Made by a program: the position numbers and the translations under genes | Notes under the pieces: generated by a model | The model's database searches: none | Seen by the model: only the letters and a program-made list of their open reading frames with translations | What the model was told of the DNA's origin: nothing | Origin: an uncultured bacterium | GTDB taxonomy: Bacteria > Verrucomicrobiota > Kiritimatiellia > CAIVKH01 | Length of the DNA stretch: 64,000 nt | Assembly (NCBI GenBank): GCA_937958885.1 | Contig: CALGMT010000010.1 | Location: 24,685-88,684, forward strand | Direction: 5' to 3' | In this document: piece after piece, positions 1 through 64,000 of the stretch | Numbering within the stretch: position 1 is the first letter of the stretch | Layout: every line of letters begins with the position of its first letter

Positions 1-1
1 C

Positions 2-181
2 CGCGCCGAAAAGCTCGTGCACGCGGGGTTCCTTTCGCTCGAGGGCGTTCAGGCCGCCGACGAGGAAGACCTGCTCGCGATCGAGGGCTTTACTGAAGAA
101 GACGCGCGGGCCATCCGCGCCGCGGTCGGCTCCGATACGCCCGGCGCGCCGGCTGATGGGGCACCGACGGAAACGACATGA
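2..181 (+). CDS. nusA: Transcription termination/antitermination factor NusA, C-terminal fragment (truncated by window start)
   Basis: Frame 2 reads RAEKLVHAGFLSLEGVQAADEEDLLAIEGFTEEDARAIRAAVGS..., a helix-hairpin-helix-like C-terminus; TGA overlaps the infB ATG (ATGA); canonical nusA-infB order. Confidence 0.8.
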   Translation, partial: RAEKLVHAGFLSLEGVQAADEEDLLAIEGFTEEDARAIRAAVGSDTPGAPADGAPTETT

Positions 182-2211
182 GAGTATTCGAACTAGCCAA
201 AGAACTCCAACGGCCGACCAAGGACCTGCTGGAAAAGATTCAGGCCCTTAACGCCGGAGAAGTGCGCAACCACATGAGCGTGCTCACCCCCGAACAGGTG
301 ACCGTTCTGCGGGTCGCGTTCGCCCCCGCGCAGCAAGCGCCGGCCGCCGAACCCGCGCCGGCGACCGCCGCGCCGGCGACCGCCGCGCCGGTGACCGCCT
401 CCGCGGATACGAAGGTGGTCACGGTGAAACCGGGCGCCCCGATCATTGTCCGCGAGCTGGCGGAGCACATGGGCCTCAAGCCCAATCTGCTGATCGCGGA
501 ACTGATGAAGATGAATATCTTCGCGTCGATCAATCAAAAGATCGAACTGAAGGTCGCGCAGCAGATCGCCCAAAAATGGGGCTGGACCGTCGAGCTGGAA
601 AAGAAGGTCGAGGTCAAACCCCCGCCGCCTCCGCCGAAGCCGAAGGTCAAGCCGGTCGAGGAAAAGGTGGACGCGCCGGAAAATGTCGTCACGCGGCCGC
701 CCGTTGTGGTCTTTATGGGCCACGTGGACCACGGCAAGACCTCGCTGCTGGACAAGATTCGCAACAGCCGCGTCGCGGCGGGCGAGGATGGCGGCATCAC
801 GCAGCACATCGGCGCCTACACCGTTACGCTCGACGACAAAAAGAAACACCGCATCACGTTTCTCGACACCCCGGGCCACGAAGCCTTCACCGCAATGCGC
901 GCGCGAGGGGCAAACCTGACCGACATCGCCGTGATCGTGATTGACGGCGTGGACGGTGTGATGCCGCAGACCCGCGAGGCGATCCAACATGCGCAGGCCG
1001 CAAAGGTCGCCATCATGGTCGCGCTGAACAAAAAGGACCTGCGCGCATTCAATGCCGACCGCGTAAAACAGCAACTGCAAGGCCTCGGCCTCACCCCGGA
1101 AGATTGGGGCGGCGATGTGATTTGCTGCCCGGTCAGCGCGCTCACCGGAGACGGCATCCCCGATTTTCTCGACAACATCATCGCCCTGGCGGAAATCCTC
1201 GAACTGAAGGCCAACCCGCGCCTGCCCGCGCGCGGGTTCATCGTCGAGGCGCGCATGGAAACCGGCATGGGCCCCACCGCCACGCTGCTGATCCGCGAAG
1301 GCACGCTCAAGGTCGGCGATACGATTCTGTGCGGGATGCACTGGGGACGGGTGAAGGCCCTCATCAACGATCGCGGCGAACGCGTGAAACAGGCCGGTCC
1401 GTCCGAGGCCGTCAAATGCCTGGGCCTCTCCGGCGTGCCCGACGCGGGCGCAGAGTTCGTCAAAATGGCGGACGAGAAGACAGCCCGCGCCGAAGCCGAG
1501 GCGCGCCAATTCGCGAAGCGCGAAGAGGCGCTTGCCGGCATGGCGCCGAAGCGCATGACGCTCGACGATCTGCTCCAGGGCGGAGCGGGGACGGGCAAAA
1601 AGACCCTCTCCATCGTGTTGAAGGTGGACACCCAGGGATCCCTCGAAGCGCTGCAATACGCGATCGGCAACATCAAGAGCGAGAAAGTTGACCACCAGAT
1701 TATCCTCGCCGGCATCGGCAACATCAACGTGAACGATGTCCTGCTCGCGAGCGCATCGAAGGCGATTATCTTGGGATTCCATGTCAGCAAGGAATCGGAC
1801 GTCTCCGCCGCGGCAAAGCGGGAAGGCGTCGAAATTCGACTTTACAGCATCATCTACGAGCTGCTGGACGATCTGAAGGACCTGATGCAGGGACTGCTCG
1901 AACCGATCGTGCGCGAAACGGTGCTCGGCCACGCCCAGGTCAAGCAGCTCTTCGACCTCGGCAAAAAGGGCAAGGTCGCCGGGTGCATCGTCACCGACGG
2001 CCGCGTCACCGCGCGCGGGCGCGCGCGCGTCAAGCGCCGGGGCGACGTGCTGTACGAGGGCGCGGTCTCCACCCTGCGCCGCTTCCAAAACGAAGCGGCC
2101 GAGGTCCGCGAGGGCCAGGAGTGCGGCATGCGGCTCGATCATTTCGGCGACTTTGAACCGGGCGATATTATCGAGATCTACGAAGTCGAGAAAATCGCCC
2201 AGCAACTGTAA
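178..2211 (+). CDS. infB: Translation initiation factor IF-2
   Basis: G1 GHVDHGKT, DTPGHEAF and NKKD motifs; IF2 N-terminal domain. Confidence 0.98.
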   Translation: MRVFELAKELQRPTKDLLEKIQALNAGEVRNHMSVLTPEQVTVLRVAFAPAQQAPAAEPAPATAAPATAAPVTASADTKVVTVKPGAPIIVRELAEHMGLKPNLLIAELMKMNIFASINQKIELKVAQQIAQKWGWTVELEKKVEVKPPPPPPKPKVKPVEEKVDAPENVVTRPPVVVFMGHVDHGKTSLLDKIRNSRVAAGEDGGITQHIGAYTVTLDDKKKHRITFLDTPGHEAFTAMRARGANLTDIAVIVIDGVDGVMPQTREAIQHAQAAKVAIMVALNKKDLRAFNADRVKQQLQGLGLTPEDWGGDVICCPVSALTGDGIPDFLDNIIALAEILELKANPRLPARGFIVEARMETGMGPTATLLIREGTLKVGDTILCGMHWGRVKALINDRGERVKQAGPSEAVKCLGLSGVPDAGAEFVKMADEKTARAEAEARQFAKREEALAGMAPKRMTLDDLLQGGAGTGKKTLSIVLKVDTQGSLEALQYAIGNIKSEKVDHQIILAGIGNINVNDVLLASASKAIILGFHVSKESDVSAAAKREGVEIRLYSIIYELLDDLKDLMQGLLEPIVRETVLGHAQVKQLFDLGKKGKVAGCIVTDGRVTARGRARVKRRGDVLYEGAVSTLRRFQNEAAEVREGQECGMRLDHFGDFEPGDIIEIYEVEKIAQQL

Positions 2212-2243
2212 CCGCGCCGCGCCGGGCATTGGGAGGAACGGCC

Positions 2244-2639
2244 ATGCGTCCGCAGCGATTGACGCGCATCAACCAACTGCTTCGCCAAGAGGTGGCGGAG
2301 TACCTGTTTCGACTGGTCAACGAGCCTGGATTCGACCCCGCGCGCGTGACGGTCACGCGGGTGCTCACCAGCGCCGACTTGCGCCACGCGCGCGTGATGG
2401 TGTCGGTCCGCGGCACGCCCGAGGAGCAGGAAGAGGCGCTGAACCACATTCGCCGCCACCGCGTCGAGCTCCAAAACCTCATCAACCGCGACATCAAAAT
2501 GAAGTACACGCCGCAGTTGATCGTCGAGTTGGATGAGTCCATCGCAAAGGGCGACCAGGTGCTCTCGCTCATCGCCGAGATGGAGGCAGAGCATCCCGAA
2601 TGGGACGAGCCGGAGACGCCGCCCGTTTCCAATCCATGA
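2244..2639 (+). CDS. rbfA: 30S ribosome-binding factor A
   Basis: MRPQRLTRINQLLRQEVAEYLFRLV...; start moved to ATG 2244 behind GGGAGGA; position after infB. Confidence 0.92.
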   Translation: MRPQRLTRINQLLRQEVAEYLFRLVNEPGFDPARVTVTRVLTSADLRHARVMVSVRGTPEEQEEALNHIRRHRVELQNLINRDIKMKYTPQLIVELDESIAKGDQVLSLIAEMEAEHPEWDEPETPPVSNP

Positions 2640-3388
2640 GGCCGCCCCGCTACAGGCGCGCCCCCCTGCGCGCGTCGGACGAAGTCGACGGCTTGCTCCT
2701 CGTGGACAAACCTGCCGGCCCGACCTCGCACGACATCGTGGACGCCGTCCGCCGATTGTTCGACCTGCCGAAAGTTGGCCACGGTGGCACGCTCGATCCC
2801 GGCGCGACCGGCCTGCTGATCCTACTGCTCGGTCGCGCGACGAAAGTCTCGCAGCCCATCATGAGCGCGGACAAGGTGTATGAAGGCACGCTCATCCTGG
2901 GCGTCTCCACCGACACCCACGATGCGGACGGCGAGGTCTTGTCGCGCCGCGACGCATCCGGCGTCACCCGCGAGCGGCTCGCGGACGAATTCCGGAAATG
3001 GGTCGGCGACGTCGAACAAGTTCCGCCGATGGTCTCCGCGATCAAGAAGGACGGCGTCGCGCTATACAAAATGGCGCGCCACGGCCGGGAGGTCGAACGC
3101 GAGCCGCGCCTGCTGCACATCTTCGAATTCGCCCTGCTAGATTTCGCTCCTCCGCTCGCGCGATTTCGCGTGCGCTGCTCGAAGGGCACCTATGTGCGCA
3201 CACTCTGCCACGACATCGGCGAAGGCCTCGGCTGCGGCGCGTGCCTTAACACCCTGCGGAGGACCCGCTCCGGCGCGCTGGATGTGGCCGACGCGATCCC
3301 GTTCGAAACGCTGGTCGGTGTGCCGCGCGAGGAACTTGCGCGCCACGTGCGTCCGCTTGCCTCGTTGAACCTGCGGGGCCCGCTATGA
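2636..3388 (+). CDS. truB: tRNA pseudouridine(55) synthase TruB
   Basis: DGLLLVDKPAGPTSHD, GGTLDPGATGLL, SKGTYVRTL motifs; ATG 2636 overlaps the rbfA stop. Confidence 0.96.
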   Translation: MRPPRYRRAPLRASDEVDGLLLVDKPAGPTSHDIVDAVRRLFDLPKVGHGGTLDPGATGLLILLLGRATKVSQPIMSADKVYEGTLILGVSTDTHDADGEVLSRRDASGVTRERLADEFRKWVGDVEQVPPMVSAIKKDGVALYKMARHGREVEREPRLLHIFEFALLDFAPPLARFRVRCSKGTYVRTLCHDIGEGLGCGACLNTLRRTRSGALDVADAIPFETLVGVPREELARHVRPLASLNLRGPL

Positions 3389-4326
3389 TGCGCACCGTCA
3401 CCGCGCTGGAAGCGCTGAACGGCGCAACCCGCCCGATCGTGTTCGCGGCGGGCGCGTTCGACGGCGTCCACCTTGGCCACCAGGCCGTTCTCGCAGAAGC
3501 GCGCCGCCGCGCCTCCGCGCTCGGCGGCGAAGCGTGGGCGCTGACCTTCGACCCGCATCCGATGAAGGTGCTGCGCCCCGACCGCGCGCCCGCGTTGATC
3601 ACCTCGACACCGCACCGCCTGCGCCTGCTCGCGGAAACCGGCGTAGACGGCGTGGCGCTGCTGCCGTTCGACGCGTTCTTTGCCGAGCAGGAACCCGAGG
3701 CGTTCATCGCGCGGGTTTGCGCCGCCGTCCCGACACTCCGCGCGATGGTCGTCGGCGCCAATTGGACCTTCGGCCGCCGCGCGCGGGGCAACGTGGACCT
3801 GCTCCGCGCACTCGCCGCGCAACACGGGTTTGATGTCGCCGCGATGGCCGGCCTCGAGTGGGGCGGACAGCCGATCTCCAGCACGCGTATCCGCCAGGCC
3901 GTTGCTTCAGGCGATCTCGCCGCCGCGCGCGCGATGCTCGGCCGCCCATTCAGTATGTATGGAACGGTCGTGCACGGCGCCAAACTCGGCAGAGTATTGG
4001 GCTATCCAACTGCAAATGTGGATCCCCACAACGAAGTGCGACCGCCGCCCGGCATCTATGCGTGCTGGACGCGCGTCGAGCAGCGGACCTATCCGTCCGC
4101 TTCGTTCCTCACCGCACACCCCGATCCGCGCAAGGGTCCCCCCGATGTCGTGGAGGTCCACCTGCTTGATGCGACGCTGGATTTGTACGACCACGATATC
4201 GACGTCTGCTTCGTCTCCAAATTGCGCGACGAAGAGCGCTACGACACGCTCGACGCATTGAAGGCCCAGATCGGTCGAGACCTCGCCGCCGCCCGCGCCG
4301 TCCTCGCCGAGCACCCGCCCGAATAG
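3385..4326 (+). CDS. ribF: Bifunctional riboflavin kinase/FAD synthetase
   Basis: GAFDGVHLGHQAVL, FDPHP, SSTRIRQAVASGD, GRVLGYPTANVD motifs. Confidence 0.96.
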   Translation: MMRTVTALEALNGATRPIVFAAGAFDGVHLGHQAVLAEARRRASALGGEAWALTFDPHPMKVLRPDRAPALITSTPHRLRLLAETGVDGVALLPFDAFFAEQEPEAFIARVCAAVPTLRAMVVGANWTFGRRARGNVDLLRALAAQHGFDVAAMAGLEWGGQPISSTRIRQAVASGDLAAARAMLGRPFSMYGTVVHGAKLGRVLGYPTANVDPHNEVRPPPGIYACWTRVEQRTYPSASFLTAHPDPRKGPPDVVEVHLLDATLDLYDHDIDVCFVSKLRDEERYDTLDALKAQIGRDLAAARAVLAEHPPE

Positions 4327-5775
4327 TCAGCCCTCGCGCGCGGCCTCGTCCGCGATCGCGCGAATCATGTCCCGGAAGATCAGCGCGTGGATCGGATAAA
4401 GCGCGTACCAGTAGGCCAAGCCCGATAGTCCTTTTGGCGCGAAGAATGCCGTCTGGACGAGCGTCGAGCCACCGCCCGCGCGCGGATGCGCCTCGAATTG
4501 CAGCCACGCGCGCCCAGGCACCTTCATCTCCGCGCGGAACCGTACGAGCCGGCCGCGTTCCACCGCCTCGACCCGCCAGAAATCCACCGCGTCGCCGGGA
4601 TTCAACTCCGTCGGATGCCGCCGCCCGCGCCGCATACCGACGCCGCCCAGCAGGCGATCCAGCGCGCCGCGGGCGCGCCAGGCCCAGTTCCATTTCAACC
4701 AGCCGCGCGCGCCGCCGAGCGCGCTGAACGCGCCGAACAACGCGGCGGGCTCCGCCCGCGTTTCGATGCGGCGCCGTTCGATGATCATCCCCTCCTGCGT
4801 GCTCAAGGTCACGGGGCGCCGGTCGCCGAGGCTGCTCGCGAGCGCGTCGCTCCACGCCGTCTCGATCTCGCCGCCATCCAGGCGCGCGATGGCGAGGCGG
4901 ACCGCCGACCGGTAGGTCATCGGCGCGATCTCGGGAAACAAGTCGCGCGCCGAGCGATCCCGCACGATGCACTCGTTGCGCAGCCCCTGAATCAGCGGCT
5001 GCGCGATGGCGGCCGGGATTGGGGTCACCAGATGAACCCAATACGAAGATAGACGCGGCGTCAGGACGGGCACCGGCAGCAAGCGGCGTCGGAGTCCGCG
5101 CTCCTCCGCGTAGATCCGCATCATCGCGCCGTAGTCGATGACGTCCGCGCCGCCGATTTCGATCGTGCGCCCCGCGCTCTCCGGCACACAGAGCGCGGCG
5201 AGCAGATATTCGAGCACGTTGCGAATCGCGATCGGCTGCGTCTTCGTGAAAACCCATCGCGGACAGATCATCACGGGTATGCGCTCTGTCAGATAGCGGA
5301 TCATTTCGAACGACAGCGAGCCGGACCCCACGATCACGCCCGCGCGGAACTCCGTCACCGGCACGCCGGCCTCGCGCAGCGCGTCGCCCGTTTCGTGGCG
5401 CGAGCGGAGATGGTGCGAGAGCTCCTGCGCGGGGTCCCCGAGCCCGCCCAGATAAATAATGCGCCTGACACCCGCGGCCCGCGCGGCTTCGCCGAATTGT
5501 GCGGCCGCGCGCAGATCGCGCGCGGCGAAGTCGCGCCCGCCGGCCATGCCGTGAATGAGGTAATACGCCGCGTCGATCCCGCGCACTGCGTCCGGCAGCG
5601 TCCGGCTGTCCAGCACATCGCCCGCCGCGACCTCCACCTGGTCTCGCCACGATCGACCCGCGAGTCGATCCGGATCGCGCGCGAGGCAGCGCACGGAATA
5701 TCCCGCCTCGATCAGGCGCGGCACGAGCCGTCCGCCGATATACCCCGTCGCGCCCGTGACCAAAATTCGTTGCAT
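4327..5775 (-). CDS. SDR-family NAD(P)-binding protein with C-terminal DUF2867-like domain
   Basis: MQRILVTGATGYIGGRLVPRL Rossmann motif; two-domain 482 aa layout. Confidence 0.8.
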   Translation of the reverse strand: MQRILVTGATGYIGGRLVPRLIEAGYSVRCLARDPDRLAGRSWRDQVEVAAGDVLDSRTLPDAVRGIDAAYYLIHGMAGGRDFAARDLRAAAQFGEAARAAGVRRIIYLGGLGDPAQELSHHLRSRHETGDALREAGVPVTEFRAGVIVGSGSLSFEMIRYLTERIPVMICPRWVFTKTQPIAIRNVLEYLLAALCVPESAGRTIEIGGADVIDYGAMMRIYAEERGLRRRLLPVPVLTPRLSSYWVHLVTPIPAAIAQPLIQGLRNECIVRDRSARDLFPEIAPMTYRSAVRLAIARLDGGEIETAWSDALASSLGDRRPVTLSTQEGMIIERRRIETRAEPAALFGAFSALGGARGWLKWNWAWRARGALDRLLGGVGMRRGRRHPTELNPGDAVDFWRVEAVERGRLVRFRAEMKVPGRAWLQFEAHPRAGGGSTLVQTAFFAPKGLSGLAYWYALYPIHALIFRDMIRAIADEAAREG

Positions 5776-5845
5776 ACCGATATGTTTCGCATGACCATCG
5801 TCCGAACGCGAGGAAGCTTACATTCGCGCCATGGGTTGCGGAGTC

Positions 5846-5916
5846 TGTAGGTCCGCCGTTCCGCCGGCGAAACGTGAGCGCCAATGACCTCCGGCGACAG
5901 CGCGCCGGAGGTACAG
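5846..5916. repeat. Imperfect palindromic intergenic element, copy A
   Basis: TGTAGGTCCGCCGTTCCGCCGGCG...CCTCCGGCGACAGCGCGCCGGAGGTACAGC; partly complementary ends; resembles 42767-42807. Confidence 0.45.
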
Positions 5917-5985
5917 CATGCTAACTCCTTGCCCACACAAAGCCCTTTATTGTAGCCTCTCCGCTTCATCTGGAGGAAATTGGAA

Positions 5986-7068
5986 ATGGCGAAGATTGAT
6001 TTCGGCGGCGTGATCGAAGACGTGGTGACGCGCAGCGAGTTCCCGCTCGCGAAGGCGCGCAAGGCGCTCAAAGGCGAGACGATCGCCGTTCTCGGCTACG
6101 GCGTGCAAGCCCCCGCGCAGGCGCTGAACCTCAAGGACAATGGCTTCAACGTCATCGTCGGCTGCCGCGATTGGACGCGCGCCAAGAAGGACGGCTGGAA
6201 GCCCGGCAAGGATCTGTTCTCCATCGAAGAAGCCGCCGACCAGGGCACCATCCTGCTCTATCTCGTGTCCGACGCCGGCCAGCGCGCGCTGTGGCCGACC
6301 GTGAAGAAATTCCTCACTCCGGGCAAGGCGCTCGCCTTTTCCCACGGTTTCTCCATCGTGTTCAAAGAGCAGACAAAAGTCGTCCCGCCGAAGGATGTCG
6401 ACGTCATCATGGTCGCGCCGAAAGGCTCCGGCCTGAATGTGCGCCGCAATTTTCTCGCCGGCGCGGGCATCAACTCGAGTTACGCGATCTTCCAGGACGC
6501 GACCGGCCGCGCGACCGAACGCACGCTCGCGCTCGGCATCGGCATCGGCTCCGGCTACCTGTTCCCCACCACGTTCCAGCGGGAAGTGGTCAGCGATCTC
6601 ACCGGCGAACGCGGCGTGTTGATGGGCGCGCTCGCGGGGATTATGGAGGCGCAATACGACGTGCTGCGCGCCAACGGCCACTCGCCCAGCGAGGCGTTCA
6701 ACGAGACGGTCGAAGAGCTCACGCAGAGCCTCATCCGGCTTGTGGACGAGAAGGGGATGGACTGGATGTACGCAAACTGCTCGACCACCGCCCAGCGCGG
6801 CGCGCTCGACTGGAAGCCGAAGTTTAAGAAAGCCACGCTGCCTGTCTTCAAGGCGCTCTACGAATCGGTGAAAACCGGCAAAGAGTCCGCGCGCGTCCTC
6901 CGCGTGTGCAGCGGCCCCAACTACAAGGAGCTGCTCGCGAAAGAACTCAACGAGATGGGCAACTCCGAGATGTGGCGCGCCGGCGCGGCCGTACGCTCCC
7001 TCCGCCCCAAGACCGCCAAGGGCCCAACCCTCAAAGCCAAGGGCACCGGCGGCCGCACGATGGGCTGA
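5986..7068 (+). CDS. ilvC: Ketol-acid reductoisomerase (Ilv5-like)
   Basis: VLGYGVQAPAQALNLKDNGFNVIVG, FSHGFSIVF, EMWRAGAAVRSLRP; start at ATG 5986. Confidence 0.93.
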   Translation: MAKIDFGGVIEDVVTRSEFPLAKARKALKGETIAVLGYGVQAPAQALNLKDNGFNVIVGCRDWTRAKKDGWKPGKDLFSIEEAADQGTILLYLVSDAGQRALWPTVKKFLTPGKALAFSHGFSIVFKEQTKVVPPKDVDVIMVAPKGSGLNVRRNFLAGAGINSSYAIFQDATGRATERTLALGIGIGSGYLFPTTFQREVVSDLTGERGVLMGALAGIMEAQYDVLRANGHSPSEAFNETVEELTQSLIRLVDEKGMDWMYANCSTTAQRGALDWKPKFKKATLPVFKALYESVKTGKESARVLRVCSGPNYKELLAKELNEMGNSEMWRAGAAVRSLRPKTAKGPTLKAKGTGGRTMG

Positions 7069-7100
7069 ACCGCCGCGCGAAGCCCCGCTTCGTTCAACAA

Positions 7101-7133
7101 CGCCGCGCGCCCGCAAAGCGCGCGGCGTTTTTT
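7101..7133 (+). terminator. Rho-independent terminator after ilvC
   Basis: CGCCGCGCG-cccgcaaag-CGCGCGGCG followed by TTTTTT. Confidence 0.85.
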
Positions 7134-7180
7134 ACATGCCATGGAACGTTGGAGCGGCAGCTTTTACAGGGCATGGAAAA
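7128..7180 (+). repeat. ACAG/GCATGGAA intergenic element, divergent copy 1
   Basis: TTTTTTACATGCCATGGAACG...GCTTTTACAGGGCATGGAAAA; related to copies at 25921, 44335 and 59768. Confidence 0.55.
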
Positions 7181-7228
7181 AGGCGCGGACATGCGTAAGC
7201 CCGCGCCGGATCGCGCGAGATACAGTCG

Positions 7229-7591
7229 ATGCTGGATCCCGCCGGACAACCCCGCTGCGATGTATGCGCGTTGCCCCTCCCGCGGGGCGCTGCGAACGGC
7301 CCCTGTAGTCGGCGCTGCGCCGCGCGGCGCGATGAGTCTGCGCGCGCGCGGGCGAACGTCCCCGCCCTCGAACAGCGGATTCTCGCGGAACTTCGCTCGC
7401 TCACCGCCGGAAGCACGATGTGCCCCGGCGCCCTCGCGCAACGCGTTCTGCCGGGCGTTCGCGATCCATTGACCCTCCTGCGCCCGCTGCTGTTCGAACT
7501 GCAGGAGAAAGGGCGTGTCGCGCTTTCGCAGAAGGGCGCGGTTTTGCCGTGGTGGAAAATCCGCGGGCCTTTTCGCATCCGCGCGCGGTAA
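7229..7591 (+). CDS. DUF3253-like small protein with N-terminal Cys-rich zinc-binding segment
   Basis: CDVC...CSRRC followed by ILAELRSLTAGSTMCPGALAQRVLPG...LLRPLLFELQEKGRVALSQKG. Confidence 0.6.
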   Translation: MLDPAGQPRCDVCALPLPRGAANGPCSRRCAARRDESARARANVPALEQRILAELRSLTAGSTMCPGALAQRVLPGVRDPLTLLRPLLFELQEKGRVALSQKGAVLPWWKIRGPFRIRAR

Positions 7592-7636
7592 GGAAACTCG
7601 ACTCTATTCGATGTTCAGCCAAAAGGAGATTTCGCC

Positions 7637-8107
7637 ATGTCACTCGAAGGAAAAAAGGCGCCTTCGTTCAAACTCGAAGGAAGCGATGGGAAAATGCACT
7701 CGCTCGCCGACTATAAGGGTCAGACCGTCGTGCTTTATTTTTATCCGAAAGATGACACGCCGGGCTGCACAAAAGAGGCGTGCGGGTTTCGCGATCATTT
7801 TAAGGATATCGCTCAACGCGCCGTTCTGTTCGGCATAAGCAAAGACACCATCGCCTCACATGGAAAGTTTATCGCCAAATATAAATTGCCGTTCACCCTT
7901 CTTTCCGATCCCGACGCGGCGGTTATGAAGGCCTACGGCGCATTCGGCGAGAAGCTGATGTATGGCAAACCCGTCACCGGCACGATCCGCTCGACCGTTG
8001 TGATTGGACCGGACGGCAAGGTGCTGAAACACTGGACCTCCGTGAAGAAAGCCGAAACGCATCCGTCGGAAGTTCTTGACTTTCTGTGCAATGTAATGAT
8101 TAAATAG
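7637..8107 (+). CDS. bcp: Thioredoxin-dependent peroxiredoxin (Bcp/PrxQ type)
   Basis: YFYPKDDTPGCTKEACGFRDHF. Confidence 0.93.
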   Translation: MSLEGKKAPSFKLEGSDGKMHSLADYKGQTVVLYFYPKDDTPGCTKEACGFRDHFKDIAQRAVLFGISKDTIASHGKFIAKYKLPFTLLSDPDAAVMKAYGAFGEKLMYGKPVTGTIRSTVVIGPDGKVLKHWTSVKKAETHPSEVLDFLCNVMIK

Positions 8108-8114
8108 AGGTCTT

Positions 8115-9122
8115 ATGTCTCCCTCTCCCTCTCCCTCTCCCTCTCCCCCTCTATCTCCCTCTCTATCTCCCCCTCCCCCTCCCTCCGCTCGCATCCGACG
8201 CGCCTGGCATCAATACGTTTACGGCGACGAGGACAATGTCACGCTAATCCACAGCTCGCCGCTGATCTTCATGCACCTCATGGCGCTCGGCGTGTTCTTC
8301 GTCGGGTTCAGTTGGACGGCGCTCGCCGCATGCGTCGCGACGTACGCGATTCGCGTGTTCGCGCTGACCGGTGGCTACCATCGCTACTTTTCTCACAACT
8401 CGTTCAAGACGAGCCGCGTGTTTCAGTTCATCCTCGCGTTCCTCGGCGGCACGTCCGCGCAGCTCGGCGCGCTCTGGTGGGCGGCGCATCACCGCTACCA
8501 CCACCAACATTCGGACACCGAGCAAGACATCCACTCGCCGATCAAGCAGGGTTTGTTCCGCTCGCACATCGGCTGGATCATGTGCCGGAAGTACGCCAAG
8601 ACCGAACTCGAGCGCATCCCCGATTTCGCGAAGTATCCCGAATTGCGCTTCCTCGACCGCTTCCACTCGCTGCCGCCGATCTTGCTCGCGCTCGGCCTCT
8701 ATTTCCTCGGCGACTGGCTCGCCGCCGCGCGCCCGCATCTCGGCACTAGCGGCTGGCAGCTCGTCTTCTGGGGCTTTTTCCTCAGCTCGGTGTTCGTCTA
8801 TCACGCCACGTTCTGCATCAACTCGCTGACGCACATGATCGGCAAGCGCAGATTCAACACGAACGATTTCAGCCGCAACAGCCTGATCCTCGCCCTCATC
8901 ACCTTCGGCGAAGGCTGGCACAACAACCACCACCGGTATCCCGTCGCCACACGGCAGGGCCTGTACTGGTGGGAAATCGACATCACCTATTACATCCTCA
9001 AGTTCCTTTCCTGGTTCGGCATCGTCTGGGACCTGCGCGGCCATCCCGCAAAGCTCTATGAAGAAGCCGTCACCGTTCCGGTTCAGCCGCTCCCCGAGCG
9101 AGTCGCCGCAGCGCAGCGATAA
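8115..9122 (+). CDS. Acyl-CoA desaturase (membrane fatty acid desaturase)
   Basis: His boxes HRYFSH, HHRYHH, EGWHNNHH; low-complexity Ser/Pro N-terminus makes the start uncertain. Confidence 0.9.
   Translation: MSPSPSPSPSPPLSPSLSPPPPPSARIRRAWHQYVYGDEDNVTLIHSSPLIFMHLMALGVFFVGFSWTALAACVATYAIRVFALTGGYHRYFSHNSFKTSRVFQFILAFLGGTSAQLGALWWAAHHRYHHQHSDTEQDIHSPIKQGLFRSHIGWIMCRKYAKTELERIPDFAKYPELRFLDRFHSLPPILLALGLYFLGDWLAAARPHLGTSGWQLVFWGFFLSSVFVYHATFCINSLTHMIGKRRFNTNDFSRNSLILALITFGEGWHNNHHRYPVATRQGLYWWEIDITYYILKFLSWFGIVWDLRGHPAKLYEEAVTVPVQPLPERVAAAQR
8118..8186 (+). repeat. (CTCCCT)n pyrimidine microsatellite within 5' end of desaturase ORF
   Basis: ctccctctccctctccctctccctctccccctctatctccctctctatctcc... 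Confidence 0.9.
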
Positions 9123-9191
9123 TCCCGCCGCGAATCAGGCCGCCTTTAAACTTTCCTTCGCGCGCCGCGCGCGCTTCGGTATCGTCGTTCC

Positions 9192-10760
9192 ATGAAGATT
9201 GTCACCGCTGCCGTGATGCGCGAGCTGGACCGCCGCGCGATCGAAGAATTCAACATCAAGGGCGTCGCGCTGATGGATCGCGCCGGAAATGGCGTCGCGC
9301 ACGCCGTGCGCCGACTCGCCGATGTCTCCGGCTTCAATCACGCCTTCGTCCACCTCATCGCCGGACGCGGCAATAACGGCGGCGACGCTTTCGTCGCCGC
9401 TCGCTATCTCAAGGAACTCGGATTTGGCGTCGAAATCTGGCTCGCCGGCGCCATCGCGCAAGTCACCGGCGACGCCGCGTTCTACTTGAGCAAGTGCAAG
9501 ACCGCCAAGATCCGCGTCGAGGAGCTGCCGACGATGGAGGACTGGCAAGACGCCATCCGCCATCCGCTCGCCGCGGAGATCGTGGTCGATGGCGTGCTCG
9601 GCACCGGCATCACCGGCCCCGCTCGCGGCCCCGTCGCCGGCGCGATCCAATACATCCGCGCGCAGGCCAACGAGGCGCTCATCGTTTCCATCGACATCCC
9701 CTCCGGCCTCAATGCCGACACGGGTGTGCCCGAAGGCGATGCCGTCGCCGCCGATGTCACGGTCACCATGGGCCTCCCCAAGCGCGGACTCGTCGCGCCC
9801 GCCGCCATTGACCATGTCGGTGCGATCGAGGTCGTGGATATTGGCCTCCCCGCCGAAGTCGTCGCCGACGCGGATGCCGACGACATGGAGATGATTTATC
9901 TGCCCGACCTGCAAGCGCTCTTTCCGCGCCGGCCCCGCAACACCCACAAAGGCGACTACGGCCACCTCGTGATTGTCGGCGGCGGCGCATCCTTCACCGG
10001 CGCCGTTACCCTCGCCGCGCGCGCCGCCGCGCGGTCCGGCGTCGGCCTCGTCACGGCCGTCGTCCCACAGTCGCTGCGCCCGATTGTCGCCACCGCCGTC
10101 CCCGAGGCCATGGTTGCCGCCGCGCCCGAATCCGCGGGCGGCGCGCTCGCGGAAAACGCCATCGAAGCCGTGCGCCCGTTTCTCGTTGAAGGACGCGCGG
10201 TCGTACTCGGCCCCGGCCTTACACGCGGCCCGGCCGCGCGCGCCCTGGTGGAAGCGTTGATTCGCGAAACGCCGGGCCCGCTGTTGGTTGATGCCGACGC
10301 GCTCGCCTTGATGGCGGGCGAGCCTGAGCAATTCAAGCGGGCTGCGCGTCCGGTCGTGCTGACCCCGCACCCCGGCGAAGCCGCCCTGTTGCTCGGCGTC
10401 ACTGCCGCCGACGTGCAGGCCGACCGCGTGGCCGCCGCGCGTGCGCTTGCGGACCGCAGCGGCGCGGTCGTCGTATTGAAGGGCGCGGGCACCCTCGTCG
10501 CGCAGCGCGGCCGCGCCCTGCACGTGAACGTGACGGGGAACCCCGGCATGGCGAAGGGCGGCGCGGGCGACGTACTGAGCGGGTTGCTGGGCGGCCTGCT
10601 CGCGCAGGGCTACGACCCCTTCGCCGCCGCTTGCGCCGCCGTATATGTGCACGGCCGCGCCGGCGATCTATCCGCGTGGCGGCGCTGCCAGGTCAGCCTG
10701 ACCGCCGGCGACTTGATCGAAGAACTTCCCTACGCCTTCCGCGACCTCTCGTTGCGCTGA
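9192..10760 (+). CDS. nnr: Bifunctional NAD(P)H-hydrate epimerase / ADP-dependent NAD(P)H-hydrate dehydratase
   Basis: AGRGNNGGDAFVAARYL (YjeF_N), GNPGMAKGGAGDVLSG (YjeF_C). Confidence 0.95.
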   Translation: MKIVTAAVMRELDRRAIEEFNIKGVALMDRAGNGVAHAVRRLADVSGFNHAFVHLIAGRGNNGGDAFVAARYLKELGFGVEIWLAGAIAQVTGDAAFYLSKCKTAKIRVEELPTMEDWQDAIRHPLAAEIVVDGVLGTGITGPARGPVAGAIQYIRAQANEALIVSIDIPSGLNADTGVPEGDAVAADVTVTMGLPKRGLVAPAAIDHVGAIEVVDIGLPAEVVADADADDMEMIYLPDLQALFPRRPRNTHKGDYGHLVIVGGGASFTGAVTLAARAAARSGVGLVTAVVPQSLRPIVATAVPEAMVAAAPESAGGALAENAIEAVRPFLVEGRAVVLGPGLTRGPAARALVEALIRETPGPLLVDADALALMAGEPEQFKRAARPVVLTPHPGEAALLLGVTAADVQADRVAAARALADRSGAVVVLKGAGTLVAQRGRALHVNVTGNPGMAKGGAGDVLSGLLGGLLAQGYDPFAAACAAVYVHGRAGDLSAWRRCQVSLTAGDLIEELPYAFRDLSLR

Positions 10761-10836
10761 CGCGCGGCGGAAAAAACTCCAATCCCGCGCCCCGCCCGTT
10801 CCCGCGGGTCAGCATCGGGCGCGCCAATGATGGGCT

Positions 10837-11020
10837 GTTGCCCAAACGGGTTATTGATTCACGATCTTTTGATTCGTTCAGAAAACAGCGGTTCGGGTCC
10901 GGGCAAAATACCCACCCCGCTTCGCGAACCCCTCCACAGAAGGAGCCGATTAGACTTGAGCGCAAAACTAGTCCCCTCCTCCGGAGGGGTGCCCGAAGGC
11001 CGAGGTGGGTTTTTGTGGGA
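10837..11020. mobile_element. Probable truncated MITE-like intergenic element (copy 1)
   Basis: Starts GTTGCCCAAAC; shares CAGAAA..GGTTCGGGTCCGG and GGAGGGGTGCCCGAAGG-CG-GGTGGGT with 23651-23853. Confidence 0.5.
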
Positions 11021-11113
11021 CGGAAAACGGAAGACGGAACGCGGGCAGCACCGTGAAACGGGGCGCCTTTCTGAAAATCTCGCGCGCTAAAGTCGTCTCG
11101 ATTTTGCAATCGG

Positions 11114-12892
11114 TCACGCATCATGGATCAGCTTTTCCACACTGTCTTCGAGTCCGCCGGCGCGATTGCGTGCAAGCCATTGGGAGCGGAACTCGGCGAT
11201 GAGTGAAGCCCGATCGTAAGGTTCGCCGAGTCCGCGGGCGAGACCGTACTCGACCAGGTGCGCGGCCGTGCGGAACTCTTCCATTAGCAAGGCCGCGTCT
11301 TCGCGCGCGCTGCGCGCACTGGGCAATCGAGCCATCACCTCGCGAAGACGCGCTCGCGCAGCGCGCAGACTTTCTTCGGGTATTGCGGATTTAAGGTTTT
11401 CGATATCGCGCTGAGAAATGAGTCGGAAAAGCGCAGATGCGTTGTGAAGCGTGTGGCCTGTTTCTCGGTACACCAAGCCAAGATCGTGGGCGAGCTGACC
11501 AAGCGTGCGCGAATCGTCGCGGAATACATGTCCATCACATTGCGCCGCCAAATCGGCCCTCCGATTGGATTCCAAACACCACGCGCGCGCCGCGCCGGCG
11601 GCCAGCGGCAGCAGGTCGACGGCGTACGGTTGCCAGTGACCGTGATCGCCCCAGGAGGTGATCAGCATGCCCGACGCGCCGTTCGCGAGCCCGTTTTCCG
11701 CGGCATTCTCCAGATTGGCCAGCGCGTTGTCTGTCCGTCCAAGCACACTGTTCCACGTTGATGTGCCGGGGCATACGAAAAAGGGGAGGCCCGCGTCGGC
11801 GAATTGAGGACACTGCGCGGCGAAGGGATGGTTTGCCTCGTAGCCCCACACGAGGGGAACGACATCGCGCGGCAGTTCGCCGATCAGCTCGGGATGATTC
11901 AAAATAATGTCGCCCCAGAAATGCATCGTGCGCCCGTGTTGCGAAACCGCGCGATGGATCTTCAAAAGAAAATCGAGGTACACCCGGCCCTTGCCGTCGC
12001 GTTCGCACGCCTCGCGCGAGCGGCCCTGGCCCAGATCGAATGTCTCGTCGCAACCGACATTCACATTCCGGCTCGCGAAATTGGGGAGCAGCTCGGCGAG
12101 CAACTCTTCCACGAGCGCGATGCTGCGCGGGTCGAGCGGGTTCAGGCTGAACGGCTGGTCGCGCCATTCGCCCCACGGGGTCATGAATCCGTCCGGACAC
12201 TCGGCCAGCGCGCGGTAGGGCTCGTGCTTGAGCCAGCGGTGCAGGTGGCCGAAGCAATTCTGGTTGGGGACCAGTTCGATGTGGCGCGCGGCGCAGAAGG
12301 CGTCGAGTTCGCGCATTTCGTCCGCCGTCATCGGGTCGGCGTGTTCCCAGACCGCGCGGTGGTTGCGATAGGCGAAGGTGTGCTCGGTGTAGAGTTCGAG
12401 GCGATTGATCTTCCACTCGCTGAGTTCATCGACGAGGCGGAACAGCGTGTCCATGGTGGGGACTTTGTCTCGGCTGATGTCGAGCATCACGCCGCGAACG
12501 GGGAAATCCGGCGCGTCTTCGATGCGGCACGCGGGCAGGGCGTCGCGGAATTGGCGGACGAGTTGCCGCAGGGTGAGCGCGGCGTAATGCAGGCCGGCCT
12601 GCGCGCCGCCCGTGAGCGCGATGTGGCGCGGGGTGATGTGGAGGATATAGCCCTGCGCGGGCAGGTCGGGATCGAGCTGGAGCAAGATGGTCGCCGCGCG
12701 GCCTTTGTCCGTGTCGTCGAGCAGTTCCGCCTCCACCCGCAATTCGTGGCGCAAGTCCTGTCGGATTCGGTGCGCAGTCGCGGCGCACGCGCCGCTTGCG
12801 TCGTGAATAGCGCAGTGCCGGTCGCGCAGCGCGATGGCGCCTTGTTCGAGCGCGAGGCGTCGCGGGGCGGGCAGCAGGATGGGAAGCGTCAT
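11114..12892 (-). CDS. Glycoside hydrolase family 20 beta-N-acetylhexosaminidase-like protein
   Basis: DFPVRGVMLDISRDKVPTMDTLFRLVDELSEWKINRLELYTEHTF; ORF-track start is upstream, likely start ATG at 12892. Confidence 0.85.
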   Translation of the reverse strand: MTLPILLPAPRRLALEQGAIALRDRHCAIHDASGACAATAHRIRQDLRHELRVEAELLDDTDKGRAATILLQLDPDLPAQGYILHITPRHIALTGGAQAGLHYAALTLRQLVRQFRDALPACRIEDAPDFPVRGVMLDISRDKVPTMDTLFRLVDELSEWKINRLELYTEHTFAYRNHRAVWEHADPMTADEMRELDAFCAARHIELVPNQNCFGHLHRWLKHEPYRALAECPDGFMTPWGEWRDQPFSLNPLDPRSIALVEELLAELLPNFASRNVNVGCDETFDLGQGRSREACERDGKGRVYLDFLLKIHRAVSQHGRTMHFWGDIILNHPELIGELPRDVVPLVWGYEANHPFAAQCPQFADAGLPFFVCPGTSTWNSVLGRTDNALANLENAAENGLANGASGMLITSWGDHGHWQPYAVDLLPLAAGAARAWCLESNRRADLAAQCDGHVFRDDSRTLGQLAHDLGLVYRETGHTLHNASALFRLISQRDIENLKSAIPEESLRAARARLREVMARLPSARSAREDAALLMEEFRTAAHLVEYGLARGLGEPYDRASLIAEFRSQWLARNRAGGLEDSVEKLIHDA

Positions 12893-13042
12893 GGCGGCAT
12901 GAAATCTCGATTGCGGCGCGCTCGCAATACGGAATCGTTGATTCGCGGATGGATATTTTGCTCCGCGGCACAATAGCGCGACGGCTTCGCGCGTTCTTCT
13001 AACAGTGCGCGGCTCGGAAGGCGGCGCGATGGAGAAACGATC

Positions 13043-13591
13043 ATGAACAGGCGGAATAAAGCAGCAGTGACGATGGGTGTGCTTGCGCTGACGGCGCTGT
13101 CGCTGACGGCGTGGGCGAAGCCGGGCGGACGCCCGGCGGGCGAGGCGCCCGGTCCCTTCGGGGGGGGCGGACCCGGTCTCGGGCGCATGCTCGAGAACGA
13201 ACAGGCGATCCAGCGGCTCGGGTTGAGCGCAGACCAAGTGTCCGCGCTTCAGGCGCGGCTCGCGGATGCGGAGAAAACCCTCATCAAGCTTCGCGCGGAG
13301 GTCCAGCTCGCGGAAGCCGAAGTACGAAACTTGATGCGGAAAGACGTCGTCGACCGCGCGGCGGTAATGAAGGCGGTTGACGCCGCCGGCGCGGCGCATC
13401 TGGCGCTGCGGAAGGCGATGATCGAAGAGCGCCTGGCGTTCCGCGAAATTGCGGGTCCCGACGCCGCGAAAAAGGCGCGCCAACATTTCGCGCAGCACCG
13501 ACGGGATGGCGGCGCGAAGTACGGCCCCGGCGGACGCGGCGAGCGTTTCGAGCGACGCGGTCCTCCGCCGTTCGAACCGGACGCGGAATAA
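13043..13591 (+). CDS. Secreted Spy/CpxP-like periplasmic protein
   Basis: Signal peptide MNRRNKAAVTMGVLALTALSLTAWA; Gly/Pro linker, LGLSADQVSALQARLADAE helices. Confidence 0.6.
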   Translation: MNRRNKAAVTMGVLALTALSLTAWAKPGGRPAGEAPGPFGGGGPGLGRMLENEQAIQRLGLSADQVSALQARLADAEKTLIKLRAEVQLAEAEVRNLMRKDVVDRAAVMKAVDAAGAAHLALRKAMIEERLAFREIAGPDAAKKARQHFAQHRRDGGAKYGPGGRGERFERRGPPPFEPDAE

Positions 13592-13633
13592 GGCCCTGCC
13601 CGGCGGAGCTTGATTCGGGGCGGGGCGGGCCGA

Positions 13634-15460
<1,827 letters not shown>

Positions 15461-15522
15461 GCGCGGAAGCGTAGGAAATCTTTCGTCGCGTGCAAGCATG
15501 CGATCGGCGCGTGCCGGCGCAA

Positions 15523-16575
15523 TCACTCTTCGCTTTTCAGCATCTGCCGCAGCTTCTTCAGGGCGGCATCCTGGATTTGCTTGATTCGCGCGCGGGTCAG
15601 GGACAGCAGGCGTCCGGTTTCCTCGAGCGTCCGGCCCTCGATGAAGCGCAATTTCATGATATACCGCGCGCGCTCGGGCAGTTTCTCCATCGCCTTCCAG
15701 ACCTCGGCCACTTCCGCGCCCTGCGAGGCGGCGCGCGCGAGCGGGTCTTCCACCACCTCGTACAGACTGCCGCCGTCCTCATTGAAGAGCGCGTCGAGCG
15801 AAACCGGTGGCGCGGGCATGCGCTCCCACTGGTGCACGAAGCTGCGCACCTTCGCGATGCGATCGACGGGCAGGTCCGCGATCTTCGCGACAACTTCGTC
15901 GGACGGGTCCTCGCCGTAGTCGCGTTTCCATGTGTCGACGATGCTCTTGACCAGTTGCATTTCGCGGCTCGGGCGGATGCCGAAACTGCCCGCGCGAACG
16001 TGGTCGCGGAAGAAGTTGCGGAGCCGGTTCTGGATGGCCTTCTGCGAGTAGGAATAAAACGGCGTGCCGCGGGTGTAGTCGAACTTGCGCACCGCGTTGG
16101 CGAGGGCCTTCGAAGCCTCTTGAAGAAAATCTGCGATCCAGACCGGGCCGATCCAGAAATAGGGTTTGATGCAGTTGACGATCAGCCGGCGGTTCGCGAT
16201 GAACAGCTCTTCCTCCGCCGCCTCGATACGGGAGACGAGACGGCGCGCCTCAACCAGCGCCGCGCGTGCGGCCTCCGGCGATTTGAAGCGTTTGCGGCTC
16301 AGCGCGCGGATTTTCGTGCAGCACCAATGGATTTCTGTGAAGAGATCCAGCGTCAACTCCGGCCCCAGCAGCTCGACCGTGCCGCGCTCGATCAAGAAGC
16401 GACCGACCGCCTGCATCGACGAGTCCGGTTCGACATAGGTGCGGGTTTGCCGCACGCGCGGCGGATCGAAGTCCGCGCGGTGAAATTCCGGGAGATCGAT
16501 TGCGGGAAACGGCAGGCTCTCTGCGAGCGCGCGCAGTTCGGCTTGTATCTCGGTCGTCTGTTTGGTGGCCGCCAC
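15523..16575 (-). CDS. Divergent sigma-70 family RNA polymerase sigma factor
   Basis: Region 2-like VRKFDYTRGTPFYSYSQKAIQNRLRNFF; region 4-like LPERARYIMKLRFIEGRTLEETGRLLSLTRARIKQIQDAALKKLR. Confidence 0.85.
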   Translation of the reverse strand: MAATKQTTEIQAELRALAESLPFPAIDLPEFHRADFDPPRVRQTRTYVEPDSSMQAVGRFLIERGTVELLGPELTLDLFTEIHWCCTKIRALSRKRFKSPEAARAALVEARRLVSRIEAAEEELFIANRRLIVNCIKPYFWIGPVWIADFLQEASKALANAVRKFDYTRGTPFYSYSQKAIQNRLRNFFRDHVRAGSFGIRPSREMQLVKSIVDTWKRDYGEDPSDEVVAKIADLPVDRIAKVRSFVHQWERMPAPPVSLDALFNEDGGSLYEVVEDPLARAASQGAEVAEVWKAMEKLPERARYIMKLRFIEGRTLEETGRLLSLTRARIKQIQDAALKKLRQMLKSEE

Positions 16576-16620
16576 GGGGTGTGTTTCCGTTTGCTCCGCC
16601 GAACGAGAGGCAGGACCTTC

Positions 16621-17316
16621 TTATTCGGGCGGGAATTCCGGCATGGGCGGATCGCCTGCCGCGAAGCGCACGCGAAGGTCCATCTGCTGCGCGCGCGCGA
16701 ATGCACGCGGATCGTTCGATACATCGAAGATCCAGCGGGCGACGCGCGCGTCCTGCTCGTCGGCGTTCGATTCGAGGATATCCGTTGGCGTTTCCACGCG
16801 CAATTCCGCGCGGAAGCCGGCCATCATCTCGCGCATCAACTCGGCCATCTCCGTCATCATCGGATCGGACGGCGGCGCAATTTGCGCGAACTCCATCGCG
16901 CCCCCGTCCACGCGCTTCACGCGCAACTGGCGGTCGGACAGAAATTCCGTCTGCGTCAATGCGCCGAGCGACGCGAAACGCATCTTAAGCCGCACCGTGC
17001 GCTTGCCCTCGGCCTCCCACGAGGCCGCCTCTTCGAGTGTGACGCCGAGCGGCTCGTATTCCTTGAAATCCTCGCGGATCTGCGCCTCGTCGAATGCGAG
17101 CGGCGTCGGAACCTCCTCGCCGATCGCCTCCGCCTCCGCGCGCGCGTGCGCCTCAACTTCTGCCAGCATCTCGGTGGTCATCGCATACTGCACGCTCAAG
17201 GTGCCGCCGCCGTTCTGATCGAGCGTCAGCGTTTGTTCAATCTGGACGCACGCGGACAACAGGAGGCATGCGATGAGCGGCAGCGGAAGAAAGCGGAACG
17301 CGCGATGAAACACCAT
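16621..17316 (-). CDS. LppM-like lipoprotein
   Basis: LPLIACLLLSACVQIEQTLTLDQNGGGTLSVQY: lipobox LLSAC and the VQIEQTLTL pattern. Confidence 0.55.
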   Translation of the reverse strand: MVFHRAFRFLPLPLIACLLLSACVQIEQTLTLDQNGGGTLSVQYAMTTEMLAEVEAHARAEAEAIGEEVPTPLAFDEAQIREDFKEYEPLGVTLEEAASWEAEGKRTVRLKMRFASLGALTQTEFLSDRQLRVKRVDGGAMEFAQIAPPSDPMMTEMAELMREMMAGFRAELRVETPTDILESNADEQDARVARWIFDVSNDPRAFARAQQMDLRVRFAAGDPPMPEFPPE

Positions 17317-17367
17317 GCCTGAACCATCGCACGCCCCCACATGCCGATTCAAGCCGGAATCCGAGCG

Positions 17368-18363
17368 TTATTGGTTCAACAGGCGCGCTGCGCCGGGGGC
17401 GGCGTAGGTGAAAATCAGATCCGCGCCGGCGCGTCGGATCCCGAGCAGCGATTCGAGCAGGCAGGCGTCCTCCGGGATCCACCCGCGCGCGCCAGCGGCT
17501 TTGAGCATCGCATATTCGCCGCTCACTTGATACGCGGCGACCGGCACAGAGACCGCCTCGCGCACCGCGCGCACGATATCGAGATAAGGACCCGCCGGCT
17601 TCACCATCACGATGTCCGCGCCCTCGGCCACGTCGAGTGCGACCTCGCGCAGCGCCTCGCGCGCGTTGGCCGGATCCATTTGATATGTTTTTTTGTCGCC
17701 GTGTTTCGGCGCGGAGTCCAGCGCGTCGCGAAACGGGCCGTAGAAGGAAGAACAGTATTTTGCCGCGTAGGAGAGAATGCCGGTTCCGGTATAGCCGGCG
17801 GCATCGAGCGCGGAGCGGATGTGGCCGACGCGGCCGTCCATCATATCGCTGGGCGCGACGATATCCGCGCCTGCGCGCGCTTGGGCGACGGCCATTTCCG
17901 CGAGAATGCCGAGCGTGGTGTCGTTGTCGATGCGGCCCCGGTCGTCCACATAGCCGTCGTGACCTTCGCTGGAGTAGGGGTCCATCGCGACATCGGTGAT
18001 CACGCAGAGTTCCGGCAGCGCCTGCTTAAGCGCGCGAACCGTTTGTTGGAGCAGGCCGTTCGGATTCACGGACTCTGTCGCGAGCGGGTCTTTCAAGCGG
18101 TCTGGGATCGCGGGGAAAAGAGCGACTGCCGGGATACCGAGTTTGAAAGCGGCGCGCGCCTCTTTGACGATGAGGTCGCGGCTGAACCGGAAGCAGCCCG
18201 GCATTGACCGGATAGGTATGCGCCTGTTTTTCCCCTCGCACACAAACAGCGGCCACACGAGGTGATCCGGCGTCAGGGTGGTTTCGCGCGCCATTCGTCG
18301 GATGGAATCCGACGCCCGGTTCCTTCGTGGGCGAACGGGCAGATGGAGGTATGAGTCTGACAT
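17368..18363 (-). CDS. hemB: Delta-aminolevulinic acid dehydratase (porphobilinogen synthase)
   Basis: VAPSDMMDGRVGHIRSALD, YAAKYCSSFYGPFRDA, MVKPAGPYLDI, VSGEYAML motifs. Confidence 0.97.
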   Translation of the reverse strand: MSDSYLHLPVRPRRNRASDSIRRMARETTLTPDHLVWPLFVCEGKNRRIPIRSMPGCFRFSRDLIVKEARAAFKLGIPAVALFPAIPDRLKDPLATESVNPNGLLQQTVRALKQALPELCVITDVAMDPYSSEGHDGYVDDRGRIDNDTTLGILAEMAVAQARAGADIVAPSDMMDGRVGHIRSALDAAGYTGTGILSYAAKYCSSFYGPFRDALDSAPKHGDKKTYQMDPANAREALREVALDVAEGADIVMVKPAGPYLDIVRAVREAVSVPVAAYQVSGEYAMLKAAGARGWIPEDACLLESLLGIRRAGADLIFTYAAPGAARLLNQ

Positions 18364-18406
18364 GAACGAATACTAGCAGCAGGGTTGGCGTCCTGCATGC
18401 CGATAA

Positions 18407-18525
18407 TTGTGATGGGATTTAATGGGTCGTCGAGGAGACCCCTATTTGTGATAGGATTTAATTGGGTCGTCGAGTAGACCCCTGTTTGTGATAGGCTGTA
18501 ACTGGGTCGTCGAGTAGACCCCGGC
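18407..18525. repeat. Three tandem ~40 bp direct repeats, each with an internal GGGTC/GACCC dyad
   Basis: Units TTGTGATrGGmTkTAA(y)TGGGTCGTCGAGkAGACCCC at 18407, 18446 and 18486; upstream of hemB. Confidence 0.9.
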
Positions 18526-18610
18526 GGGCTTGTCTCGCCGGTGAAGGAGTTTGGAGGCTAACCGCGCGTCACCGAATAACCTGTCTGCATATAACGCCGC
18601 GCGCGCGTCC

Positions 18611-18643
18611 TTGACAAAAGCGCTGAAAACGGGACAGATTATT
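18611..18643 (+). promoter_or_regulatory. Putative sigma-70 promoter for tRNA-Val
   Basis: TTGACA at 18611-18616 followed about 17-20 nt later by AT-rich ACAGATTAT. Confidence 0.4.
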
Positions 18644-18652
18644 TCTTTCGAC

Positions 18653-18729
18653 GGGCGATTAGCTCAGTTGGTCAGAGCGCGTGCCTCACATGCACGAGGT
18701 CACTGGTTCGAGCCCAGTATCGCCCACCA
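18653..18729 (+). tRNA. tRNA-Val(CAC), CCA encoded
   Basis: GGGCGAT acceptor pairs with ATCGCCC; D-loop AGCTCAGTTGGTCAGAGC; anticodon loop CTCACAT; GGTTCGAGC T-loop; terminal ACCA. Confidence 0.97.
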
Positions 18730-18770
18730 CCCAAGACGTTTCGGATGTCCCGCGACGATGAGCCACGAGG

Positions 18771-18800
18771 AAAAGGTGTCAGTCCGTACATTTGTACAAT
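18771..18800. repeat. REP-like left end of RAYT-1 locus
   Basis: AAAAGGTGTCAGTCCGTACATTTGTACAAT, inverted relative to 19838-19866. Confidence 0.8.
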
Positions 18801-19795
18801 CTTGCGCGCAGGCGCCTGCGAGTCGCGTCGCTCGCCTGTCGAAAGGCCCGAACGGCACGACTGACATTGACTCGATTGCCCATCTCCAGTCGCTCGCAAA
18901 TCCAGCGATCCGGTATCACCGTGCGGCTTTTCACCCACCAGGCGATCGCCTGTTTTAACGGATCATTCTGCCGAAGAGCATAAACGCTGTTGACCGTTAC
19001 GTTTAGGGTCTCACAGGCCCGCTGAAGGGCTTCCTCCGCCGCGCGCTCGTCATGGCGCCGCAACCCTTCCGCGCGATACGAATCGCGGCGACGCCCGCGC
19101 ACAGCCAGATCGATTCGCTCCTGAAGTTGTTCACCAAACGCCTCGTCACCGATATACCACCCTCGCCGAACGGACCGCCACTCCTCCTCGTCCGCGTCCG
19201 TCAACTGCCCACCTGCAACCTCCGCGGCCCGCCTCTCCAGATATGCGCGATAACGCGCCCGCGCGGACACCCCCTCGTCCGCAAGTTCCAACGCCGCAAA
19301 AACGCGCTTGCGAACAAGCCAAACCGGCAACTTCCGGCCGCACACAAAAGGCACAAAGCTGCTCCATGGGTAATCTGCAAGACGCCTGCGATCACCCGCC
19401 CAAAGCCCGGCGCGCGCAGGATTCAAATGGATATAGTCGCTCACAACCCGGAAATATTCATGATCGTCAGTCGAGACCGGAATGGCTTTATATCGACCCT
19501 GAAACAAATGCCCCTTTAGGCGGTGACGCGCGTTAAACCGCTGCGTATAGGTCCCTTGAAACCACTTCATTCCGGCCACCAAGTTCGGTTCGGTCGTTTC
19601 CAGCAAGAGGTGGTAGTGATTCGGCATCAACACATATGAATGCACCAAAAATCCCGTCCTCTCGCACACCTCGCCGAGCGTTTGCAGCATGAGCCGCCGG
19701 TCCTCATCGCTGCGGAAGATAACCTCCTGCCGGTCGCCACGACACATGACGTGGTACACCGCGCCTGCATACTCGACTCGCACACTTCTCGGCAT
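18779..19795 (-). mobile_element. REP-associated tyrosine transposase (RAYT, Y1_Tnp/IS200-like) with C-terminal HTH
   Basis: YHVMCRGDRQEVIF, HSYVLMPNHYHLLLET, HLFQGRYKAI, YIHLNPARAGL. Confidence 0.93.
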
Positions 19796-19837
19796 CTGTT
19801 CATACTATCATATCGACATGACGTATCCAGTCGAGAA

Positions 19838-19906
19838 TGTACATATGTACGGACTGACCCCTTTTGTTCCTTTTGCACTGACCTCTTTTGCCTGACCCCT
19901 TTTGTT
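19838..19906. repeat. REP-like right end of RAYT-1 locus plus extra CTGACCyCTTTTG units
   Basis: ATGTACATATGTACGGACTGACCCCTTTTG TTCCTTTTGCACTGACCTCTTTTGCCTGACCCCTTTTG. Confidence 0.85.
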
Positions 19907-19916
19907 GGGGCGCTTC

Positions 19917-21356
19917 TCAAGGGGACGAATTCGCCGTGAGCATCTCCATCAGCTCGCTCGCCCGCATGGCGTCCAAACGCGACGAATCCTGTAACGCGTT
20001 TATCACCCGCCAACATCGCGCGGGATCGAATCGCGCGGCGAGCGCTTCCTGGAATTTCTTAACGAGCAAGGGAATGCCCTCCGCGCGGCGACGCCGATGG
20101 CCGACGGGATATTCGACCTCGATTTTGTCCGTGTGCGTGCCATCTTCGAAAAATATCTGCACGGCATTCGCAATGGAGCGCTTTTCGGGGTCGAGATAGT
20201 CCGCGGTGTAGCGCGCGTCTTCGCGCACGATCATCTTTGCGCGCAGCGCGTCGATGCGCGGATCCTGCGCCGCTGCGTCTTCGTAATGATCCGCCGTCAG
20301 TCGGCCGAAGATCAACCCGATCGCTACCATGTATTGCAAACAATGATCGCGGTCGGCGGGGTTGTGCAATGGTCCGGTCTTGTTGATGATCCGAATCGCG
20401 GATTCGTGCGTGGTCAGTTCGACGCGCGCAATGGCGTCCAGTCGGTCCTTGGCCTGTGGATGCAGCTTGAACGCGCATTCGACCGCCGTCTGCGCGTGAA
20501 ATTCGGCCGGGAACGAAATCTTGAATAGTACGTGTTCCATCACGTAGCTGCCGAGCGGGCGGGGGAGCGTGATCGCCTTGTTCCGGAACAACGCGTCTTG
20601 GAAGCCCCACGTCGCGGTCGAAAGCACGCCGGGATAGCCCATCTCCCCGCGAAGCGCGTTGAGCGCATGCCAGACCCCGCGGCTGGTCGCGTCGCCCGCG
20701 GCCCACGATTTGCGCGGACCGGTGTTGGGCGCATGGCGATAGACGCGCAGCGCACCGCCGTCCGCCCACGCGTTCGACACGGCATTGATGACCTGCTCGC
20801 GCGTACCGCCGAGCATCGCAGCGACGACAGCCGTCGTCGCGATGCGCACAAGGATCACATGATCCATGCCCGCGCGGTTGAAGCTGTTCTCCAGCGCGAG
20901 CACGCCCTGAATTTCATGCGCGCGTATCGCGGCGGTCAGCACGTCGCGCACGGCGACACGGCGTCCGCTGCGGTCCAGCCAATCCGCCGCGGCGAGAATG
21001 CCGCCGAGGTTGTCGGACGGATGTCCCCATTCGGCCGCGAGCCATGTGTCGTTGTAATCGAGCCAGCGGATCAAGGCGCCGTTGCAGAACGCGGCGCGCA
21101 CGGGATCGAGTTCGTCGTCCATCCCGAGCACGCGTGCGCCGCCGGGCAGCACCGCGCCGGGTACGATGGGGCCTAGCCGTTTTAAGCACTCCGGATACTT
21201 CAGCGCCATCAGCGCACAGCCGATGGAGTCCATCAGGCAGTAGCGGGCGGTTTCGTAGGCCTCGCGGCTTTCGGGCGGCGGACCTGTCACATAATCGGCG
21301 ATCGCTGAAAGCACCGCGTCCGGCGGCGGACGCATATTCGATATTGGCGCGCTCAT
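19917..21356 (-). CDS. prpD: MmgE/PrpD family protein (2-methylcitrate dehydratase-like)
   Basis: [67 protein letters not shown]. Confidence 0.9.
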
Positions 21357-21423
21357 GCGAGTTCCAAACCTATCAGGCCGCGGCCCGCGCGGCAACGTCG
21401 CCGGTGCAGGCGCGCATGGGCTT

Positions 21424-22542
21424 TCAACCGCAAAGCAGCGCGCGGATCGAACGATCCAGCCCGTCGATATACGCCTGCGCGCTGAAGCGTTCGGCGTTGC
21501 GGCGGATTTCGTCCTCGTTCCACGCGCGGCCGGCGCAGCGCGACACGGCGGCCAGCAGTGTCTCTTCCGTCTGTTCGGCGAAGAAAATGCCGGTGCGCTC
21601 GGCGGCGATCGTTTCCACGGCCCCGCCTCGCGCAAAGGCGACCACGGGCGCGCCGCACGCCTGCGCTTCGACCGGAACAATCCCGAAATCCTCCTCGCCG
21701 GGAAACACCAGCAGGCGGCACGTTCGATACAGCTCGCGGATTTCCGCGTTGGAGCGCCAGCCCAGAAATTCCACATTCGCGCCCGCCGCCGCGCGCAGCC
21801 GCGCCGTCTCGGTGCCTGTGCCGACCACCTTGAGCGGGAATCCGCCGCGCGTGTACGCGCGCACCGCGAGGTCCACGCGCTTGTAGGGCACGAGCGCGGA
21901 GACGACGAGGTCGAAATCGCCGCGCCGCGCGCCGGGCGCGCCGGGCGTGTAGAACGCCGTGTCCACCGGCGGATAGACGAGGTCCGCCTCGCGCCCGTAG
22001 AATCGTTTAATGCGCTCGCACACGTGGCGGCTGATGCCGATGAAGCGGTCCACGCGCTCGCTCACGCGGCGATCCCACTCGCGCAGCCGCGCGAGGATCG
22101 GCGCGGCGACGCGGCGCTTCACACTGCGCGCGCCGAGATACTCGTCGTGGAATGTCCACGCGTAGCGCATCGGCGTGAAGCAGTAGCAGAGGTGTTTTCC
22201 GGGACGCTTCACGCGCAGCGCTTTCGCGACGCAATGGCTCGTGCTGATTAACAACTCCGCCTCGACCGGCGCAAACCCGCGCACGGCGAGTGGAAAGACC
22301 GGGAGCCACCAGCGATAGTGCGACGCAATGCGCGGGATGCGTTGAAGAAACGAGGTGTGGATTTCGCGCGCGTTGATCGCGTCCGAGACGGCGTCCGGTT
22401 TGTGCAGCAGCGTGTACAGCGGCGCGTTCGGAAAGCCCCTGCACAGCCATTCGAGGCACTTCTCGCCGCCGCGCATGCCGGTCAGCCAGTCGTGCGCGAG
22501 CGCAACCTTTAGCGAGGACCACGAATCAGGAAATTGAACCAT
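21424..22542 (-). CDS. GT4-family glycosyltransferase
   Basis: [45 protein letters not shown]. Confidence 0.9.
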
Positions 22543-22561
22543 GGGCCGCCGCCGCGTCCCG

Positions 22562-23596
22562 TCACGCGCTCTGGCGCAATACGCGCGTCGGATCGATCAC
22601 GCGGACCGCGCCCGGCTCGGGCTGCTCGACCAAGTCCATTACCGCCCGGATCTTCTCACGAAGGCCCTGGTCGATGCTGCTCAATTGCGGCCGCGTGTAC
22701 TGGCAGATCGGCAGATTGTCATAGCCCATCACCGCGACATCGCCCGGCACGCTGCGTCCGAGGCGCGCAAGTCCGTCGAGCACGCCGGCGGCGATGACAT
22801 CCGCCGTCGTGACCACGCCGTCCACCGCCATATCGACGATGTGTTGGGCGGCGTAGAGGCCGGCGTCGTAGGACACGGCCGTTTCCATCACTTGCAATTG
22901 CACGCCGGCCAATTCGCACGCCTTGCACGCGCCGCGGTAGCGCTCGGACGGCACGTTGTCCGACGTCGCCACCGGCTTTGCGCCGAGGAAGAGCAGCCGC
23001 CTGCGGCCGATATCAATGAGCCGTTCCGCCGCCAGATAGCCGCCCTTTTGTTCGTTCGTGCGCACGTGCCCGTGTTCGGGCGCGTGGCCGTGCGAGTCGA
23101 ACAATACGCAGCGGATGCCCGGGTTTTTCAGCAAGCCGGGCAGATCCCATTCGGAAAACCCGGCCAGCACCGCGGCGTCCATGTTGCGCTGCAGAAGAAA
23201 TTGCACGCTCTCTTCTTCGTGGCCCGTATGAAAACACACCGCGTAGCCGCGCAGCCGCGCCTCGTGCTCGAGGCGGATCAAAAATTCGCCATAAAACGGA
23301 TTGATCGGCGGCTCCGCGCCGACCGCGCGCGGGTCGTACAGGGTGGGAATGATCACCGCCAACATACGCGAACGCTGGCCGGTCAGTGACGCGGCCGCGA
23401 GATTCTTGACGTAGCCCAATTCGCGCACCTTTTGGAGCACGCGTTCCGCCGTCGCGGGAGAGACTTCTTTCAGGCGCCCATTAAGCACGTATGACACCGC
23501 CGCGGCGGAAACGCCCGCCTCGCGCGCCACATCCGTTATCGTCGGTTTGCGAAGACCATCCGGTCCGCGCCTTTTTCCAGTCGCTAATTCGCTCAT
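22562..23596 (-). CDS. LacI-family transcriptional regulator
   Basis: PTITDVAREAGVSAAAVSYVLNGRLKEVSPATAERV HTH and periplasmic-binding-like domain. Confidence 0.95.
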   Translation of the reverse strand: MSELATGKRRGPDGLRKPTITDVAREAGVSAAAVSYVLNGRLKEVSPATAERVLQKVRELGYVKNLAAASLTGQRSRMLAVIIPTLYDPRAVGAEPPINPFYGEFLIRLEHEARLRGYAVCFHTGHEEESVQFLLQRNMDAAVLAGFSEWDLPGLLKNPGIRCVLFDSHGHAPEHGHVRTNEQKGGYLAAERLIDIGRRRLLFLGAKPVATSDNVPSERYRGACKACELAGVQLQVMETAVSYDAGLYAAQHIVDMAVDGVVTTADVIAAGVLDGLARLGRSVPGDVAVMGYDNLPICQYTRPQLSSIDQGLREKIRAVMDLVEQPEPGAVRVIDPTRVLRQSA

Positions 23597-23650
23597 AAAA
23601 CAAATATAAACGCCTTAACCGGTTCAGCAAGTTTTATTTTTAAGTAAATA

Positions 23651-23853
23651 GTTGCCCAAACATGCAGTCGATACAGGTCCTATTTATTCATTCAGAAATG
23701 GCAGTTCGGGTCCGGCCCCTCCCGCTGCGCGGACTCCTCTGTAGAAGGGAACTATTGAAGGTTCTGGAGGGGTGCCCGAAGGGCGGGGTGGGTTCAACCG
23801 CAATAGGCTGCCCGACGGGCCGGTTGGACTTTAGTGGACATGATTTGGGCAAC
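23651..23853. mobile_element. MITE-like non-autonomous element with terminal inverted repeats
   Basis: GTTGCCCAAACATG...CATGATTTGGGCAAC ends; internal CCCCTCC/GGAGGGG inverted repeat; related to 10837-11020. Confidence 0.6.
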
Positions 23854-24056
23854 AGCTCCTAAATCATTGGCGCTCGATTGATGGGGTCATAGTACCCGAA
23901 ATAAACAACTTGCCTTTGCGATCGACCACTATACAGTCCGCGCCCAAGTCCTGAAAACGTGTGGAAGTAAGGACGGAAGCGAGCGCCTGCCCGCTCCCGG
24001 GTTGGGCCAAAGCGGATTTTCCGCCACCGCGCGGAAGAACAGAGGGAGTTAGAACT

Positions 24057-25016
24057 ATGGAAACGGGTGACTTCATCCCGAACGTCGCCGTCCAGGACAT
24101 GCTGGACGCGGGCCTGCACTTCGGCCATCAAACCAAGCGCTGGAACCCGAAGATGAAGAAATACATTTTCGGCGCGCGCAACGGCATCTACATTATCGAC
24201 CTCGACAAATCGCTCGAGGAACTAAAGAAGGCGCTGAATTTCGTATATAAAACCGTGTTGCTCGGACGCTCGATCCTCTTCGTCGGCACGAAGAAGCAGG
24301 CGCATGAGCCGATCGTAATGCTCGCCGACCGCACCAAGCAGCCTTATGTGATCAACCGCTGGCTCGGCGGCACGCTGACCAACAATGTCACGATCCGCAA
24401 GAGCATCGCGCGCATGCGCGAAATCGAGCGGCTCGAAACCGACGGCAGCTTCGACAAAATGCCGAAGAAAGAAGTCTCCCGCCTCAAACACGAACTCGAA
24501 AAACTCCGCTTCAACTTGAGCGGCATCGCCGACATGAACGAGCTGCCGGGCGCGCTGTTCGTCATCGACACCCAGCGCGAGGCGATCGCCGTTGCGGAGG
24601 CCAACCGCCTCGGCATCCCCGTCGTCGCCGTGGTGGACACCAACAGCGACCCGGATCCCATCGAGTATCCGATCCCGGCCAACGATGACGCGATCCGCTC
24701 GATCGACCTCATTTGCAAACTAGCCGCCGAAGCGGTCGAGAAAGGGCTCTCCGAATACTCGCGCGTCGCCGCCGAAGAGCAGCGCCGCCGCGCCGCGGAA
24801 GAAGCCGCCGCGCAAGCCCGCGCCAAGGCCGCCGAGGCCGCCGCGAAGGCGCACGCCGCGCCCGCCGACGGTGCCAAGCCGGAAGCGAAAAAGCCGGCGC
24901 GCCGCACCCGCGCCGCCAAACCCGTCGATGCATCCGCCGATGACGCCGCGCCCGCGGAATCCGCCGCCCCAGCGGAACAGGAGGCTGGAAGCGGAAACCT
25001 GAAGTCGGAGATCTGA
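24057..25016 (+). CDS. rpsB: 30S ribosomal protein S2 with Ala/Lys-rich C-terminal extension
   Basis: VQDMLDAGLHFGHQTKRWNPKMKKYIFGARNGIYIIDL; start at ATG 24057, not 23961. Confidence 0.97.
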   Translation: METGDFIPNVAVQDMLDAGLHFGHQTKRWNPKMKKYIFGARNGIYIIDLDKSLEELKKALNFVYKTVLLGRSILFVGTKKQAHEPIVMLADRTKQPYVINRWLGGTLTNNVTIRKSIARMREIERLETDGSFDKMPKKEVSRLKHELEKLRFNLSGIADMNELPGALFVIDTQREAIAVAEANRLGIPVVAVVDTNSDPDPIEYPIPANDDAIRSIDLICKLAAEAVEKGLSEYSRVAAEEQRRRAAEEAAAQARAKAAEAAAKAHAAPADGAKPEAKKPARRTRAAKPVDASADDAAPAESAAPAEQEAGSGNLKSEI

Positions 25017-25074
25017 AACCTGAAGTCGGAAACCTGAAGACGTAAATTCAAACCCATTACAAAGTAGCATCACC

Positions 25075-25911
25075 ATGGAAATCACCGCAGCAATGGTCAA
25101 ACAGCTCCGCGACGAAACGGGGCTCGGCATGATGGAGTGCAAGAACGCGCTCGTCGAAACCAGCGGCGACAAGCAAGCCGCCATCAAAGTGCTCCGCGAG
25201 CGAGGCCTTGCCATCGCGGGCAAAAAGGCGGAGCGCGTCGCCAAAGAGGGGCGCGTTGCCTGCGAAATCTACGACGGCGGCAAGTCCGGCGTCTTGATCG
25301 AGGTCAACTGCGAGACGGACTTCGTCGCCCGCAACGCCTCGTTTCAGGCCTTCCTCAAGGAACTGGTCCAAACCGCCAAAACTGTCGGCGATAACGCGCT
25401 CGCCGAAACCGTGAAGGATCAGGTGGCCGCCAAGATTGCCGAGATCGGCGAAAACATCATCATCCGCCGCAACGTGAAATACACCGTGCAGGGCGAAGGC
25501 ATCATCGCCGGCTACATCCACCTCGGCGAAAAAGTCGGCGTCCTCGTCGAGGTCGGTTGCGCGAAAGCCGCTTCGCTCGATGCCGACGGGTTCCGCGAAG
25601 CGGTCAAAGACGTCACCCTTCACATCGCCGCCTGCAACCCCGCCTACTTGCAGCGCGCGGATGTGCCGGCGGACGTGATCCAGGCCGAGCGCGAAATCTA
25701 TGCCAAACAAGTCGAGGGCAAGCCCGCGAACATCGTGGACAAAATCGTCGCCGGCAAGCTGGAGAAATTCTACCAGCAGAATTGCCTCGTCGAGCAGGCT
25801 TTCGTCAAGGACGCGGATCACACCGTGGCCGAGATGCTCAAGGCGCGCGGCGATGCGATCGGCGACACCCTCGCCATCCGCCGTTTTGTCCGCTACCAGG
25901 TCGGTGTCTAA
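25075..25911 (+). CDS. tsf: Translation elongation factor Ts
   Basis: VKQLRDETGLGMMECKNALVETSGD, NCETDFVARN. Confidence 0.97.
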   Translation: MEITAAMVKQLRDETGLGMMECKNALVETSGDKQAAIKVLRERGLAIAGKKAERVAKEGRVACEIYDGGKSGVLIEVNCETDFVARNASFQAFLKELVQTAKTVGDNALAETVKDQVAAKIAEIGENIIIRRNVKYTVQGEGIIAGYIHLGEKVGVLVEVGCAKAASLDADGFREAVKDVTLHIAACNPAYLQRADVPADVIQAEREIYAKQVEGKPANIVDKIVAGKLEKFYQQNCLVEQAFVKDADHTVAEMLKARGDAIGDTLAIRRFVRYQVGV

Positions 25912-25920
25912 CCGCGACAA

Positions 25921-25983
25921 TTTTCCATGCGCTGTAAATTACAGCGCATGGAAACGCGGAAAAAAGTTTTTACAGAGCATGGA
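25921..25983 (+). repeat. ACAG/GCATGGAA intergenic element, copy 2
   Basis: TTTCCATGCGCTGTAA-A-TTACAGCGCATGGAAA (16-nt perfect arms) CGCGGAAAAAAGTTTTTACAGAGCATGGA. Confidence 0.9.
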
Positions 25984-25989
25984 CGTAGC

Positions 25990-26388
25990 GTGAAGGCGAG
26001 GGGACTCACCCAGCTGGGGCGGAAGGTCGCGATCCCGAAATCCCCGGGCGCGGCGCGGATCGAAACCTTTCCGAATCGGCATCCGAACCGCGACTACACG
26101 GTGCGGTTCGAGTGTCCCGAGTTCACGTCGCTCTGTCCGATCACGGGCCAACCGGATTTCGGGCGGATCACGATCGAATACGTGCCGGACCAGCGCTGTA
26201 TCGAGAGCAAATCGCTGAAGCTCTATCTCGGCTCATTTCGGAACGAGGGGGCGTTCGCCGAGTCGATCGCGAATCGCATCTGCGACGACCTTGCCGCCGC
26301 GTGCACGCCGCGCCGGATGACCGTCATCGCGGAATTCACGCCGCGCGGCGGAATCGCGATTCGCGTCGCGGCGGAGTATGCGCGTTGA
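25990..26388 (+). CDS. queF: NADPH-dependent 7-cyano-7-deazaguanine reductase
   Basis: YTVRFECPEFTSLCPITGQPDFGRITIEYVPDQRCIESKSLKLYL; GTG 25990 preferred over ATG 25927, which lies in the repeat. Confidence 0.9.
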   Translation: MKARGLTQLGRKVAIPKSPGAARIETFPNRHPNRDYTVRFECPEFTSLCPITGQPDFGRITIEYVPDQRCIESKSLKLYLGSFRNEGAFAESIANRICDDLAAACTPRRMTVIAEFTPRGGIAIRVAAEYAR

Positions 26389-26483
26389 GGGATGGGGCGG
26401 GGGCGGGTTCGACGGCGATGGCGCCGCCCGATGTTGGGGTGCGGGTTGGTGCGGGAAAAGCCGGTCTTCATTGACTTCGCGCG

Positions 26484-27041
26484 GTGCTGACCTATTTTTA
26501 CGCCGCTTATGCGAGTATGGCGGCGAAATTTTCCATGGGCTTGCACGATGCCGGCGCGTTTTTGCGCCGGCTCGCGGTATTGGCGGGGCTCTGGTGGATC
26601 CTCGATGAAGGGCGCATGGACGGCTGGTGGTTCGCGCCCGCGATCATTGCCGGCGCGCTCCTGATCCAGTACGTCCTGCCCGCGGCGGAATCACGATGGG
26701 GCTGGTCGGCCGTCGGCGCGCTGCGCTTCATCCCGTATTTCCTCAAACAATCGATTCACGGCGGGTGGGATGTGTCGCGCCGCGCGTTCCTGCGCGAGAT
26801 TTCGCTGGACCCTTCGATGTTCGAATATCCGTCGCGGTTGAGCAATCCGACCGCGCGCCTGTTTTTCACGCATGTGATCAGTTTGTTGCCCGGCACGCTT
26901 TCCGCCGATGCGAGGGGCAATACGATTCGCATCCACGCCCTCACCGGCGCGGAGCCGGAGTTGCGGGCCTCGGCGGAGCTGCTCGAAGCGCGCGTGGCGG
27001 ATCTCTTCGGCGAAACGCTCGCATCGGAGGCGCGTTCATGA
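26484..27041 (+). CDS. mnhE: Mrp/Mnh-type Na+/H+ antiporter subunit E
   Basis: LLIQYVLPAAESRWGWSAVGALRFIPYFLKQSIHGGWDVSRRA...FFTHVISLLPGTLSADARGNTIRIHAL. Confidence 0.85.
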   Translation: MLTYFYAAYASMAAKFSMGLHDAGAFLRRLAVLAGLWWILDEGRMDGWWFAPAIIAGALLIQYVLPAAESRWGWSAVGALRFIPYFLKQSIHGGWDVSRRAFLREISLDPSMFEYPSRLSNPTARLFFTHVISLLPGTLSADARGNTIRIHALTGAEPELRASAELLEARVADLFGETLASEARS

Positions 27042-27316
27042 CGGTCTTCGGCTATGCGCTCTGCTTATTCTTGCTCGCGAATCTCGCGGCGGGATTGCTG
27101 TTCGTCTTTCGCGGACGCGTCGCGCCGGTCTGGATGCTCGGCATCCAAATTTTCGGCACGACCGGCGCCGCGTTGTTGCTCGTGCTCGCGGAACTCCAGC
27201 AGGAACCCGCGCTGCGCGATGTCGCGCTGGTCTGCGCGCTGCTCGCTGCCGTGACGCTCGTCACGTATGCGCAGCGCATCTGGGCTCGGCCCGCCGCGGA
27301 GGAGGAAGCGCCATGA
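27038..27316 (+). CDS. mnhF: Mrp/Mnh-type antiporter subunit F-like
   Basis: MTVFGYALCLFLLANLAAGLLFVFRG..., 3 TM segments; overlaps mnhE and the next gene; inside a longer ORF-track entry. Confidence 0.75.
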   Translation: MTVFGYALCLFLLANLAAGLLFVFRGRVAPVWMLGIQIFGTTGAALLLVLAELQQEPALRDVALVCALLAAVTLVTYAQRIWARPAAEEEAP

Positions 27317-27615
27317 GTGCGGCGCCGTTTCTGGCCGTCGCGCTGATGTGCGCGGGCGCGTTCTTTTTTCTCGCCGGCACCATCGGCTTTTTGCGGTTTC
27401 CGGACCTGTTCACGCGCCTGCACGCGTTGACGAAGGCCGACAACCTCGGGTTCGGCCTCATCGGCGCGGGGTTGGCGATCCTGTCCGGCTCGTGGGCCGT
27501 CGCCGCGAAAATTTTCCTGATTTGGATTCTGCTGCTGATCAGCGCCTCCGCGTGCAGCCTGCTCGTCGCGCGCGGCGCGATGCGAAACGGGATTCAGCCG
27601 TGGAGGAAACCATGA
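27313..27615 (+). CDS. mnhG: Mrp/Mnh-type antiporter subunit G
   Basis: AGAFFFLAGTIGFLRFPDLFTRLHALTKADNLGFGLIGAGLAI. Confidence 0.9.
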   Translation: MSAAPFLAVALMCAGAFFFLAGTIGFLRFPDLFTRLHALTKADNLGFGLIGAGLAILSGSWAVAAKIFLIWILLLISASACSLLVARGAMRNGIQPWRKP

Positions 27616-27875
27616 CGCTGCCCCTGGCGTTCGATGTATTTCTTTGCGCGATGCTGCTCGGCCTCGCCGCCCGCACGCTGTTCAGCCGCACCCTCTTTCA
27701 GGGCGTGATGTTCTTCGTCGTGTACGGCCTCGTGATGGCGCTCGCGTGGGCGCGGCTCAACGCGCCGGATATTGCGCTGGCCGAGGCCGCGCTCGGCGCG
27801 GGCATCACCGGCGCGCTGCTGTTCAGCGCCGTGCGCGCCTTGCGCGACCGCGGGGATCGCGAGGAGGAGTCCTGA
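27612..27875 (+). CDS. DUF4040/MbhD-like membrane subunit
   Basis: FQGVMFFVVYGLVMALAWARLNAPDIALAEAALGAGITGALLFSAV. Confidence 0.8.
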   Translation: MTLPLAFDVFLCAMLLGLAARTLFSRTLFQGVMFFVVYGLVMALAWARLNAPDIALAEAALGAGITGALLFSAVRALRDRGDREEES

Positions 27876-27876
27876 C

Positions 27877-28596
27877 ATGGCCGAAACCCGCGCCTACATC
27901 GGACGCACGCAGCGTGTGATGCTCGCCATCGGGCTGCTCCCGCTGCTGGCGGCGCTCTTGTCGGCGATCGGCAGCGTGCCTGCGCGCCCGCCGAATCTGG
28001 CCGCGCAGGTTGCCGCGCGGATGGGGGACAGCGGCGTCACGCATCCGCTCACCGCGGTGCTGCTCAACTTTCGCGGCTACGACACGATGCTCGAAATCGC
28101 AGTGCTGTGGCTCGCCGGTCTTGGCGCACTTGCGCTCGCGCCGGGTCCGTCCGCACAACGGGGGCGTCCGCATCCTGTTCTCGCCGGACTGCTCCGCGTG
28201 CTCGCGCCCGCGCTCGTGATGACCGCCGGCTACATTCTCTGGGCGGGCGGCTTCCGTCCCGGTGGCGCGTTCCAAGCCGGCGCGGTCTTGGGCGCGGGCC
28301 TCGTGCTGGCGTCGTTGGGTGGTGTTGTGCATCTTGATCCTGCACGGGGGTTGCAGTGCCTGCTCGGCCTCGGCGTAGCTGTGTTCACCGGCGTCGCCGT
28401 CTGGTCGTGGGCGCAAACCGGCGAGCTGTTGCATTACCCCGGCACGACGGACAAGTGGGCGATTCTTGCGATCGAAAGCATGGCCGCCCTCTCGATCGCC
28501 TTCATTTTGCTCACCCTCTTCGATCGTCTTACTTCCCCTTCCACCTCCCTCTCCACCTCCCTCTCCAGCTCCCCCCCACCGCCCCCCGCCGCATGA
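27877..28596 (+). CDS. mnhB: MnhB-like subunit of Mrp-type complex
   Basis: VMTAGYILWAGGFRPGGAFQAGAVLGAGLVLASLGG; C-terminus encoded by a CT-rich tract. Confidence 0.8.
   Translation: MAETRAYIGRTQRVMLAIGLLPLLAALLSAIGSVPARPPNLAAQVAARMGDSGVTHPLTAVLLNFRGYDTMLEIAVLWLAGLGALALAPGPSAQRGRPHPVLAGLLRVLAPALVMTAGYILWAGGFRPGGAFQAGAVLGAGLVLASLGGVVHLDPARGLQCLLGLGVAVFTGVAVWSWAQTGELLHYPGTTDKWAILAIESMAALSIAFILLTLFDRLTSPSTSLSTSLSSSPPPPPAA
28531..28590 (+). repeat. CT-rich microsatellite-like tract at 3' end of mnhB
   Basis: acttccccttccacctccctctccacctccctctccagctcccccccacc. Confidence 0.75.
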
Positions 28597-28910
28597 GCAC
28601 GATGCATCTCTATCTTGGAACCGCAGTGCTGTTGTTCGTGCTCGGCCTTTACGGCGTGCTGATCCGCCCGCACTTGTTGCGCAAGATGACCGCGCTCAAC
28701 GTGATGAGTTCTGGTCTGTTTCTACTCTTCGTGGCCATTGCCTATCGCGGCGCGGGCGAACCGGCCGATCCGGTCCCGCACGCCATGGTGCTCACCGGCA
28801 TCGTGATTTCCGTCAGCGCCACTGCCTACGGCTTGTTGCTGATCCGCCGCGTGCTCGAAACCACCGGCCGCGCGGAATTGCCGATAGAGGAGCCCAAACC
28901 CAATGCCTGA
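28593..28910 (+). CDS. mnhC: NuoK/MnhC-like subunit
   Basis: VLFVLGLYGVLIRPHLLRKMTALNVMSSGLFLLFVAIAYR...DPVPHAMVLTGIVISVSATAYGLLLI. Confidence 0.85.
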   Translation: MSTMHLYLGTAVLLFVLGLYGVLIRPHLLRKMTALNVMSSGLFLLFVAIAYRGAGEPADPVPHAMVLTGIVISVSATAYGLLLIRRVLETTGRAELPIEEPKPNA

Positions 28911-30399
28911 CGCCGGATTCAGTTCCGCATGGCTCGCCGCGCCTATTGCGGTTCCGCTGCTCGCCGCGATCGGCGTCGCGCTGCTTTCCGCGCGCCTGCG
29001 CGCTGGGGTGTGCGCGCTCGGCGCGGTCGGCACTGCCGTCGCGTCATTTGTCGTCCTCGCGCGCGTCGCGGCCGCGGGCCCGTTGCGGCACAACCTCGGC
29101 GGTTGGGGCGCGCCGCTCGGCATCGACCTGTTTGCCGACGGCCTCTCCGTGCTCATGCTCGCGATGACCGCCGTGCTCGGCTGCGCCATCAGTCTTTACG
29201 CGTCCGGCTACTTCGAACACGCGCGCGAACGCCAATCGTTTTGGCCGATTTGGTTTCTGCTCTGGACCGGCCTCAACGCGCTCTTTCTGACCGCCGATCT
29301 CTTCAATTTTTATGTCACGCTTGAGCTCATCGGCATATCCGCCGTCGCGCTCGTCGCGATGGAGGGCGGACCCGTCGCGCTCTCTGCCGCCGTCCGCTAT
29401 CTGTTCATGGCGATGCTCGGCTCGCTCGCGTACATGGGCGGCGTTGCGCTCGTCTATGCGCAGACCGGCGCGCTCGATCTTGCGCTGCTCGAGGGACGCC
29501 TGGGCGAAGGCCCGCTGGGCCAGGCCGCGCTCGCGCTCCTCATCGTCGGCCTGCTCGCGAAGACCGCGCTGTTCCCGCTGCACCTTTGGCTCCCGCCCGC
29601 GCACTCGAGCGCGCCCGCGCCGGTCAGCGCCGCCCTTTCCGCGCTGGTGGTCAAGGCCTCGTTTTACATCCTGCTCCGCACCTCGTTTGGCGCATTCTCC
29701 GACAACGCGCTCGCCGCGGTCGGTCCGATTCTCGGCATTCTCGGCGGCCTCGCCGTGCTGTGGGGCTCGCTGCAGGCCCTCACACAGGATCGGCTCAAGT
29801 TGATGATCGCGTATTCAACCGTCGCGCAGGTCGGCTATCTCTTCCTCCTGTTCCCCGTCGCGATGCCGGGCGCGGGCGACGCCGCGTGGCAATCGAAGGC
29901 ATGGATCGCCGGTATTTTTCATGCCCTGTCGCACGCCGCCGCGAAGGGCGCGATGTTTATGGCGGCCGGCGCGATTCTGCATGCCGTCGGGCGCGACGAT
30001 AAAAATTCGTTGCGCGGCCTCGGCGAGCGGATGCCCGTTTCCGTCAGCGCGCTCGCTGTCGCCGGCATATCGATTATGGCCCTTCCGCCCAGCGGCGGCT
30101 TTATAGCGAAGTGGATGCTGCTGGTCGCTGCGGTGCGCACCGGCCAGTGGTGGTGGGCGCCGCTGATGATCGGCGGCGGATTGTTGGCCGCCGGCTACGT
30201 GTTTCGCATGGTCAAATTCGCCTTTTACGCGACACCCGCGCATGCGCCGCCGCTGCATGCCGTGCCGCGCCGGCTCGAATACACCGCGCTCGTCCTCGCG
30301 CTGATCGCGCTCGGTCTCGGCCTCGCCTCGGTATTTCCCATCGCCGTCGCCGCGATCGGCGCGCCGTTTCCGGAAAATTGGTTTACGGAGGCGTTGTGA
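28903..30399 (+). CDS. mnhD: Proton-conducting transporter (NuoN/MnhD-like), module 1
   Basis: LLAKTALFPLHLWLPPAHSSAPAPVSAALSALVVKASFYILLR. Confidence 0.9.
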   Translation: MPDAGFSSAWLAAPIAVPLLAAIGVALLSARLRAGVCALGAVGTAVASFVVLARVAAAGPLRHNLGGWGAPLGIDLFADGLSVLMLAMTAVLGCAISLYASGYFEHARERQSFWPIWFLLWTGLNALFLTADLFNFYVTLELIGISAVALVAMEGGPVALSAAVRYLFMAMLGSLAYMGGVALVYAQTGALDLALLEGRLGEGPLGQAALALLIVGLLAKTALFPLHLWLPPAHSSAPAPVSAALSALVVKASFYILLRTSFGAFSDNALAAVGPILGILGGLAVLWGSLQALTQDRLKLMIAYSTVAQVGYLFLLFPVAMPGAGDAAWQSKAWIAGIFHALSHAAAKGAMFMAAGAILHAVGRDDKNSLRGLGERMPVSVSALAVAGISIMALPPSGGFIAKWMLLVAAVRTGQWWWAPLMIGGGLLAAGYVFRMVKFAFYATPAHAPPLHAVPRRLEYTALVLALIALGLGLASVFPIAVAAIGAPFPENWFTEAL

Positions 30400-30410
30400 T
30401 GAGGAGCATG

Positions 30411-30493
30411 AACGGAAAACGGAAGACGGAAGACGGAATGTGTTCGACGCGGCCTGATGCGCTCGTTCCGTTTTCCGTTTTCCGTCTTCCGTC
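30411..30493. repeat. Inverted pair of (ACGGAAAACGGAAG)-type spacer repeats
   Basis: AACGGAAAACGGAAGACGGAAGACGGAA ... TTCCGTTTTCCGTTTTCCGTCTTCCGT. Confidence 0.9.
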
Positions 30494-30504
30494 CGCATAG
30501 AGCC

Positions 30505-32010
30505 ATGCCGATCTTCGACTCCATGCTGCCGCTGCTCGTGCTGATGACCTCGCTGGTCACGGCGGCGGTGATCTTTGCCCTCGGGGAAGAGCGCGCGAAG
30601 GCGCGCACCTTCTTCAACTTGCTGGGCGCGCTCGCGAAGTTGGCGCTGGTCGGGTTCATGCTCTGGGGCGTCTTCCACGAACGCGTCTTCGAGACGCGCT
30701 GGCGCTTCATGCCCCAGCTCGACTTCGTGCTGCGCGCGGACAGCATGACGATCCTCTTCTCCACGCTCTCCGCCGGCCTCTGGTTGCTGACGACGATTTA
30801 CGCGATCGGCTACCTCGAAGGCTCGCCGAACCGGCGGCGCTTTTTCGGCTATTTCTCGCTCTGCGTGACCGCAACGATGGGCGTTTCGCTCGCGGGCAAT
30901 CTGATCACGTTTTTTGTGTTCTACGAGTTGCTCACGCTCACCACGTACCCGCTCGTGGTGCATCGTGGAACGGACAAAGCGATAAAGGCGGGATCGATGT
31001 ACCTGCGCTACACGCTCGGCGGCAGCGCGGCGATGCTCGCCGGCATGCTGTGGTTGTATGTGTTGGTCGGACCGTTCGACTTCGCCGAGACCGGCGCGCT
31101 GAGCGCGCTGGATCCGCGCCTGCACTGGCAGCTCATCGCCATCTTCGTATTGCTGATCGGCGGCCTCGGCGTGAAGGCCGCGTTGATCCCGCTGCATCGT
31201 TGGTTGCCCGAGGCGATGGTGGCGCCCGCGCCGGTCAGCGCGTTGCTCCACGCGGTTGCGGTGGTCAAGGCCGGCGCGTTTGGGATCGTGCGCGTAGTGT
31301 ACGACGTGTACGGAATCGAGTTCTCGCGGGATCTCGGCGTGTTGCCGGGCCTTGCCGCGATCGCCGCGTTGACCATTCTCTACGGATCCATTCGCGCGCT
31401 GACGCAGGACGACTTCAAGCGCCGGCTCGCGTTCTCGACCGTCAGTCAGGTCTCCTACATCACGCTGGGCGTCAGTCTGTTCGGTCCAATCGCGAGCATC
31501 GGCGGCCTCGTGCACCTCGTGCACCAAGGCATCATGAAAATCACGATGTTCTTCGCCGCGGGCAACGTCGCCGAGGCGCTCGGCGCGCACAAAGTCAGCG
31601 AGCTCGACGGAGTCGGGCGGCGCATGCCCGGCACGATGGCCGCATTTTCCGTCGCCGCGCTCGGGATGATCGGCGTGCCGCCCCTGGCAGGGTTCATCAG
31701 CAAGTGGTACCTCGGCTGGGGCGCGGCCGCAGCCGGCCAGTATTGGGCGCTTGGCGTGCTCGCCGCGAGCAGCCTGCTCAACGCGGCGTATTTTCTGCCC
31801 ATCCTGTATCGCGCGTGGTTCAAGCCGCAGCGCAAGCCGTGGCCGCATGAACACCTGCGGCGCGGCCGGTTCGAGATCAGCCCGTGGCTGCTCCTGCCGC
31901 CCGTAGCGACCGCGGTCCTCGTCGTCCTCGCGGGGCTGCTTGCCGGACATCCGTTCAGCCCGTTGGGCTGGGTGCGCATTATCGCCGGACGGGAGTATCT
32001 CGCGCCATGA
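30505..32010 (+). CDS. Proton-conducting transporter (MnhD/NuoM-like), module 2
   Basis: GGLGVKAALIPLHRWLPEAMVAPAPVSALLHAVAVVKAGAFGIVRVVYD; start placed at ATG 30505 after the repeat. Confidence 0.9.
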   Translation: MPIFDSMLPLLVLMTSLVTAAVIFALGEERAKARTFFNLLGALAKLALVGFMLWGVFHERVFETRWRFMPQLDFVLRADSMTILFSTLSAGLWLLTTIYAIGYLEGSPNRRRFFGYFSLCVTATMGVSLAGNLITFFVFYELLTLTTYPLVVHRGTDKAIKAGSMYLRYTLGGSAAMLAGMLWLYVLVGPFDFAETGALSALDPRLHWQLIAIFVLLIGGLGVKAALIPLHRWLPEAMVAPAPVSALLHAVAVVKAGAFGIVRVVYDVYGIEFSRDLGVLPGLAAIAALTILYGSIRALTQDDFKRRLAFSTVSQVSYITLGVSLFGPIASIGGLVHLVHQGIMKITMFFAAGNVAEALGAHKVSELDGVGRRMPGTMAAFSVAALGMIGVPPLAGFISKWYLGWGAAAAGQYWALGVLAASSLLNAAYFLPILYRAWFKPQRKPWPHEHLRRGRFEISPWLLLPPVATAVLVVLAGLLAGHPFSPLGWVRIIAGREYLAP

Positions 32011-33752
32011 ACCTGCTCCCGTTGCCTGATGCGATGTTGCCCGCGCTGCTTGCGCTCGCGTTGCTGGCGCCGCTCCTGCTCGCGGTGCGCCCGCGCGCGA
32101 CCGGATGGGGTGCAGTCGCCGCCTTGCCCGCCGTTGCGCTCGCGTTTGTCAAGCCGTTCGAGACGGGAATGGATGTCCTCTTGATCGGCGCGCGATTCGG
32201 CGTGCATCCCGGCAACGCGCCGTTCCTGCTGCTCGCCGGCGCGCTATGGACGCTCGCCACATGGTTCGCGCGCCACTACATGGCGCATGACGCGCATGCC
32301 GTCCGTTATCACTTCTTTCACCGCCTCGCGATGACCGGCAACTTCGGCCTCATCCTCGCGCAGGACCTCGCAACCTTTTACTTTTTCTTCGCGCTGATGA
32401 GCCTTGCGTCGTACCCGCTCGTCATCCACGACGGGCGGAGCGTCTCGCGCCGCGCGGGACGCGTCTATCTCGCCCTCGCGCTGCTCGGCGAGGTCGTGCA
32501 ATTCGCCGTTTTTTCCGCGATCGCCGCGCAAGCGGGCGCGTGGACATTCGACGCGGCGCGCGCCGCGCTGATCGAATCACCGCACCGCGCGTGGCTTATT
32601 GGCGCACTGCTAGCCGGACTCGGCATCAAGGCCGCGCTCGTGCCGCTGCACGTCTGGCTTCCGCTCGCGCACCCCGTTGCGCCGACGCCGGCCAGCGCGG
32701 TGTTGAGCGGCTCGATGATCAAGGCCGGCCTGCTCGGCTGGCTGAATCTGCTCCCACTCGGCGCGGTCGCCGCGCCCGCGTTCGGCGAGCCGGTCATGGT
32801 CCTCGGCCTGTTCGGCATCTTCGGCGCGGCTGTCGCCGGCGTCACGCAGCATCAGCCCAAGGCCGTGCTCGCCTATTCGAGCATCAGCCAGATGGGCTTG
32901 ATGATTCTTGCCGTCGGCATCGCCTTGCAGCGTCCGGCGGCGATGCCCGCTGTGTTTCCCGCGCTGATGCTCTACGCGCTGCACCACGCGCTCGCGAAGG
33001 GCGCGCTGTTCCTCGGCGTCGGCATGGCGACCAGCGCGCCGCGCGGCGCTGCGGGCCGCGTCTGGATGTGGGTCGGCCTGCTCCTGCCCGCGCTCGCGCT
33101 CGCCGGGTTCCCGCTCACCAGCGGCGCGGCGGCCAAGCTCTTTCTAAAAGCCGCCGCCGCGGAGGCGGCGGGCGACTGGCCCGCGCGGCTCTCCGCGCTG
33201 CTCTCCATCGGCGCGATCGGGACCACGCTGCTGATGGCGCGTTTTTTGTGGACGATGCGCAAAAAGATCGCGCAAGACCCCGACGCGCAGCACCTCGCCT
33301 CGCGCGCGATTTGGGCGCCGTGGGGGCTGTTGATCGCGCTGGTGCTGGCGTTGCCCTTGTGGTTTGCGGTTGGGCTTGCGCCGGAAAAAGCCGCGGGCGC
33401 GTGGTCGCTGAAGTACGCGGTGCCGCTCGCGTGGCCGGTGTTGGCGGGCGCCGCAATTGCGGGCGTCGCGATCGCCGTCCTTCGGCATGGCCTGGGCGAA
33501 GTGCCGCCCGGCGATCTGCTCGCGATTCCGGCGTGGATCGTCGCACGGCTGGTTGGTTTTTATCGGCTGCATCGCCCGGCCCTTGGCGCGCGTGTCCGCG
33601 CGGCGGACGAGGCGCGCGCGCTGGCGCGCGACGGGTTGAAAGAGCTGCTACGCGCGCTTGCCGGCGCCGAGCGCTATCTGCGGACGCTCGGCGTTGCGGG
33701 CATTGCCCTCGCGCTGCTCACCGCGTTGCTGATTTGGCGCCTCGGCCGCTGA
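32007..33752 (+). CDS. Proton-conducting transporter (NuoL/MnhA-like), module 3
   Basis: GLGIKAALVPLHVWLPLAHPVAPTPASAVLSGSMIKAGLLG; VLAYSSISQMGLM. Confidence 0.88.
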   Translation: MNLLPLPDAMLPALLALALLAPLLLAVRPRATGWGAVAALPAVALAFVKPFETGMDVLLIGARFGVHPGNAPFLLLAGALWTLATWFARHYMAHDAHAVRYHFFHRLAMTGNFGLILAQDLATFYFFFALMSLASYPLVIHDGRSVSRRAGRVYLALALLGEVVQFAVFSAIAAQAGAWTFDAARAALIESPHRAWLIGALLAGLGIKAALVPLHVWLPLAHPVAPTPASAVLSGSMIKAGLLGWLNLLPLGAVAAPAFGEPVMVLGLFGIFGAAVAGVTQHQPKAVLAYSSISQMGLMILAVGIALQRPAAMPAVFPALMLYALHHALAKGALFLGVGMATSAPRGAAGRVWMWVGLLLPALALAGFPLTSGAAAKLFLKAAAAEAAGDWPARLSALLSIGAIGTTLLMARFLWTMRKKIAQDPDAQHLASRAIWAPWGLLIALVLALPLWFAVGLAPEKAAGAWSLKYAVPLAWPVLAGAAIAGVAIAVLRHGLGEVPPGDLLAIPAWIVARLVGFYRLHRPALGARVRAADEARALARDGLKELLRALAGAERYLRTLGVAGIALALLTALLIWRLGR

Positions 33753-33764
33753 CCCGCCCAAAAG

Positions 33765-33796
33765 CCCCAAAGGGGTCAGACGCTGAATTTTCTCGT
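33765..33796. repeat. Solo REP-like copy matching RAYT-2 ends
   Basis: CCCCAAAGGGGTCAGACGCTGAATTTTCTCGT; same core as 52155-52183 and rc of 53137-53165. Confidence 0.9.
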
Positions 33797-33833
33797 GATG
33801 CGGTCGAGTGCGCCCGATCGGTTAATGTTCGGA

Positions 33834-35981
33834 TCAGTCTTCCAACTCGATATCCGGCGTTTCGTCGAGCAGCGCGGGGTCAAGCAGGTCGGATGCTCCG
33901 GGGGCGGGCCGTTCGGTCTTGCGACGCTCGGCCTCGGCGCGCAGCGGGGCGAGGTCCACACCGTTGCGCTCGAGTTTTTCGGCGACCGCCGTGTTGGACG
34001 GGTCGATCACGAACGAGCGCGACCACCAGTCGATCGCCTCTTCGATCACGCCGAGTTTCTCATACACGTCGCCCATGTGGTCGGTGAGTGTCGCGTCATC
34101 GGGCATCAGCGCGATGGCGCGTTCGATATCCTCGCGCGCTTCCACATAGCGGCCCTGCATGAAGTAAATCCATCCGCGCGTGTCGATATAGGCCGCGTTG
34201 TCGGGCGCGATGGCGAGTGCGCGGTTGACGAGGTCGAGGCCCTTCTCCAATTCCATGCCGCGCTCGGCCCACATATAGGCGAGGTAGTTGTGCGCATCCA
34301 CCCATGCGTTGTAGTCCTGTGTGCGGCCGGGCGGCGGGTCCATTTCGATGCAGCGCAGAAAGAGGCGAGCGGCTTCATCGATTTGGCCTTTTCGTTCGTT
34401 CGCCGCACCGTACCAGAAATAGAATGCCGGCGTGAGGATGTCCTCCTCCACCTCCTGCTCGCGGGCGAGGCGTTCGGCGCGCGCGAAGGCGGCGATGGAT
34501 TCCTCGTAGCGCTGGGCATAGCTGGCGACGAGGCCGAGATACACAAAGACGGAAGGGTTGTCGGCATCGAGTTCGCTCAACCGGCGCAGGGCGGACACGC
34601 CGAGCGCACGCCGGTTCATGTCCGGCTCGCGCAGCAGCACGCGCGCGAAGATGTCGAGAAATTGGGGCTCGCGCGCGAGGGCGTCTTTGAGGCGCTGCGC
34701 GGCGTCGTCCGCGCGGCCCGCTTGTAATGCGGCGAGGGCGTGGCTGACGGTGAAGTGCGGCACGAGCGGCGTCGCTTCGCCGGTCTGGAACAATGTCTGG
34801 GCGCGATCGAAGTAGTCGAGCGCCGCCGCGGGCTGGTCGCGGCCGATTTCGAGATAGGCGAGCAGTTCGAGGAGGCGCGTGTCGCGCGGGTGGGCGGCGA
34901 GCGCCTCGCGGAAGACGGCGGCCGCCTCGTCGACGCGGCGCAGGCCGGTCAGCAGGAGGCCGAGCCGGAGCGCGGGGGCGGGATCGTCGGGCGCGAGCGC
35001 GCGCGCGCGCCGGTACGCCGCCTCGGCGGCCTCGCTGTCGCCGGCCTGTTCCTGGAGGTGGCCGAGGGTGAGCAGGCGTCCTGGGTTGTCCGGCTGCCGG
35101 TCGACGAGCGTCTGCATCGCGAGCGCCGCCGCCCCGGCGTCCTCGCGGCCGAACAACGCGGTGACATGGCGGCGGCGCCAATAGGTGTCGGCCGGGCGCA
35201 GCGCCTCCATCTGCTCGGCAGCTTCAAGGGCGGCTTCATAGCGGCCCGCCAGTTTGTTGAGGATGGCGAGTTGGAGAAGCAGGGCCTCATCCCGCGGTCC
35301 GCGCGCGGCCGCCGGTTCGAGCACGCGCAAGGCGCGCTCCGCGGCGCGTGCGGCATCCGTGCGATCGCGCATCGCGGCTGCGCGGCGGACGTGGAGTTGC
35401 GCGAGCATCCGCGCGATGTCTTCCGTGCCGCGCGCGCGCCGGAGGCCCTGTTCGAGCAGCGCGATCGCCTCCTCTGCGCGGTCCATGCGGGCCAGCAGCG
35501 CGGCTTTTTCGAGGTAGGGCAGCGGTTCGGCGGGGGCGACGCGGATCGCGCGGTCGTAATAGGCCAGCGCGGCCTCCGGCTGCCCGAGCAGCCGCATCAC
35601 AAAGGCGGTCCAGACCTGCGCGCGCTCGGAGTTCGGTTTGCGCCGCGCAAGGCGTTCCATGAGGTCCTGTGCCTCCGCGCTCCGCTGGTCGCGGACCAGG
35701 CCGAGCGCGACGCGGAATTGGAGTTCTTCGTTATCGGGATCGAGTTCGGCGGCGCGCAGAAAATTGGACGAGGCGGCCTCGCCGTCGCGGTTCCATTCCT
35801 GGCTGATCCCCGCGCCGTAGCGCGCGAGCGCCTCAGCGAATGCCGCGCGATCCGGCGGCAATTTGCCGGGAATCCCGAGGTCTACATCCTGTGCCGGTCC
35901 GCCCCGGAATGCGGCGCAGCCGCACGTGGCGACCGCGAGGCACACGACAACCATCTGCTGAACGAAACGTGCCCAGCGCAT
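33834..35981 (-). CDS. TPR-repeat lipoprotein
   Basis: VCLAVATCGCAAFRGG lipobox-like N-terminus; tandem TPRs across about 650 aa. Confidence 0.85.
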   Translation of the reverse strand: MRWARFVQQMVVVCLAVATCGCAAFRGGPAQDVDLGIPGKLPPDRAAFAEALARYGAGISQEWNRDGEAASSNFLRAAELDPDNEELQFRVALGLVRDQRSAEAQDLMERLARRKPNSERAQVWTAFVMRLLGQPEAALAYYDRAIRVAPAEPLPYLEKAALLARMDRAEEAIALLEQGLRRARGTEDIARMLAQLHVRRAAAMRDRTDAARAAERALRVLEPAAARGPRDEALLLQLAILNKLAGRYEAALEAAEQMEALRPADTYWRRRHVTALFGREDAGAAALAMQTLVDRQPDNPGRLLTLGHLQEQAGDSEAAEAAYRRARALAPDDPAPALRLGLLLTGLRRVDEAAAVFREALAAHPRDTRLLELLAYLEIGRDQPAAALDYFDRAQTLFQTGEATPLVPHFTVSHALAALQAGRADDAAQRLKDALAREPQFLDIFARVLLREPDMNRRALGVSALRRLSELDADNPSVFVYLGLVASYAQRYEESIAAFARAERLAREQEVEEDILTPAFYFWYGAANERKGQIDEAARLFLRCIEMDPPPGRTQDYNAWVDAHNYLAYMWAERGMELEKGLDLVNRALAIAPDNAAYIDTRGWIYFMQGRYVEAREDIERAIALMPDDATLTDHMGDVYEKLGVIEEAIDWWSRSFVIDPSNTAVAEKLERNGVDLAPLRAEAERRKTERPAPGASDLLDPALLDETPDIELED

Positions 35982-36013
35982 GACGGAACCCTACCTGACG
36001 AACGAGGGGGTGT

Positions 36014-36112
36014 CTAACCCCAGCTACGCTTTTTGTGACGGGAGAGACGCAAGCGTTTGCGGCGTTTGTGCTTCGCCATTTTTTTGCGTCGTTTCTTCTT
36101 TACGGAACCCAT
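36014..36112 (-). CDS. AURKAIP1/COX24-domain-like small basic protein (32 aa)
   Basis: Reverse strand reads MGSVKKKRRKKMAKHKRRKRLRLSRHKKRSWG*, with AGAGGCAGGT just upstream; not in ORF track. Confidence 0.8.
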   Translation of the reverse strand: MGSVKKKRRKKMAKHKRRKRLRLSRHKKRSWG

Positions 36113-36152
36113 ACCTGCCTCTTTGGACCCTTCCAAGCGCGAAACAGTCAGC

Positions 36153-37034
36153 TTACGGAATCACTTTGTTTAATGAAAGTTCAATAATGCCCTCGGCGCC
36201 GGCCGCTTTGAGCCGCGGGATCAACTCCCGCACCACCGGCTCGTCCACGACGGACTCGACCGCGAACCAGCCGCCGCCGCTCAACGGCATGACCGTCGGC
36301 GCATGCAGCGCGGGGAGCAGCGCCGTGACGGCGTCGAGCCGGGCGGCGTCCACATTCAGCTTGAGCAGCACTTTCGTTTCCGCGGCCAGCGCGCCGCGCA
36401 GCAGCAGGGCGAGCGTCTCGATCTTCGCGCGTTTCCAATCGTTCTGCCACGCCTGCTTGTTGGCGATGAAGCGGGTGGTCGATTCGAGGATGGTCTCGAC
36501 GATCCGCAGGTTGTTGGCGCGAAGCGAGGATCCGGTTTCGGTGATCTCGACGATGGCGTCCACGAGTTCCGGCGCCTTGACCTCCGTCGCGCCCCACGAG
36601 AATTCGACCTCCGCCTGCACGCCGTTGCGCGCGAGGTACTGCCTGGTGAGACCGACCGCTTCGGTGGCGATGCGCTTGCCCTGCAAGTCCTTGACCGACT
36701 GAATCGGCGACGCATTCGGCACGGCGAGCACCCAGCGCACGGGGCGCAGGCCTTGTTTCGCATAGACGAGGTTTGCCACCTCGTGCACGTCGGACTGGTT
36801 CTCCTGAATCCAGTCGAATCCTGTCAGGCCGGCATCGAGCAGGCCCTGTTCGACGTAGCGGCTGATCTCCTGCGCGCGGATCAGACGCGCCTCGATCTCC
36901 GGGTCATCCACGCTCGGCATATACGAGCGGGATCCGGCGGAGATCGTGAAACCCGCCTTCTTCATCATCGCGAATGTGCTGTCCTGCAGGCTGCCCTTCG
37001 GCAACCCGAGCACGATTTTATTTCCGGTGCCCAT
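36153..37034 (-). CDS. hisG: ATP phosphoribosyltransferase (long form)
   Basis: [68 protein letters not shown]. Confidence 0.95.
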
Positions 37035-37193
37035 GTCCTGTTCCTTCTTGGAAAACCGCGCACGCTATCGCAACCGCGCCGCGTGTGGCAATGGAAAATG
37101 CGCCGCGAAGGCGTGTCGGCTCCAAACGGCGGCGGCCCGCTCGAATCCGAAATCCGCAAGGGGTCGGCCGCCCGCCGCGCGCGGCGCCCGCGC

Positions 37194-38096
37194 TCATCGC
37201 GTCCCGGAGAGACAGTGCGAAAGAGCGGAGGGCAGGTCGGGATACGAAAACTCGAAGCCCGCCTTGCGCAGTTTCGCGGGTTCGGCGCGCTGGCTGGAGA
37301 GCACGGTTTCCTTCGCGAACCCGCCGGGCAACAGGCGGAGCAGCAACGCAGGCGTCGGCAAGAACGACGGGCGGTTGAGGGCGGCGCCAAGCGCCTTCGC
37401 GAAGTCGCGGTTGGTGACCGGCTCCGGAGCGACCGCATTGACAGGGCCCTCCAGCGAGTCGTTCTCGATCGCGAAACCGATGGCGTCCACCAGGTCGTCC
37501 AACGCGATCCAGCTCATGTACTGCCGGCCGCTGCCGATCGGGCCGCCGAGGCCGAGGCGGAAGGCGGGCAGCATCGCCTTTAGTGCGCCGCCCTCTGCGC
37601 TCAATACGACGCCGATGCGGAGGTTCACGACGCGGATGCCGGCGTTGGCCGCGAGTTCCGTCGCCTTCTCCCAATCCTGCGCGAGGGTGGCGAGAAAGCC
37701 AAGTCCGGGTCCGGACGATTCCGTCAGCCATTGATCGCCGCGATTTCCATAAAAGCCCGTGCCGGAGGCGGAGACCACGACGCGCGGGCGATGGGTGAGC
37801 CCGACAAGCGCCTCCATCAGGAATTCCGTGGATTGCACGCGGCTGCGGTGTATGCGTTGTTTTTTCTCCGCGGTCCACAGCCCGAAAATCGGCTCGCCGG
37901 CGAGGTGCACCACGGCGTCCAGCTTTTCGAGCGCGGCGCGCTCGATGCGGCCGGTGGTCGGGTCCCACTGGATGTCGCCGCGCGAACGGTCCGGGTTTTT
38001 CCGTACGAGCCGAACCACAAAGTGCCCCTGCGCGGTCAAATGCCGCACAACCGCCGAGCCGATCAGTCCGCTTGAACCGGTCACTAAAATCTTCAT
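37194..38096 (-). CDS. TIGR01777-type SDR/epimerase-like protein
   Basis: MKILVTGSSGLIGSAVVRHLTAQGHFVVRLVR, DAVVHLAGEPIFGLWTAEKKQRIHRSRV; start at ATG 38096. Confidence 0.9.
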   Translation of the reverse strand: MKILVTGSSGLIGSAVVRHLTAQGHFVVRLVRKNPDRSRGDIQWDPTTGRIERAALEKLDAVVHLAGEPIFGLWTAEKKQRIHRSRVQSTEFLMEALVGLTHRPRVVVSASGTGFYGNRGDQWLTESSGPGLGFLATLAQDWEKATELAANAGIRVVNLRIGVVLSAEGGALKAMLPAFRLGLGGPIGSGRQYMSWIALDDLVDAIGFAIENDSLEGPVNAVAPEPVTNRDFAKALGAALNRPSFLPTPALLLRLLPGGFAKETVLSSQRAEPAKLRKAGFEFSYPDLPSALSHCLSGTR

Positions 38097-38128
38097 AGTG
38101 CGTGGAACTCTAAACGCCGAAAAGCCGC

Positions 38129-38569
38129 ATGTCCAATCGTCCGCCCACTTCTGTGTACGTACCGCCCGGCGGCCCTCCGCAGGGGCCGGGTCCGAGCCGC
38201 GCGATTTACGCGGCGATGGGCGAGGAAAACATCTTCCGCATGTGCCGCGATTTTTACTGCGAAATTGGCCGCTCGCCGATCCGCCCGCTGTTCGCGGAGG
38301 ACCTGGCAAAGGCGTCGGAGAAGCTCGCCGCCTTCCTGGTGGGCATCACCGGCGGCCCGCCGCTCTACCACCAGCGCTACGGCAACCCCATGATGCGCGC
38401 GCGGCATCTCGCGTTTCCGATCGACGAAGCGGCGCGCCGGACATGGCTCGACTGTTTTTTCAAAACGCTCGAGGGGGCGGAAGAAACATACGCCTTCCCC
38501 GCCGCGCACCTGCCGGGGTTCAAGCGATGGCTGGAGGAATTCTCCGCCTGGATGGTGAATAAACAGTAG
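38129..38569 (+). CDS. Truncated (2/2) hemoglobin-like protein
   Basis: YAAMGEENIFRMCRDFYCEI...FLVGITGGPPLYHQRYGNPMMRARHLAFPIDEAARRTWLDCF. Confidence 0.88.
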   Translation: MSNRPPTSVYVPPGGPPQGPGPSRAIYAAMGEENIFRMCRDFYCEIGRSPIRPLFAEDLAKASEKLAAFLVGITGGPPLYHQRYGNPMMRARHLAFPIDEAARRTWLDCFFKTLEGAEETYAFPAAHLPGFKRWLEEFSAWMVNKQ

Positions 38570-38582
38570 CCGCCCGCCTTCT

Positions 38583-39860
38583 CTAATCCGCGCGTTCGAT
38601 GTCCGCGCCGAGCGCGCGGAGGCGTTCGTCCACGCGCTCGTATCCGCGATCGATCACGTGCGCATTGTCGATGATGCTGTCGCCCCGCGCGCACAGCGCC
38701 GCGATCAGCATCGCCATTCCGGCGCGGATGTCCGGCGAGCTCATGTGGATGCCGCTCAATCGCGCGGGGCCCTCGACGACGACGCGGTGCGGGTCGCACT
38801 GCACGATGCGCGCGCCCATTTCGATCAAGCGGTCCACGAAATACATCCGGCTTTCGAACAGTTTTTCGAAAAACAGCACGCTGCCGCGCGCCTGCGTCGC
38901 GAGTACGATCGCGACGCTCATCAGATCGGACGGAAACATCGGCCAGATGCCGTCCTCGATCTTCGGGATCGCGCCGCCGAGGTCGCGCCGCACGCGGAAG
39001 AGTTCGTGCGCGGGTTGAATCACCGTGTCGTCCGCGCCTTTCCACACCAGCCCCAGCCGCGCAAACGCGCGGCCGACCACCGCGCGCGCCTCGTGGCCGC
39101 CGAACCCGTCAATCGTCAGTTCCCCGCCGGTGGCCGCCGCCGCGGCGAGATAGCTGCCGGCCTCGATGTAGTCCGGCCCGATCGCGTGGTCTGCGCCGCC
39201 GAGCCGCTCGACGCCAGTCACGCGGACGCGGTTCGAACCGAGGCCCTCGATTCGCGCGCCCATTTTGATGAGCAGCGCGCCCAGGTCCTGCACATGCGGC
39301 TCGCAGGCCGCATTGGAGACGATCGTCTCGCCATCCGCAAGCGCCGCGGCCATCAGCAGATTCTCCGTCGCCGTCACGCTGGCCTCCTCCAGCAGAACGG
39401 GCGCGCCGCGCAGCCGCTTGGCGCGGAAAGTGAGGGATTCGCCGCCTTCGAAACGCGCGCCGAGCGCGCGCAGGCCTGTCACATGCGCATCCACCCGGCG
39501 GCGTCCGATCACATCGCCGCCGGGCGGCGGAATATCCGCGCGTCCGACGCGCGCGAGCAGCGGCCCGGCGAATAGGATCGACGCGCGCACGCGCCGGCAC
39601 AGCTCACGGTCGAGCCGCGCGCGGCGCACCCGCGCCGCGCGCAAGGTGACGTCCCGCCCCTGCAGGCGCGCCTCCACGCCCAGCCCGTCCAGCAGCTCCA
39701 GCATCACCCGCACATCCGCGATGAGCGGAAGATTGCGGAGCGTGACCGGCTGGTCGGTGAGCAGACACGCGGTTAACATCGGCAGCGCCGCATTCTTGTT
39801 GCCGGCGGGCGTGAAGCGTCCGCCCACGCGGCGACGACCCCTGATGATGAAGCGGCTCAT
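38583..39860 (-). CDS. murA: UDP-N-acetylglucosamine 1-carboxyvinyltransferase
   Basis: GRRRVGGRFTPAGNKNAALPMLTACLLTD and C-terminal MurA/EPSP-synthase fold motifs. Confidence 0.92.
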   Translation of the reverse strand: MSRFIIRGRRRVGGRFTPAGNKNAALPMLTACLLTDQPVTLRNLPLIADVRVMLELLDGLGVEARLQGRDVTLRAARVRRARLDRELCRRVRASILFAGPLLARVGRADIPPPGGDVIGRRRVDAHVTGLRALGARFEGGESLTFRAKRLRGAPVLLEEASVTATENLLMAAALADGETIVSNAACEPHVQDLGALLIKMGARIEGLGSNRVRVTGVERLGGADHAIGPDYIEAGSYLAAAAATGGELTIDGFGGHEARAVVGRAFARLGLVWKGADDTVIQPAHELFRVRRDLGGAIPKIEDGIWPMFPSDLMSVAIVLATQARGSVLFFEKLFESRMYFVDRLIEMGARIVQCDPHRVVVEGPARLSGIHMSSPDIRAGMAMLIAALCARGDSIIDNAHVIDRGYERVDERLRALGADIERAD

Positions 39861-39874
39861 GGCGGCGGGCGCGC

Positions 39875-40507
39875 TTATTCCGCCTTCACGCGGCTGAACA
39901 TGCCCTCAAACGTGATCGGCTCGTCGCGTCCGAGATATTCCCAGCCGGTCAGGAACCCCTTGCGCGCGCCGTAGTCTCGCGCGGCGCGAAACGCCTCGAA
40001 CGAGTCGTCGCGCACCAGATAAACGATATAGTGCAGATTGGTGCTCAATGACTGGACCAAGCGCGCATAGGCGCCGTCGGGTTCGTCGCTCGACGGGGGC
40101 CGCATGCCGGGCGCGTCGGGCCGCGGAATCAGCGCGATGACGCCCATCATCATGAAACTGTTGTCGAGCCGGTATAGTTCGTTGCCGACATCCTTTGACA
40201 TCGCCAGTTCCATCGCGCCCTCTTCGCCGGTCAACGCGCGGGCGCGAATCTCGCGCGATGCGGCGCGCATCGCTTCGGTGATTTCGACGCGGTCAATAAA
40301 GAATATCTGATTGCCCCGGCACTCGACATACACCGGCTGGTTCGTGGTCGCGAGCGCGAGCGGCGTCGGGCGCACCTTCGGCGTCCGCAGCGCGAGATCG
40401 ATCACGATGACCATCACCATGAAGAGCGCAACGATCGTCACCGTGATGATGTCGCAGAACGAGGTGACGTTCAGTTCGGGGTTGCCTTTGTTGGGTCGCT
40501 TCGCCAC
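39875..40507 (-). CDS. ExbD/TolR-like protein 2
   Basis: Single N-terminal TM after ELNVTSFCDIITVTIVALFMVMVIVIDLAL; adjacent to the ExbB-like gene. Confidence 0.65.
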   Translation of the reverse strand: MAKRPNKGNPELNVTSFCDIITVTIVALFMVMVIVIDLALRTPKVRPTPLALATTNQPVYVECRGNQIFFIDRVEITEAMRAASREIRARALTGEEGAMELAMSKDVGNELYRLDNSFMMMGVIALIPRPDAPGMRPPSSDEPDGAYARLVQSLSTNLHYIVYLVRDDSFEAFRAARDYGARKGFLTGWEYLGRDEPITFEGMFSRVKAE

Positions 40508-40511
40508 GCGG

Positions 40512-41015
40512 TCAATACTCCGGAATCGTGATGTTGAGCTCCTTCATCTCAGCGCGCCAATCGAGCACGGCGTTGGCCTCGATCACATCGGCGCCGGCGA
40601 CGATGCCGCGCCGGATGAGTTCCTTGCGCAGGTGCCGGTACACCGGCAGCGAACCGGGGCGCGCGAGCAGGACGATGTATTCCTTGTCGTTGTTCGCCTC
40701 CACGCGCGCGAGCAGGCGATCCACCGGGTTGCCGGGCCGGCGCAGCTCGTCGATGGCAACCGTGATGTCGCCCGGAATCACCGTAGCGCCGTCGGGCCGG
40801 CAATCGATGTAGAGCGGGCGCTGCTCGGGCTTCTGTTTGCGCTGCATCGCCTTGAACAGTTTATCGAACGACAACACATTGAGCTGCTGCGGATTTTGAA
40901 TGATCGGCATGATCATCACGATGAGCACGAGGCAGATGAGACTCATCATAATCACGAGCGAATCGAGAAACGGCGTCATCTCGATCTTCATCTCGCGTTT
41001 GGGCGGACGCGGCAT
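40512..41015 (-). CDS. ExbD/TolR-like biopolymer transport protein 1
   Basis: KREMKIEMTPFLDSLVIMMSLICLVLIVMIMP with TM; YIDCRPDGATV.. and later ..YIVLLARPGSLPVYRHLRKELIRRG. Confidence 0.8.
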   Translation of the reverse strand: MPRPPKREMKIEMTPFLDSLVIMMSLICLVLIVMIMPIIQNPQQLNVLSFDKLFKAMQRKQKPEQRPLYIDCRPDGATVIPGDITVAIDELRRPGNPVDRLLARVEANNDKEYIVLLARPGSLPVYRHLRKELIRRGIVAGADVIEANAVLDWRAEMKELNITIPEY

Positions 41016-41039
41016 CGCGCGGGGCTCCGGTGCGGCGGC

Positions 41040-42629
41040 TCAGCGGGCCTCGGTGAGCACGATCTGGCGCGGCTTCGACAGCCGCTTGACCAGCTCGTCG
41101 GTGGTCTGGAGGTGCTTGCGCAGATCGGTCATCGCGGCGCGGAACTCCTGGCTGCCCGCGATATCGCTCATCGCGATCTCCACCGCGCGCGTCGCCTGCA
41201 GGAGCGACTCGATGCGCGTGCCGACATCCACGAGCCGGGTCATCTGCTCCGCGAGCCCGCGGGCCGCCTCGTCGGCGCCGCGCGCCGCGAGCGATGTCGC
41301 GTCGCGCAGCGATTGGACCGCCTGGCCGAGATGGGCCGACGCATCGCCCACCTGTTTGCGCAGATCGTCGGAGACTTCTTTCCAGCGGGCCGCCTCGCGG
41401 TCGCTCGCCTGATTAAGCGTGCTGAGATAGCTCTGCACGGCGGCCGCCTGCTGCTCGACCGCCCGCGCGCCGCTCGTTTCGATTGCGCGCGCCTGCTGCT
41501 CGAGGCGCTGGGCGACGGACTCGGTCCCGGTCCGGAACCGCTCGGAGACGTCGACCAACTTGCCGGCGAGCTGCTGGCCGAGCTCGCCCACGCGGATTTC
41601 GTAGCGAATCTGGAACTCGCTGTATTTGTCGTTGAGTAAATCGCCCGCCTTCGCGATCGCTTGCGCGAAGATTTCCTCGTAGCGCTGCGGGCTCGGCAGC
41701 CGCCGGAACCCTTCCTCGATTGACGCGACCAGCTCCTTGAGCGGCGCGGTCATGGCCTCGGCCATGTGGCCGATATCCTCGCGCATCGCGTTGATGCTCT
41801 CGACGGGGAATTCGGTCTTCTTGACGGACGGCATCCGCGCGGTGAGCCGCTCCTCGATCAAGGCGTCGATCTCGCCGAGCAACTGCTCCTCGCGCCGCTC
41901 CGCCGACATGCTCGGAAACGCCGCCGCACCCGCGGTCCACAAGCCGACGAGCGTCGTGTAGAACGCGACCGCGAGGCCCTGCGTGATCAAGCCGACCTGG
42001 AACTTGATATCCTCCGCCGAAACGTCGCCGCGCAAGAACTCGGCGAATCCGCCGATACCGTAGCTGACGCCGTACACCGTGCCGAGGAACCCGAGCAGCG
42101 GCATTGCCCAGATGAACAGCCGGTTCCCGCGGAACGACGCGTCCGATCCGAACACATCCATCTCGCTGTTCTCGCGCGCGTATTGGCTCGTGCGCTCGAA
42201 ATCGCGCGAGTTGATCCACATCGCCAGCACGCGCATCACGCGCGTGTACACCATCCGCTTCTCCCACCCCGGAATCTCGGCGATCTCGTTGTACACCGAC
42301 ACGAGCCGCGGGCCGTCGTTCATGTCGAGGTCGTCCGGCAGCGGGATTTCGCGCAGCGCGCGAAACTCCGCCCGCACCTTGAACCGCTTCATCAACACAG
42401 TCATCGTGGACAGGCAGAACATGAACATCGTGAGCGATTGAAAGAGCAGGCGCGACGGATCGATCTGGTCGCGGCCCATGAACAGGTCGCGGATAAACGT
42501 GCCTTTCAGCGTGTAGATGAGACCGAAGATGGCCAAATTCATCGCGATCGCGAGCAGGACCACGATCCCCATATTCACGTTCATGCCGGGCCGCTCGCCG
42601 CTCGGAAACGGAACCTGTTGTATGCTCAT
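41040..42629 (-). CDS. MotA/TolQ/ExbB-like proton channel protein with long C-terminal helical tail
   Basis: TMs AIAMNLAIFGLIYTL, FQSLTMFMFCLSTMTVLM, FIWAMPLLGFLGTVYGVSYGIGG, VGLITQGLAVAFYTTLVGLWTAGA; ~280 aa Gln/Glu-rich tail. Confidence 0.85.
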   Translation of the reverse strand: MSIQQVPFPSGERPGMNVNMGIVVLLAIAMNLAIFGLIYTLKGTFIRDLFMGRDQIDPSRLLFQSLTMFMFCLSTMTVLMKRFKVRAEFRALREIPLPDDLDMNDGPRLVSVYNEIAEIPGWEKRMVYTRVMRVLAMWINSRDFERTSQYARENSEMDVFGSDASFRGNRLFIWAMPLLGFLGTVYGVSYGIGGFAEFLRGDVSAEDIKFQVGLITQGLAVAFYTTLVGLWTAGAAAFPSMSAERREEQLLGEIDALIEERLTARMPSVKKTEFPVESINAMREDIGHMAEAMTAPLKELVASIEEGFRRLPSPQRYEEIFAQAIAKAGDLLNDKYSEFQIRYEIRVGELGQQLAGKLVDVSERFRTGTESVAQRLEQQARAIETSGARAVEQQAAAVQSYLSTLNQASDREAARWKEVSDDLRKQVGDASAHLGQAVQSLRDATSLAARGADEAARGLAEQMTRLVDVGTRIESLLQATRAVEIAMSDIAGSQEFRAAMTDLRKHLQTTDELVKRLSKPRQIVLTEAR

Positions 42630-42766
42630 AGCCCCTCGCTTGGTGAGTCTCGCGTCCTGTCGCTCTCGACGCATTTCATGGCGCGCGCGAACGTGTCGGG
42701 AATCCTAGAGGACTTAAACGCAGAAGCAAGAGAGGAGTTGGGATTCGTTTGCCCGATTCTCTATCG

Positions 42767-42807
42767 TGTAGCTCCGGCGCTCCGCCGACAGAGCGGCGGA
42801 ACTGCAG
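42767..42807. repeat. Palindromic intergenic element, copy B
   Basis: TGTAGCTCCGGCGCTCCGCCGACAGAGCGGCGGAACTGCAG. Confidence 0.5.
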
Positions 42808-42929
42808 CCGCTCCCGCTCCTGCCAAATCCTAACCGGCCTCGAACAAATCCGCTTCCGTATCCCGCGCAAGCCAGTACACTTCACCCGTTGTCGGGTTGC
42901 ACGTCGGCGCAGTTTGAGGAGGAACACGT

Positions 42930-44312
42930 ATGAGCCTGTTGATCCGGAACGGCGAGATCGTCACCGCGGATGCGCATTACAAGGCGGACATCTACTGCGC
43001 GGACGAACAGATCACCTGCATCGGTCCGAACCTCGACGTGCCCAAGGGCACGACCGTCATCGACGCCAAGGGCAAATACGTGTTCCCCGGCTTCATCGAC
43101 CCGCACGTCCACATCTACTTGCCCTTCATGGGCACCTACGCAAAAGACACCTACGAAACCGCCGGCAAGGCCGCGCTCGCCGGCGGCACTACCACACTGA
43201 TCGAAATGTGCTGTCCTGCGCGCAGCGATGGACTGCTCAAATCCTTCGAACTCTGGCGCAGCAAGGCCGAGGGCTTGAGCCCGTGCGACTTCACGTTCCA
43301 CATGGGCGTTTCGCGATTCGACGAACAAGCCGAACGCGAGCTGCGCGAAATCGTCAAGTCCGGCATCTCCAGCTTTAAAATCTTCCTCGCCTACAAAGGC
43401 GCGTTCGGCGTCACGGATTACGAGCTGTACCACACGCTGCGCCTCGCGAAGGAACTCGGCGTGATCGTCACCGCGCACTGCGAAAACGCCGACCTTGTCG
43501 CCGAGCTGCAAAAGAAACTGCTCGCCGCGCGCAAGACGGGCACAAAATGGCACTACTGGAGCCGCCCGCCGCTCGTCGAGGCCGAGGGCGTGCACCACCT
43601 CGCCACCTTCGCGGAAATGCACGACACCCACGTCTATTGCGTCCACACCAGTTGCGCCGAGGCGCTCCGCGCGGCAATCCGCGCGCGCGAACGCGGTGTG
43701 AAGATTTGGGTCGAGACGTTGATTCAATATCTCACCCTCGACATGAGCCACGCCGAATTGCCGAAATTTGAAGGCGCGAAGTACGTCATGTCGCCCCCGC
43801 TCCGCCACAAATCCAACCAGGCCGTCTTCTGGAACGCCCTCGCGCAGGACCTCGTCAGCACCGTCGCCACCGACCACGCGCCGTTCGACTTCAAGGGACA
43901 AAAAGACATGGGCCGCGCGGACTTTACGAAAATCCCGAACGGCATCCCGTCGCTCGAAGACCGCGTCACCGTGCTCTGGACGCACGGCGTCGCGACCGGC
44001 CGCCTCTCGCTGAACCGCTTCGTGGAGGTCGGCAGCACACAGGCCGCCAAACTCTTCGGCCTGTTCCCGCGCAAGGGCGCGATCGCCGTCGGCAGCGACG
44101 CCGACCTCGTCATTTGGGACCCGAAATACCGCGGCGTCATCTCCGCAAAAAAACAATACATGAATGTGGACTACAACCCATTCGAGGGCTGGGAAATCAC
44201 CGGCCGCCCCTCCGTCGTCGCGGTGCGCGGACAGATCATGGTCAAGAACGGCAAATTCGTCGGCCGCCTCGGCCACGGCCGCTTCCTTGCGCGCGAGCCG
44301 AACCATTTCTAA
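42930..44312 (+). CDS. Dihydropyrimidinase/hydantoinase-family amidohydrolase
   Basis: GKYVFPGFIDPHVHIYLPFMGTYAKDTYETAGKAALAGGTTT; SSFKIFLAYKG; VATDHAPF. Confidence 0.92.
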   Translation: MSLLIRNGEIVTADAHYKADIYCADEQITCIGPNLDVPKGTTVIDAKGKYVFPGFIDPHVHIYLPFMGTYAKDTYETAGKAALAGGTTTLIEMCCPARSDGLLKSFELWRSKAEGLSPCDFTFHMGVSRFDEQAERELREIVKSGISSFKIFLAYKGAFGVTDYELYHTLRLAKELGVIVTAHCENADLVAELQKKLLAARKTGTKWHYWSRPPLVEAEGVHHLATFAEMHDTHVYCVHTSCAEALRAAIRARERGVKIWVETLIQYLTLDMSHAELPKFEGAKYVMSPPLRHKSNQAVFWNALAQDLVSTVATDHAPFDFKGQKDMGRADFTKIPNGIPSLEDRVTVLWTHGVATGRLSLNRFVEVGSTQAAKLFGLFPRKGAIAVGSDADLVIWDPKYRGVISAKKQYMNVDYNPFEGWEITGRPSVVAVRGQIMVKNGKFVGRLGHGRFLAREPNHF

Positions 44313-44334
44313 GTAAGAATCCCCGGCCGCACAA

Positions 44335-44399
44335 TTTTTACAGACCCTGTAAATTACATAGCATGGAACCCGCAAAAAAAGTTTTTACAGAGCATGGAA
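44335..44399 (+). repeat. ACAG/GCATGGAA intergenic element, copy 3
   Basis: TTTTTACAGACCCTGTAAATTACATAGCATGGAACCCGCAAAAAAAGTTTTTACAGAGCATGGAA. Confidence 0.9.
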
Positions 44400-44427
44400 C
44401 TTTGTGCGCCGCGCGTGGCTGCGCGCT

Positions 44428-45303
44428 ATGACGCCCGCCGAAAAATTCCGCGCCGCGCTCGAGGCCGAGCGCCCGCTGCAGATCGCGGGCGCGATCAACG
44501 CCTATGCGGCGAAACTCGCCGAACGCGCCGGATTCCGCGCGCTCTACGTCTCCGGCGCGGGCGTCGCCAACGCGAGCTTCGGCCTGCCGGACCTCGGCTT
44601 CACCACGCGCGAACAGGTTGCCGAGGACGTGCGCCGCATCGCTGGCGCGACGGCGCTCCCGTTGCTGGTGGATGTGGACACCGGCTGGGACGATCCCGCA
44701 GCGGCGGCGCGCGTGATGGCCGACGCCGGTGCGGCGGTGTTGCAGATCGAAGATCAGGTGGATCTCAAGCGTTGCGGGCACCGTCCGAACAAGCAATTGG
44801 TTCCGACGGACGAGATGCGCGCGCGGATCCGCGCGATGGTCTCCGCGCGCCCCGGCGCCGAGGTGCTGATCATGGCCCGAACCGACGCGGCAACGGTAGA
44901 AGGCCTCGACGCCGCGATCGCGCGGGCGCGGGCCTACGTGGAGGCGGGCGCTGACTATATTTTTGCCGAGGCGCTGCATGCGCTCAACGACTATCGCGCG
45001 TTTACCTCCGCGGTCCGCGCGCCGGTGCTCGCGAACATCACCGAATTCGGCAAGACGCCGCTGCTGACAACGGCGGAACTCGTGTCCGCGGGCGTGCGCA
45101 TGGCGCTGTATCCGCTGTCCGCGTTCCGCGCGATGAGCGCGGCCGCGGAAAAAGTGTACGGGGCGATTCGAAAAGAGGGGACGCAAAAAAGCGTCACGGG
45201 TATCATGCAAACGCGGGAAGAGTTGTACGCCGTGCTCGATTACCACCGCTACGAGCGGGAGGCCGATGCGCGGCTTCAAGCCAGTCAAGGAGGAACGCCA
45301 TGA
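44428..45303 (+). CDS. prpB: Methylisocitrate lyase
   Basis: LLVDVDTGWDDPAAAARVMADAGAAVLQIEDQVDLKRCGHR; AALTGxx-type fold; ATG 44428. Confidence 0.93.
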   Translation: MTPAEKFRAALEAERPLQIAGAINAYAAKLAERAGFRALYVSGAGVANASFGLPDLGFTTREQVAEDVRRIAGATALPLLVDVDTGWDDPAAAARVMADAGAAVLQIEDQVDLKRCGHRPNKQLVPTDEMRARIRAMVSARPGAEVLIMARTDAATVEGLDAAIARARAYVEAGADYIFAEALHALNDYRAFTSAVRAPVLANITEFGKTPLLTTAELVSAGVRMALYPLSAFRAMSAAAEKVYGAIRKEGTQKSVTGIMQTREELYAVLDYHRYEREADARLQASQGGTP

Positions 45304-46415
45304 GCTACGCCAAGGGACTCGAAGGCATCATCGCGGGCGAGACCGCGATTTCGCAAATCAATGAGGAAGCCGGCGGGCTTCGCTATCGCGGGTATGCGCT
45401 CAACGAACTGTGCGAGAAATCGACCTTTGAAGAAGTCGCGTTTTTGCTGCTGTACGGGCACTTGCCGAACCGCGCGGAACTCGCGGCCTATCGCCAGACG
45501 CTGCTGAACCTGCGCGCGCTGCCGGAACGGCTGCGGCTGTTGCTGGAGCAACTGCCCAAGGAGGCGCACCCGATGGACCTGCTGCGCACGAGCACCTCCG
45601 CGCTCGGCTGCTTCGAGCCGGAGAGCCCGCAGCGCGATCAATACGCGATTGCCAACCAGTTGCTCGCGAGCTTTGCATCGTGCATGCTCTATTGGTGGAT
45701 TTTCCACCGCGACGGCCGCCGAATCGACACGCGCGGCGGCGACGACACGATCGCGGGACATTTCCTGCACGTGCTGCACAACAAGACGCCGGACGAGACG
45801 CACCGCCGCGCGCTCGACGTCTCGCTGATCCTGTACGCGGAACATGAGTTCAACGCCTCCACCTTCACCGCGCGCGTGATCGCCTCCACACTGTCCGATT
45901 TTCACTCCGCCATCACCGGCGCCATCGGCGCGCTGCGCGGACCGCTGCACGGCGGCGCAAACGAAGCGGCGATGGAACTCATTCAGCGCTACCGGACGCC
46001 CGACGAAGCGGAGGCGGGCATTTTGCAGTCGCTGAAGAACAAGGAAAAGATCATGGGCTTCGGTCACCGGGTTTATAAGCATTCCGATCCGCGGTCCGAC
46101 GTAATCAAAGAGTGGGCGCGGAAGCTGGCGGCCATGAGCGAGGAGGGACAGCGTCAGTTTGCCGTTGCCGAGCGCATCGAGGCCGTCATGCGGCGCGAAA
46201 AGAACCTGTTCCCGAATTTAGATTTCTACAGCGCAATCGTGTACAACCGCTGCGGCATTCCGACCCCGCTGTTCACGCCGTTATTTGTGATGTCGCGTGT
46301 GACCGGCTGGTCCGCGCACATCATGGAGCAGCGGGCGCAGAATCGGATCATCCGCCCGAGTTCCGAGTACACCGGACCCGCGCCGCGTGCGATCATCCCG
46401 TTAGCGCAGCGGTAG
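45300..46415 (+). CDS. prpC: Citrate/2-methylcitrate synthase
   Basis: LRYRGYALNELCEKSTFEEVAFLLLYGHLP, GALRGPLHGGANEAAM, MGFGHRVYK; overlaps prpB. Confidence 0.95.
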   Translation: MSYAKGLEGIIAGETAISQINEEAGGLRYRGYALNELCEKSTFEEVAFLLLYGHLPNRAELAAYRQTLLNLRALPERLRLLLEQLPKEAHPMDLLRTSTSALGCFEPESPQRDQYAIANQLLASFASCMLYWWIFHRDGRRIDTRGGDDTIAGHFLHVLHNKTPDETHRRALDVSLILYAEHEFNASTFTARVIASTLSDFHSAITGAIGALRGPLHGGANEAAMELIQRYRTPDEAEAGILQSLKNKEKIMGFGHRVYKHSDPRSDVIKEWARKLAAMSEEGQRQFAVAERIEAVMRREKNLFPNLDFYSAIVYNRCGIPTPLFTPLFVMSRVTGWSAHIMEQRAQNRIIRPSSEYTGPAPRAIIPLAQR

Positions 46416-46423
46416 TGCTGAGC

Positions 46424-47272
46424 TTATCGCCGTGCCGCTCCGGGCTTGAGCCAGTTCAAGATCCTGCGCGCGGTTTCCGCTTCGCAGCCGTGGAACCCGT
46501 GGTCCGCGCGCGGGATGATCTCCACATCAAACGGAGTCGCACGCGCAACGGCTTTCAGTCGGCGCGCGGCCTCAGGAATCGGAATGCATGCGTACTCCTC
46601 CCTCGCCGGCAGCACGGCAAGCGTCGGCGTCCGGATCGCGGCGAATTCGCGCATCGGCCCATCGAAGTTGAACAGCCGCGCCTCAATCTGGTTCGGATCG
46701 GCTATGCTCAAAAATCGTCGCGCGGAAAATCCGAGGCATCCTTTCCCGCGCAGGATTTCGCTCCCGCGATCGGCGCGCACCAGCGCGCGGGCGCGCCGCA
46801 TCCAGTAGCCATAGCGCGCGCCGAGCTCGCGGCGGACAATCGCGTAGTCGTCGCCGATCGCCGCCAGCACGAGCGCAACAATGTCGGGCGCCCTGCGGAG
46901 ATGCTGATAATAGGCGATCTTCTGGCAACCCGTGCTGTGGCCGAGCAGGACAAAGCGGCGATAGCCCTGCGCCCGGCCGAAGGCGAGCGCGGCATCGAGA
47001 TCGTGGCGGCACTCGACAAACACCTCGTCCGCGACATCCCGCTCATAGCCGCGATTGTTGAACGACAGCACATCGAGCCCCGCGCGCGGGGCCGCGCGCA
47101 TCAGGGCTTTTTTGAACGCGGCGCGGTAAAAATTGCCGCCCATGCCGTGCACAATCAGCAATAGCGCGTCAGCGCGATGCGGACCGTGCGCCCAGAAGCC
47201 GTCGAGCGGGCGCTTGAGCCCGCGCGCGCGCAGCTCGACCAGCGCACCCGCGATGTTCTGTGATTGCATCAT
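46424..47272 (-). CDS. Alpha/beta hydrolase
   Basis: LLLIVHGMGGNFYRAAF, LLGHSTGCQKIAYY, ADHGFHGCE. Confidence 0.8.
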   Translation of the reverse strand: MMQSQNIAGALVELRARGLKRPLDGFWAHGPHRADALLLIVHGMGGNFYRAAFKKALMRAAPRAGLDVLSFNNRGYERDVADEVFVECRHDLDAALAFGRAQGYRRFVLLGHSTGCQKIAYYQHLRRAPDIVALVLAAIGDDYAIVRRELGARYGYWMRRARALVRADRGSEILRGKGCLGFSARRFLSIADPNQIEARLFNFDGPMREFAAIRTPTLAVLPAREEYACIPIPEAARRLKAVARATPFDVEIIPRADHGFHGCEAETARRILNWLKPGAARR

Positions 47273-47319
47273 TCGATCTGTCAGATCAGTCTGATTCGTC
47301 TGATCCGTCAGATCAACTC

Positions 47320-47937
47320 ATGAAACACGCGCTCGCCATTCTGTTGCTTGGAGCCTGCGTTGCCGCCGCTGAAGTCCCCGCCGATTTTGCGGAGGCCTTT
47401 GCGCGCGTCGCCGCGCTGGTGGACCGCGAGACCTTGGGGCCTATGGATCTTGCGCGCGGCTCGATGGACGCCGCGCGGCTCATCGCCGTTGGCGCACCCG
47501 GCCTTCCGCTAACGGAGCCCCGCTTTTTGCAGGCCGAAACCTTCGGCGAGGCTGCGGTCGCGGGCCTCTACATGACCACGTGGGGCGGCAGCGCGCACTT
47601 GGCGTCCATCCGGCGCGAGTTGGAAACGAACGCGCGAAAGCGCGCGTGGCTGCGCCAGTTGGTAGGGACGGAAGAAGTATTCCTTGCGCACCTCGCCTCC
47701 GGTGGAACGTATCAGCCACTGATCCGGCTGTTGCCCGACGTCGGCGGTGCGCGTGCATTGACGATGTTGCTGATGCGATCCGGCGACCCGTTGGTTCGCC
47801 GCGCGGGACTTTTTTGGGGCTTCTGGATCGCGGACGGAACCTACTGGAATGCCGTCAGCGCGCTTGCGAAAACGGAGCGCGACCGCACCACGCTCCGCCT
47901 CGTGCAGGAAGTGTTGAAGCGCGCGAACCGGAGCTGA
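47320..47937 (+). CDS. Secreted hypothetical protein
   Basis: Signal peptide MKHALAILLLGACVAAA; no family recognised. Confidence 0.6.
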   Translation: MKHALAILLLGACVAAAEVPADFAEAFARVAALVDRETLGPMDLARGSMDAARLIAVGAPGLPLTEPRFLQAETFGEAAVAGLYMTTWGGSAHLASIRRELETNARKRAWLRQLVGTEEVFLAHLASGGTYQPLIRLLPDVGGARALTMLLMRSGDPLVRRAGLFWGFWIADGTYWNAVSALAKTERDRTTLRLVQEVLKRANRS

Positions 47938-47970
47938 TGCGCCGGAGTTGTCCGATCCGACTGATCGCCC

Positions 47971-48681
47971 ATGAAAACGCTCTTTGAAGACGAGCATCTG
48001 ATCGCCTTCGACAAACCCTCAGGCCTGCTCGTCGCGCCGGATCGCTGGGATAAAGAGTTGGAGAACTTGATGCGCTGGGTGCACGCGCACGTTGGTTCCG
48101 ACGTTTTCAACGTCCACCGGCTTGACCGCGACACGAGCGGCATCGTCCTCTGCGCGAAAACGAAGCTCGCTCTCGATGAACTGTGCCGGCAATTTGAAAC
48201 CGGCGCCGTGGAAAAGGAGTATCTCGCGCTCGTCCGCGGCCGACCACCCGCCGAGGAGGGCGAAATCGCCGAGCCGATCGCCCCCGACCCAAATCGCCCC
48301 GGCCGCATGAAGACCCTGCGCAGTGGAAAGCCAGCGCTGACGCGGTATGCAGTCGAAGAAACATTTCGCGCGTTTTCTTTCCTGCGGTTGTATCCACAAA
48401 CGGGCCGCACGCATCAGCTCCGCGTTCATTTGAAGCACGTCGGGTGCCCCATTGTCGCCGACCCGTGGTACGGCGATGGACGTCCGCTGCTGCTCTCGGA
48501 ATTCAAGCGCGGCTACAAACCCGCCCGCGGCGATGAACGCCCGTTGCTTTCGCGCCTCGCGCTGCACGCACATCGGCTGACGTTTGCGCACCCGGCGAGC
48601 GGTTCGGCTACGACGATAGAATCGCCAATTCCGGAGGACATCGCGCTGGCGCTAAAGCAGCTTCGCAAGTGGGCGACATGA
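47971..48681 (+). CDS. RluA-family pseudouridine synthase
   Basis: NVHRLDRDTSGIVLCAKTK, LRLYPQTGRTHQLRVHLKHVGCPIVADPWYG. Confidence 0.95.
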   Translation: MKTLFEDEHLIAFDKPSGLLVAPDRWDKELENLMRWVHAHVGSDVFNVHRLDRDTSGIVLCAKTKLALDELCRQFETGAVEKEYLALVRGRPPAEEGEIAEPIAPDPNRPGRMKTLRSGKPALTRYAVEETFRAFSFLRLYPQTGRTHQLRVHLKHVGCPIVADPWYGDGRPLLLSEFKRGYKPARGDERPLLSRLALHAHRLTFAHPASGSATTIESPIPEDIALALKQLRKWAT

Positions 48682-49826
48682 GCTATCCCGGACAACTGGA
48701 GCATTTCTGGCGCGAACAAGCGCGGGTGCTGTGGGGCTTTCTACCGGAGCCCGCGCTGGTGGATCGCGTACGCCCGCTCGTGCAGTCGCTCAGCGATCGC
48801 TTCACCGTTGAGCGCGCCCGCGCGGCGGAGCCGTATGGCGACGAACCCGCTGCTCGCGTTGCGTATGGGCTGTTCTTTTTCCCGCAAACCTTCGCGCGCA
48901 CGCAGCTCGTTTTGCGGGAGTGCTGGCATCCGCCGGCGGGCATTGCGCCGGTTCACATTCTCGATCTGGGTGCGGGAACCGGCGCGGCGGGATTCGCCGC
49001 GCTGCAACTGCTCGGCGCTCGGCCCGCGCACCTCCGCGCTGTGGACCGTTCGGCGGGCGCGCTGGAAACACTTGCTCAAGCCGCTGTGGCATGCCGCGAG
49101 CTGTGGCCCGCCGCAGAAGTCCGCCTCGATCCGTCCGATCTAATCGATCCGTCAGATCCGACAGATCGCTTTGACCTCATTCTGTGCTCCTATGCCCTCA
49201 ACGAACTGGCCGAGCGCGATTCGGCATTTGATGCCGCCGCATGGCTGCGCGCGCAACTGGCGCGGCTTTCGCCCGGCGGGCTGCTGGTGGTGATCGAGCC
49301 CGCGCTGAAAACGACCGCGGAGCGACTAGAAGGGTTGCGTGACAGCGTCGCTGCGGAGGGCTGGGCGCGAATTGTCGGGCCGTGCCTACACCATCACCCT
49401 TGCCCCATGCGCGCGGAGGGCCGGTTTTGGTGCCATGAAGTACGGCGTTGGACTCCGCCGTTCATGGCGGAGAAGATTAATCGGAGGCTGTTTCGCGATT
49501 TGCCGAATTTGAAGTTCAGTTTTTTGGCGCTGACCGCGCCTGCGCACGGCGACAACAACGCAGCGCCGCCGGATGCCGCGCGCGCCCGACTGGTTGCGCC
49601 GATGACCGAACAGCGGGGCAAATTTGTCACGCGCGGCTGCGCCGCCGACGGCGCGTTGCATGACTATGAGATGCTGACGCGTCATTTGGCGCGAGAGCAA
49701 CGCGATACGCTGGCGCGCATCGAGCGAGGAACGCTCGTGCAATGGACCGACCTCAAGCCCCTCGGTAACGGCGCGCTGCGCGCGGTGAGCGTCGTCGCTA
49801 TGAACAAGAACCCTGATTTTGGGTAA
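48678..49826 (+). CDS. Rsm22-like class I SAM-dependent methyltransferase
   Basis: HILDLGAGTGAAGFAAL; LCSYALNEL; CLHHHPCPMRAEGRFWCHEVRRW Cys-rich motif. Confidence 0.75.
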   Translation: MSYPGQLEHFWREQARVLWGFLPEPALVDRVRPLVQSLSDRFTVERARAAEPYGDEPAARVAYGLFFFPQTFARTQLVLRECWHPPAGIAPVHILDLGAGTGAAGFAALQLLGARPAHLRAVDRSAGALETLAQAAVACRELWPAAEVRLDPSDLIDPSDPTDRFDLILCSYALNELAERDSAFDAAAWLRAQLARLSPGGLLVVIEPALKTTAERLEGLRDSVAAEGWARIVGPCLHHHPCPMRAEGRFWCHEVRRWTPPFMAEKINRRLFRDLPNLKFSFLALTAPAHGDNNAAPPDAARARLVAPMTEQRGKFVTRGCAADGALHDYEMLTRHLAREQRDTLARIERGTLVQWTDLKPLGNGALRAVSVVAMNKNPDFG

Positions 49827-49832
49827 CGCTTT

Positions 49833-52145
49833 GTGAAGACGCGTTGTTACTATCTTGAGCCGCTGATGATGCGCTGGACGATACTGGGTCTAATTATACT
49901 GCCTTGGTTGGCCTCGGCGCAGACGACGCAGGTTGTGTACGTCGATAGCCTTGAAAATGGCTGGCAAAATTGGAGCTGGGCGACCGTCAACCTCGCGTCA
50001 ACCTCTTATGTTCAAAGTGGCGCATATGCCATTTCAGTAAACGCGTCAAACTGGCAGGCGCTTTATCTGGCAACAGCCGCGCCGATTAATCCCGCGGTTT
50101 TCACCGGTCTTTCGTTTTGGGTCAATGGAGGCGCGGCCGGCGGGCAAGTGGTGCAAGTGCAGGGGACGATCAGTAGCGTCGGACAAACGCCCATTTTGCT
50201 CCAGCCTATGCCGACCAACGCGTGGCGACAGCACTCGATTTCGCTGACCGCGCTCGGTTTTACCAATGGAATTCCGCTCGATGGCGTGTGGTTTCAGATC
50301 GCCACGGCGGGGTCCGCGCCAATTTTCTATGTGGATACCATCGTGTTTTCCGGCGCGGCGTCAACATCGGGACCGCCGCAGCCCCATGTGATCCACATTG
50401 ATGCCGCCGCGGATCGGCATCCGATCAGCCCGCTGATTTACGGAGTCAATTACGCCAATTCCAATGAGTTGCGCGCGATGAACGCCACGCTGAACCGGCG
50501 CGGCGGCAACAATACATCGCGCTATAACTGGAAAACCAACGCATCCAATCATGCTTCAGATTGGTATTTCGAGAGCTTGGAACAAGAAGGCGGGGCGGTT
50601 CCCGGGGCGGTAGCCGATCTATTCATCAGGCAAAGCCTCGACGGCGGAGCGGATCCGATGATCACGATTCCAATCAACGGGTGGGTGGCCAAGCTCGGGC
50701 CGGGGCGTCAACGCTTGAGCAGCTTTTCCATTTCCAAATACGGCGCGCAAACCGCCAACGACTGGCAATGGTTTCCCGATGCGGGGAACGGGATTCTTTT
50801 GTCTACCGGTCTCGCCATCACGAATAACGATCCCCACGACGCGAACATGCCGGTCACCCCCGAATTTCAGGAGGAATGGATCCACCACCTGATCGGCACT
50901 TGGGGCTCCTCCACGCAGGGTGGAGTGCGGTACTACCTAATGGACAACGAATGGGCGCTTTGGCATGAGACGCACCGCGACGTGCATCCGGTGGGCGTAA
51001 CCATGGATCAATCGCGCGATTTGTTTTGCGCTTACGCCTCCATGGTGAAAAGCAATGATCCTCAGGCTCTGGTGCTGGGCCCGGAAGAATTTGGCTGGTC
51101 CGGTTATCTGTACAGCGGATATGACTTGCAATGGGGAACCCGCTACGGATGGGGTGGGCCGTTGCCCGATCGCGCAGCGCACGGGGGCGCTGATATGATG
51201 CCGTGGTGGTTGAATCAGGTCCGCGTGCGCAGCGAGGCAGAGGGCCGGCGGCTGCTCGATATTTTTACCTTGCATTATTATCCCCAAGGCGGGGAGTTCA
51301 GCGATAATGTCTCCGTGTCGATGCAGGCCCGGCGCAACCGCTCGACCCGTTCCTTGTGGGACACCAACTATATGGACGAAAGCTGGATCAATGACCGCGT
51401 TCAGCTGATCCCCCGGATGAAGTCGTGGGTCGCCTCAAATTATCCGGGAACCTTGATCGGGATCACCGAATACAGCTGGGGCGCAGATAACCATCCAAAC
51501 GGCGGAACGGCGCAGGCCGATGTGCTCGGCATTTTTGGGCGCGAAGGCCTTGACCTTGCCACAAGATGGGTCGCGCCGGCGGCCGGTACTCCCGCTTTTC
51601 GCGCCTTTCAGATGTACCGCAATTATGACGGCGCAAAGGGATGCTTTGGCGATGTGAGCGTCCGGGCTATCGCCCCCGATCCGGATCATGTTTCCGCGTT
51701 TGCTGCCGAAAAAAGCGATACCGGCGAGCTCACGATCATGGCCATCAATAAAGATTGGGCCTCCAGTGCGGAGGTACATTTTGTTATAACGAATATGGTG
51801 CACGGCGGCATTGCCCGGATCTGGAGCATGGTGGGCACTCAGGCCATCGCGCGACTCACGGATGAGGTCTTCAGCACAAACCTCGTCTTGCTTCTGCCGC
51901 CTCAGAGCGTGACGTTGATCGTGGTTCCAGGATCGCCACGGCTTGCCATCGATCAGGCCGATCCGTTGGGCCGGCCCGCGATCTCCTTGAGAGGCGCATC
52001 GGCCTTGACCTATTCATTCGAGGCGTCAGAAAATCTGATTGCTTGGAGTCTTTTTGATACAGTTTACGCCAGCGGCAATGTCTTGCGCCTGTTGTTGCCC
52101 CAGAGCAACGCTATTCAGTTTCTGCGTGCTACCTGGAATCCATAA
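49833..52145 (+). CDS. Secreted GH44-like glycoside hydrolase with N-terminal CBM-like domain
   Basis: NRRGGNNTSRYNWKTNASNHASDWYFE, DNEWALWHETHRDVHP, GITEYSWGADN; signal peptide. Confidence 0.85.
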   Translation: MKTRCYYLEPLMMRWTILGLIILPWLASAQTTQVVYVDSLENGWQNWSWATVNLASTSYVQSGAYAISVNASNWQALYLATAAPINPAVFTGLSFWVNGGAAGGQVVQVQGTISSVGQTPILLQPMPTNAWRQHSISLTALGFTNGIPLDGVWFQIATAGSAPIFYVDTIVFSGAASTSGPPQPHVIHIDAAADRHPISPLIYGVNYANSNELRAMNATLNRRGGNNTSRYNWKTNASNHASDWYFESLEQEGGAVPGAVADLFIRQSLDGGADPMITIPINGWVAKLGPGRQRLSSFSISKYGAQTANDWQWFPDAGNGILLSTGLAITNNDPHDANMPVTPEFQEEWIHHLIGTWGSSTQGGVRYYLMDNEWALWHETHRDVHPVGVTMDQSRDLFCAYASMVKSNDPQALVLGPEEFGWSGYLYSGYDLQWGTRYGWGGPLPDRAAHGGADMMPWWLNQVRVRSEAEGRRLLDIFTLHYYPQGGEFSDNVSVSMQARRNRSTRSLWDTNYMDESWINDRVQLIPRMKSWVASNYPGTLIGITEYSWGADNHPNGGTAQADVLGIFGREGLDLATRWVAPAAGTPAFRAFQMYRNYDGAKGCFGDVSVRAIAPDPDHVSAFAAEKSDTGELTIMAINKDWASSAEVHFVITNMVHGGIARIWSMVGTQAIARLTDEVFSTNLVLLLPPQSVTLIVVPGSPRLAIDQADPLGRPAISLRGASALTYSFEASENLIAWSLFDTVYASGNVLRLLLPQSNAIQFLRATWNP

Positions 52146-52154
52146 TCCTGTTTG

Positions 52155-52183
52155 CCCCAAAAGGGGTCAGACGCTGAATTTTA
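52155..52183. repeat. REP-like left end of RAYT-2 locus
   Basis: CCCCAAAAGGGGTCAGACGCTGAATTTTA, inverted relative to 53137-53165. Confidence 0.9.
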
Positions 52184-52223
52184 ACATTGTACAGCAATCG
52201 CGCTATGTGGCATGTTCATCCTT

Positions 52224-53156
52224 ATGCCAAGACCTATACGAATCGAGTTTCCTGGGGCTATTTACCACATCATCAGCCGGGGAAATTATCGAAAGCCTCT
52301 GTTTTCCATGCCGGGGAGTGGACGGGCTTTTGAGCAGACGCTTTTCGAAGTGGCAGAGCGCTCCTGCTGGCGCATCTATGCGTATGTCGTGATGAGCAAT
52401 CACTACCACGTCGCGCTACAAACACCCGAAGCAAATCTGGTTCAGGGGATGAAATGGCTGCAAGGAACATTCGCGACCCGCTTTAATCATTTCTATAAAG
52501 AGCAGGGTCATGTTTTCCAGGGCCGGTATAAATCCATTTTGGTGGAAGAGGGGAGACCGCTTCTTGGTCTCATCAACTATATTCATCTCAATCCCGTACG
52601 TGCGGGCTTATGCACGATTAAGAGTTTGCGCGAGTACGAGCTGTCCAGCTACTGGTATTATTGGCAACGACATCGGCCAGCGTGTTTGGATCGCGACGCG
52701 ATACTAGCGCTTGCAGAATTGCCAAATTCAACCCACGGCATGCAATCGTATGAAGCATTGCTGGCATCGGTCGATGAGGCGAACCCGCGGAAACGAACAG
52801 AGCTCCACCGCATCTATGCACGCGGATGGTTTCTCGGTTCGCATGATGCAAAGCGTCGAGTGGCAAATGAACTGCTGAAATCAAATCCTCGGGAGGAATG
52901 GAAGGGTCGCGCGTATGCGGATATGTATGAGGAAAAATGGGATCGCTATGTGCGGGAGAAATTGAGAGAGATTCATAAATCAGAAGCAGATCTGTTGCGC
53001 GAAGCAAAGGGAGCGAAGTGGAAGGTTAAAATTGCCCGTGCGCTACGCGGGCAATTCAACGCAAGTAATCCATGGATTGCCCGACGTCTCCATATGGGCC
53101 ATCCCACTCGCGTAAGCATGGCCGTCGCGGGCGCGACGAGAAAATTCAGCGCCTGA
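52224..53156 (+). mobile_element. REP-associated tyrosine transposase (RAYT), second subfamily
   Basis: MPRPIRIEFPGAIYHIISRGNYRKPLF, AYVVMSNHYHVALQTPEANLVQGMKWLQGTFATRFN, HVFQGRYKSILVE, YIHLNPVRAGL. Confidence 0.95.
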
Positions 53157-53165
53157 CCCCTTTAT
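53137..53165. repeat. REP-like right end of RAYT-2 locus
   Basis: ACGAGAAAATTCAGCGCCTGACCCCTTTA. Confidence 0.9.
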
Positions 53166-53173
53166 GGTCCTTT

Positions 53174-54508
53174 ATGGTATTTCAGATTCAGAAGCGTGGA
53201 ACGTCGACGCGGGTTGAGTTGCTCTCGGGGCTGACGACGTTCGTCACGATGGCGTATATCCTTGTCGTGAATCCCGTGGTCCTTGCTACCGATTTCGCGG
53301 GGAACCCAACAGGACTCGACCCGCAGGCGGTCTTCCTCGCCACCGCGCTCGCGGCCGCGCTGGCAACGGCCATCATGGGGCTGTATGCCAATTTGCCGAT
53401 CGCCCAGGCGCCGGGCATGGGGAATAACCATTTGTTCGTTTCGGTGGTGATGAGCCTTGGGGCGCTCGGGATCGCCCAGCCCTGGCGCGTCGCGCTGGCC
53501 TGCGTCTTCTTTTCCGGTCTGATATTTTTGATTCTGTCACTGCTGAAAATTCGCAAGGCGATCATCGACGCACTATCGCCCAGTATGCGCGCGGGAATTT
53601 CGGTGGGCATTGGCCTGTTCATCACGTTCATCGGACTCAAAAATGCCGGACTGATCATCGGCAAGCCGGGCACGCTGCTGGGTCTCAATCTGCATCCAAC
53701 CCCCGCCGGATTCGCAGTGTTTCTGGTCGGCCTTCTGGTGATGACCCTCGCGCACGCGCGCAAATGGCCCGGCTCAATCTTGCTTGGTGTTTTTGCAGGC
53801 GCCGCGGCGGCCCTCGCGTTCGGCGTCATCCAGCCTCCGCAAAACTGGCTCGGTTTGCCGCGCATCACCGAGCCGGCCGTATTTCGACTCGATCTCGCTG
53901 GCGCGTTGACGGCCGTGTGCATCCCGTTTGTTCTAATTTTCGCGTTCACTGACCTTTTCGACACGATCGGCACACTGGTCGGCGTGACCGAACGCGCGGG
54001 ACTGGTCAAAAACGGCGAACTGCCCAACGCGAATCGCGCGCTCATCTCCGATGCCTCCGCCACCATGTTCGGCGCGCTCCTCGGCACGAGCACGGTGACC
54101 AGCTACATCGAAAGCGCGGCGGGCATCGAACAGGGCGGGCGCACGGGCCTGACCGCTGTGACGGCAGCCGTCCTCTTTGCGGTTTCCATCGTGCTGGCGC
54201 CCATCGTCGGCATGATCGCCTCGCATCCAAGCATCACCGCACCAGCACTGATTTTTGTGGGCCTTTTCATGGCCGCTTCGATTCGGCACGTGGCCTTTGA
54301 TGATCTGACGGAAGGATTGCCCGCATTTTTGATCGCGATTGGCATTCCGCTTTCGTTCTCCATCGCAGATGGACTGACGTTGGGCCTCCTGGCCTATCCC
54401 ACAGTGAAGCTTGTTGCGGGCCGCGCGCGCGAGGTTCGCGCGCCGATGTGGATTGTCGCCGCAGGTCTCATCGCATTTCTGGTTTTCGTGCGGGCGAGGA
54501 TGGGCTGA
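53174..54508 (+). CDS. NCS2-family (AzgA-like) purine/nucleobase permease
   Basis: VELLSGLTTFVTMAYILVVNPVVLA, QAPGMGNNHLF, FTDLFDTIGTLVGV; native start probably ATG 53174. Confidence 0.92.
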   Translation: MVFQIQKRGTSTRVELLSGLTTFVTMAYILVVNPVVLATDFAGNPTGLDPQAVFLATALAAALATAIMGLYANLPIAQAPGMGNNHLFVSVVMSLGALGIAQPWRVALACVFFSGLIFLILSLLKIRKAIIDALSPSMRAGISVGIGLFITFIGLKNAGLIIGKPGTLLGLNLHPTPAGFAVFLVGLLVMTLAHARKWPGSILLGVFAGAAAALAFGVIQPPQNWLGLPRITEPAVFRLDLAGALTAVCIPFVLIFAFTDLFDTIGTLVGVTERAGLVKNGELPNANRALISDASATMFGALLGTSTVTSYIESAAGIEQGGRTGLTAVTAAVLFAVSIVLAPIVGMIASHPSITAPALIFVGLFMAASIRHVAFDDLTEGLPAFLIAIGIPLSFSIADGLTLGLLAYPTVKLVAGRAREVRAPMWIVAAGLIAFLVFVRARMG

Positions 54509-54509
54509 T

Positions 54510-55253
54510 ATGTTTCCGCTGCGCGATACCATTCCAAGCCGTTGCGCCCCCGTCGCCACCTGGCTCATCATTATCGCGAATGCTGTTGTTCACTTGCTGG
54601 TATCGGGGTTGGATCGCGAGACGCATGAGGCGCTGATTCGCGTGTTCGGCCTGGTCCCCGCGCGCGTACTCGATCCCTACTGGGTGGATCGCGTCGGGTG
54701 GTTCGGCGCCGGACTGCCACTGTTGACCCACATGTTTTTGCACGGCAATTGGGCACACCTCATCGGCAACATGTGGACGATGTGGATCTTCGCGGACAAC
54801 GTGGAAGATCGCATGGGACCGGGCCGGTTCTTGCTCTTCTATCTGCTGTCCGGGCTCGCGGCGGCGTTCGCGCAGGTCTATATGTTCGCCGATTCAAGCA
54901 CGCCGATGGTGGGCGCGTCCGGCGCAGTAGCCGGCGTGCTGGGGGCCTATCTCGTGATGTATCCGCGCGCGCAGGTCATCACGTTGGTGCCGATCTTTTT
55001 TTACCCGCTTTTTTTGTCGCTGCCGGCTGTGACCTACCTGTTCGTCTGGTTTTTCACGCAGATGTGGTCTGCGGCCATCGAGGGCCTGCTGCCGCGTACG
55101 CACGGCGGTGGTATCGCTTGGTGGGCGCATATCGGCGGATTTGTCTTTGGTTTGCTCATGCATCCTATGTTCCGCGCACAGCGGCACTGTCGGTCGCGTC
55201 GGTTCGTGGAAGATGAAATGGGCATCGAGGGCGCTTGGCGGCCGTGGAGGTAG
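54510..55253 (+). CDS. Rhomboid-family intramembrane serine protease
   Basis: LLTHMFLHGNWAHLIGNMWTMWIFADNVEDRMGPGRFLLFYLLSGLAAAFAQ...VGASGAVAGVLGAY...WAHIGGFVFGLL. Confidence 0.95.
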   Translation: MFPLRDTIPSRCAPVATWLIIIANAVVHLLVSGLDRETHEALIRVFGLVPARVLDPYWVDRVGWFGAGLPLLTHMFLHGNWAHLIGNMWTMWIFADNVEDRMGPGRFLLFYLLSGLAAAFAQVYMFADSSTPMVGASGAVAGVLGAYLVMYPRAQVITLVPIFFYPLFLSLPAVTYLFVWFFTQMWSAAIEGLLPRTHGGGIAWWAHIGGFVFGLLMHPMFRAQRHCRSRRFVEDEMGIEGAWRPWR

Positions 55254-55255
55254 CA

Positions 55256-56083
55256 ATGGATGTAGGGCAATTCTTCTGGCTCTTTTTTATCGTCACCGCG
55301 TTGCAGCCTGTCGTCCGGCAGCGGATGCTCGAAAGCGCGCGCCAGCGCCTGATCGCGCGCATCGAAAATCGGCGGAAATCCCGCGTGATCCTCATGGTGC
55401 ACCGACAGGAGACCATGAGCCTCCTCGGGTTTCCGCTCATGCGCTATATCGACATCCAGGACGCCGAGGAAGTGCTGCGCGCCTGCGACATGACGGACGA
55501 GTCGGCGCCGCTCGACATCGTTCTCCACACCCCCGGCGGCCTTGTGTTGCCGTCGCTCCAGATTGCCCGCGCGGTGCGCCAGCACAAGGGCCGCGTCACC
55601 GTGTTTGTCCCGCACTATGCGATGTCCGGCGGCACGCTGATCGCGCTGGCCGCGGACGAAATCGTGATGTCGCCCCACGCCGTGCTCGGACCCGTGGACC
55701 CGCAGCTCAACGGCATGGCCGCGGCGTCAATTATCAAGGTTACGGAAAAGAAGCCCATCGCGGAGATTGACGATCAGACCTTGATGCTGGCCGATAACGC
55801 CGCCAAGGCCATCGCGCAGCTCAAAGATGCCGCAACCGAGTTGCTCACGCGCACGCTTCCCGCGGAGAAGGCCGAGTCGCTCGCCGCGCTGTTGGCCGGC
55901 GGCGAGCGTTGGACGCACGACTTTCCCATTACCGCAAGTATGGCGCGTGAGCTGGGCCTGAACGTCAGTACCGACATGCCGCGCGAGGTGATGCAACTAA
56001 TGAGCCTCTACCCTCAGCCCAAGCGCGGGGCCGCCGGCGTCGAGTATTTGCCCGAGCGCCGGATCGTTCGCCCGCGCGCATAG
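55256..56083 (+). CDS. SDH/SppA-type (ClpP-fold) membrane serine protease
   Basis: LDIVLHTPGGLVLPSLQIARAV...VPHYAMSGGTLIALAADEIVMSPHAVLGPVDPQL. Confidence 0.88.
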   Translation: MDVGQFFWLFFIVTALQPVVRQRMLESARQRLIARIENRRKSRVILMVHRQETMSLLGFPLMRYIDIQDAEEVLRACDMTDESAPLDIVLHTPGGLVLPSLQIARAVRQHKGRVTVFVPHYAMSGGTLIALAADEIVMSPHAVLGPVDPQLNGMAAASIIKVTEKKPIAEIDDQTLMLADNAAKAIAQLKDAATELLTRTLPAEKAESLAALLAGGERWTHDFPITASMARELGLNVSTDMPREVMQLMSLYPQPKRGAAGVEYLPERRIVRPRA

Positions 56084-56096
56084 AGTCGCCGCCGTC

Positions 56097-56777
56097 TCAC
56101 AAAATCGTCACGCGCCGCGGCGCTTGCCCCGTCTCGGCCTTCGGCACGGTGATGCTCAACACCCCGTCGGCGTATTTCGCCTCCATCTTCTCGCTCTGGA
56201 CCGGGCCGGGCAGCGTCAGCATCCGCTGGAACTCGCCGCTGCGGCGCTCCTGGCGCAGGATTCGGCCGGACGGGTCGCGCTCGTCTTTTTGCGACGTGGT
56301 TTTTCCGGAAACGGAGAGCGTCTGTCCGTTGAGGCTCACCGAGATTTCCGATTTATCCACGCCGGGTAGATCCATCCGCACAACGTAGCGGTCGCCGCGG
56401 TCTTCGACATCCGCGCTGGGCGAAAACGCGCGCGGTAAAGCGCGCGGACGGGCCGCGAACGGCGAATGGCCGAACCGGTGGAACGAGTCGTCGAACAAAC
56501 GCATCATCTGCTCGCGCATCCGTTCCATTTCGGCGAATGGATCCCATTCATCGCTGAACGGCGAGAAGGCCGGCCAGTCGTCCCAGTCAAAACGCGGTTC
56601 CGTTCTTTGCGGAGCCGGCTTCGACGCGATGGGCGTCTGGTAATCAACCCGGGTCAAATCGTCCGCGGGCTGGCGCTGCAAATTGTACAACATATACCCC
56701 TGAACCGCGACGGCGGCGGTCAGCAGCGCGAGGACCGCGCCGACGATCCAGGTGGTCCGTTTGCTACCTTGGATCAT
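56097..56777 (-). CDS. Hsp20/alpha-crystallin protein with N-terminal membrane anchor
   Basis: N-terminal TM TTWIVGAVLALLTAAVAVQGYMLYN; ACD VEDRGDRYVVRMDLPGVDKSEISVSLNGQTLSVSG ... YADGVLSITVPK. Confidence 0.93.
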   Translation of the reverse strand: MIQGSKRTTWIVGAVLALLTAAVAVQGYMLYNLQRQPADDLTRVDYQTPIASKPAPQRTEPRFDWDDWPAFSPFSDEWDPFAEMERMREQMMRLFDDSFHRFGHSPFAARPRALPRAFSPSADVEDRGDRYVVRMDLPGVDKSEISVSLNGQTLSVSGKTTSQKDERDPSGRILRQERRSGEFQRMLTLPGPVQSEKMEAKYADGVLSITVPKAETGQAPRRVTIL

Positions 56778-56945
56778 AGGTTTTCCTCCTGTTTTGCGGA
56801 ACCATTTGACAGACGTCGAGCGCGCGCGTTGAACGCGCGGTTATCGGGGATTGCCCGATGCTTGTTTCAGGGGCCTCCGGCGTGCTTTCATTTGCCGCGG
56901 CGCGCGCGGCGGGTATAGTGCGCGCGTCTTGAGGAGAAGAAGACC

Positions 56946-58331
<1,386 letters not shown>

Positions 58332-58370
58332 TTCTTTGCAGATCTGACTAGTCAGACTATATTTTTGTCC

Positions 58371-58613
58371 ATGAAAACGATGGTCAGCATCTACGAAGCC
58401 AAAGCCTCGCTCTCGAAGCTGATCGAGCAGATTCAGAAAGAGGGCAAGCCTATCACGATCAGCAAGCACGGCAAGCCGGTGGCGGATTTGGTTCCGCGCA
58501 AGCCGATCAAAAACCGCCTTGAACCCGATCCTTTTCTTGTGGGCAAGGCGCGCTATGTGGGCGATCCCTGCGCCCCATTGGACGAAGAGGATTGGCCGGA
58601 ACTCATGAAATGA
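58371..58613 (+). CDS. Phd/YefM-family antitoxin
   Basis: MKTMVSIYEAKASLSKLIEQIQKEGKPITISKHGKPVADLVP. Confidence 0.9.
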   Translation: MKTMVSIYEAKASLSKLIEQIQKEGKPITISKHGKPVADLVPRKPIKNRLEPDPFLVGKARYVGDPCAPLDEEDWPELMK

Positions 58614-58999
58614 GAGCGCTGCTGGATACGCACACCTTTATTTGGCTGGCCACGAGCCCCGATTTGTTGAGTGAACCCGCGCGACGCGCGATCGCCGATG
58701 AACAAACTGAACTGTTTATTTCGGTTGTGACGCCGTGGGAAATTGGCCTGCTGGCCAAACGAAAAAGAATCGATTTGGATATCGCACCGGACGAATTGGT
58801 TGCGCGCGCATGCAGACGGCACAGCATTGAAGAGATGGCGTTGCACGGAATCGATGCGCTGGCATCGACGCAACTGCCCGATTTGCATCGCGACCTGTTT
58901 GATAGGATACTAATCGAGCTTGCGCTTCGAGAAAACATGGCGCTTGTCAGCAAGGATGAACGTCTGGCCCGATACCCCGGCGTTCGCGTGATTTGGTAA
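58610..58999 (+). CDS. PIN-domain (VapC-like) toxin
   Basis: MRALLDTHTFIWLA...SVVTPWEIGLLAKRKRI...DRILIELALRENMALVSKDERLARYPG; overlaps the antitoxin stop. Confidence 0.92.
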   Translation: MRALLDTHTFIWLATSPDLLSEPARRAIADEQTELFISVVTPWEIGLLAKRKRIDLDIAPDELVARACRRHSIEEMALHGIDALASTQLPDLHRDLFDRILIELALRENMALVSKDERLARYPGVRVIW

Positions 59000-59015
59000 G
59001 AGAGGCGGATTGTTT

Positions 59016-59735
59016 ATGAGCAAACCGTGTTTTGTGAAATCGACCATCGGCCGCAAAGTGATTGCTGCGATCTCCGGAATCGCGCTGATGCTGTTCATCG
59101 TCGTGCACCTCGGCGGTAATCTTACGATGCTGGTCCCGGACAACGGTGCAACGTTCAACGCCTACGCGCATAAGCTTCACTCGCTCGGCCCGCTCTTGTG
59201 GGTCGCGCGCGCGGGCCTGCTGATCTTCTTCCTCGGCCACGTCATCACCGCGATCGGCGTCCGCCTCGATGAAAAACGCGCGCGGCCGGTCGGCTACGCC
59301 ATCACGGCCAGCAAGGGCGGACCGAGCAAGCAGACGTGGTCCTCGCGCTCGATGCTGATCACGGGGCTGATTATCCTGCTATTCGTGCCGTTCCACATCT
59401 GGATGTTCACGCTCAACCAGGGCGCGGATCACGCGCGAATCGTCCAGCACGGCGTGGAAATGAAAGATGTGTATCTCTCCGTGGTCCGCGGCTTCAGCAA
59501 CCCCGTCAAGGCCTGGGCCTACGTCGCAGTGATGGCGCTGCTCGGCTTTCACTTGCGCCACGGGTTCTGGAGCGCGTTCCAATCGCTCGGCGCATTGAGT
59601 CCCAAATGCGCGCCCGTCGCCTACACCGCGGGGCTGATCTTCGCGCTGCTGATGGCGGTGGGATTCCTCATCCTGCCGCTGTACATCCTCTATTTCGGAC
59701 CGGACCCCGAGACGCTGCGCGTCGCGATGAACTAA
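59016..59735 (+). CDS. sdhC: Succinate dehydrogenase/fumarate reductase cytochrome b subunit
   Basis: STIGRKVIAAISGIALMLFIVVHLGGNL...GFHLRHGFWSAFQSLG. Confidence 0.92.
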   Translation: MSKPCFVKSTIGRKVIAAISGIALMLFIVVHLGGNLTMLVPDNGATFNAYAHKLHSLGPLLWVARAGLLIFFLGHVITAIGVRLDEKRARPVGYAITASKGGPSKQTWSSRSMLITGLIILLFVPFHIWMFTLNQGADHARIVQHGVEMKDVYLSVVRGFSNPVKAWAYVAVMALLGFHLRHGFWSAFQSLGALSPKCAPVAYTAGLIFALLMAVGFLILPLYILYFGPDPETLRVAMN

Positions 59736-59736
59736 G

Positions 59737-59766
59737 AGACGGAAGAAGGAAGACGGAAAACGGAAA
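59737..59766. repeat. Purine-rich ACGGAAGACGGAAAACGGAA spacer
   Basis: GACGGAAGAAGGAAGACGGAAAACGGAAAA. Confidence 0.85.
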
Positions 59767-59767
59767 A

Positions 59768-59832
59768 TTTTACAGAGTCTGTAAATTACAGAGCATGGAA
59801 GCCGCGAAAAAAGTTTTTACAGAGCATGGAAA
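59768..59832 (+). repeat. ACAG/GCATGGAA intergenic element, copy 4
   Basis: TTTTACAGAGTCTGTAAATTACAGAGCATGGAAGCCGCGAAAAAAGTTTTTACAGAGCATGGAAA. Confidence 0.92.
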
Positions 59833-59870
59833 TTTGTAGCCGCGCGCGCTGAGCGCGGCGGGAGCAGACG

Positions 59871-61811
59871 ATGATCAAAGTCGCCGAAGAACCGATCCTA
59901 AACGCCAACATTCCGGACGGGCCGATCGAGACCAAGTGGAAAACCCACAAGGCCAATATCAAACTCGTCAGCCCGGCGAACAAACGGAAATACACCGTGA
60001 TCGTCGTCGGCACCGGCCTCGCAGGCGGTTCGGCGGCGGCGTCGCTCGGGGAGCTGGGCTACAACGTGCTGAATTTCTGCATCCAGGACACGCCGCGCCG
60101 CGCGCACAGCGTCGCCGCGCAGGGCGGCATCAACGCGGCGAAGAACTATCAGAACGACGGCGACAGCGTGTGGCGGCTGTTTTACGACACAGTGAAGGGC
60201 GGCGACTTCCGCGCGCGCGAGGCGAATGTGTACCGGCTCGCGGAGATGTCCGCGAACATCATCGACCAATGCGCCGCGCAAGGCGTGCCGTTCGCGCGCG
60301 AATACGGCGGCACGCTGGCGAACCGCTCGTTCGGCGGCGCGCAGGTCTCGCGCACGTTTTACGCGCGCGGACAGACGGGCCAGCAACTCTTGCTCGGCTG
60401 CTACAGCTCGCTGATGCGGCAGGTGGATGCGGGCCGTGTGAAACTCTTTCCGCGCCGCGAGATGCTCGATCTTGTCGTCGTGGATGGCCGCGCGCGCGGG
60501 ATCGTTTGCCGCAACCTTGTGACCGGCGCGATCGAGTCGTATGCGGCGGACGCGGTGTTGCTGGCAACGGGCGGCTATTCGACCGTCTTTTTCCTTTCCA
60601 CCAACGCGGTGAACTGCAACGTGACCGCCGCCTGGCGGTGCCACAAGCGCGGCGCGTTTTTCGCGAATCCGTGCTATACGCAGATTCATCCGACGTGCAT
60701 CCCGCTCGCCGGCGCGTCGCAGTCCAAGCTGACGCTGATGAGCGAGTCGCTCCGCAACGACGGCCGCGTCTGGGTGCCGAAGAACAAAGGCGACAAGCGT
60801 CCGCCGAGCCAGATTCCCGAAGACGAGCGCGACTATTTCCTCGAGCGATTGTATCCGGCGTTCGGCAACCTCGTCCCGCGCGACATCGCGTCGCGCGCGG
60901 CCAAGCGCATGTGCGACACCGGCTACGGCGTCGGAAACACCGGCTATGCGGTGTACCTCGATTTCAGCGACGCGATTCAGCGGCTGGGTCGCGACGTCGT
61001 GCGCGAGCGATACGGCAATTTGTTCGACATGTATCACGAGATCACGAACGAATCGCCCTACGAGACGCCGATGCGCATCTATCCCGCGCCGCACTACACG
61101 ATGGGCGGGCTGTGGGTGGATTACAACCTCATGAGCACGATCCCCGGCCTCCACGTCCTCGGCGAGGCGAACTTCTCCGATCACGGCGCGAACCGGCTCG
61201 GCGCGAGCGCGCTGATGCAGGGCCTCGCGGACGGGTATTTCGTGATCCCTTACACGCTCGGCCACTACCTCGCCGACAGCGGCGTGCTGAAGAACAAAGT
61301 CACAACCGACCATCCCGCCTTCAAAGAGGCCGCCGCGGCCGCCGCGGAGCAGACCAAGCGACTCGTCGGCGCGCGCGGCAAGAAGACCGTGCGGGAGTTC
61401 CACTGGGAACTCGGCCGCATCATGTGGGATCACGTCGGCATGTCGCGCAACGCGAAAGGCCTCGAGGGCGCGATTCGGGACATCCGCGCGCTGCGCGAGG
61501 ATTTCTGGAAGAACGTCAGCGTCGGCGGCTCCGATGGGGACTTCAACAAAAACCTCGAATTCGCCGGGCGCGTCGCGGATTTCATGGAACTTGGCGAGTT
61601 GATGGCGATCGACGCGCTGCACCGCAACGAATCGTGCGGCGGCCATTTCCGCGAGGAATATCAGACGCCGGAAGGCGAGGCGATGCGGGATGATAAGAAT
61701 TTCTGCTACGTCGGCGCGTGGCAATGGTCCGGCAACGCCTCCGAACCGGTCCTGCACAAAGAGGACCTTGAGTTCGACTACGTGCACCTCGCGCAGCGCA
61801 GTTACAAGTGA
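59871..61811 (+). CDS. sdhA: Succinate dehydrogenase/fumarate reductase flavoprotein subunit
   Basis: [66 protein letters not shown]. Confidence 0.96.
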
Positions 61812-61845
61812 ACGGAAAACGGAAGACGGAAAACGGAAGAAGCGG
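61811..61845. repeat. Purine-rich ACGGAAAACGGAAG spacer between sdhA and sdhB
   Basis: AACGGAAAACGGAAGACGGAAAACGGAAGAAGCGG. Confidence 0.9.
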
Positions 61846-61847
61846 CC

Positions 61848-62621
61848 ATGAAATTTAATATCAAGGTGTGGAGACAGGCGGGCCCAAACGCAAAGGGCGG
61901 GTTCAAGTCGTACGCGGTGGACGGGATTTTGCCCGAAATGTCGCTGCTGGAGATGCTCGACGTGCTCAACGAGCAGCTTACCAAGCAGGGCGAGGAGCCC
62001 GTCGCGTTCGACAGCGATTGTCGCGAGGGCATCTGCGGAACCTGCGGGCTGGTTGTCAACGGGATGGCGCACGGCTCGCGCTTGAAGTGCACCACATGCG
62101 AACTGCGGATGCGCCATTTTGAAGACGGCGCCACCGTGACAATCGAGCCGTTTCGCGCGAAATCATTTCCGATCATCAAAGACCTCGTGGTGGATCGGAG
62201 CGCATTCGATCGCATCATCGCCGCTGGCGGCTACATTTCCGTCAATGCCGGTTCCGCGCCGGATGCGAACGCGGTTTTGGTGCCGAAAGACATTGCAGAA
62301 AAGGCAATGGACTCTGCCGCGTGCATTGGATGCGGCGCCTGCGTCGCCGCGTGCCCGAACGCATCGGCCTCGCTATTTGTCAGCGCGAAGATAACGCAGT
62401 TTGCCTTGCTGCCGCAGGGCCAGGCCGAGCGCGAGCGGCGCGCGTTGCGGATGGTCGAGCAGATGGACAAAGAAGGGTTTGGGAATTGCTCGAACCACGC
62501 CGAATGCGAGGCCGCCTGTCCCAAGGGCATATCCATTGGGAACATCGCGACCATGCGTCGCGAATACATGCGCGCTGCCGCGCGCTACGAAGAGCGCGCC
62601 GAAGCCGCCGGCGCGGGATAA
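61848..62621 (+). CDS. sdhB: Succinate dehydrogenase/fumarate reductase iron-sulfur subunit
   Basis: DSDCREGICGTCGLVVNGMAHG, CIGCGACVAACPNAS, CEAACPKGI. Confidence 0.96.
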   Translation: MKFNIKVWRQAGPNAKGGFKSYAVDGILPEMSLLEMLDVLNEQLTKQGEEPVAFDSDCREGICGTCGLVVNGMAHGSRLKCTTCELRMRHFEDGATVTIEPFRAKSFPIIKDLVVDRSAFDRIIAAGGYISVNAGSAPDANAVLVPKDIAEKAMDSAACIGCGACVAACPNASASLFVSAKITQFALLPQGQAERERRALRMVEQMDKEGFGNCSNHAECEAACPKGISIGNIATMRREYMRAAARYEERAEAAGAG

Positions 62622-62631
62622 AAGGTTGGAG

Positions 62632-62674
62632 TAGCCCTCACCCTGGCCCTCTCCCACAAGGTGGGAGAGGGAAA
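62632..62674. repeat. CCCTCACCCTGGCCCTCTCCC hairpin repeat
   Basis: GTAGCCCTCACCCTGGCCCTCTCCCACAAGGTGGGAGAGGGAA; inverted repeat CCTCTCCCAC/GTGGGAGAGG. Confidence 0.7.
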
Positions 62675-63583
62675 CGATTACTTCTGTCTTTGTGCGGCGG
62701 ATCCGGCCCGCCCCGCCGAAGGATCCCAACGAAGGCGGGAAGTCCCGTCCGATCAGCTCTGCCACGTCATTTTTGGTAGGGCGCGGAGTCCAGCCGCGCC
62801 GCATGGATGAAATCGCCGGCGTTGACCGCCGAGAGGGCTCGATCGGAGTAATTCCGCCGCTTTTTCATCGGCATGGCGATTGATTTCGCATTTTCTCATC
62901 GAACCAACATTTTTCTCGGATGACCGGTAATGTTACCCATGCGTCGGGAGGTAATTGCGCCCGACACGATGTATACCCGTAGAAGCCCAAAACGCACTCG
63001 GAAACGCCGAAAATATCCTGAACCCTCGTACTTCCTGCAGTAATCGATAAGGATCGACAATAACCTTTGGTCCGACTCCGATACTAACCATTAACCGGGA
63101 TTGAATAAGCCATTGCCATGGACTGATTGAAACCTGTAGATTTTCTTAAAGTGGATTATGGCAATGACGCATGCATGGACAAGCCCAGGTGCACTGCGGA
63201 CAGAGGCGGTGGAGGAGCCCCCGTCGAATAGCTCATCGGTTTTTCGTGTCTCGACGCCAGACGTCCCAATTCACGCCTTTTTCGACCCCGGTACCGCGCA
63301 AAGAAGAAATCGGCCCAAGATACACACTACGGGATGGTCTTCTCCTGCGCCCCCGCCTCCCGCAGAACCTCGATATAGCCCTGCGGCCATTGCGGTACCT
63401 GAACCCACGGCGCAACCACACGGCATTGCTGACGGTTTTGCAAGACGCTCATTTTCTCGCTATGCGTCAATTCATCCGCTCAACAAAGCATTTGTCAATA
63501 TCATTATTGACGGCATTTCATGTTATTGCATTGCTATACGCGACGGCTAATACAATGTTCGAGCGCAGGAAAAAGAAGACGGA

Positions 63584-63802
63584 ATGACTAAGCGACTAAA
63601 TTGTCCATCATGTGGACGACTTCTTTACGACCGCAAACGCGATAAATGTGGATATTGCTCAAGTCCCCTTCCCGCGGACGTGAGAATCGACGATAACGAA
63701 ATCCGAAAGATGGATGCAGCTGAACAGAAAAGACGCACCGATAAAGCACGATGGAAAAAGTTCGACGACAGACCACTGAGCAGCGGAGAGATTGGAATCT
63801 GA
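63584..63802 (+). CDS. Small zinc-ribbon protein
   Basis: CPSC...CGYC: LNCPSCGRLLYDRKRDKCGYCSSPLP. Confidence 0.6.
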   Translation: MTKRLNCPSCGRLLYDRKRDKCGYCSSPLPADVRIDDNEIRKMDAAEQKRRTDKARWKKFDDRPLSSGEIGI

Positions 63803-64000
63803 AGGAAGATAATTTCGGAGCAGAATTGCTCGAACAATGCCCTCGAGGTTACTGCTCACCCGTGGCAAGCCGGCTGCTGAGCATCCGGCTCGCCAGAGTT
63901 CGCAGAACCTCAGGGCTGACGTTCTGTCAGAGAGAAAAACCTGTTGCCAAAGAGCACACTTCGTGATACCTTTGCATCATGAAGCGGTACGAATGGAACC

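Follow-up and report, generated by a model that had tools for sequence, protein, structure and literature searches.

Dispersed arrays of regularly spaced dyad sites in genomes assigned to Kiritimatiellia, with a possible role in protein binding

Introduction

The REP and BIME sequences of enterobacteria and the RAYT-driven REPINs are short palindromic units that form mosaic arrays and occur in many intergenic copies. BOX of the pneumococcus and the Rickettsia palindromic elements are built from modules whose inner units vary in number, and include in-frame insertions in genes. Short palindromic protein sites that lie across the chromosome without forming a regulatory class are exemplified by matS and MatP, the Noc-binding sites and Noc, and parS and ParB. 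Plasmid iterons, like other helically spaced repeat arrays, place their repeats about two helix turns apart, an arrangement that serves cooperative binding.

The present work describes arrays of short dyad sites in a 64-kb stretch of DNA from an uncultured bacterium (hereafter the window), in the genome to which it belongs (G000; 2.58 Mb, 87 contigs) and in related genomes. Like REP, BIME and REPIN sequences, these Kiritimatiellia arrays consist of short palindromic units dispersed in large numbers between genes; unlike REPs and REPINs, their unit is a helically spaced dyad site with no long hairpin, and the hairpin is broken in G000. They share with BOX and the Rickettsia elements a modular build and an occasional in-frame position in genes, but their sequence is unrelated, their spacing is conserved although the spacers are random, and their positions are kept across genera. 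If the best reading proposed below holds, they would work like matS, Noc-binding or parS sites, from which they differ by far more copies, arrangement in 22/31-bp arrays, another sequence, a lineage-specific core and, in one genome (G081), by apparently having no origin or terminus domain. In contrast to plasmid iterons, the arrays are chromosome-wide and typically contain 2-7 sites. No description of the arrays was found in the open literature searched, the scope of which did not extend to the Kiritimatiella glycovorans genome paper (10.1038/ismej.2016.84), where an earlier mention is possible. The class-wide core sequences had no match in the open literature searched, and searches for ACAGAGCATGG/CCATGCTCTGT returned only unrelated papers, as judged by title.

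Results

Four copies of the array in the window

All four copies of a dispersed repeat reported in the initial annotation were recovered in the window at the coordinates given there, and the pattern ACAGAGCATGGAA, with up to two mismatches, matched the window nine times against 0.92 matches expected, a number reached by 0 of 100 shuffles. Copy 1 lies between the gene for ketol-acid reductoisomerase (5986-7068) and an ORF with a putative DUF3253 assignment (7229-7591); it comprises, on the plus strand, the site TTTACATGCCATGGAA (7131..7146), with two mismatches to the genome consensus, and the site TTTACAGGGCATGGAA (7163..7178), which starts 32 bp after the first. Copy 2, between tsf (25093-25911) and queF (25990-26388), has a head-to-head site on the minus strand, TTTCCATGCGCTGTAAA, the reverse complement of TTTACAGCGCATGGAAA (25922..25938), followed on the plus strand by ATTACAGCGCATGGAAA (25938..25954) and, 31 bp after it, TTTACAGAGCATGGAC (25969..25984). 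Copy 3 occupies the gap between an amidohydrolase gene (42930-44312) and a prpB-like gene of the PEP mutase family (44428-45303), and its plus-strand sites are the symmetric TTTACA-GACCC-TGTAAA (44337..44353), ATTACATAGCATGGAA (44353..44368) and, 31 bp further, TTTACAGAGCATGGAA (44384..44399). The same arrangement on the plus strand is found in copy 4, between an sdhC-like gene (59016-59735) and sdhA (59871-61811), with the symmetric TTTACA-GAGTC-TGTAAA (59769..59785), ATTACAGAGCATGGAA (59785..59800) and, again at 31 bp, TTTACAGAGCATGGAA (59816..59831).

Copies 2-4 represent a sub-type that carries one extra site 16 bp upstream, an offset of about 1.5 helix turns. The palindrome noted earlier in copy 2 is indeed perfect, but it results from this extra site, two head-to-head copies of one site being offset by 16 bp. 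The second half-site had been placed about 22 nt downstream; the actual gap is 15 bp, and a site of 16-17 bp recurs every 31 bp (32 bp in copy 1). In the window, the copies show a derived form of a palindromic site family, TTTCCA-N5-TGGAAA. At gathering scores, the only Rfam match of the window is one tRNA, the matches of copy 2 being weak and far below the cut-off. The tandem window version of the array had no match in the named genome collection.

A dispersed family in the genome of the window

Pattern searches of the whole genome and of its relatives revealed a large dispersed family. The 16-mer TTTACAGNGCATGGAA has 117 exact matches in G000, a density of about 45 copies per Mb, and its reversed control has none. 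Most of the sites sit in arrays of two or three at 31-bp spacing; among the 60 arrays viewed in context, 35 had two sites, 22 had three, two had four and one had a single site. Alignment of the two-site arrays delineates a sharply bounded element of some 60 bp, AACAAATTT-TTTACAGAGCATGGAA-GTTTTAAAAAAAGTT-TTTACAGAGCATGGAA-CTTTT, the spacers of which are partly conserved among the copies. The ends of this element, AACAAATTT... and ...CTTTT, are not the terminal inverted repeats of a MITE. The G000 sites have GAGCA as their middle five bases, and one arm has changed from TTTCCA to TTTACA, a change that is uncompensated in more than 100 copies.

Site architecture, spacing and folding

Among neighbouring sites at the loci of the class, 32 pairs are spaced at 20-22 bp and 243 at 29-32 bp, with none at 23-28 or 33-41 bp; every locus had been fetched for one 31-bp pair, and the remaining pairs are unselected. 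The two spacings, of about 22 and 31 bp, are close to two and three helix turns, and the half-sites TTTCCA and TGGAAA (TTTACA and TGGAAA in the species of G000) are 11 bp apart, which corresponds to one turn. The spacers of 116 distinct 31-bp pairs from the class mostly hold about 0.1-0.3 bit of information per position, and the T and A just outside every site are conserved, the arm bases themselves being fixed by the search. Across the class, the spacer keeps its length and not its sequence, a pattern more in keeping with a protein bound to a single helical face than with RNA structure. The z-scores of RNA folding relative to shuffles are -3.0 for copy 1, -5.1 for copy 2, 0.2 for copy 3, -1.2 for copy 4 and 0.6 for a typical G000 element (L050), and part of a long array (L170) folds well as RNA, with a z-score of -4.7. 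At core positions 8 and 10, 47% of the class sites have complementary bases, against 35% by chance. The suggestion that the element is selected as a structure is not borne out, since copies 3 and 4 and L050 fold no better than shuffles and the arm change is left without compensation. The conserved hairpin of REPINs is likewise not seen, typical G000 copies folding like shuffles.

Distribution across the class

The strict general pattern, defined as TTTCCA-N5-TGGAA twice with a 31-bp period, is present in 53 of 146 relatives, and its reversed control in none. With a looser pattern, pairs of sites about 31 bp apart were detected in 41 of the 114 class genomes and in 1 of the 224 from the rest of the phylum (a split counted from the results table), the control giving none in all 338 genomes. 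The class is taken to be Kiritimatiellia from the labels of the pattern-bearing records, which are named Kiritimatiellae, Kiritimatiellales, 'Lentisphaerae', 'Verrucomicrobia', 'Spartobacteria' or 'uncultured bacterium', with one MAG labelled Firmicutes. Copy number differs strongly among related genomes, the largest count with the looser pattern being 746 pairs (G013). In the genus of G000, sampling revealed 31-32-bp arrays in G001, where the looser pattern gives 92 pairs, and array-like pairs in G002; since these arrays appeared only on sampling and with the looser pattern, counts of the strict 31-bp pattern are lower bounds. Several families of the class are without arrays, so the system is dispensable. 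The five core bases differ by lineage, for example ATGAT, AGGCT, CACAA and CGGTA, and G003, of another genus in the same family as G000, has TTTCCATnnnATGGAA sites with an equal 31-bp period. In G081, 45 arrays are spread over the entire chromosome and are present near both skew switches, which speaks against an exclusive origin or terminus domain; they are mildly clustered, in that 18 of them have another array within 10 kb where 9.3 were expected (p 0.013).

The arrays do not follow the RAYT transposases, since no PF01797 (Y1_Tnp) match is present in the array-bearing drafts G050 (99 pairs), G021 (28 strict-pattern matches) and G039 (18 pairs), and the draft G013, with its 746 pairs, has two. 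The initial annotation considered the element a dispersed operator or mobile repeat and could name no described family for it, an assessment that holds within its limits; the copies have neither an Rfam match nor a tie to RAYT transposases. A mainly phage-borne origin was rejected: in the viral collection, the general pattern occurs in seven stretches and the window version in none. Uptake sequences (DUS/USS) are very dense single sites, many of them in coding DNA; the present sites are in arrays, mostly in gene gaps. The sole sampled genome outside the class with the loose pair pattern, G180 of another class of the phylum, has three pairs, which may reflect chance, contamination or transfer.

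Conserved positions with a rewritten sequence

Thirteen arrays occupy the same gene gap in G000 and G003. In 12 of these gaps the flanking genes are mostly 65-90% identical; the thirteenth array lies upstream of sdhA, and its upstream gene differs in G003. Chance agreement was estimated at 1-3 gaps (Poisson p about 1e-5 or lower), an approximate figure resting on the assumptions that each genome has about 2,200 genes and that the arrays are placed independently. The site TTTACAGAGCATGGAA accounts for 103 of 156 G000 sites and for 9 of 172 G003 sites. The common gaps, taken together with the differing core, imply that the set of arrays is old and in place, and that its sequence was rewritten in one lineage. 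This rewriting could have proceeded by a changed protein specificity, by gene conversion or by re-insertion at the old sites.

Gene context

Gene context was derived from 60-77 fetched arrays with a purpose-written, simple gene caller rather than from curated annotation. The gaps that hold arrays in G000 are co-directional in 41 cases, convergent in seven and divergent in seven. The single orientation reported for the four window copies holds for these but not genome-wide, where orientation is random, 22 of the 41 arrays in co-directional gaps pointing with the genes. In G000, a median of 20 bp separates an array from the 3' end of the gene upstream, compared with a median of 42 bp to the start of the following gene (Wilcoxon p 0.002), and the distance from array to start is not fixed. 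No significant 3' bias (p 0.43) was present in the 133 arrays taken from named genomes, where the types of gap resemble the background. The neighbours are unrelated housekeeping genes, such as ruvB, alr, panB, hisB/hisH, rfbA/rfbC, an esterase gene, tsf/queF and sdhC/sdhA, and several arrays split operons. Arrays occupy the sdhC-sdhA, hisB-hisH and rfbA-rfbC gaps, and the region upstream of ruvB. No recurrent neighbour gene able to encode a regulator was found in the array contexts of the named genomes, where clusters of neighbours do not exceed five.

Some arrays are within genes. A six-site array lies in frame in an open nucleotidyltransferase gene (L139:303-1091), the product of which aligns with 7d72_K over query residues 2-104 and 161-252 (residues 11-118 and 132-224 of the homologue); the array region thus comprises 56 residues against 13 in the homologue, about 43 extra relative to solved homologues. 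At another locus (L063), two sites form an array that is read in frame as a segment of an iron alcohol dehydrogenase. By-eye translation of three pairs of loci from G000 and G003 (L050/L238, L051/L240 and L057/L038) apparently places the ATG of genes for putative exported proteins inside the last site of the array.

Discussion

From the sites, their spacing, their dispersal, their clade distribution, their conserved positions and their lineage-specific core, we infer a binding protein, with cooperative binding and an architectural role. We propose that the arrays are helically phased binding arrays of a putative, probably architectural, DNA-binding protein, a reading to which we give about an even chance. 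A putative dimeric protein would dock on each site, with its two half-sites one helix turn apart, and steps of 31 bp (about three turns) or 22 bp (about two turns) would keep the half-sites on one face of the helix, where cooperative occupancy may be possible. As the arrays are spread over the chromosome in gaps of every kind, their job is most likely to be at the level of the chromosome, in nucleoid architecture or marking, rather than in the control of particular genes. The arrays would stay at their gaps as the favoured site sequence drifts and becomes homogenised in each lineage, presumably tracking the specificity of the protein. It can be hypothesised, somewhat more tentatively, that they constitute a clade-specific, chromosome-wide system of Kiritimatiellia, with tens to hundreds of phased dyad arrays whose gaps are fixed and whose recognition sequence is rewritten per lineage together with its putative protein. 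Protein-binding arrays are supported by the two spacing classes, the kept spacer length, the occurrence in 41 of 114 class genomes against 1 of 224 others, the 117 sites, the 13 common gaps, the absence of a preference for orientation or gene type and the chromosome-wide spread in G081. Several features argue against them: the absence of a recurrent neighbour gene that would point to a protein, the in-frame copies in L139 and L063, which fit the insertion of a mobile element, the partly conserved G000 spacers expected of a copied repeat, the 16-bp offset of the window sub-type and the families without arrays. Moreover, with just two basic spacings, the apparent helical phasing might arise by chance from the lengths of two units.

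The main rival is a non-autonomous selfish repeat, comparable to MITE, BOX or Rickettsia palindromic elements, that copies itself into gaps and occasionally into genes, with the sites as the target of the moving enzyme and no function for the host. The two-site G000 copies share a sharp-ended element, spacer included, and the arrays lie between operon genes in random orientation and vary strongly in copy number between related genomes, as such a repeat might be expected to do. The in-frame arrays in the nucleotidyltransferase and the iron alcohol dehydrogenase, together with the gene starts inside last sites, keep this explanation alive. We consider it possible but rather unlikely, since 13 arrays are at common gaps across genera where chance would give 1-3, class spacers are nearly random in sequence and fixed in length, the aligned element is without inverted ends, and RAYT transposases do not track the arrays. 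Operators of a global transcription regulator that acts on the adjacent genes would account for the dyad sites, the 11-bp spacing of half-sites and the tandem arrangement, and also for the array kept upstream of sdhA in G003 despite a different upstream gene. Such operators nevertheless appear improbable: the neighbours have no common function, the arrays are also found within operons, between convergent genes and in reading frames, not as promoter sites of a linked regulon, their distance to starts is not fixed, and in G000 they are nearer to 3' ends than to starts. The operator suggested in the initial annotation is strengthened in its protein-binding half, by the helical spacing and the conserved positions, whereas a gene-specific operator is unlikely given the unrelated neighbours and the arrays inside operons.

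An RNA-level element at gene ends, whether a terminator, an mRNA stabiliser or a REP-like hairpin, would be in keeping with the good folding of copy 2 and of part of L170, and with the median of 20 bp that separates G000 arrays from the upstream gene. This explanation is highly improbable, as copies 3 and 4 and the typical element fold no better than shuffles, the change in one arm breaks a pair, core complementarity is 47% against 35% by chance, helical spacing is meaningless for RNA hairpins, the named genomes show no significant 3' bias, and terminators within sdhC-sdhA or hisB-hisH would be odd.

The arrays are a genome-wide feature of a large, mostly uncultured class, for which no description was found in the literature searched. 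If they are bound by a protein, they point to a new chromosome-binding protein and offer a natural experiment in which about a hundred sites change together as the specificity of the protein changes. Even as a mobile repeat, they would be of an unusual type, defined by the spacing of sites and not by a hairpin.

Other repeats near the arrays

The window contains further repeats. In the region 18771-19865, a Y1 (IS200/RAYT-like) transposase gene (18779-19747, minus strand) lies between 32-nt inverted repeats with GTGTCAGTCCGTACA/TGTACGGACTGACCCC ends, which are 91% complementary and form a repeat family separate from the arrays; a second Y1 match, its position converted from contig numbering, is located at about 52260-52586. 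The 28-nt sequence AAAGGGGTCAGACGCTGAATTTTCTCGT has inverted copies at 33769-33796 and 53136-53163, 19 kb apart and 96% complementary, and is possibly a further Y1-linked repeat. Just upstream of the tRNA at 18653-18726, a 40-nt tandem duplication (TTTAATGGGTCGTCGAGGAGACCCC...; 18418-18497) is 88% identical. Purine-rich repeats of the ACGGAAAACGGAAGACGGAA type are intergenic and occur on both strands (11017-11046, 30409-30438, 59736-59765 and 61809-61838), one of them directly 5' of array copy 4. In G001, a palindrome unrelated to the arrays, GCGGTTTGAGCCAAACCGC, is clustered at L319:9500-14120, with copies about 72 bp apart.
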